From a virus, in the IMG/VR virus record IMGVR_UViG_3300050821_002311, positions 1 to 27,283 of that record: a DNA stretch of 27,283 nt; one strand, given 5' to 3'. Each line of letters opens with the position of its first letter. Within the stretch, counting starts at the first letter, position 1. Below the pieces are notes generated by a model. It was not told the DNA's origin. It did no database searches and saw only the letters and a list, made by a program, of their open reading frames with translations. Positions 1-27,283 of the stretch are shown here, one piece after another. The position numbers were made by a program, and so were the translations under genes.

Positions 1-29
1 GCAAGAGACGAAACAAGGGAATACGTTAG
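1..29 (+). CDS. possible 3' end of an upstream gene
   Basis: The frame beginning at base 3 is open and closes with TAG at 27-29, immediately before the ATG at 30. It would end in KRRNKGIR. Back-to-back spacing is usual in this genome, so this may be the tail of an upstream gene cut by the window edge. Eight codons are too few to prove coding, and no product can be named. Confidence 0.2.
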
Positions 30-413
30 ATGCCGACCATCCACCTCACAACCACCGAAGCTCGTCGCCACGGCCTTCTAGCCAAGCGGATAGGCAAGAA
101 ATCTGTAGCTAAGGCCCATTGCATGTTTCCCGCCCTCTGTGAGGCTGCTGGACTACCGAGGCCGGTTCCTGAGTGGAAATTCCACGGTACAAGGAAATGG
201 GCGTTCGATTGGGCTTTCGTAAATGAAAAGGTGGCTATCGAAATTGAAGGGGGTGCCCATGTTTACGGACGGCATCACAGGCCCAAAGGATACGCGAACG
301 ATTGCGAAAAATATAACGAAGCAACAATCCTGGGCTGGCGACTTATCAGAGTAAGCCCGCAGCAATTTGCATCGGGTGCCGCTCTGGAACTTGTGAGGCG
401 AGCGTTGGCGTGA
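30..413 (+). CDS. PD-(D/E)XK-like phage endonuclease
   Basis: This 127-aa protein resembles the small restriction-endonuclease-like nucleases of phages (the DUF559/resolvase-like group). Residues 50-75 read as a beta strand with D60, followed by AIEIEGG with E71 and E73, a PD-(D/E)-x-E style metal site. Downstream, E93, K94 and the strand GWRLIRVSPQQF (102-113) fit the rest of the fold. The N-terminal 30 residues are basic and may contact DNA. The likely role is DNA cleavage in replication, recombination or Holliday-junction processing; the substrate is not readable from sequence. The start at 30 has an AAGGGA Shine-Dalgarno about 10 bases upstream. Assignment rests on motif pattern only. Confidence 0.6.
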   Translation: MPTIHLTTTEARRHGLLAKRIGKKSVAKAHCMFPALCEAAGLPRPVPEWKFHGTRKWAFDWAFVNEKVAIEIEGGAHVYGRHHRPKGYANDCEKYNEATILGWRLIRVSPQQFASGAALELVRRALA

Positions 414-508
414 ACCTGGACATGTCGCGGGGCGGGGCATCGGAGAGGCTATCGCTGGTGTGGACGCTGGCTAAGGGGTTGGTGCCGCGTGGAGGGATAG
501 GACGATGA
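410..508 (+). CDS. small ORF, duplicate C-terminal fragment of the 1297-1488 gene
   Basis: A frame open from GTG 410 (or ATG 422) encodes about 28-32 residues including RGGASERLSLVWTLAKG and ends in TGA at 506-508. It overlaps the stop of the endonuclease gene and the ATG at 505 of the next gene. The segment closely matches the C-terminus of the protein encoded at 1297-1488 (ARGGASERLSRVATLAMDK), and the DNA shares the block GGGGCATCGGAGAGGCTATCGC. It therefore looks like a partial duplication that lost the N-terminal part. The overlaps at both ends mean it could still be translated and couple its neighbours. Function unknown. Confidence 0.4.
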   Translation: MNLDMSRGGASERLSLVWTLAKGLVPRGGIGR

Positions 509-732
509 GCAAGCGAGGACATGGAGATGGACATGGCAGACACGGTGCGGGTAGGCCGCGCGGAATGCGTTGCGGGCATATCAAGTCGCCTTTAGTGGTT
601 AGCGATGGAATTGAGGAGTGCAATGCCATTAGCAACGAGGGAGAAAAATGCGAACGACCGAAAAACCATGAAGGTATGCACGAGGCAACAGATGGAATCG
701 TATCGAATTGGCGAGTTCGATGGACTTCATGA
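505..732 (+). CDS. small Cys/His protein, probably zinc-binding
   Basis: A 75-aa protein of unknown function. The first 20 residues are Gly/His/Arg-rich. The second half carries C39, C49, H55 and H59 in the arrangement C-x9-C-x5-H-x3-H, followed by W69. Short phage proteins with a C...C...HxGxH...W pattern are common, and a single bound zinc is the likely reason. The start is supported by GGAGGG at 491-496 and by the ATGA overlap with the small ORF before it. It lies in an operon-like row of tiny early genes. No enzymatic motif is visible. Confidence 0.6.
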   Translation: MSKRGHGDGHGRHGAGRPRGMRCGHIKSPLVVSDGIEECNAISNEGEKCERPKNHEGMHEATDGIVSNWRVRWTS

Positions 733-756
733 GAGCCAAGGGAAGGGAGTAGACCG

Positions 757-876
757 ATGACGCCAGAAGAATATGCGTGCAAGTTGTGCGACGAAAACGA
801 CATCATAGAAATCGGTTACGAAATGCTGATTACGGACGCCATCCGTCGGAATGCGGAAGCACGCCAAAAAATCTGA
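757..876 (+). CDS. small early protein, N-terminal part of a possibly frameshifted gene
   Basis: This 39-aa frame begins MTPEEYACKLCDEND and stops at TGA 874-876. An AAGGGAG Shine-Dalgarno lies upstream of ATG 757. A C8-x2-C11 pair is present. It overlaps the next frame (851-988) in the +1 register. Skipping one A in the run of six A at 866-871 would join the two into one 76-aa helical protein (…AEARQKSEDAAEVV…) that reads naturally across the joint. It may therefore be half of a single gene broken by an indel or a sequence error, or two truly overlapping genes. Function unknown. Confidence 0.5.
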   Translation: MTPEEYACKLCDENDIIEIGYEMLITDAIRRNAEARQKI

Positions 877-988
877 GGATGCCGCCGAAGTCGTCAACGA
901 TCTTTTGGAGGCACGCAATAACATCGGCTGGCGTCAGGTCGAAGCGTTGGACAAGATAGCGAGCACGATGGAAAAGAACTCACAATAA
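851..988 (+). CDS. small early protein, C-terminal part of the same possible frameshifted gene
   Basis: A 45-aa frame beginning MRKHAKKSEDAAEVV and ending TMEKNSQ. It is Glu/Ala/Lys-rich and predicted helical. The ATG at 851 has no convincing Shine-Dalgarno and lies within the coding part of the preceding frame. Both points favour reading it as the continuation of the 757 gene after a +1 shift at the A6 run rather than as an independent gene. No known family is recognised. Confidence 0.45.
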   Translation: MRKHAKKSEDAAEVVNDLLEARNNIGWRQVEALDKIASTMEKNSQ

Positions 989-1015
989 CGGCGTGGAAGA
1001 TTTACAGGAGGTAGC

Positions 1016-1300
1016 ATGAAAAAGTATCGCAAAAAGCCGGTGGTTATTGAGGCAATTCAATTCCTCCCGGATACCAAGTTCCCTCTTGGATGGGGATTAA
1101 CGGATTACACGGTGAACGCGGATAGGTCAATAACCATCAACACCATCGAAGGAAAAATGCGAGCCGATTTTGGGGACTGGATTATCAAGGGCATCATGGG
1201 CGAGTTTTATCCATGCAAACATGCTATTTTTGAGAAGTCTTACGAGGAGGTTAGCATGAGCCTGGACCTATCGAAACTGACGCCGGATAAAGAAACATGA
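1016..1300 (+). CDS. conserved phage protein of the KKYRKKPVVIEAIQF family
   Basis: A 94-aa protein starting MKKYRKKPVVIEAIQF, the hallmark of a very widespread small phage family of unknown function. The middle carries the usual MRADFGDWIIKGIMGEFYPC segment (about 49-68), ending in the typical IFEKSYEEV. The start has a near-perfect AGGAGG five bases upstream, suggesting strong expression. Its stop overlaps the next ATG as ATGA. It is cytoplasmic by appearance, with no signal peptide or membrane segment. Family membership is from memory of the motif; the role is unknown. Confidence 0.75.
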   Translation: MKKYRKKPVVIEAIQFLPDTKFPLGWGLTDYTVNADRSITINTIEGKMRADFGDWIIKGIMGEFYPCKHAIFEKSYEEVSMSLDLSKLTPDKET

Positions 1301-1488
1301 GCTACACCACCTGGATCCTCCCTCATCCAGGCTCACCCTGGGAACCACGCTACACCCTGCACAACGTCAGCGAGGCCGAGGCGGTGACAGCGGGGATGAT
1401 GTGGCACGCGGACCTGTTGGCGCGGGGTGGGGCATCGGAGAGGCTATCGCGGGTTGCTACTTTGGCCATGGATAAGGTTCCGCAATGA
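1297..1488 (+). CDS. hypothetical protein, 63 aa
   Basis: A short protein beginning MSYTTWILPHPGSPWEP with a mixed, partly helical C-terminal half. It is coupled on both sides: its ATG overlaps the previous stop and its TGA overlaps the ATG of the radical SAM gene. The C-terminal 25 residues are echoed in the fragment at 410-508, so the family has duplicated in this genome. No motif allows a functional call. Its fixed position directly before the radical SAM gene is the only functional hint. Confidence 0.6.
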   Translation: MSYTTWILPHPGSPWEPRYTLHNVSEAEAVTAGMMWHADLLARGGASERLSRVATLAMDKVPQ

Positions 1489-2441
1489 ACGTGCTTTTAC
1501 TTCAACTTGACGGCAAGATGCCCAACATTGCCCTGATGCGCATAGCCGCTCATCATCGTGGCCAAGGCGACTTCGTTTATCTCCAGCAAGTGCGGAACAA
1601 GGATCACGACTTTGCCCCTGGATTATTCGACCGCTGGGACAAGGTGTACGCGAGTTTGATTTTCACGAAGTCACAACCGATCGCGCAAGCCGTGAAGCGT
1701 GCTTATCCTGACGCCATCATTGCGGGAAGCGGCTGGAACAATAAACGCACAAGCGACTATGGCATTCCAGAGGAAGGTCCGCGCGATTACAGCGACTACC
1801 CCGCATTCCGTTCGTCCATTGGCTTTTCGCAACGCGGATGCCGCTTGCATTGCGGATTCTGCAAGGTGCCTGAGATGGAGGGGAAGGTTCACGAATCGGC
1901 TACGATCCGCGAGATTTGGCGCGGCGGCAAGTGGCCAAAGGAAATCATTCTGCTCGACAACGACTTTTTCGGCTCTCCCTCATGGCGTGAGAAAATCTCG
2001 GAGATCAAGGGGCACGGTTTCAAGGTGTCGCTTTCCCAAGGTGTGAATGCCCGCCTCATGAACGAAGAACAAGCGGCGGCGCTGGCCAGCATTCAGTATC
2101 GAAATGACGCCATGACGCGGCCCTGCATTCATACAGCCTGGGATAACCTTGGAGACGAGAAACCATTGTTTCGCGGATTGAAGGCTCTCAAAAAGTATGG
2201 CGTGCGGCCTGACAATATCACCGTCTACATGCTAATCGGCTACGAGCAACCGTTTCTTGTCGAGGCCGACTTTGAGAGGCATCGGAAGTTGAGGGAGTTT
2301 GGTTGCAGGCCGTACCCGATGCCGTATGTCCGCAATGACGAGCTGCGCGGCTTTCAACGGTGGATCGTGAGGCGAGCGGATTTGATGATTCCGTGGGATT
2401 ATTTCAAGGCGGCGAACTATCGGCCGGAACGGTGTGCGTGA
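1485..2441 (+). CDS. radical SAM enzyme with B12-binding-like N-terminus
   Basis: A 318-aa protein with the canonical radical SAM cluster motif CRLHCGFC (C119, C123, C126), which binds a 4Fe-4S cluster and cleaves S-adenosylmethionine. The first ~110 residues look Rossmann-like (strand NVLLLQL, then PDAIIAGSGW), as in the cobalamin-binding half of B12-dependent radical SAM proteins, but the usual DxHxxG cobalamin His motif is not evident. Later strands (EIILLDNDFF, about 164-173; NITVYMLIGYE, about 255-265) fit the partial TIM barrel. It is not obviously QueE. The target is unknown; modification of nucleic acid or of a protein or peptide are both possible. It is translationally coupled to genes on both sides. 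Confidence 0.85.
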   Translation: MNVLLLQLDGKMPNIALMRIAAHHRGQGDFVYLQQVRNKDHDFAPGLFDRWDKVYASLIFTKSQPIAQAVKRAYPDAIIAGSGWNNKRTSDYGIPEEGPRDYSDYPAFRSSIGFSQRGCRLHCGFCKVPEMEGKVHESATIREIWRGGKWPKEIILLDNDFFGSPSWREKISEIKGHGFKVSLSQGVNARLMNEEQAAALASIQYRNDAMTRPCIHTAWDNLGDEKPLFRGLKALKKYGVRPDNITVYMLIGYEQPFLVEADFERHRKLREFGCRPYPMPYVRNDELRGFQRWIVRRADLMIPWDYFKAANYRPERCA

Positions 2442-2560
2442 TTGAGGCTATCGCGTGCCCGGAATGCAACCATCGCGACGGTGACGATTCTTGCGAATGT
2501 TCTTTTTGCGAGTATGAAGCCGATCCAGACATACCATCGCGCTGGAGGGAATGCCCATGA
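2438..2560 (+). CDS. 40-aa zinc-ribbon mini-protein
   Basis: I take GTG 2438 as the start because it overlaps the stop of the radical SAM gene (GTGA), the coupling style used across this window. An in-frame ATG at 2360 lies well inside that gene. The product has Cys at 7, 10, 19, 21 and 24 (CPEC … CECSFC), a rubredoxin-like or zinc-ribbon pattern, followed by an acidic tail. It could bind zinc or another metal. The tight link suggests a partner role with the radical SAM enzyme, but that is inference. Confidence 0.55.
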   Translation: MIEAIACPECNHRDGDDSCECSFCEYEADPDIPSRWRECP

Positions 2561-2751
2561 CCGGGGAGCCGCTTACCATTGAATCGCTGGCCAGAGTTCT
2601 GCACGAAATAAATACGAGCGTCATAAACGCTCATCGCCACGAAGTTAAGTACCTTGATCCAGTGGCGAATAATTTTGATGACTTGCATCCAATACATCGA
2701 CGAGTTCGCATGGAGCAAGCCCGCTTACTTTTTGAGAGGATCATGAGGTAA
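2557..2751 (+). CDS. hypothetical protein, 64 aa
   Basis: Begins MTGEPLTIESLARVLHEIN. Two ATGs are available; 2557 is preferred because GGAGGG at 2544-2549 is 7 bases from it and only 1 base from 2551, and because it makes an ATGA overlap with the preceding stop. The sequence is helical and contains several His (HRHE near residue 28, HPIHRR near 46). Similar short His-containing proteins are frequent in phage early regions. No function can be assigned. Confidence 0.6.
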   Translation: MTGEPLTIESLARVLHEINTSVINAHRHEVKYLDPVANNFDDLHPIHRRVRMEQARLLFERIMR

Positions 2752-2756
2752 ACCCA

Positions 2757-3032
2757 ATGACCCCCACTGAACGCCAAGCCCTAATCGCACGCTGTCCAGA
2801 AGTCGAGATCGTGTTTGCGGAACTGGATAGGTGCCGACGCAGCCAGAGGCAGTATGTCAAGATGATTGTGGAGGCGGGAATACCTTTGGAGGCAATTCGA
2901 GCGTCCGTCACTTGGGAATTAACGGACGAACTGAAACGAACCATCGTTGAAGTGACGGACAAGATCCGAGAGATCGCGGCTTATGCGATTGATCGTGGCG
3001 AGATCGACCGCGTTTTAGAGGGCAAGCCATGA
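2757..3032 (+). CDS. hypothetical helical protein, 91 aa
   Basis: A charged, almost entirely helical protein (MTPTERQALIARCPEVE…). It follows the previous gene after a 5-base gap and its stop overlaps the next ATG. There are no metal motifs, membrane segments or catalytic signatures. It may form a helical bundle or small coiled coil. It is not recognised. Confidence 0.6.
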   Translation: MTPTERQALIARCPEVEIVFAELDRCRRSQRQYVKMIVEAGIPLEAIRASVTWELTDELKRTIVEVTDKIREIAAYAIDRGEIDRVLEGKP

Positions 3033-3217
3033 CCACCAAAGAAGCTATCCAGGATTTGGCAGATGTCCGCCTTTTACTTGGCGTGTTCATAAAGCCGCTG
3101 AGATCGTTATTCCGCAAGGACATTGCCGAAAGACTTGACGGCCAAATGCTGGCCCTGGACCACGCCATAGGCATCATGCGGGAAAAGGAAGAACCCAAAC
3201 CGGGAGGTCAGTCATGA
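3029..3217 (+). CDS. hypothetical protein, 62 aa
   Basis: Starts MTTKEAIQDLADVRLLL and ends in a Pro/Lys-rich tail. Helical and amphipathic. ATGA overlaps occur at both ends, so it is translated as part of the run 2757-3387. Its opening resembles the next protein (MTTQQAIDLASSL), hinting at two diverged copies, but the match is only about ten residues. Function unknown. Confidence 0.6.
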   Translation: MTTKEAIQDLADVRLLLGVFIKPLRSLFRKDIAERLDGQMLALDHAIGIMREKEEPKPGGQS

Positions 3218-3387
3218 CGACACAACAAGCAATTGACCTTGCATCGAGCCTCAAAACAGGTCCGCTCCTGCCGCAATACCGTGAAGCTCTGGAAAAGCTA
3301 ATCGATCTTGCACGCCGCACGGTAGAATGTGCCCCAGCTCCAAAGGAAAAGGTAGCGGGGTACAAGTCGGAAGATTGGAGGCAATGA
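3214..3387 (+). CDS. hypothetical protein, 57 aa
   Basis: ATG 3214 overlaps the preceding stop, with a GGGAGGT Shine-Dalgarno at about 3202-3208. The protein begins MTTQQAIDLASSLKTG, is helical through residue 36 and ends GYKSEDWRQ. It keeps the operon continuous up to the LexA-like gene, whose GTG is two bases after this stop. No family recognised; possible distant copy of the 3029 gene. Confidence 0.55.
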   Translation: MTTQQAIDLASSLKTGPLLPQYREALEKLIDLARRTVECAPAPKEKVAGYKSEDWRQ

Positions 3388-3388
3388 A

Positions 3389-3694
3389 GTGAGTCTCTTA
3401 ACCGGCCGCCAACTGGAAATCTTCACGTTCATTTACGAGCACGCTCGCGACAATGGATTTCAACCGAGCTACCGTGAGATCGGTGAGCGTTTCGGGATAA
3501 GATCACCCAATGGGATGAAGGAACATTTGAGGCTCATACGGAGGAAAGGATACCTTGCATTGCCGAAGTCATTCCATCAGGCGAGGGCTGTTGTTTTTCT
3601 CAAGCGTCCGGATGGAACCGCCTTCCATGGCTTCTCCGAAAAGCAAGAAAGTATTTCCCATGCGACGAACACGGCAGCAGGCATCCTAAATTGA
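3389..3694 (+). CDS. stand-alone LexA-type DNA-binding domain protein
   Basis: Residues 4-57 match the winged-helix N-terminal domain of LexA: LTGRQLEIFTFIYEHARDNG, then PSYREIGERFGI, then HLRLIRRKGYL, the standard order of helix 1, recognition helix-turn-helix and wing. At 101 aa there is no S24 autoprotease domain (no Ser/Lys dyad region), so it cannot self-cleave as classical LexA does. It could compete with host LexA at SOS boxes or regulate phage promoters. A candidate palindromic operator lies at 4284-4301. The GTG start follows the previous stop by one base. Confidence 0.75.
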   Translation: MSLLTGRQLEIFTFIYEHARDNGFQPSYREIGERFGIRSPNGMKEHLRLIRRKGYLALPKSFHQARAVVFLKRPDGTAFHGFSEKQESISHATNTAAGILN

Positions 3695-3704
3695 AAGGAC
3701 AGCG

Positions 3705-4079
3705 ATGGCATCGAATCTTGAACGCATACGCAAGCTAACCGCGAAAGGCGTCGTGCCGGTTGATTCCCTGCCGCTGGAAGTGCCGCAAACGATTTCCGTT
3801 CCAGAGGCACGACCAGCCAAACCGAAGGGACCAGCGTACACGCCGCCGAAGAAAGGCAAGAAGAAACGCCGCAAGGTTTATCTCAAGACACGCTTGCCTA
3901 TTGGTTCAAAGTTCGAGCTTGAATACGTCGCGGAGGAACTTTGGAAGGGTACGCTCAAGGTTCCGGATTGTCCGCTGTTCGGTGGTCAGGCGAGCGGCAT
4001 CTTCAAGTGCCTTGACAAGATCGACGATTATTACCGGGTTCACAAAGAAGAGGTTGACAAGCAAAAGCCAGCGGGTTAA
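3705..4079 (+). CDS. hypothetical basic protein, 124 aa
   Basis: Three parts are visible: a short helical N-terminus, a Pro/Lys linker with KKGKKKRRK near residues 49-57, and a compact C-terminal part with GSKFELEYVAEELWKGTLKV and a final helix. The basic patch suggests contact with DNA or RNA. AAAGGA lies just upstream of the ATG. It is the last gene before the 600-base gene-poor stretch and is followed at 4101 by a terminator-like hairpin, so it probably closes this operon. Not recognised. Confidence 0.6.
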   Translation: MASNLERIRKLTAKGVVPVDSLPLEVPQTISVPEARPAKPKGPAYTPPKKGKKKRRKVYLKTRLPIGSKFELEYVAEELWKGTLKVPDCPLFGGQASGIFKCLDKIDDYYRVHKEEVDKQKPAG

Positions 4080-4100
4080 AACATTGCCATGGATGTAAAG

Positions 4101-4151
4101 AAAAGAAGCCTGGCTAAATCCAAATGTTATTGGACAGGCCAAGCTTCTTTT
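4101..4151 (+). terminator. three-part hairpin, likely terminator of the first gene block
   Basis: AAAAGAAGC (4101-4109) pairs with GCTTCTTTT (4143-4151). Inside it TGGC pairs with GCCA, and inside that TCCAA (4119-4123) pairs with TTGGA (4130-4134) around a 6-base loop. The descending T tract is only four long, and because the stem starts with AAAA it could work in both directions. Position 22 bases after the last stop fits a terminator. Confidence 0.6.
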
Positions 4152-4223
4152 CAGACAAGAATATTTCTCAGAAGTCAATTTACCAAGCACCGGCCGTAAA
4201 TTCAACTTCCAATTCTTGTCTGA
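4151..4223. other. 73-nt nested inverted repeat
   Basis: The outer arms TCAGACAAGAAT (4151-4162) and ATTCTTGTCTGA (4212-4223) are a perfect 12-base inverted repeat. Within them GAAGT pairs with ACTTC and AATTTA pairs with TAAATT, leaving a GC-rich apex (around CCGGCCG). The paired blocks are in register, so the segment can fold into one long interrupted stem. It directly abuts the hairpin at 4101-4151. This is more structure than a terminator needs; a structured RNA, protein-binding site or origin element is possible. Confidence 0.55.
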
Positions 4224-4283
4224 TTCATTTCTTTTCTTCCTGTCAACCAGATAGTTGGCTATCCCCTTGGTTTGGGAAACATT

Positions 4284-4301
4284 CCATGTTTGCGAACATG
4301 G
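4284..4301. promoter_or_regulatory. 18-base near-perfect palindrome, candidate operator
   Basis: CCATGTTTGCGAACATGG is symmetric at 8 of 9 positions per half, the only mismatch being next to the centre. It could be bound by a dimeric regulator or fold as a 7-base stem with a TGCG loop. It lies in the gene-poor region about 600 bases after the LexA-like gene. It contains GAAC, as in some SOS boxes, but does not match a known SOS consensus well. Confidence 0.4.
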
Positions 4302-4526
4302 CACCTGCCACCGAAATGGTCACGAAGACAGGCACCGACGTAGAACGCACGGCCCGGAGGCGAGATATGGCCCTTGCTCCGCTGACGGCTGAGATATGCC
4401 GTAGGGGATGCTCGTTTGGCTGGCTTGCCCGTTTCGGAATGGTGAAGCTTGAACCTCTGAATCCGGTATCTGCGAACGGATTGGCGGCGATGGTTGAGGA
4501 ACCCGGCGAGAGTCGGTAGGGCTGTT

Positions 4527-4546
4527 ATGCGGCCTTATCGCCGCAT
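4527..4546. other. short perfect hairpin
   Basis: ATGCGGC (4527-4533) and GCCGCAT (4540-4546) form a 7-base GC-rich stem with a 6-base loop. No T tract follows, so it is a poor intrinsic terminator. Four bases later comes the imperfect palindrome at 4550-4566. Together they may form a regulatory site ahead of the 4684 gene. Confidence 0.35.
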
Positions 4547-4683
4547 TGAATGGCAACGCGTTCCATCGTTAAACTAAAACGCGGGGTACTATAGCCCAAG
4601 GTACGTACAAACAGACTAGACGCTACTCGGATACTAACTCCGCGAGGTCTAACTGTCTCGCTTGCTCAGGAAAGGAAAGACTC

Positions 4684-5145
4684 ATGTGCTTCGTGAATGA
4701 ATGCGATTGGTCACCGATGGTCAATGAAGAAGCGGATATAAAAGCGTGCGGATGTACCAAGTGCGACGAGTGCCATGCGGTCATTGAATACGGCGATTCG
4801 ATGCACACGATTTACCAGCAAGAATCGGAAGAGTGCCTTCAATGCCGAGACGGATGGTGCGAATGCGAGGGAGATTGCTGCGAATGTTCAGACCCGGACT
4901 TTGGCGAGACGTTCGATTACGTCCGCTGCGAGCAATGCGACAAGTTTTTGAAAGCCGTGGAAGCGGCAGAGATCGAGGCCGGATGCGGACCACATGAAGC
5001 ACGTCCAATGTTGTCGATGATGGTCGAGGACATAAACAACGGCGGCAGGGAAGAGGCGAGGAAGTATTTCAAGAAAGCCAAGGCGATGTTTCCGGAGCTG
5101 GTAGCGTCCGGATATCTTGGCGGTCTGTGGCGGAAAATGTTTTAG
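4684..5145 (+). CDS. Cys-rich protein with multiple zinc-binding motifs
   Basis: A 153-aa protein with 16 Cys in the first ~101 residues, including C27-x2-C30, C51-x2-C54, the dense cluster C59/C61/C65/C66/C68 and C82-x2-C85. At least two structural zinc sites are likely. The C-terminal 50 residues are Cys-free and helical (NNGGREEARKYFKKAKAMF). Phages encode similar proteins that start with a plain Cys-rich domain, but I cannot name a family or function. AGGAAAGGAAAG lies upstream of ATG 4684, which opens the second block of small genes. Confidence 0.6.
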   Translation: MCFVNECDWSPMVNEEADIKACGCTKCDECHAVIEYGDSMHTIYQQESEECLQCRDGWCECEGDCCECSDPDFGETFDYVRCEQCDKFLKAVEAAEIEAGCGPHEARPMLSMMVEDINNGGREEARKYFKKAKAMFPELVASGYLGGLWRKMF

Positions 5146-5160
5146 GAAAGGAAATGCAAA

Positions 5161-5445
5161 ATGTCTTGCCCGACGTGCGATCATACGATGGAATCTATCG
5201 GAGTCACCGCGGAAGGATTGCGTTATTTTTGGTGTCCGCGATGCGGCACGCTGCGAAGTAAAAACGGCATGGCCGAAACAGGACATGACGAGATCACGCA
5301 TCCAAAATTGGTTGATAGGTGCAGAGGATTTGTCGCTGATTTTTGTTCCGGTGAATTGAAAGACCTCAATGAAGTTTCTCACTCTTTGAATTATCACGGC
5401 ATCGAGGAAGCGATTCACATTCCAAGCGAAAGGACACAACGATGA
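5161..5445 (+). CDS. zinc-ribbon protein, 94 aa
   Basis: C3-x2-C6 and C25-x2-C28 (CPTC … CPRCG) form a classical zinc ribbon, with the strand GLRYFWCPRCGTL between. The rest is helical with a further CRGFVADFC pair. Such ribbons bind nucleic acid or stabilise small phage proteins. AGGAAAGGAAA stands upstream of the ATG, and the stop overlaps the next ATG. The partner is unknown. Confidence 0.6.
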   Translation: MSCPTCDHTMESIGVTAEGLRYFWCPRCGTLRSKNGMAETGHDEITHPKLVDRCRGFVADFCSGELKDLNEVSHSLNYHGIEEAIHIPSERTQR

Positions 5446-5732
5446 TCCGCGTCTGGAAATACCCGGTAGAACTGGATAGCGTCAAAGACGGCCAGCACGA
5501 AGTCATGATTGACGCACCGAAAGGAGCGAAGCCGCTCTGCGTCATGAAGCAAGCGGGCACAAATTACCTCTGGGCGGAAGTGGATGAGGACGCTCCGAAA
5601 GTCGAGAATGAAATCGAGCTATTCGTTATCGGGACTGGCCACGGATCGGTAAAGCCAAACACGCGGCACTTGGGGAGTGTGATTGACGGTGCGTTTGTGT
5701 GGCATGTTTACGTGTGGGAGGATAAGCGATGA
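5442..5732 (+). CDS. DUF7352-like phage protein
   Basis: The 96-aa sequence has the layout of a common phage family of unknown function: an IWKYP-like opening (VWKYPVELD), IDAPKGAKPL, a middle LWAEVDEDAPKVENEIE, and a closing GTGHGSV … GAFVWHVYVWE. It is all beta in appearance and of the usual length for the family (about 80-100 aa). The family name is from memory. It overlaps both neighbours by ATGA. Confidence 0.6.
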   Translation: MIRVWKYPVELDSVKDGQHEVMIDAPKGAKPLCVMKQAGTNYLWAEVDEDAPKVENEIELFVIGTGHGSVKPNTRHLGSVIDGAFVWHVYVWEDKR

Positions 5733-5914
5733 CCTTCGATGAAGAAGCCTACCAAGTATGCTTGGCCGCAAAAGACAAACGCACGAACCAGATAATTGCC
5801 AAGCTAGTTCGTGACCGTGCGGCCCTCTTGGAGGCGGCAAAGATCGCTTGCAAATGTCCAGGATTAGAAAAGATTTTAGGTGCGGCTATCTCAGAAGCAG
5901 AGAGGGACGCATGA
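5729..5914 (+). CDS. hypothetical helical protein, 61 aa
   Basis: Charged and mostly helical (MTFDEEAYQVCLAAKDKR … AALLEAAKIACKCPG). A CKC pair occurs near residue 42. ATGA overlaps at both ends place it firmly in the 5161-6159 run. No recognised domain. Confidence 0.55.
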   Translation: MTFDEEAYQVCLAAKDKRTNQIIAKLVRDRAALLEAAKIACKCPGLEKILGAAISEAERDA

Positions 5915-6159
5915 AGGAAAAATGCTGCAAGACGTGCATTCATTCGCGTTGGCCCTTAACGGAGACAGGGCGAATCTCGCGATTGAGTACCGCACGCTGC
6001 GAGGCACCAATCCCAGATGCTCCTGTACTTCCCGATTCAGTGACGAAAGCCTATGGATACAATCCGAAGCCGTGGAACAAATCGAGAATGGAGCAAGAGG
6101 ACGGCGTTGATTGTCCGTGCTACGAAGTGAATAACGGCAAGCCGATTCCGATTAAATAG
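5911..6159 (+). CDS. hypothetical Cys-containing protein, 82 aa
   Basis: I place the start at ATG 5911, which overlaps the preceding stop; an earlier in-frame ATG at 5848 lies deep in the upstream gene. The product begins MKEKCCKTCIHSRW and has further Cys at 30, 68 and 70 (DCPCYEV). The CxxC-start, single-C middle and CPCYE end resemble small phage zinc proteins (CxxCxH…C…C). Function unknown. Confidence 0.6.
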   Translation: MKEKCCKTCIHSRWPLTETGRISRLSTARCEAPIPDAPVLPDSVTKAYGYNPKPWNKSRMEQEDGVDCPCYEVNNGKPIPIK

Positions 6160-6172
6160 CAGAGAGGGAGTG

Positions 6173-6226
6173 ATGGATTACGCGACGTTTTTGCACAAGA
6201 AATCGCAGATAGGATTAGCGGCATGA
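6173..6226 (+). CDS. 17-aa mini-ORF, possible helicase N-terminal remnant or leader
   Basis: ATG 6173 follows a GAGAGGGAG ribosome site (about 6161-6169), the best such site near the methyltransferase gene. It encodes MDYATFLHKKSQIGLAA and stops at 6224-6226, overlapping the methyltransferase ATG. Its product resembles the first residues of a common phage DEAD-box-type helicase (a YxxFLxxKSQ opening, from memory). It may be a leftover that now supplies the ribosome for the methyltransferase. Confidence 0.4.
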   Translation: MDYATFLHKKSQIGLAA

Positions 6227-6927
6227 AACAGTATTACGAGCACGACGGATGCACGATATATCACGGCGATTGCCGGGAAGTGCTGCCGACGCTCGAGCAA
6301 ATTTCGGCGGTTGTCACCGATCCTCCTTACCAACTAGCCAACGGCCGCAAGGCGAACACAATGGGAAAGACCGCCAATCGGAGCGGTTCTGGCAATCTCC
6401 TCAAGGGCACGTATCTGCAGAATCGCGACTATGGCGCAATGGTTGGTGGAGATGAGCCTTTCGAGCCGTCCATGTTTCTTGGATTCCGTGAAGTCATATT
6501 GTGGGGAGCTATTCACTATGCCACCGAATTGCCAAACGCTACCAAATGGTTGGTGTGGGACAAACGGGAAGGTGTCGAAATAGATGATAACGCTGACTGC
6601 GAAATGGCGTGGACGAACCTAAAAGGCCCGGCGCGTATTTTTAGAAATCTCTGGAAGGGTGTCTACCGCAAGGGGGAAGAGAATATTTCCGTGGCAGGGG
6701 CAAAACTGCATCCTTTTCAAAAGCCCGTTGAATTGATGCGCTGGTGTATTTGCAAATTGAAATACGACGGAATTGTTCTTGACCCCTTCATGGGCAGCGG
6801 CACCACGCTCCGCGCCGCGAAAGACCTTGGCCGTCGCGCCATCGGCATCGAGATCGAGGAGCGTTATTGCGAGATAGCAGCGAAACGGCTTGCTCAAGGG
6901 GTGTTCGCGTTCGATGATAAAATGTAA
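6223..6927 (+). CDS. beta-class DNA methyltransferase, probably N6-adenine
   Basis: A 234-aa SAM-dependent methyltransferase. The catalytic motif DPPY is at residues 33-36 and the SAM-binding motif LDPFMGSGTT at 186-195; this order, with the target-recognition part between, defines the beta class. DPPY favours adenine N6, though cytosine N4 cannot be excluded. AGAKLHPFQKPVELMRW (about 158-174) is the usual segment before motif I. No restriction partner is adjacent, so protection of phage DNA from host restriction is the likely role. Its start appears dependent on translation of the mini-ORF before it. Confidence 0.88.
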   Translation: MKQYYEHDGCTIYHGDCREVLPTLEQISAVVTDPPYQLANGRKANTMGKTANRSGSGNLLKGTYLQNRDYGAMVGGDEPFEPSMFLGFREVILWGAIHYATELPNATKWLVWDKREGVEIDDNADCEMAWTNLKGPARIFRNLWKGVYRKGEENISVAGAKLHPFQKPVELMRWCICKLKYDGIVLDPFMGSGTTLRAAKDLGRRAIGIEIEERYCEIAAKRLAQGVFAFDDKM

Positions 6928-6988
6928 GGCAGAGCTTGAGATAGCGAAGCAATTAGGTCTGCCGGTGGAGTATATGGAGCCGATATGA
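6914..6988 (+). CDS. 24-aa mini-ORF overlapping the methyltransferase end
   Basis: ATG 6914 lies in the last codons of the methyltransferase gene; the frame reads MIKCKAELEIAKQLGLPVEY and ends at 6986-6988, overlapping the next ATG (6985). The coupling pattern and the helical, natural-looking sequence make translation possible, but at this length chance is also likely. Function unknown. Confidence 0.3.
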   Translation: MIKCKAELEIAKQLGLPVEYMEPI

Positions 6989-7050
6989 AAGCTCACCTCG
7001 GAGCCGAGATTTCCGACGCTCCCCTTTACACGAAAGCCAAAGGGGAGTAA
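6985..7050 (+). CDS. 21-aa mini-ORF
   Basis: Reads MKAHLGAEISDAPLYTKAKGE and ends with TAA 7048-7050. It overlaps the stop of the previous mini-ORF, and its last codons form the hairpin at 7019-7047. It may be a genuine micropeptide, a gene remnant or chance. Confidence 0.25.
   Translation: MKAHLGAEISDAPLYTKAKGE
7019..7047 (+). terminator. perfect 9-base stem hairpin before the packaging module
   Basis: CTCCCCTTT (7019-7027) pairs with AAAGGGGAG (7039-7047) around an 11-base loop. No run of T follows, so intrinsic termination would be weak. It may instead bound the early block from the terminase genes or affect message stability. Confidence 0.4.
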
Positions 7051-7075
7051 AGTTTAGGGCGTGGAAAGATAAAAA

Positions 7076-8026
7076 ATGACTGAAATCACATTCATATCAC
7101 TCGGTCCAGACGATTACGACCGTGCCAAAAAAGTCCTAAATCTAGCCAAGCATCCAGGTTTTGTCGGTCGCGCAGGTTTTGTCGGTCGCGAGCAATACTA
7201 TCGCTGCGCGACGCACGGGACATGCACAATTGCAGTCGTTGACGGCAAAGATGTCGGCGTGGCACTTATAGCCAAAGAAAAACTCCAAGCACTTAGCGTC
7301 ATTATCAAGGCTCAGGGCATGGGTATCGGTGCCGCTTTGGTGGACCGAATGAAGCCGCGTTGGGTGAATTGTATCGGTGAGCGTGTCGCGTGGTTCGAGA
7401 AACGCGGTTATAAAACCGTGGGCGAGCCAAGAGTATCCCACAATGGAAAACACGCACAATTTCTTTTGGAGCGTCTGTCGGGAGATCAAATTGCTGCCCC
7501 AATAATTCCACAGGATATGGTGCTCGAAACATCCGTTAAGACAAACATGGAGCCGAGCGTAAACGGCAGACATAAACCAACAGTCGAGGAGTATACGAAA
7601 CGCGTGGAATACGCCGCCAAACTTATTGCCGTCAAAAGACTTAGCCATGCGCAGGTGAAACGAATTTTATGCAAAAAGTTCAGCGTTCACTTTAATTCCG
7701 CACTCAGATATATAGTGAATGCTAAAAAACTTCTTTTGACGCGAACTGGTAAGCCAAAACAAGATCACCTCGCTAACGCAATAGCCTTCTACGAATCAAT
7801 CGTCGGCAACAAAGAAGCGACGCTTGACGAGAGGATGAAGGCTCAGGGCCATCTTGACGACATATTCCAGCTTGTGCCCAAGCCAGAGAAAAACCTTGCT
7901 GGAATCGGTACGATGAACATAACGTTCGTTGAGCATCGCATCGAGAATCAAGAGCAGCTCAATGCCTTTAAGCAGCAAATTGGCAGTTCCACTCTACCCG
8001 AAGCAACTTGCCTTCCGTCGCAGTAA
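7076..8026 (+). CDS. GNAT acetyltransferase fused to terminase small-subunit-like domain
   Basis: A 316-aa protein in two halves. Residues about 3-132 have GNAT features: the acetyl-CoA loop QGMGIGAALV (80-89) and the following AWFEKRGYKTVGE (105-117). Residues about 165-270 are helical, with a helix-turn-helix-like part (LSHAQVKRILCKKFSV … ALRYIVNAKKLL) and a closing AIAFYESIVGN … LDERMKAQGHLDDIF, the layout of small terminase subunits in similar phages. The position directly before TerL, with a 65-base overlap, supports a DNA-recognition role in packaging. The acetylation target is unknown. A six-residue tandem repeat lies at 27-38. Confidence 0.65.
   Translation: MTEITFISLGPDDYDRAKKVLNLAKHPGFVGRAGFVGREQYYRCATHGTCTIAVVDGKDVGVALIAKEKLQALSVIIKAQGMGIGAALVDRMKPRWVNCIGERVAWFEKRGYKTVGEPRVSHNGKHAQFLLERLSGDQIAAPIIPQDMVLETSVKTNMEPSVNGRHKPTVEEYTKRVEYAAKLIAVKRLSHAQVKRILCKKFSVHFNSALRYIVNAKKLLLTRTGKPKQDHLANAIAFYESIVGNKEATLDERMKAQGHLDDIFQLVPKPEKNLAGIGTMNITFVEHRIENQEQLNAFKQQIGSSTLPEATCLPSQ
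7155..7190 (+). repeat. 18-base exact tandem duplication
   Basis: CAGGTTTTGTCGGTCGCG occurs twice in a row (7155-7172 and 7173-7190), repeating GFVGR in the GNAT domain. The two copies are identical, so the duplication is recent. It keeps the frame. Confidence 0.9.
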
Positions 8027-9251
8027 CGCACTTTATCGGGCTTTCGGGGCAGGCATTTCGTCAGGCAAGTCGTGGATCGGTGCTTATGACATGATTTGCC
8101 GCTCCAAACCAGGACGGCTTTACATGGTTGTGGGTCCGACATATGACCAGATGGCCTCATCTTCCTTGCGGTCGTTCATCAAGGTATCCGATGATCTTGG
8201 CGTGAGGGAATGGCTCAAGATGACGCCTACGCCTTCCATGGGATTGAAGAACAAGGCGGAGATACTTTTCCGATCAGCCGACAAGCCAGACAGCTTACGC
8301 GGGCCGAATCTCTCAGGCATATGGATGGACGAGGCAAGCCTGATGGACGAGGAAGTGTTTACGGTCCTCATCGGTCGTTTGCGTGAAGGTGGCGAGCAAG
8401 GCTGGCTCACGGCGACATTCACGCCGAAAGGGAAGGCCCACTGGACGTACACGCGATTCGGAACGAAGCAACCCGATACAGAGCTATTCCATGCACGCAC
8501 GGCGGAGAACATTTTCAACCCGCAAAACTTCGCGGACACACTGGCTAAGCAGTATACGGCTTTCGACAGGGCACAGGAGTTAGAGGGACTTTTCCTTGAT
8601 ATTGGTGGCTCGCACTTCAACCCTTACGGCTGGCCTCTGTATGAATTTCGTGGGGACGCCTGGGCGGTCGGTGATTACGCGAAAGGGCAGCGAAAGATTT
8701 ACCTCAACTCGGAATTGACAATCTTGATGGGCGTGGATGTAGCGACGAGCGAGAAAAACACTTCCGACTTCACGGCATTTGTGGTGGGTGCCTTGACAAG
8801 AGACAAGGAAATGCTGATATTAGACGTGTTTAACAAGCAAATAAACATTGCCGAAGTTCCGAGAAACCTGGCGTCGTTTTGTGACAAGTGGAAACCGCAT
8901 GTCGTGGGTATCGATGATGACAACATCGCTAAAGCTACGATGCCGTATTTCATGCAGCAACGAGCCATCCCGCCGATGCGGATGATGCGGATGATGGGCA
9001 GAACGAAGGTAGTCCGCAATAAGCCTGCGATGATCTGGGGAGAGAACGGGCGGATTTACCTCTCGGAAAAAGCGTCATGGTATGCGGACTTTTGCAATCA
9101 GCTATCGGCCTTTACAGGCATTCAAGCCGAGAAGGACGATATGGCCGATGGATTAGGACTCGTGGCGAGGCTGGCGAACGAACTGGTGCCGTCCGCTCGC
9201 GTTTCTCAGGAGCCGATGGTTTTAGTCGGAGCGAGGGACATTGGGATATAA
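7962..9251 (+). CDS. terL: large terminase subunit
   Basis: The packaging motor ATPase and nuclease. With the start at ATG 7962 it is 429 aa. Walker A is GAGISSGKS (29-37) and Walker B IWMDEA (120-125), followed by coupling-motif-like TATFTPKG (150-157). The RNase H-like nuclease shows GVDVAT (acidic D259), VGIDDDN, and DDMADGL near the C-terminus. A TTG at 7929 would add 11 residues but lies deeper in the previous gene. The ribosome site is weak, so coupling to the small-subunit gene is likely. A 9-base tandem repeat (8977-8994) encodes MRMMRMM. Confidence 0.93.
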   Translation: MPLSSKLAVPLYPKQLAFRRSNALYRAFGAGISSGKSWIGAYDMICRSKPGRLYMVVGPTYDQMASSSLRSFIKVSDDLGVREWLKMTPTPSMGLKNKAEILFRSADKPDSLRGPNLSGIWMDEASLMDEEVFTVLIGRLREGGEQGWLTATFTPKGKAHWTYTRFGTKQPDTELFHARTAENIFNPQNFADTLAKQYTAFDRAQELEGLFLDIGGSHFNPYGWPLYEFRGDAWAVGDYAKGQRKIYLNSELTILMGVDVATSEKNTSDFTAFVVGALTRDKEMLILDVFNKQINIAEVPRNLASFCDKWKPHVVGIDDDNIAKATMPYFMQQRAIPPMRMMRMMGRTKVVRNKPAMIWGENGRIYLSEKASWYADFCNQLSAFTGIQAEKDDMADGLGLVARLANELVPSARVSQEPMVLVGARDIGI

Positions 9252-9352
9252 GCCTCTCGGCCTCATCGGTTGATAAGGTAGGGTGGTTCAGAAGGTGAAT
9301 CAAGGCTGCGTCCATACTTGAATGATAGCAGAGAGCGGGCGGAGGTTCGCAA

Positions 9353-9697
9353 GTGGAACCAAAAGACGTATTCATTACCGTGAAGTTCGTCGATGTTCCT
9401 AAGGATAGTTTTTGGACATTGAAGGCTGTGAATGGGAATTCTGAATTGCCATTACGCATCCCTGAAATGGTCCTCACGCATTGTGCTACCAAAGCTCTGA
9501 ATGGATTCGACACGCATCTTCACGGAAAGTTGTTATCCATCAAGGATGATGTAGGCCGCATTGAGTTCTGGGCAAAGCTGGAATTTTCAGACAAGTATGC
9601 TGGATTCTACATCGACATTCCGATGGAGTTCGTCCGCGAGCTGATTCCGGCGAACATCGAAGATAATCAGCTCGTGACATTAAACGAGCCGCGATAA
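9353..9697 (+). CDS. hypothetical protein, 114 aa
   Basis: GTG 9353 is chosen because GGAGG lies 7 bases upstream. The sequence (VEPKDVFITVKFVDVPKDSF … FYIDIPMEFVRELIP) is alternating hydrophobic and probably all beta. It sits where lambda-like phages have a small head-tail joining protein followed by the portal, but it does not resemble gpW and is far too small for a portal. Not recognised. Confidence 0.55.
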   Translation: MEPKDVFITVKFVDVPKDSFWTLKAVNGNSELPLRIPEMVLTHCATKALNGFDTHLHGKLLSIKDDVGRIEFWAKLEFSDKYAGFYIDIPMEFVRELIPANIEDNQLVTLNEPR

Positions 9698-9711
9698 CGC
9701 TCCACGTTATC
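9693..9711 (+). terminator. hairpin over the stop codon of the 9353 gene
   Basis: GATAACG (9693-9699) and CGTTATC (9705-9711) form a 7-base stem with a 5-base loop, and the TAA stop is in the left arm. No T tract follows. It could protect the 3' end or act as a weak terminator. Confidence 0.35.
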
Positions 9712-9729
9712 CGGCTCAGTGGCCACACC

Positions 9730-9766
9730 GATCTGTAAGGAGATCAGCATGACAACCAAATTGTAA
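9730..9766 (+). promoter_or_regulatory. five-codon leader ORF with its own ribosome site
   Basis: TAAGGAGA, the best Shine-Dalgarno nearby, lies in the loop of a small stem GATCT/AGATC (9730-9745). It serves ATG 9749, which reads only MTTKL before TAA at 9764-9766. The real gene starts five bases later at 9772 with no ribosome site of its own. Translation of the 9772 gene therefore probably depends on reinitiation after the mini-ORF. Confidence 0.45.
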
Positions 9767-9771
9767 ACCTT

Positions 9772-10164
9772 ATGGCTACAGCGACAATAGAGCCAAATCT
9801 AGAGCGGCCAATCGGTAAGACACAACTTCCCTTTCGCTTTAGACGCGACGAGGCGTCAAACGACATTTTGGCCGAGTGCGACATTATCTACCCGGACGGC
9901 CAGCACGCCCCGCAATTCTTTCCTCCCTTCGATGAGACATCCAAATCAGCTTGCGAAAACTCACTTGCAATAGCGGCACGCGCGGCGTGGAAGTTGGCTA
10001 GGATGTTTTGGAATCTCGAAGCGGGCGTGGATGCGACGATCAAGGAAAGGGACCAGCTCCGGGACGAGTTGACGGCCCTGCGTTTGTCCTCGGAGAATGC
10101 TTTGAAGTTAGAGCGGCAACGGGTGGAGGAATTGAAGAACCGGCTTGAGAGGATGAAGAAATGA
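9772..10164 (+). CDS. hypothetical protein with C-terminal coiled coil, 130 aa
   Basis: Residues 1-80 look globular (PFRFRRDEASNDILAECDIIY near 20-40). From about 88 to 130 there is a clear heptad pattern rich in Glu, Arg and Leu (ERDQLRDELTALRL … LERQRVEELKNRLERM), a coiled coil that probably oligomerises. The start lacks a ribosome site (see the leader ORF). The stop overlaps the next ATG. The virion or non-virion role is unknown. Confidence 0.6.
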   Translation: MATATIEPNLERPIGKTQLPFRFRRDEASNDILAECDIIYPDGQHAPQFFPPFDETSKSACENSLAIAARAAWKLARMFWNLEAGVDATIKERDQLRDELTALRLSSENALKLERQRVEELKNRLERMKK

Positions 10165-10511
10165 AATTCCAGGTCAATCAACGCGTGGTCTACAAGGAAG
10201 AGGGCCACTGGCTTGACGGCAGGAAGGGCACAATCGCAGCGGTGGGCATCCACGCGGGCGAAGGTGTTATGCGAAGCCTCGTAGACTTCGGTGGCGTCAA
10301 ATGCGTTCTGGAAGATGCAAGGATGGAGTTATTGCCGGAAGAACTGCCGCCGCCAGCCCCAGAAGTTGATACGACGCTTGGCATGGTTAATCTCTGGCCT
10401 GGGTGCCGCATGGATGTATGGGCAGGAGCGGAGCCGCAAGCGGACGTGCCGGTTACTGCCGATACAACGCGATGGAATGAAGAAAAGAATGAGTGGGAGA
10501 ACGTGTCATGA
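10161..10511 (+). CDS. hypothetical protein with SH3/KOW-like N-terminus, 116 aa
   Basis: Residues 1-60 (FQVNQRVVYKEEGHWLDGRK, then KGTIAAVG, then SLVDFGGVKCVL) have the strand-turn pattern of KOW/SH3-like barrels. A Pro-rich linker (EELPPPAPEV, about 60-69) leads to an acidic, Trp-containing tail. ATGA overlaps occur at both ends, with the coiled-coil gene before and the 419-aa structural gene after. A role in virion assembly is suggested only by place. Confidence 0.55.
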   Translation: MKFQVNQRVVYKEEGHWLDGRKGTIAAVGIHAGEGVMRSLVDFGGVKCVLEDARMELLPEELPPPAPEVDTTLGMVNLWPGCRMDVWAGAEPQADVPVTADTTRWNEEKNEWENVS

Positions 10512-11767
10512 CGGCTACTAATACGTTTTGGGTGGGCAATCAAAAAAAGGTAGCTCAAGTGGTGACGGGCACGCTCACCGGCACGCCGGCATCTACAAAC
10601 ACGGCAGTTATCACGATAAACAACAAAAGCATCACGTACACTTTCGTTACGGCGGACACAACGACCACGATGATTGCCGGTCTTCTGGCGTTGCTCAAGG
10701 CGAGCACCATCCCAGAATTCAATGAAATCACCTGGACAGCTTCGGCGAATGTCTTGACCGCTACGGCCAAGATTGCGGGCACGCCGTTTTACTCGTCCTC
10801 TTGGAGCGGAGGTCTTTCGCTTTCATCTTCCGGCCTGACCTTCACTCTTGCCCAGACGCAGGCAAATGTAAGTTGTTCGGATGCGGCAGACGCAGCAAAC
10901 TGGAATCGTGGAGGGTCATACGCGATCCCGACAAACGGCGATCCCGTCATCTTCCAGAATTGCACCGTGCCGGTCCTGTGGAATCTACAGGCACTATCAG
11001 CCGTGCAAGCCGCGAGCGTGCAGCGTTATCAAACGCAGACAGGACAAATCGGCTTGCCGTATCTGAACGCACTCGGATACATCGAATATCGACCAACGTA
11101 TTTCCAGATAACCGCTTCGGGAACGCTTCCGGTGACGCTTGGCCTCGGTAGTGGATCAGGGCCGCCGCTTGAGAAATACAACTTTGGCTCAACGAGCGTG
11201 ACGCTGGTAGTTCTCGCTTCTGGAACGGGTGGAGCGGAAACGCCTGGTGTGAAGTTTCTTTCAAGCGGCACGAATACGGCGAAGATCGTCGGTACGGCTG
11301 TAGGGATGGCTAACCTACCTTCCGAGACTTCATCGCTTTCATCGGCCTCGGTAGAGAATGGGGGAAGTCTTGCCCTTGGTGTTGGAGTGGTCGTAGGCGG
11401 CACGATAACCGTCTCGCAAGGCTCTCTCTCGCAGTTTTGCACGTCAACGATTGTCGCCTCGAACAATTCGACCGTGACGCTTTACGGGCAGGCTCTCACA
11501 TATGCGGCGATCACGGCCACGCTGAATACGCGGGTGACGATGTACGGGGGAGGGACGATAACAGCGGGGACGTTGGCGACAAATTCAATTCTGGATAAAA
11601 GCCAGAATAATCAGGCGTTGACGATCACGAATTTCACGATGGATGGAACCTGTCAGGTTATTGACTCGTATTCGGTGATTACTTGGAGCAATCCGATAAC
11701 GGTGACTGGTAACGTAAACTCTGGTCCGCTGCAATTCCTCGGAAGCAGGACCGTACAGATAGCGTAA
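10508..11767 (+). CDS. beta-rich virion protein, probable beta-helix adhesin
   Basis: ATG 10508 overlaps the preceding stop and is preferred to ATG 10493. The 419-aa protein is Thr/Ser/Gly/Ala-rich with almost no charge clusters. Residues 1-120 form a repeating beta module (VAQVVTGTLTG … ITINNKSITYTF … ALLKASTIPEFNEITW). It continues with ANWNRGGSYAIPTNGDPVIF, then a long run of short strands typical of right-handed beta helices (about 200-419). Such proteins are usually tail fibres, spikes or capsid fibres that bind the host. It is the first of three adhesin-like genes between terminase and capsid genes. Confidence 0.6.
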   Translation: MTATNTFWVGNQKKVAQVVTGTLTGTPASTNTAVITINNKSITYTFVTADTTTTMIAGLLALLKASTIPEFNEITWTASANVLTATAKIAGTPFYSSSWSGGLSLSSSGLTFTLAQTQANVSCSDAADAANWNRGGSYAIPTNGDPVIFQNCTVPVLWNLQALSAVQAASVQRYQTQTGQIGLPYLNALGYIEYRPTYFQITASGTLPVTLGLGSGSGPPLEKYNFGSTSVTLVVLASGTGGAETPGVKFLSSGTNTAKIVGTAVGMANLPSETSSLSSASVENGGSLALGVGVVVGGTITVSQGSLSQFCTSTIVASNNSTVTLYGQALTYAAITATLNTRVTMYGGGTITAGTLATNSILDKSQNNQALTITNFTMDGTCQVIDSYSVITWSNPITVTGNVNSGPLQFLGSRTVQIA

Positions 11768-11776
11768 AGGTGACTC

Positions 11777-12241
11777 ATGGACTTCCTTGAAGCAGATTTC
11801 GATAAAGAGTGGGCCGGCCTTGAATCTTCCATGCTCGCTACGATGGAGGACGGCTCACGCAAGACACTAACCGAAGCCCGCTTGTCCCTTGCGGCTCATA
11901 TCAAGGCGATCCAGCAAAGCATCAAAGACACAAGCAACGCGGGCTTGCAAAGCGTCATGCTGGCCCTAGAAGGTGTCCGCGAAGTGTCGCAAGGAGAGTT
12001 AGGCGAATTGCGTGCCGAGTTTACATCCTTACGTGAATCGGTCGAATCTCTCAAAGAGACGATGCAACAAACGATGGCCCAGAATCAAGCGATACTCGCG
12101 ATGATGGGGCAGCGAGCGACGGATCGGCAAGAGATAATCGTCAAACTTCCGGAACCGCAAGAGCAGAAGCGAACGACAACGACGCGGCATATTCGCAAGG
12201 TTCCGGACGGCTGGGAAGCAACGGAGACGCAGAGTGCCTAA
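11777..12241 (+). CDS. coiled-coil protein, 154 aa
   Basis: Residues about 1-105 are continuous helix with heptads (LTEARLSLAAHIKAIQQSI … ELRAEFTSLRESVESLKETM). The C-terminus is basic and Thr/Arg-rich and ends KVPDGWEATETQSA. A trimeric or dimeric rod is likely. Lying between two adhesin-like genes, it may be a fibre shaft, connector or chaperone. AAAGGTGA gives a good ribosome site. Confidence 0.6.
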   Translation: MDFLEADFDKEWAGLESSMLATMEDGSRKTLTEARLSLAAHIKAIQQSIKDTSNAGLQSVMLALEGVREVSQGELGELRAEFTSLRESVESLKETMQQTMAQNQAILAMMGQRATDRQEIIVKLPEPQEQKRTTTTRHIRKVPDGWEATETQSA

Positions 12242-14039
12242 TACGTGTCTATTCGGCAACGAAACGGGTGATCTAAGCGAGTGCGTGTCCACGACAGGTA
12301 ACGTTAGCTCGCAAAGTGCTATCACGCGCGGGCCATGGTCAACGTATGCCCTGCAGTGCAATCCGACCGCGACGGGCGTTGGATCGGCCAAACTAGGGGG
12401 GCGGGCGACGAATGGGACTGTCTCGACATTCGCTTCCGCTGGCAATCCAACATTCGTTCGAGTTTACCTCTATATCGGTACTCTGCCGGCTTCGGCCAGT
12501 GAAGAATTTTTGACGATTCTCACCACCGGATCAGGTACATCGTTCACGCTACGCGTTACCAGTGCTGGCAACATTGCCTCCTACATAAACGGCACCACTC
12601 TGTTAGCAACTGGAACGGCAGTACTTGCTACGGGAACGTGGTACAGAATCGAAGGCAAGTTTGGGAGCGGAGCTGGGGCGGTTTGTGAATGGAAGGTAGC
12701 TACCGCTGGTATTACCGCCGCATCGGATGGCCCATCAGTGGTAGACGGCTCGACTACGGCAACAGCCTCATCGACGGCCATCGGTTTTATAGTTGTCGGA
12801 AAAAACGTTGATCGCAATGGCAACAGCGTCAACTTCATTTTCGATGATCTTATAGTTTCAACGACTGCTTATCCAGGTGCCGGTCAGCATAAATGCTTGC
12901 TACCGAATGCGGCGGGCAATTATCAAACGTGGGTTATTGGAGCTGGCAGCGGCAGTAATTATCAAGTGGTCAATGGCCGTCCTCCAGTGGGAGATACGAG
13001 CTATTTAGATTCGACGACGATAGGCAACGCCGAAACGGAAGGCATGACGGATAGCGGGACGGCTGGAATAACTGGAATCGTTAATAGTGTCATGGCCATC
13101 GCAACGGTGCGAAGGTCTGGCGCATCAGCCGGCAGTGCCAAGGTGCGTTTTCGGAGCGGAACGACAGATACGGATGCGTTAGCCTACGCAGTTACGGCGA
13201 CTTATATCCTGATCGGCAGAATCTTCGACGTTGACCCAAACACGTCTGCTTCCTGGATTGTGGGCAGCATTGACAGCGTCGAAGCGGGGATGGTGCAAGA
13301 ATCCTCGACTGTGACTACACGGATGACGTTTACGGCGGTGTTTGTCGATTACACGCCCGGTATTTCTTTCGACGCGGCGAGCAATAGTGGATATCAATCG
13401 CCGTCTAGTTCCTACAGTTGGAATCACACTTGCACCGGGACAAATTTATTTCTGGCCGTTGACGTGGAAGTCTTGTCCGTTCCAGGAACTACCGTCTCGT
13501 CGATCACATACAACGGAGTCAACCTCACTTTAATTGGAACTAAATCAAGCGTTTCCGGTGCGGCTCATGTGGAGTGCTGGGGCTTGGTAGCTCCGGCAAC
13601 AGGGACGCATTCTATAGCGGTAACGCTTTCGGCTTCTGTTGCCAGTGCCGGAACGGCTTCCTCATATCAGAGCGTTAATCAGACATCTCCTACGGAAGCG
13701 TTTAACGGCAATCAAGCGACAAACGTTGGAGCGGCTGATGCGACAGTGACGATTACGAGTGCGTCAAATAATTGTTGGATACATGCGTGCGTCGCTACGG
13801 ATGCCACGGCCATCACAGCGAATCAAACGACAAGGAATAACGTAACTGGTACGCTTGGATCAGGGGCCAATGAAGATACTGCCGGACCGCTGACGCCTGC
13901 CGGAGCACAAGTTATGAGTTATACTGGCATCGGGGCGTTGAAAACGTGGGTCATTGCTGGGTATGCGATCAGGCCAGTCAGTGATGCAGCGTTAAGTAAA
14001 AATATTCCCATGGGTTTATTTGGATCAAAGGCAATTTAA
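12234..14039 (+). CDS. 601-aa virion adhesin with LamG-like N-terminal domain
   Basis: GTG 12234 overlaps the preceding stop. Three modules are seen. Residues ~30-215 look like a LamG/concanavalin-type jelly roll (FVRVYLYIGTLP, then TGTWYRIEGKFGSG, then FIFDDLIVS), often carbohydrate-binding. Residues ~220-375 are a second beta domain (NYQTWVIGAGSGSNY … ASWIVGSIDSVEAGM). Residues ~378-595 are an Ig-like surface domain (VSSITYNGVNLTLIGTKSSV … TGTHSIAVTL … WVIAGYAIRP). It has no signal peptide and is probably a virion fibre that contacts host glycan. It ends in TAATG, sharing a base with the next start. Confidence 0.65.
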   Translation: MPNTCLFGNETGDLSECVSTTGNVSSQSAITRGPWSTYALQCNPTATGVGSAKLGGRATNGTVSTFASAGNPTFVRVYLYIGTLPASASEEFLTILTTGSGTSFTLRVTSAGNIASYINGTTLLATGTAVLATGTWYRIEGKFGSGAGAVCEWKVATAGITAASDGPSVVDGSTTATASSTAIGFIVVGKNVDRNGNSVNFIFDDLIVSTTAYPGAGQHKCLLPNAAGNYQTWVIGAGSGSNYQVVNGRPPVGDTSYLDSTTIGNAETEGMTDSGTAGITGIVNSVMAIATVRRSGASAGSAKVRFRSGTTDTDALAYAVTATYILIGRIFDVDPNTSASWIVGSIDSVEAGMVQESSTVTTRMTFTAVFVDYTPGISFDAASNSGYQSPSSSYSWNHTCTGTNLFLAVDVEVLSVPGTTVSSITYNGVNLTLIGTKSSVSGAAHVECWGLVAPATGTHSIAVTLSASVASAGTASSYQSVNQTSPTEAFNGNQATNVGAADATVTITSASNNCWIHACVATDATAITANQTTRNNVTGTLGSGANEDTAGPLTPAGAQVMSYTGIGALKTWVIAGYAIRPVSDAALSKNIPMGLFGSKAI

Positions 14040-16462
14040 TGTCCACGCGCGGCATCAGCATTACGATTCAGTACACGGCCTGGGACACCGTGAACAATAT
14101 CGGCAAAACCGGCGATAGTGCCAACCATACGCTTCGCTGGGTAAAGGATGGCACGTCCAATGCTCCGACCAACTCGCCTTCCGAGATTGATTCCACGAAC
14201 GCCAAAGGCGAATACAAAATAATTATGACCTCCACTGAATGCACAAGCGATTTTTGTACTCTGTGCGGAGTGTCTTCGACCACTGGCATAGTAATAATTC
14301 CAAAGAGCGTGTCCTTTGAAACATTTCCGGCTGTGCGTATCAACCTTGCTCAGGCTGGAACTAGCACAACGATCACGCTAGATTCAGGGGCATCGGCGAC
14401 AAACAGTCTTTATAATGGCCTAGCCGTGTCTATTATCGGCGGAACAGGTGCTGGTCAGGGCGGACGTATCGTAACTGGATATGTCGGCTCTACAAAGGTT
14501 GGCACGGTAACGCCAGCCTGGACGACAAATCCTGATAGCACAAGCGTTTTTGCTCTTGTCCCAGCCACGACGGATGTTGAATCGTGGCTACTCACGGCAG
14601 TAACAGCGGCGGCGGCTGGCGTTCCGGACGTGAACGCGAAAAACATAAACAACGTCTCGGCCTCTAGCGTGACGGCTATCGGGGCGTACATCGGGAATGC
14701 GACAGCGGCAATCGTCGTCAACGGTAGCGGTTTCGTGACCTACAGCAATTCCGCTCCACCAACAACGGCAGCGATTGCAACCGGCGTTTGGCAGGATGCG
14801 ACAGCGGGCGACTTTACGACGGCAGGCTCAATCGGCAAAAGCCTCTTTACATCTGGAAACGCTCCAGGTGCCGCGAGCGGGATAGCCATTGTCGGTTCAA
14901 ATATGGGCACAACGACGAGCACCATTCCAACCGCCGCACAAAACGCTACGGCTGTTTGGCAAGACGCCACATCCGGAGATTTCACGGCAACCGGAAGTAT
15001 CGGCAAGAGTTTGTTTACTTCGGGTGCCGTTCCTGGTGCCGCTGGTGGTATCTTCATTGCCGGAAGTAATGCGGCTACAACCGTGAACATCACCGGAACA
15101 ATAACGACCGTCACTAACCTAACTAACGCAGCGACAGTCGGAGACTTCACGACGGCGATGAAAACAAGCTTGAATGCTGCATCGCCGGTTTTGGATTGGT
15201 CAAAACTGACGAATGCAGGATCGGTGCAATATCTTTCCGCAACGACGGTGCAAGGAATTTATGAGCAGGTTAATACATCCGATGCCGTGATTATCTATGA
15301 AGGCTTACGGCAGCAATCGACCTCGACATATCCGATTCGTTTTTATATGAATGGCAGCTACTTGAACACCGACGATGGGACTGAGCACGTTCTAGGGTAC
15401 TCCGGAGCTATTCCGGATGTGATTATTTCCGGCAATGGGACAGGAGCACGGGCACACGTCTTGGTGAGTGGAGCTGGCGGCATAGCGGCAATCGTTATTG
15501 ATTCTGCTGGAACGGGATATTCAGGAACGGTAACGGCAACGTTTCAAGGAAGCAAGACGTTTGGGTCCGGAGCAGTACTAGGAAATGCCGTTTTATCTGG
15601 TGGCGGCGTGGCTTCCGTGCCAATCACATCGGCCGGTATAGGTTACGGCCCCTCAAATATGTACGTCATCAAAAACAACGTGCCTTGCGGCAGCCCGGCA
15701 GCGAACTTGCAAGAAGTTAATATCGGACCTCCGGCGTGGGCAAGTCCGACGTTTACGAATCCATTGACAACGGGTGGAGGAATCCACGGCAACACGACGC
15801 GATACTACCGAATTACGGCAACTACCTCAAATGTTGATGAATTCAACGAAACAACCCCAAGTTGCGAGATAAGCTACTCTGTTCCGGCAGGCACAAACAC
15901 AAACCAGATAACTCTTAATTGGGTAGCTGTGGCATGGGCGAGCGGCTATAACATTTACGAAGGGGCAACTTCTGGAAGCGAACTACTATTAGCTCAAGTT
16001 TCTGGCGGGTTAACGACGAGCTACCAAGACGGTGGCAGCGCTATCAACACTCCAATGCCAACTTACAACGGCACCTCCGGCGGTCAATACGCCTTCGTCG
16101 GTTCTGGCTTGGCAACAGACCTGAACACTCTTGGCATGGTAACATTTACGGCCTATCTCAACACTTGCACGGATGTAAGCGTATCGGTAGTGCCGTATGA
16201 TCCGTTCAGCAATACTACGGCACCCTCGGCAAACACCATCGCGGATACGGTTCTGACGCGGGATTGGACGGCAACCGTGACAGCCGTAGGTCAACCGGCA
16301 AGCTACTCCCTTATGAACGCTGCCCGCAAGCTCAGGAACCATATCGACACAACGACTACGCCTGGATATCTCACGGTAACAAGGGAGGATCAAACAACAC
16401 CGGCTTATACGCAACAGATTATCGTAAGTGCATCCGCACAACTCATAACCTCGGTGGGTTAA
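14039..16462 (+). CDS. 807-aa modular virion protein with internal repeats and Fn3-like domain
   Basis: N-terminal residues ~1-100 form a cap-like domain (NHTLRWVKDGTSNAPTNSPS … CGVSSTTGIVIIP) seen in several phage fibres. Residues ~101-195 form a beta module (TITLDSGASATNSLYNGLAV … GGTGAGQGGRIVTGY). Residues 245-356 are two 56-residue repeats (VWQDAT … GSIGKSLFTSG … PGAA). Residues ~460-560 are Gly-rich (VLVSGAGG … IDSAGTGYSG), and ~575-690 fibronectin-III-like (TRYYRITATTS … WVAVAWASGYNIYEG). A host-binding or decoration fibre is likely. Function is inferred from architecture only. Confidence 0.62.
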   Translation: MSTRGISITIQYTAWDTVNNIGKTGDSANHTLRWVKDGTSNAPTNSPSEIDSTNAKGEYKIIMTSTECTSDFCTLCGVSSTTGIVIIPKSVSFETFPAVRINLAQAGTSTTITLDSGASATNSLYNGLAVSIIGGTGAGQGGRIVTGYVGSTKVGTVTPAWTTNPDSTSVFALVPATTDVESWLLTAVTAAAAGVPDVNAKNINNVSASSVTAIGAYIGNATAAIVVNGSGFVTYSNSAPPTTAAIATGVWQDATAGDFTTAGSIGKSLFTSGNAPGAASGIAIVGSNMGTTTSTIPTAAQNATAVWQDATSGDFTATGSIGKSLFTSGAVPGAAGGIFIAGSNAATTVNITGTITTVTNLTNAATVGDFTTAMKTSLNAASPVLDWSKLTNAGSVQYLSATTVQGIYEQVNTSDAVIIYEGLRQQSTSTYPIRFYMNGSYLNTDDGTEHVLGYSGAIPDVIISGNGTGARAHVLVSGAGGIAAIVIDSAGTGYSGTVTATFQGSKTFGSGAVLGNAVLSGGGVASVPITSAGIGYGPSNMYVIKNNVPCGSPAANLQEVNIGPPAWASPTFTNPLTTGGGIHGNTTRYYRITATTSNVDEFNETTPSCEISYSVPAGTNTNQITLNWVAVAWASGYNIYEGATSGSELLLAQVSGGLTTSYQDGGSAINTPMPTYNGTSGGQYAFVGSGLATDLNTLGMVTFTAYLNTCTDVSVSVVPYDPFSNTTAPSANTIADTVLTRDWTATVTAVGQPASYSLMNAARKLRNHIDTTTTPGYLTVTREDQTTPAYTQQIIVSASAQLITSVG
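14771..15106 (+). repeat. two 168-base repeats inside the 807-aa gene
   Basis: Copies at 14771-14938 and 14939-15106 encode near-identical peptides (VWQDATAGDFTTAGSIGKSL and VWQDATSGDFTATGSIGKSL). At DNA level many third positions differ, so the protein repeat is old and has been kept by selection. The unit may be one repeat of a fibre shaft. Confidence 0.75.
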
Positions 16463-16743
16463 TGGGCGGCTTTGGGATCATGGGGATACCTGGGCAGACG
16501 ATGGGCGTTCCCGTCGTTATTCCTCCTCCACCGCCTCCAGGTCCACCATCGACCGGATCGGGTGGAGGCGGCGGTTACTACCTTGACGAACACTGGAAAA
16601 AGAAGATAAAGGAGATCGAGGACGCGAAGGATAAGAGGCAGCGGCAAGAGAAGATAGTACGCGACGAAGACGACTTCATGGGTTTGCTGTTAGCGTGCGA
16701 TTTTGATTTCGGTTTGGCCATGGCTATCTGGGAAGACCAATGA
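16462..16743 (+). CDS. hypothetical protein with Pro/Gly-rich N-terminus, 93 aa
   Basis: ATG 16462 shares a base with the preceding TAA. Residues 1-38 are low complexity: Gly/Met, then a Pro run (VVIPPPPPPGPP), then a Gly run. Residues 44-75 form a highly charged helix (HWKKKIKEIEDAKDKRQRQE), and the end is FMGLLLACDFDFGLAMAIWE. It may be a flexible linker or scaffold protein tied to the fibre genes. ATGA overlaps the next gene. Not recognised. Confidence 0.55.
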   Translation: MGGFGIMGIPGQTMGVPVVIPPPPPPGPPSTGSGGGGGYYLDEHWKKKIKEIEDAKDKRQRQEKIVRDEDDFMGLLLACDFDFGLAMAIWEDQ

Positions 16744-16958
16744 CAGCCGAGCAAGTCGAGAAGCAGATCGGAGCGGGCACAAACGTCTTTTGGAGGAAGT
16801 GCGGCGCGTGCGGCGATTCGATGTTTTTCACGGTGCGAAAAGGCAGACCATGCTTGATGAGTTGTACTTGCCGTCCGAAAAGCAAATCGAACATTATTGA
16901 TTATTCCTGGGACGATTTACGAATGTTGATAGACCATGGGCGGATAATCCACAAGTAA
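16740..16958 (+). CDS. zinc-ribbon-like protein, 72 aa
   Basis: C21-x2-C24 (CGAC) and C42-x-C44 with C38 nearby suggest one zinc site. The surrounding pattern (FFTVRKGRPCLMSCTC) is like a zinc ribbon. The C-terminus is helical (SWDDLRMLIDHG). It is the last gene before the attenuator-like terminator, and its stop lies 16 bases ahead of the first hairpin arm. Function unknown. Confidence 0.55.
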   Translation: MTAEQVEKQIGAGTNVFWRKCGACGDSMFFTVRKGRPCLMSCTCRPKSKSNIIDYSWDDLRMLIDHGRIIHK

Positions 16959-16974
16959 CCAATCGGATCGGTTC

Positions 16975-17019
16975 CGTGCGGAGGGGCCGCACGTCCGAAC
17001 TAAGCGTGCGGTCTTTTTT
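16975..17019 (+). terminator. intrinsic terminator with an overlapping alternative hairpin
   Basis: CCGCACG (16987-16993) pairs with CGTGCGG (17005-17011), followed by TCTTTTTT: a standard intrinsic terminator between the fibre block and the head block. An exact second copy of CGTGCGG at 16975-16981 can also pair with the same CCGCACG across a 5-base loop. The two hairpins exclude each other, as in attenuators. Confidence 0.75.
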
Positions 17020-17033
17020 ACAAAGGAGACGCA

Positions 17034-17261
17034 ATGCCCTACGAACGCAAAGACGGCGATCCCGCGTGCATCGTGCTGGAATATAACGCGGAAACGAAAG
17101 GTTTTCGCTGGCAGGTTCACGGAACTATGCCGTCCATGGAGTTGATCGGCACGCTCGAATTGTTGAAATCGGTGCTGGTGGACAACGAGAAAATGAAGAT
17201 GGCCGGGGAAATGGTACAGGCGAGAAGCGGGCTGATTGTACCGGCCAAAATGAAAATTTAG
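17034..17261 (+). CDS. hypothetical protein, 75 aa
   Basis: Preceded by AAAGGAGA, one of the best ribosome sites in the window. The sequence (MPYERKDGDPACIVLEYN … FRWQVHGTMPSMELIGTLEL) is alpha/beta and resembles small phage proteins that sit just before the capsid protease, but no function is known. A hairpin overlaps its stop. Confidence 0.55.
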   Translation: MPYERKDGDPACIVLEYNAETKGFRWQVHGTMPSMELIGTLELLKSVLVDNEKMKMAGEMVQARSGLIVPAKMKI

Positions 17262-17341
17262 GAAAATCTTTATTTTTCCTCTTGTATGGACCCCCAGAGG
17301 GTCAGGTAGAACATCAATAACATTCCTTTCAGGGTCCGTCG
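17260..17341 (+). promoter_or_regulatory. structured leader ahead of the capsid protease/scaffold gene
   Basis: AGGAAAA (17260-17266) and TTTTCCT (17274-17280) form an AT-rich hairpin. Next, GACCC (17289-17293) can pair with GGGTC (17299-17303). The same arm, as GGACCC (17288-17293), can instead pair with GGGTCC (17332-17337), which overlaps the AGGG ribosome site of the next gene. The leader could therefore hide or expose that site. Confidence 0.4.
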
Positions 17342-18778
17342 ATGGACATTTGCAAAGAGATCATTCGTCCTGGCTGCTACACATACATTTCCGACAAAAC
17401 GGGACTGCCTGAAAAAATGACCGTCACCTCTGATACGGTCAAGCACTTCTGCGAGCAAGGCAACGCCATGCTTGCGGCTGGTTTATCCGTTCCGGTTCCC
17501 ATGGAACATCAGCCGGACGCCAAGCCGATGACCGCGGCGGAGAAAGCGGCCAAGCAACTCGAAAACAATGCGGGATGGGTGAAGAAATACGAGATCAATG
17601 ATGACAAGCTTTTCGGCGTGCTTGATATTCTGGACCAGAAGATCAGGGAAAAGCTGCCGACAACGATTAAGTTTACCTCTCCCTGGATCAATTCTTTCAC
17701 AGACGGATCTGGCAAGCGATGGGATGGAGTGATTTCCCATGTTGCTCTAACGACCAGGCCGCGAATCACAAAACAAATTCCTTTTCAGTCGATGGCCGCT
17801 TCGCTCTCGCTTGTAGGAGCGATAGGCGAGCGACCTTTCACGGCTGGCAACGTGGCGGATGGCCTCGGTCTGTCACTGGCCGGTCTTGTCAAGAAAGTTG
17901 GCAACACGTTCAAGCCTGAATATCCGATGGCTTTCTCGCTTCTCGTCGGGGCTAAGCTCTCCGAAGAGGAAATGAAGGAAGTCGAAAAGGGCGAAGAGGA
18001 ACGCGAACCGGAAAAACCGAAGGAAGAAGGCCGCGAATCGCCTCTTGATTCCGTTGAGCCGGTCGAAGATGAATCATGCGATGTTTCCATTCATGAAACC
18101 ATCGGCCACTTGCTCAAGGCACTCGGTTTCAATCCGCCTCCGGGCATGGACGAAACGACCTTCGAGCGCGATTTGTACGAAACGCTCATGGCTAAGGTGC
18201 AAGAGCTTGGCGGCAAAGCGATGGAGCCGGAGAAGAAAGTCGATGAGCCGGAATCCGTGGAAACAGACAATCCCGTAATACAAGAGAGTCCCAATATGTA
18301 CGCCTCCATGGAAGAAGTGAACAAGATCACCGATCCGAAAGAACGCAAGATGGCGGGTGCCTTGTTCTCCCTCCAGCAAGAAAACGCGAAGGCCAAGCAA
18401 CGCGACGAGGAACGCAAGAAGAGAATCGCCGCGAGTGCCAAGGTTGCACGCGATCAGCGAATCGCGGAAATCGCCAAGCACATTCCTACCGAAGATCGGG
18501 AAGCGTTGCTTTCGCTTGCGGGCAGTCCGGAAATGCAAATCGTCGTCAAGGATGATGAGAGCATTGTCGAGCCGATGGCCTCGGCGTTGAAGATTTGGGA
18601 GAAAGCGGCCCAGAAGTTGAGCGGGACGCTTTTGAGTTTCAAGGCCGGTCCAGTGACGGAGCAGCCGAATCCGGTCGATGGCGATGCCCGCTCGAAGGCG
18701 GTGGTTGAGGAAATCTTGAAGAACACGGGCGGCATACCGAAGCCGCAAGGGGCGATCATTCCTCCGGGAGCCAAGTAA
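17342..18778 (+). CDS. capsid maturation protease fused to scaffold (Mu gpI-like)
   Basis: In this 478-aa protein, residues 1-150 match the Mu-I-type head maturation protease: VPVPMEHQ with H56, NAGWVKKYEINDDKLFGVLD, FTSPWI with candidate nucleophile S113, and VISHVALTTRPRI. Residues ~200-245 are Glu/Lys/Pro-rich. The C-terminal part (~250-478) is helical and charged, as expected of an internal scaffold cleaved from the prohead, and carries NMYASMEEVNKI, a plausible internal start for a free scaffold (ATG 18298). It is the lambda C/Nu3 equivalent, directly upstream of decoration and capsid genes. Catalytic residues are inferred by position. Confidence 0.75.
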   Translation: MDICKEIIRPGCYTYISDKTGLPEKMTVTSDTVKHFCEQGNAMLAAGLSVPVPMEHQPDAKPMTAAEKAAKQLENNAGWVKKYEINDDKLFGVLDILDQKIREKLPTTIKFTSPWINSFTDGSGKRWDGVISHVALTTRPRITKQIPFQSMAASLSLVGAIGERPFTAGNVADGLGLSLAGLVKKVGNTFKPEYPMAFSLLVGAKLSEEEMKEVEKGEEEREPEKPKEEGRESPLDSVEPVEDESCDVSIHETIGHLLKALGFNPPPGMDETTFERDLYETLMAKVQELGGKAMEPEKKVDEPESVETDNPVIQESPNMYASMEEVNKITDPKERKMAGALFSLQQENAKAKQRDEERKKRIAASAKVARDQRIAEIAKHIPTEDREALLSLAGSPEMQIVVKDDESIVEPMASALKIWEKAAQKLSGTLLSFKAGPVTEQPNPVDGDARSKAVVEEILKNTGGIPKPQGAIIPPGAK

Positions 18779-18846
18779 CAGGATTAAGCGACAATCAGAT
18801 CGGTGACAGGGCGGAGTTATAAACCGCACTGAAACCAGCAAGCTAT

Positions 18847-18881
18847 AAGGCATCGTGGGCCACGACCACGGTGCCTTTTTT
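18847..18881 (+). terminator. strong intrinsic terminator after the protease/scaffold gene
   Basis: AAGGCA and CGTGG (18847-18858, one mismatch between) pair with CCACG and TGCCTT (18866-18877), followed by T through 18881. A terminator here implies that decoration and capsid genes get extra transcription from a downstream promoter or by readthrough. No clear -35/-10 pair was found between 18882 and 18937. Confidence 0.85.
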
Positions 18882-18937
18882 CGTTTGTTCATTCGGCTGG
18901 TTGTCGCTCAGTCCTAACTTTTTGAGAGAGAAAAACA

Positions 18938-19723
18938 ATGTCTGCAATCAGTTCAGTATTCGGCAATCCTCCTGGCCTTTCGAGCGTTGTCGAAACCTAC
19001 GAAGCGGCAATCACATTCGGCATTCAGGCCCAGCTCAAGTTCTGGAATGCCTACATCGCATCGACGGCGGCTGACCCTGGTAACACCAATTCGACCTGGC
19101 GTCTGCGTCAAGGTTTGGTGATGGGCATTATCACATCGAGCGGCCAGTGGACGAACTACGTCGCCACGAACACGGACGGCAGCGAAGTCGCGGCAGGCAT
19201 CCTCGCTTATGGGATGCGTATGCAAGACGTGTTTACCGGCTTAAACACAAACAAGTTCTACGCCATGTGCGTCGGCGGCAATGTGCAAGTTGCAAACCTG
19301 ATCGGCCTGGACAATCAGGCACAGGCCCAGCTCTCGAACCGCTTCACGTTCGATACGAACCTGATGGGTTTCGACCGCTTCCCGGTAATGCACTTCCAGA
19401 CGAAAACGGCGAACTATCAAATCGTGGCTTCGGACAACCTGAGCGAGTTCAACAATCTCGGTGCGACGGGGGAAGTTGACTTCACATTGCCTCCCATCGC
19501 GAACGGCTATTCCTTCACGTTCTACGGAGCGGCGGCACAGATTCTCAAGGTGATTTCGACCGAAGGCGGCAACATTGTCGCGCTGAACAGCCTGACCTCA
19601 ACTTCAGTAGCATTCGGCACGGGCGGTCAGCAAGAAGGCGCGGCGATCATGGTCTACTCGAATCCGGCCGCTACCAAATGGTACGTGCGGAACATCAGCG
19701 GCGTGACGCTGACCCTGGCTTAA
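18938..19723 (+). CDS. head decoration protein (lambda D-like), extended
   Basis: Residues ~50-140 match the head decoration family: TWRLRQGLVMGIITSSGQWT, then YVATNTDGSEVAAGILAYGM. That motif line is the N-terminal part of lambda gpD-type proteins, which cap capsid trimers and stabilise the shell. At 261 aa it is over twice the usual 110-120. The C-terminal extension (~145-261) is beta-rich (VDFTLPPIANGYSFTFYG … WYVRNISGVTLTLA) and may be a surface-exposed domain. It sits between protease and major capsid genes, as in lambda. The ribosome site is weak (GAGAGAG). Confidence 0.75.
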   Translation: MSAISSVFGNPPGLSSVVETYEAAITFGIQAQLKFWNAYIASTAADPGNTNSTWRLRQGLVMGIITSSGQWTNYVATNTDGSEVAAGILAYGMRMQDVFTGLNTNKFYAMCVGGNVQVANLIGLDNQAQAQLSNRFTFDTNLMGFDRFPVMHFQTKTANYQIVASDNLSEFNNLGATGEVDFTLPPIANGYSFTFYGAAAQILKVISTEGGNIVALNSLTSTSVAFGTGGQQEGAAIMVYSNPAATKWYVRNISGVTLTLA

Positions 19724-19756
19724 GGAATCAACTTTTTTTGATAGAGGAAATTCGTC

Positions 19757-20962
19757 ATGGCCGTAACGCTCCAAGAGCTGCTCCTCCCGACCGTAATTTT
19801 GGACCTGATCTCTCGCGTCCGTCCCGGTCAGGGTCAGCTAGGCCGGTGGCTTGGCTTTCAACCGAACCGCTTCAACCCGGAAGATGTGACCTTGAGCGGG
19901 CCGGCGACGGAAAGCGGCAAGACGCGAAACGCGACGGTACGCATCTTCAATGCTACGCGTGTACCGTCTACCTTCCGGGCACCGGCGACGGCCCCTGACG
20001 TGATCGTGCGGAATCCCGTAGCGACCTTCCAAGTCGCGTGTGCTCGTATGCACTCGAAAATTCCGCTGAACTGCGAGGAGCTTGGCAACCTCTCGCCGAT
20101 GATCGGCCCGAATTCGCAGATCGACCCAAACGGCCAGAGCTACGTCAGGGCACAGACAAACTACATCGCCACGCGCTTCGGTCATGGCGTGGAAATGCTC
20201 TCAGCGGGCATGATTCGCGATTCGATGTACCTGATTCAAAGCGGGGAGCAATGGGTTCCAAGTTTCACGGCACCTACCAGCAGCCAAGTCGGTTTCCAGA
20301 TCACATTCCAGATTCCGTCCGGCAACAAAAACCAGCTCAACATGCTGGGGACCGGAAACATCATCACCGTTTCATGGGCCAACGTCGGGGCGGATATTCT
20401 CGGCAACCTCATGTCGATCAAAGCTGCGTTCACACAGCTCACCGGCTACACGATGCAGGATATCTGGATCAACTCGATCATGTGGGGAAACATCCTCAAG
20501 AACACCGGCATCCGCAATACGGGCGGCTCCGCGAATACCGTCTATGCCGAATACCGCTTTGAGAATGACACCGGCATGGATGGCGAGCCAAACGGCGGCT
20601 ACTACGGCGTCTTGCGAGCCGATCCTACGGTACGTTGGCACATCAACGACCAGATTCTAGCCCTCGGCGGCAATCAGCTTGACCCGATCATCAGCTATTC
20701 GACAGCCGTGGCTAACAAAGTCATCCCGGACAACATGGCAATCTTCTGCACGCCACCGAATCCGGAAGTATGCAAGATGTACCAAGGGGCCGAGCCGGTC
20801 ATCGAGAATCCGGGAATGCCGATGACGATGCGGAGTGGCTACTACTTCTGGCATGAGCTGACCACGCAACCGAGTTCAGTTGATCTCATTGGCCTCCTGA
20901 ATTGCCTTCCGGTACTAAATAATCCCTACGTATTTGCACCTGCGACCGTAACTGGTTTTTGA
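19757..20962 (+). CDS. major capsid protein (lambda gpE-like)
   Basis: A 401-aa HK97-fold coat protein of the lambda E family. Support comes from length, position after the decoration gene, and segments typical of the family: the N-terminal helix LQELLLPTVILDLI, the E-loop region (TFRAPATAPDVI), MIRDSMYLIQSG, the late VRWHINDQILALGG, AIFCTPPNPEVCKMYQGAEP and the closing SGYYFWHELTTQPSSVDLIG. AGAGGAAA precedes the ATG. Its last 37 bases are overlapped on the other strand by the HNH gene. Confidence 0.85.
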   Translation: MAVTLQELLLPTVILDLISRVRPGQGQLGRWLGFQPNRFNPEDVTLSGPATESGKTRNATVRIFNATRVPSTFRAPATAPDVIVRNPVATFQVACARMHSKIPLNCEELGNLSPMIGPNSQIDPNGQSYVRAQTNYIATRFGHGVEMLSAGMIRDSMYLIQSGEQWVPSFTAPTSSQVGFQITFQIPSGNKNQLNMLGTGNIITVSWANVGADILGNLMSIKAAFTQLTGYTMQDIWINSIMWGNILKNTGIRNTGGSANTVYAEYRFENDTGMDGEPNGGYYGVLRADPTVRWHINDQILALGGNQLDPIISYSTAVANKVIPDNMAIFCTPPNPEVCKMYQGAEPVIENPGMPMTMRSGYYFWHELTTQPSSVDLIGLLNCLPVLNNPYVFAPATVTGF

Positions 20963-21822
20963 TGAGGACATTGGCCAAACATAGATTTGGCAAGATTGCA
21001 GTTGTAACAGAGGACTTGAAGATGGTCAGGATAGCCGAGACGTTTCATACGGGCATAAAAGTAAATTCCTAGCCCGTTTATTTCTCGGTCTTTCTTGCCG
21101 TCATTGTTGATGTGGTCCAGAGAAAGAAATTCTATGTGTGTGACATCACAACCTGGACACTGGCATTTGAGATTTCCGTTACTGTAATGCGTCAGGACTT
21201 CTAGTTTTAGTTTGCGGCGGTAAGCAAGATGAAGTTTACGAGCCATTGGCCTGTAGCATGTTTTACAAATAGCCATAAGGCCAAAACGCTTATGACCTTT
21301 GTTTTTCCTGAAATTCTCTGCATCATATGGCTTTTCTTCGCCGCATTTGGTGCAGACTTTGGTAGTCGGTTTGACGAGTCCTTCGCCGCGAGCAAGGCAA
21401 CCGCAACTTTTGCTTCGTCCATTGCGGAGCGATTGAGCCGTGATAACCTTTTGGGTTTTGGCTGGACAGGAACATTCGCAGAGCCAAGCGGTATGAGTGC
21501 CATAGATATGTCCAGCACGCGACAAGACGGTAAGCCGTCCGAATACTTGGCCGGTCAGGTCCATGAGTCCAGTGTTAACCTTCAGACCTTCGGCCCAATG
21601 CTTTTTCTTGCAGGCACGCGAGCAGTATTTCCGAACGCCTTGAGAACGCGGGAACGTGAACTTTTTGGAACAGCAAAGGCAAACGTAATCGACGTTGAAC
21701 GGAAGGCTTTTGTCGTATGACCTCGACGCCTTCTTTTGACAGTCCTTGGAGCAATACTTAGCCCTTGATTTGCAGAACATGCGAGATATGAAAGGTTTGT
21801 TACAGAACTGACATAACAACAT
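20926..21822 (-). CDS. free-standing HNH homing endonuclease with multiple zinc motifs
   Basis: The only convincing minus-strand gene (298 aa). Two N-terminal Cys-rich fingers (C4-C7-C24-C28; C48-C51-C67-C71) are followed by LTGQVFGRLTVL (89-100) and SCGCL (139-143), a DNA-binding module common in phage homing enzymes. Next come KVCTKCGEEKPYDAENF … CKTC (156-189) and the HNH nuclease: C222/C225, LDHINND (H237), and LCYNCNLAK (C272, C275, N274). It sits directly behind the major capsid gene, ending inside it by 37 bases, and has its own promoter and an AAGGAAA ribosome site. It is a mobile element that cuts uninvaded relatives. Confidence 0.85.
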   Translation of the reverse strand: MLLCQFCNKPFISRMFCKSRAKYCSKDCQKKASRSYDKSLPFNVDYVCLCCSKKFTFPRSQGVRKYCSRACKKKHWAEGLKVNTGLMDLTGQVFGRLTVLSRAGHIYGTHTAWLCECSCPAKTQKVITAQSLRNGRSKSCGCLARGEGLVKPTTKVCTKCGEEKPYDAENFRKNKGHKRFGLMAICKTCYRPMARKLHLAYRRKLKLEVLTHYSNGNLKCQCPGCDVTHIEFLSLDHINNDGKKDREINGLGIYFYARMKRLGYPDHLQVLCYNCNLAKSMFGQCPHQKPVTVAGANT

Positions 21823-21853
21823 AGCGTTTCCTTTGTGAAAGAGTGATTACGCT

Positions 21854-21881
21854 ATTGTATGTCATTAACAGAAGTAGACAA
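21854..21881 (-). promoter_or_regulatory. sigma-70-like promoter for the homing endonuclease gene
   Basis: On the minus strand TTGTCT (+ strand 21876-21881) and TACAAT (+ strand 21854-21859) are separated by 16 bases, 4/6 and 5/6 matches to the bacterial -35 and -10. The start codon lies about 32 bases downstream of the -10. The -35 touches the start codon of the next + strand gene. Confidence 0.55.
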
Positions 21882-22636
21882 TGCCTCCGACGCTTCCGAA
21901 TTTGTATTGCAGTCCCCAAGATGTCTATGAATTCATCGGCATCGACGCGGCCCAGCTACGTCTTGACGATTCCAACGTAGCGAGCGGTCAGATTGTTTCG
22001 ACAACGGGAGCGGCATCTATTGGAGCGATTACGCTGGCGGTCAATGCTCTGCAATACGCTCTGCTTGCGGGTACTAATCTTGTGTTTCAACTTGCAGGCA
22101 TGACCTCGCCTGTTGAAGCGACACTATCCGCCGTGGCCGCAGTAGGAGCGACTTCGCTTTCGGTGGTTGCTCTCGGAACGGCGATACCGAGCGGGGCACA
22201 AGCGACGGATAACGGCGTCAACGTGTGGCTTGCTGGCTTGCTTGTGAAGTCTTGCACGTATGCGACGGATCGGATCAAGAGCTATTGCTGCAACCGATAC
22301 AACGATTCGGATTTGGTCAACTCATGGATGGTGAATCAGTGGGCCTGCACGATTGCGGCCCGATGGTTAGGCAAGAGACGCTATCAGCTTGCTCCGAAGG
22401 GAATCGACGAGGACTACAAGGAAGTGATGACAGAGTTAAAAGCGGTTCAATGCTCGCAGCTCAACATCGCGGATATCGGCACGCGGACGAGCGGCTGGCC
22501 GTTCATGTCGAATATCTCGCTCGATGATTGTGCGACGTATCGGAAGGCCGTAGTTGAGCCTGTTATCAGTGAGCCTACGGTTACTCAATATCCCCAATCG
22601 ATAGATTGGGGCAGTTACTTTTGCTTGGAGTGGTAA
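21881..22636 (+). CDS. head-tail connector (gp6/DUF1320-like) with inserted beta domain
   Basis: The beginning (LYCSPQDVYEFIGIDAAQL) and residues ~125-185 (TYATDRIKSYCCNRYNDSD … NQWACTIAARWLGKRR) match small head-completion adaptors that dock on the portal. Between them, residues ~34-110 form a separate beta segment (STTGAASIGAITLAVNALQ … AVGATSLSVVAL), an Ala/Gly/Thr motif common in phage surface domains. At 251 aa it is well above the usual ~140-190. It is the first structural gene after the homing element. Confidence 0.65.
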   Translation: MPPTLPNLYCSPQDVYEFIGIDAAQLRLDDSNVASGQIVSTTGAASIGAITLAVNALQYALLAGTNLVFQLAGMTSPVEATLSAVAAVGATSLSVVALGTAIPSGAQATDNGVNVWLAGLLVKSCTYATDRIKSYCCNRYNDSDLVNSWMVNQWACTIAARWLGKRRYQLAPKGIDEDYKEVMTELKAVQCSQLNIADIGTRTSGWPFMSNISLDDCATYRKAVVEPVISEPTVTQYPQSIDWGSYFCLEW

Positions 22637-22639
22637 ACG

Positions 22640-23341
22640 ATGTCTGTTCAAACAAGACAAGTCCTTTCGGTAGTCGGTCAGAGTTTGCCTATTTATTGCG
22701 TCGGGCAAACGACGGTCGGTATCCGGATAGCCGGTACATTCGTCGGGACGGCGGTATTTGAAGCCAGCACAGATGGGATCAACTTCATACCCGTCGCGGT
22801 CACGCCGTTCCCTTCTGGGACGAATGTTCTTTCGGCGACCGCTGGCGGCAACTGGTTTTTCAATGTCCAGAACTACCAAGTATTCCGCGTGCGTCCTACC
22901 GTGGTCACAAGCGGCAGTATGCAAATCTACCTCGCGGCGGCAACCGATGCGAGCTACCAGGACGCCTACCTTACTCCTGGAACGCTAAATGCAACCGCTC
23001 TGGCTGCGAATGCGACGGCCTCGATTGCTCCCACAGCTCAGGCAAACCGTGCCTTGAATCTTCAAGCCCTGACGATTACCGTCAACGGTCAACCGGCGTG
23101 GCTTACATCCCCGAACGTGCAGATTTTTGACGGCACGAATACCGGAACGCTCTTGGCTCAGTTCGATTTGCCTCTCAGTGGATCGGCTGGCATCATTTAC
23201 AACGTACCTCTCCCACCGCCTACGCTTGGCAACCCGCAAGGCGGCTATACGAGTACACCGGGCAATACCTTGACGGTGCAAGTCGCGGCGGCTGGGGCTG
23301 GGAAAAACTGTATCGTCAACGGCACTTACACCGCTGCGTAG
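22640..23341 (+). CDS. beta-sandwich virion protein, 233 aa
   Basis: Residues ~10-115 form a beta sandwich with the signature of a common phage surface domain: VGIRIAGTFVGTAVFEASTD, then GINFIPVAV, then YQVFRVRPTVVTSGSMQIYL. A second domain (~135-233) begins NRALNLQALTITVNG and is also beta. No charge clusters or helices are present. It may be a decoration or tail protein. A terminator follows at 23366. Its fold is shared with, but not closely similar to, the 23411 product. Confidence 0.6.
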   Translation: MSVQTRQVLSVVGQSLPIYCVGQTTVGIRIAGTFVGTAVFEASTDGINFIPVAVTPFPSGTNVLSATAGGNWFFNVQNYQVFRVRPTVVTSGSMQIYLAAATDASYQDAYLTPGTLNATALAANATASIAPTAQANRALNLQALTITVNGQPAWLTSPNVQIFDGTNTGTLLAQFDLPLSGSAGIIYNVPLPPPTLGNPQGGYTSTPGNTLTVQVAAAGAGKNCIVNGTYTAA

Positions 23342-23365
23342 TCCGTGTCGCTGTTCGTCGCAAGT

Positions 23366-23399
23366 GCCCAGACGACCTACCCGTCTGGGCATTTATTTT
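23366..23399 (+). terminator. intrinsic terminator after the 22640 gene
   Basis: GCCCAGACG (23366-23374) pairs perfectly with CGTCTGGGC (23382-23390) around a 7-base loop, followed by ATTTATTTT. This would limit readthrough into the following genes and make the 22640 product more abundant. Confidence 0.8.
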
Positions 23400-23410
23400 G
23401 AGAGGGTCTT

Positions 23411-23908
23411 ATGGGTGCGACTTACGCTAGTACGACGCCGATTGCGACCGTGGACGGCATTCCATATGCCAAGGCTGCGGTCTTGCCTGCCGGTCCTACG
23501 GGCGAAGCGGATATCTTCAACGGCGTTCAGGGCGATCCTATCCCGATCGCCTGGGAAGCGGTTATCACGGCGTTTGTCAAGCTCACGTATACTGGCTCGC
23601 CTTCTGGAAACACGGCTACCTATGTTGTCATGCAGACCTCTTACGACGGCGGCACGACATGGGTAGATGTGGCGTGGTTCAAAGACACGAATACGAGCGG
23701 GACGAATCTTTACGTCATGAGCGGCGGGATTATCGCGAATAGCTCGATTAACAATACGCGGGCACTCGGAACGTCACCGGCGACTAACGGTAGCAACGCG
23801 ATTCCTCTTGGTGGAGTTGTGCGGTTTGTCGGGCAAACGACGCTTACGGGCGGCAGCAGTCCTACGGCAGTCGTTAGCCTCTGGTACAAGCTCCAGGGAC
23901 TTCGTTAA
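23411..23908 (+). CDS. beta-rich virion protein, 165 aa
   Basis: GAGAGGG precedes the ATG. The protein is Thr/Ser/Gly-rich; residues ~45-100 (VITAFVKLTYTGSPSG … YVVMQTSYDGGTTWVDVAWF) show the DGGTTW motif of beta-sandwich virion domains, and the end (AVVSLWYKLQG) is a closing strand. Together with the 22640 gene it forms a pair of sandwich proteins between connector genes. The TAATG junction couples it to the next gene. Exact role unknown. Confidence 0.6.
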   Translation: MGATYASTTPIATVDGIPYAKAAVLPAGPTGEADIFNGVQGDPIPIAWEAVITAFVKLTYTGSPSGNTATYVVMQTSYDGGTTWVDVAWFKDTNTSGTNLYVMSGGIIANSSINNTRALGTSPATNGSNAIPLGGVVRFVGQTTLTGGSSPTAVVSLWYKLQGLR

Positions 23909-24684
23909 TGGACGTGCATGTCAAAGGCAAGCGAAGTGAAATCTTGGCACTGGTCAAGAAGCTGCCTGCGATATGCCAAGGGAACGGAGAAGCGAAACAG
24001 GCACAGCAAGCATTGCTCATAAGACTTGGGCAGACGCTGCTTTTCAAAATCAAGGAAGCATTCGTTGTAAAGTCACGTGGAGGAACGGACGATTGCGGAT
24101 TGAAATGGCCTCCCCTGAAGAAATCGACCGTGGCGTATGGAAGGCGGCATCCTGGCGTTCTCTATCCAGGTTCAAAGCGTGCTCCATTCGCTCCGTCATG
24201 GATGCTGACCGAACCGCAGAGAAAAAGATGGTGGGCTATCTATCGTGAATTGCAGGGAGCAAAACCATCCGGGGCCGCTTATCACGCGAAAGCAAACCAG
24301 GGGAATGATTATGCGGCGGCAAGAGCATGGATAATCCTTAAATCAGAGGGGGCGAAAACTCTGATGAGCGAATATGGGGATACGCAAGTTGATATCCTTC
24401 GCTCGACTGGACTTTTATTGACTGCATTATCTCCTGGGGTAGCGGCAGAAGGCCAATTGCCTCCGAGGATTGAAGGGCAGGTATTCAGGCCCGGAAAGAA
24501 CGAAGTGATAGTCGGCACGAATCTTTACCGTGGGATCGTGGCACATGAAGGACGCGGACACAATCCGCAGCGGAGACTTTGGGCGACTCCTGACAAGTGG
24601 CCGTCAACGTGGTGGGGTGACTTGCTCGATCAGGCCAAGCAAGGAATTGTCGAGATAACTCTTTTTATGTTATGGCGGCGATGA
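23908..24684 (+). CDS. phage virion morphogenesis protein (gpG-like)
   Basis: A 258-aa protein like the Mu gpG/virion morphogenesis family that completes the head-tail joint. N-terminal helices contain ALLIRLGQTLLFKIKEAF. GLKWPPLKKSTVAYG (about 64-78) matches the usual W-x-P-L segment. The later VDILRSTGLLLTALSPG, VIVGTNLYRGIVAHEGRG and NPQRRLW fit the family's conserved C-terminal strand and RRL motif. A ~70-residue inserted segment (about 80-150) makes it longer than typical. The ATGA overlap with the phosphatase gene is clear. Confidence 0.65.
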   Translation: MDVHVKGKRSEILALVKKLPAICQGNGEAKQAQQALLIRLGQTLLFKIKEAFVVKSRGGTDDCGLKWPPLKKSTVAYGRRHPGVLYPGSKRAPFAPSWMLTEPQRKRWWAIYRELQGAKPSGAAYHAKANQGNDYAAARAWIILKSEGAKTLMSEYGDTQVDILRSTGLLLTALSPGVAAEGQLPPRIEGQVFRPGKNEVIVGTNLYRGIVAHEGRGHNPQRRLWATPDKWPSTWWGDLLDQAKQGIVEITLFMLWRR

Positions 24685-25253
24685 TTATTTACCTGTGTCG
24701 CCATGGCCATCGTGATCCAGGAAGTGACGACTTGGCAAGTCCCGTCAAGTTATCTTATCGCGGTCAAGAGCAAGCGGCATCATTGAGCAGTTTTATTTTT
24801 GAGGTGAAGCCGCAGATACTTTTGAGCAGCCCGAAATATCGTTGCGTGCAGACGGCATTGCCAACGTCAAAAAAGACGGGTTTGCCGATAAATGTCTGGC
24901 CGCTTTTGTGTGAACATGATTCCTACGGGCCGATAAATTACAGTGAAGCGGCTATCATAGACCTGGGGGCGTTTGTTGAGAGACGGCGAAAATTGCCGGA
25001 TACGCCAGAGCGCGAGCAATTAGATTTCGCTTACAAGCGAGCGATGGAAGCATTGATGCAAATGCGGGCTTTGAATCTGGACAGGATAGTGGCATTTGCT
25101 CATGATTGCTTTAACTCTGTTTTCATCTGGGCGTGGCGTAATCTTGGATGCTTGCAAGAAAAGGATCGGTACTATCAGAACGAATGTTGTGTCAACGTCC
25201 TCGAAGATGGCAAAGAACCGCAGATAAACATGACGGCAATAAAGGGCTTTTGA
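24681..25253 (+). CDS. histidine phosphatase (phosphoglycerate mutase-like)
   Basis: ATG 24681 makes an ATGA overlap with the preceding stop; ATG 24672 would add three residues. The product (190 aa) starts MIIYLCRHGHRD, with the RHG catalytic motif at 7-9 (phospho-acceptor H8). R54 in LSSPKYRCVQTA, E78 in CEHDS and H141 in FAHDC complete the active-site set of the histidine phosphatase superfamily. It probably dephosphorylates a small molecule, nucleotide or protein; the substrate is unknown. All catalytic residues are present, so it should be active. It is an unusual metabolic enzyme in a connector/tail operon. Confidence 0.85.
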   Translation: MIIYLCRHGHRDPGSDDLASPVKLSYRGQEQAASLSSFIFEVKPQILLSSPKYRCVQTALPTSKKTGLPINVWPLLCEHDSYGPINYSEAAIIDLGAFVERRRKLPDTPEREQLDFAYKRAMEALMQMRALNLDRIVAFAHDCFNSVFIWAWRNLGCLQEKDRYYQNECCVNVLEDGKEPQINMTAIKGF

Positions 25254-25254
25254 T

Positions 25255-25668
25255 ATGAACGCAGAACACGTAATCGAACCGAAGAATCAGGCTAATGGCG
25301 TAGTCCGGATGCCACGACGCGGGATGGTGCAATTCGCTTTCGGCGACGATGCTCCTTTCACTTTCGACGCAATCGAAGTGTGGGATGCCTTTGTTGTTTT
25401 CGACACGAGCAACCGCAATGAAAAAGGCGAAGTGCCTACCGATCAACTCGTCGGCTATGGCCTCGCTCTACGTTCTTTCGTGCAAAACACGGTCACGGAT
25501 GCTGGCAAGGCGTGTGGCGTTAATCCGCCGCAACTGACGAACGCCGAGGCCCGCATCTTTATCGGCCATTTGCGGGAGGAGGTGGAGAAGCTCCGAAGTT
25601 TTTTCGCACCGAAATCGGCAGAACAGCCATTATCGCCGCCGAGACAGGATATCAAGTTCGAGATGTAA
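25255..25668 (+). CDS. short product of a -1 frameshift gene (possible tail assembly chaperone)
   Basis: The zero-frame product is 137 aa (MNAEHVIEPKNQANGVVRMP … FTFDAIEVWDAFVVFDTS … AEARIFIGHLREEVEKLRSF). After residue 117 it ends in a low-value tail (APKSAEQPLSPPRQDIKFEM). The slippery site lies at the end of the conserved-looking part, so most ribosomes should yield this form and some the 211-aa fusion. Many tail assembly chaperones (lambda G/GT) work this way. No sequence match to gpG was recognised, and the tail terminator follows rather than precedes it, so the family call is tentative. Confidence 0.6.
   Translation: MNAEHVIEPKNQANGVVRMPRRGMVQFAFGDDAPFTFDAIEVWDAFVVFDTSNRNEKGEVPTDQLVGYGLALRSFVQNTVTDAGKACGVNPPQLTNAEARIFIGHLREEVEKLRSFFAPKSAEQPLSPPRQDIKFEM
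25599..25605 (+). promoter_or_regulatory. candidate -1 ribosomal frameshift site T TTT TTC
   Basis: In the reading frame of the 25255 gene the codons are AGT TTT TTC, which gives the canonical X XXY YYZ heptamer T TTT TTC. Slipping back one base continues at CGC 25605 into a frame open until 25889. A weak CGGC…GCCG stem downstream may help. Confidence 0.65.
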
Positions 25669-25889
25669 AAAAACTCATCGGCGATGGAGCGTTCGCGGAA
25701 ATGGTCATGATGGATTCGGTTAGCGTAGTTCGTGCATTCCGTATGCTCCATGACCCTGATTACGTTGGTGGAATGAACACGGAAAACTATCTGGAACTGT
25801 GCAAGGCGGCGGGGTACTCGGAAGAATCGAGTCAGAAAGCAGCCTCCGAATGGGCGGTCAAGCGGCTACGCAAGGGTTTGGACGTATGA
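25605..25889 (+). CDS. -1 frame extension of the 25255 gene
   Basis: Read after the slip, this adds 94 residues: RTEIGRTAIIAAETGYQVRD … FRMLHDPDYVGGMNTENYLE … AASEWAVKRLRKGLDV. The sequence is helical and clearly protein-like from the first codon. The first ATG in this frame is not until 25701, 32 codons in, so ordinary initiation would lose a coding-quality segment. The fusion protein is 211 aa. The stop overlaps the next ATG. A T6 indel error in the sequence would give the same picture. Confidence 0.6.
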   Translation, partial: RTEIGRTAIIAAETGYQVRDVKKLIGDGAFAEMVMMDSVSVVRAFRMLHDPDYVGGMNTENYLELCKAAGYSEESSQKAASEWAVKRLRKGLDV

Positions 25890-26197
25890 GCCTGGCATCG
25901 TTTGACGGACTGGATAACCGCCGCGAAGTTATGATCTTGTTCCAGCGGTTAGGGAAGCATCTACCGGAAAAGCTAGCCGATGCGAAGCGAGCTAAGTTTC
26001 TGGCTAGTTTGATACCTCACAGCGTAGGGGCGTTAGCTCCCGCTCCTTTGATAGTCCCGCCCTGTGACGCCGTAGGAGCATACGGATTGTTCATCGCGAT
26101 CTGCAACGCTCTTGAGGTTCCGATAGACAAGGCCGCAAAGATGCTGGACGAAGAGGTGCGGAAAGATGATGGACGCGTTACTCTTCTCTGTCCGTGA
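25886..26197 (+). CDS. hypothetical protein, 103 aa
   Basis: ATG 25886 overlaps the preceding stop, favouring it over the in-frame ATG 25799. The sequence is MSLASFDGLDNRREVMILFQRLGK … EKLADAKRAKFLASLIPHSV … AYGLFIAICNALEVPIDKAAKML, largely helical with one Pro/Ala-rich loop. It may be a small assembly factor; no family recognised. It overlaps the next gene by 32 bases. Confidence 0.55.
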   Translation: MSLASFDGLDNRREVMILFQRLGKHLPEKLADAKRAKFLASLIPHSVGALAPAPLIVPPCDAVGAYGLFIAICNALEVPIDKAAKMLDEEVRKDDGRVTLLCP

Positions 26198-26762
26198 CGG
26201 ACTAAGGGCGGCAGGGTTTGGTTATGGGGTTCCGGAGGTAGACATTCGAGACAACGGAATGCCTCCCCCACGATGCGGGAATTTCTTTGTAGCCGTGCAT
26301 CCGGGATCGACACGCAACGGAGCGATGAACAACCTTGACGAGTATTTCGATTTCAAGCTGACACTGACCCAGAGAGTTTCGGTGCCCTTAGACAGAATCG
26401 GAGACACGGCTTTAGCGAGCAAACTTGCGAGACAGAGCGGCAAAGGCAATCCGTCTTTCAATGCTCGCCTTGAACAGTTACGAGCCTGGGGGTCGATGAA
26501 TTGGGAGAGGACGGTTTTAACTGGCCGCACGCCGAATAGTGCGAATGACAACATCGCGGCATGGGCACCGGTAGGAACGACGCAGGTTTATGGATTCGTT
26601 GAGCCAGCTCATTACACCGGAGCGGAGTTTCCAAGATTAGTCGGCGGCGATTGGTTCACGGCGGATGCAAGTGCGGATGACGTTGGCTTGAAAGCGGAGT
26701 TGAGTTTCGCGAATGCAAGACGCCTTCAACCGCAATTACTCGCAGTAGGTCCGTTTATCTGA
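26166..26762 (+). CDS. probable tail terminator/tail completion protein
   Basis: ATG 26166 lies 7 bases after GAGGTG, so it is preferred to ATG 26169. The 198-aa protein has the order expected of tail terminators: an N-terminal helix (ALLFSVRDGLRAAG), a strand with PRCGNFFVAVHPG, YFDFKLTLTQRVSVP, and a late strand-rich part (GVP-like linker, YGFVEPAHYTGAEFPRLVGG). Tail terminators cap the tail tube at the head end and follow gpG-like proteins in gene order. The match is by layout only. Confidence 0.5.
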   Translation: MMDALLFSVRDGLRAAGFGYGVPEVDIRDNGMPPPRCGNFFVAVHPGSTRNGAMNNLDEYFDFKLTLTQRVSVPLDRIGDTALASKLARQSGKGNPSFNARLEQLRAWGSMNWERTVLTGRTPNSANDNIAAWAPVGTTQVYGFVEPAHYTGAEFPRLVGGDWFTADASADDVGLKAELSFANARRLQPQLLAVGPFI

Positions 26763-26959
26763 TGCAAGTGATAATCCTTGAGGATGGGACGGAGATTTGC
26801 CCGGTGCATTATTTCGTGAATGGCAGGATAGCTTGTACGCCAGGATTGAGAGAGTTTCACGCTTGCCACGGAAGGCCGTATCCGTGGCAGAGAACCGTGG
26901 AAAGAAAAGCCGTATCGTGTCCAGCGTGCAAAGAGACTGAGGCGTTCAAATGCAAGTAG
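26762..26959 (+). CDS. small zinc-binding phage protein, 65 aa
   Basis: ATG 26762 shares a base with the preceding TGA. It begins MQVIILEDGTEICPVHYFV, continues GRIACTPG and ends SCPACKETEAFKCK, with Cys at 13, 25, 35, 53, 56 and 64. The GRIAC…CPAC…T(P/E)E(Y/F) layout is a common small phage family that likely binds one zinc. It is a paralogue of the next gene. The role is unknown. Confidence 0.65.
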   Translation: MQVIILEDGTEICPVHYFVNGRIACTPGLREFHACHGRPYPWQRTVERKAVSCPACKETEAFKCK

Positions 26960-27267
26960 TGATGAAGTTATTGAAGGACGGAACAGGCCGTGTTTGCATT
27001 CATTGGTTTATCCGCGATCCGCAAGGGCCGATTGAAACACCGGGAAGGATTCATCCTACCTCTGTTGGTCCTATGTCTTTCGGTGGAGCGAGAGGACGCA
27101 TCGCGTGTCATCCGGAACAAAACACGGTCAGTCCGCAAACGAACGGCATCGAAACGCGGTTATGTATGCACACGGACGATGCGAGGGCGGCAACATGCCT
27201 GGAATGTTGTGCAACGCCTGAATACATCGCGAAGATGGAAGAACTCAAAGAGATTGTTTCTGTTTAG
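26950..27267 (+). CDS. small zinc-binding phage protein, paralogue of the previous one
   Basis: The 105-aa product shares the opening MQV…LxDGT…C…HWF, the middle GRIACHPE and the ending TDDARAATCLECCATPEY with the 26762 product, and is 40 residues longer. C16, C53, C72, C83 and C86 can form the same zinc site. A local tandem duplication followed by divergence is likely. Its start lies 10 bases inside the upstream gene. Confidence 0.65.
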   Translation: MQVVMKLLKDGTGRVCIHWFIRDPQGPIETPGRIHPTSVGPMSFGGARGRIACHPEQNTVSPQTNGIETRLCMHTDDARAATCLECCATPEYIAKMEELKEIVSV

Positions 27268-27277
27268 GGGATAGCCG

Positions 27278-27283
27278 ATGACT
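27278..27283 (+). CDS. start of a further gene cut by the window edge
   Basis: ATG ACT at 27278-27283 follows AGGGG by 7-8 bases and lies 10 bases after the previous stop. The spacing fits the operon style. Only two codons (MT) are visible. Confidence 0.4.

Follow-up and report, generated by a model that had tools for sequence, protein, structure and literature searches.

Comparative evidence for a −1 frameshift in a gene pair of G/GT layout lying upstream of the tube-like gene in a phage clade

Analysis of a 27,283-base virus record (the whole stretch of DNA examined, referred to below as the window) and of 18 related contigs revealed a gene in the neck-tail module that is almost certainly expressed with a −1 frameshift, as judged from sequence comparison. 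We consider it probable that the locus encodes a G/GT-type pair of proteins, made by programmed −1 frameshifting and with a chaperone-like function in tail assembly. The contigs represent a phage clade that has no close isolate in the collections searched, and this clade has kept the slip through divergence to 24–38% identity to the window protein (where measured) and through changes of the heptamer, with the gene placed elsewhere than in the phages compared below.

The slippery site and the two reading frames

The zero-frame, G-like gene spans positions 25255–25668 on the plus strand and encodes 137 amino acids in an open frame with homologues in the 18 other contigs. Its codons 115–117, AGT TTT TTC (25597–25605), hold the slippery heptamer T TTT TTC, which is read directly at 25599–25605 (plus strand), is in phase for tandem slippage and lies 20 codons short of the stop of the 137-residue frame. 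The −1 frame extension, T-like and homologous in all relatives, is open from 25605 to 25889 (plus strand) for 94 codons followed by a TGA stop at 25887–25889; its earliest start codon is the ATG at 25701, 32 codons in. The predicted fusion is therefore of 117 + 94 = 211 residues. The position of the heptamer, the absence of a start from the first 32 of the 94 open codons and the lengths of the fusion and of the short form had all been given in the initial annotation, and they are reproduced exactly on re-reading the sequence and its open frames.

In-frame ribosomes would produce the 137-residue protein. When both tRNAs pair anew on T TTT TTC and the ribosome moves back by one base, the 211-residue protein would be made, comprising the same first 117 residues and a helical C-terminal domain of 94 residues. 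By synonymous resampling, an in-frame shifty heptamer is expected somewhere in the window gene by chance in about 62% of cases, so that the heptamer alone is weak evidence and the case rests on comparison.

The comparison set comprises 19 lineages, the window and its 18 relatives. The first relative, L002, was found by scanning with the 137-residue protein. It is 27% identical, has CCT TTT TTC in the corresponding codons and carries a homologous −1 extension. A scan of genome contigs with a profile of the terminator-like gene yielded no relative. Eight more lineages, reached through the terminator-like gene and small alignments, have the two-frame layout in each case (L003, L004, L006, L007, L008, L011, L012 and L017). 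As a test of prediction, the tube-like gene was used as bait, and all nine of the further contigs obtained in this way, L041 among them, have the zero-frame gene, continue into a correctly phased −1 extension and show a shifty heptamer where the two frames meet.

In all 19 lineages, then, the zero-frame gene is accompanied by a homologous −1 extension of 88–98 codons, and an in-frame heptamer of the form X XXY YYZ lies precisely where the homologous extension starts. With the amino acid sequence kept fixed, a shifty heptamer would occur at the junction with a probability of 0.04–0.36 per lineage; the product over lineages is approximately 10^−19.5 if these are independent, a strength that is overstated because the lineages are related. 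The heptamer is T TTT TTC in 11 lineages (the window, L002, L004, L006, L008, L017, L025, L026, L027, L036 and L041), T TTT TTT in four (L011, L012, L024 and L033), A AAT TTT in three (L007, L034 and L040) and T TTT TTA in L003, and all four variants are compatible with tandem slippage. Since the heptamer itself varies, the conserved trait is evidently slippage and not one particular sequence. The carriers of A AAT TTT cluster with L036 in the tree. L027 reads CGA AAT TTT TTC, which contains two overlapping heptamers, and a switch from one heptamer to another therefore has a natural intermediate. The 19 natural variants would allow the requirements of the slippery site to be tested directly.

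The proposal of the initial annotation that a −1 frameshift is programmed here is thus well supported, the slippery site and the −1 extension persisting in all 18 homologous contigs. Neither of the two outcomes against which it had warned, a miscounted T run or homologues in a single frame, appeared across the 19 lineages. On this comparison, a slip back by one base on T TTT TTC appears established.

Two other routes into the −1 frame were weighed. RNA polymerase, rather than the ribosome, might slip on the T run, and the junctions do include T runs of 6–8 and, in L007, an A run of 8. However, L034 and L040 have the same layout with only A AAT TTT and no run longer than 4, and the frame phase of X XXY YYZ fits at 19 of 19 sites; we therefore regard polymerase slippage as very improbable. 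The second route is that there are two genes, the distal one with an internal start, or that a single gene has been split by a mistake in the T run, made in sequencing or in assembly. An internal start could be provided by the ATG at 25701 or by later ones in the −1 frame, but the first start codon of the extension lies 20–64 codons in across all 19 lineages, and in every one of them conserved residues of the extension come before any start. This preceding stretch, which has the form R.AILxREYG in many lineages, would be made only by the slip because no start codon comes before it. As to error, its recurrence at one spot in 19 assemblies is not expected, and three of these are without a T run. 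Internal initiation and sequence error together are scarcely credible as an explanation. The zero-frame tail beyond the slippery site, of 20–33 codons, is itself conserved, and both endings therefore seem to be under selection.

The elements that might stimulate the slip are less clear. A Shine–Dalgarno-like sequence, GAGGAGGT, at 25576–25583 (plus strand) lies 15 bases 5′ of the heptamer, with an estimated hybridisation energy of −12.3 kcal/mol. Against synonymous resampling, such sites have a mean z of −0.74 over the 19 lineages and several lineages are without one; a role for GAGGAGGT as a frameshift stimulator is suggestive only. No hairpin, pseudoknot or consensus RNA structure downstream of the site is conserved among the lineages.

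Gene order around the frameshifted pair

Upstream of the pair in the window is a Neck1 or tail completion-like gene (23908–24684, plus strand), whose homologue in L009, 52% identical to the window protein, matches phrog_26 at 2.2e-08. Inserted between this neck gene and the G/GT gene is a histidine phosphatase gene (24672–25253, plus strand; PF00300 at 6.4e-19), which is outside the frameshift unit and went unmatched in the ten further loci with which the window was compared. Downstream is gene X (25886–26197, plus strand; 103 residues), the start codon of which shares the sequence ATGA with the stop codon of the −1 frame. In every lineage gene X is the first gene recognised 3′ of G/GT, in some with an insert intervening. 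It is followed by a gene of 198 residues (26166–26762, plus strand), which has homologues in all loci, has no family match and is called terminator-like from its position.

The order in the clade begins with a capsid gene (phrog_29), a Gp36-like adaptor gene (PF07030, just below the cut-off), two unnamed genes and Neck1 (phrog_26). These are followed by G/GT, gene X, the terminator-like gene, small Cys-rich genes, the tube-like gene and the tape-measure-like gene, and, 3′ of the last, by two more tail-region genes, a portal-like gene with a weak Portal_Mu match and, in the loci read that far, a Mu F-like gene. The tube-like gene, of 175 residues, is named from its position, and the tape-measure-like gene, of 247–877 residues, from position together with weak matches to PHROGs tape measure families.

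The initial annotation had placed the gene 5′ of the terminator-like one and suggested that the order might be unusual; the placement is borne out in 18 of the 19 lineages. In the exception, L040, G/GT is 3′ of the terminator-like gene and still 5′ of the tube-like gene, which G/GT precedes in every lineage that has it. In no lineage holding both the tube-like and the tape-measure-like genes does G/GT lie between them. Moreover, in most of these lineages the distance from the tube-like stop to the opening of the tape-measure-like frame is at most 13 bases, which leaves no room for a second G/GT between the two genes; gaps of 205–621 bases occur in three lineages, L024, L027 and L034.

The module has received a variety of insertions. 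In L003, the closest relative, G/GT and gene X are separated by an inserted intradiol-dioxygenase-like gene (L003:5200–5706; PF00775, 8.9e-16), a cargo that is unusual in the tail module of a phage. Two long open frames lie between gene X and the terminator-like gene in L025 (L025:3983–6830), and these resemble, by eye, a phosphoadenosine-phosphosulfate-reductase-type protein and a transposase. There are inserts near G/GT in other relatives as well. In the window, an open frame on the minus strand between the capsid and adaptor genes (20926–21822) has Cys pairs and, by eye, an HNH-like motif; it is perhaps a homing endonuclease. The extremes of size among the tape-measure-like proteins of the relatives are found at L007:7745–10378 and L009:9463–10206, and within the L007 copy lies a domain that matches phrog_2859 at 4.3e-25.

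Structure predictions and the function of the pair

In its AlphaFold2 model the zero-frame protein has two strands and three helices, and its confidently predicted core spans approximately residues 21 to 110; the −1 extension was modelled as an all-helical domain with a pLDDT of 87.6. Scans of both halves and of the fusion against Pfam and PHROGs gave no match, nor did a tblastn search with the fusion against 50,697 phage records, nor searches of phage records with the capsid, tube-like and 480-residue tail proteins. A profile of the zero-frame protein reached only chance level against PDB sequences. Single-sequence hhalign comparison with the tail proteins of lambda, HK97, Mu and Jumbo was without power, failing for the tube-like protein too. 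Tail assembly chaperone families are very diverse in sequence.

Fold searches gave weak matches throughout, with E-values no better than 0.05. The model of the N-domain matched nothing above background in the PDB; in BFVD its weak matches include proteins annotated as tail assembly chaperones, at an E-value of 0.28. The extension found no match in the viral fold search. In the PDB it was aligned with helices of TrpRS at Z-scores of up to 6.7, a likeness that we rejected as being a common arrangement of helices.

The tape measure protein of lambda is bound by gpG, and gpGT, which is rare, connects the tape measure to the tube protein; the tail assembly chaperone frameshift is conserved in long-tailed phages (PMC5009743). 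Like gpG/gpGT, the present pair comes from one gene of the neck-tail module, with a −1 heptamer near the 3′ end and a short and an extended product. It differs in having no detectable sequence similarity, and in lying upstream of the terminator-like and tube-like genes whereas the lambda pair is between tube and tape measure. The chaperone occupies that same position in HK97, in Mu and in the Gordonia phages Jumbo and GordTnk2, although the tube gene of GordTnk2 carries no name in its annotation. HK97 gp13/14 and the pairs of Jumbo and GordTnk2 resemble the present one in having a Neck1 or gp10-like gene nearby, and they are annotated in two pieces; they differ from it in being between the tube and tape measure genes. 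Of the features of G/GT chaperones, the pair thus shows a short and a −1 extended form from one gene, the layout that the initial annotation had recognised, and lacks the position between tube and tape measure.

Chaperone function is nevertheless the best reading, as the pair has the two-length layout, belongs to the neck-tail module and has no competing candidate. By analogy with lambda, and from the architecture and context, the N-domain would be the part that binds the tape measure protein, and tube subunits would be recruited by the extended form. In the present clade the pair, followed by gene X, is found 3′ of the neck gene and 5′ of the tube-like gene, not in the interval from tube to tape measure. 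We have withheld the family label because the positional hallmark is missing and the sequence and fold matches are absent or weak. Between the alternatives that the initial annotation had posed, a displaced chaperone or a different frameshifted family, architecture, the weak fold matches and the lack of another candidate favour the chaperone-like one as the more probable.

The frameshift may alternatively be real and the product not a chaperone, the two lengths being those of a neck- or connector-associated structural protein, both of which enter the particle. Virion proteins made in two lengths by frameshift extension occur in other phages (PMC5009743, PMC9022992), the gene is beside the neck and terminator-like genes and not the tube and tape measure, and no chaperone family is matched. 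The extension, however, is all-helical and not Ig-like, no other G/GT candidate is seen in these tail modules and the N-domain has its chaperone-like, if weak, fold matches; we judge such a structural protein rather unlikely. An undescribed frameshift family is equally doubtful. In that case G, the fusion and X might form a three-part assembly factor at the neck or terminator end, moving as a unit, that has taken the place of the classical chaperone or acts at another step in head-tail joining. If the pair is a chaperone, as we favour, then the frameshift can stay fixed while gene order changes, and annotation based on position will miss such genes.

Relationships of the clade

The nearest isolates by portal protein are the Gordonia phages Jumbo and GordTnk2, whose portals are approximately 19–24% identical to those of the clade, and we found no description of the clade or its gene order in the open-access papers searched. 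The sole hint of a host is the filing of L041 (JAIEPT010000397.1) under a Gemmataceae MAG, where a binning error is possible. A sheath was searched for in the records of eight relatives and gave no match. The Gp36-like adaptor, Neck1, weak Portal_Mu and Mu F-like genes of the clade recall the head-neck module of Mu. Unlike in Mu, the portal and Mu F-like genes come after the tail genes and the frameshifted gene precedes the tube-like one.

Individual records illustrate the placing of these genes. The portal-like gene of L013 (L013:13327–14832) is 3′ of the tail genes and not before the capsid gene, and in L009 the tail genes are likewise succeeded by the portal-like and Mu F-like genes (L009:12307–15578), the latter of which is fused to a C39-like peptidase domain.
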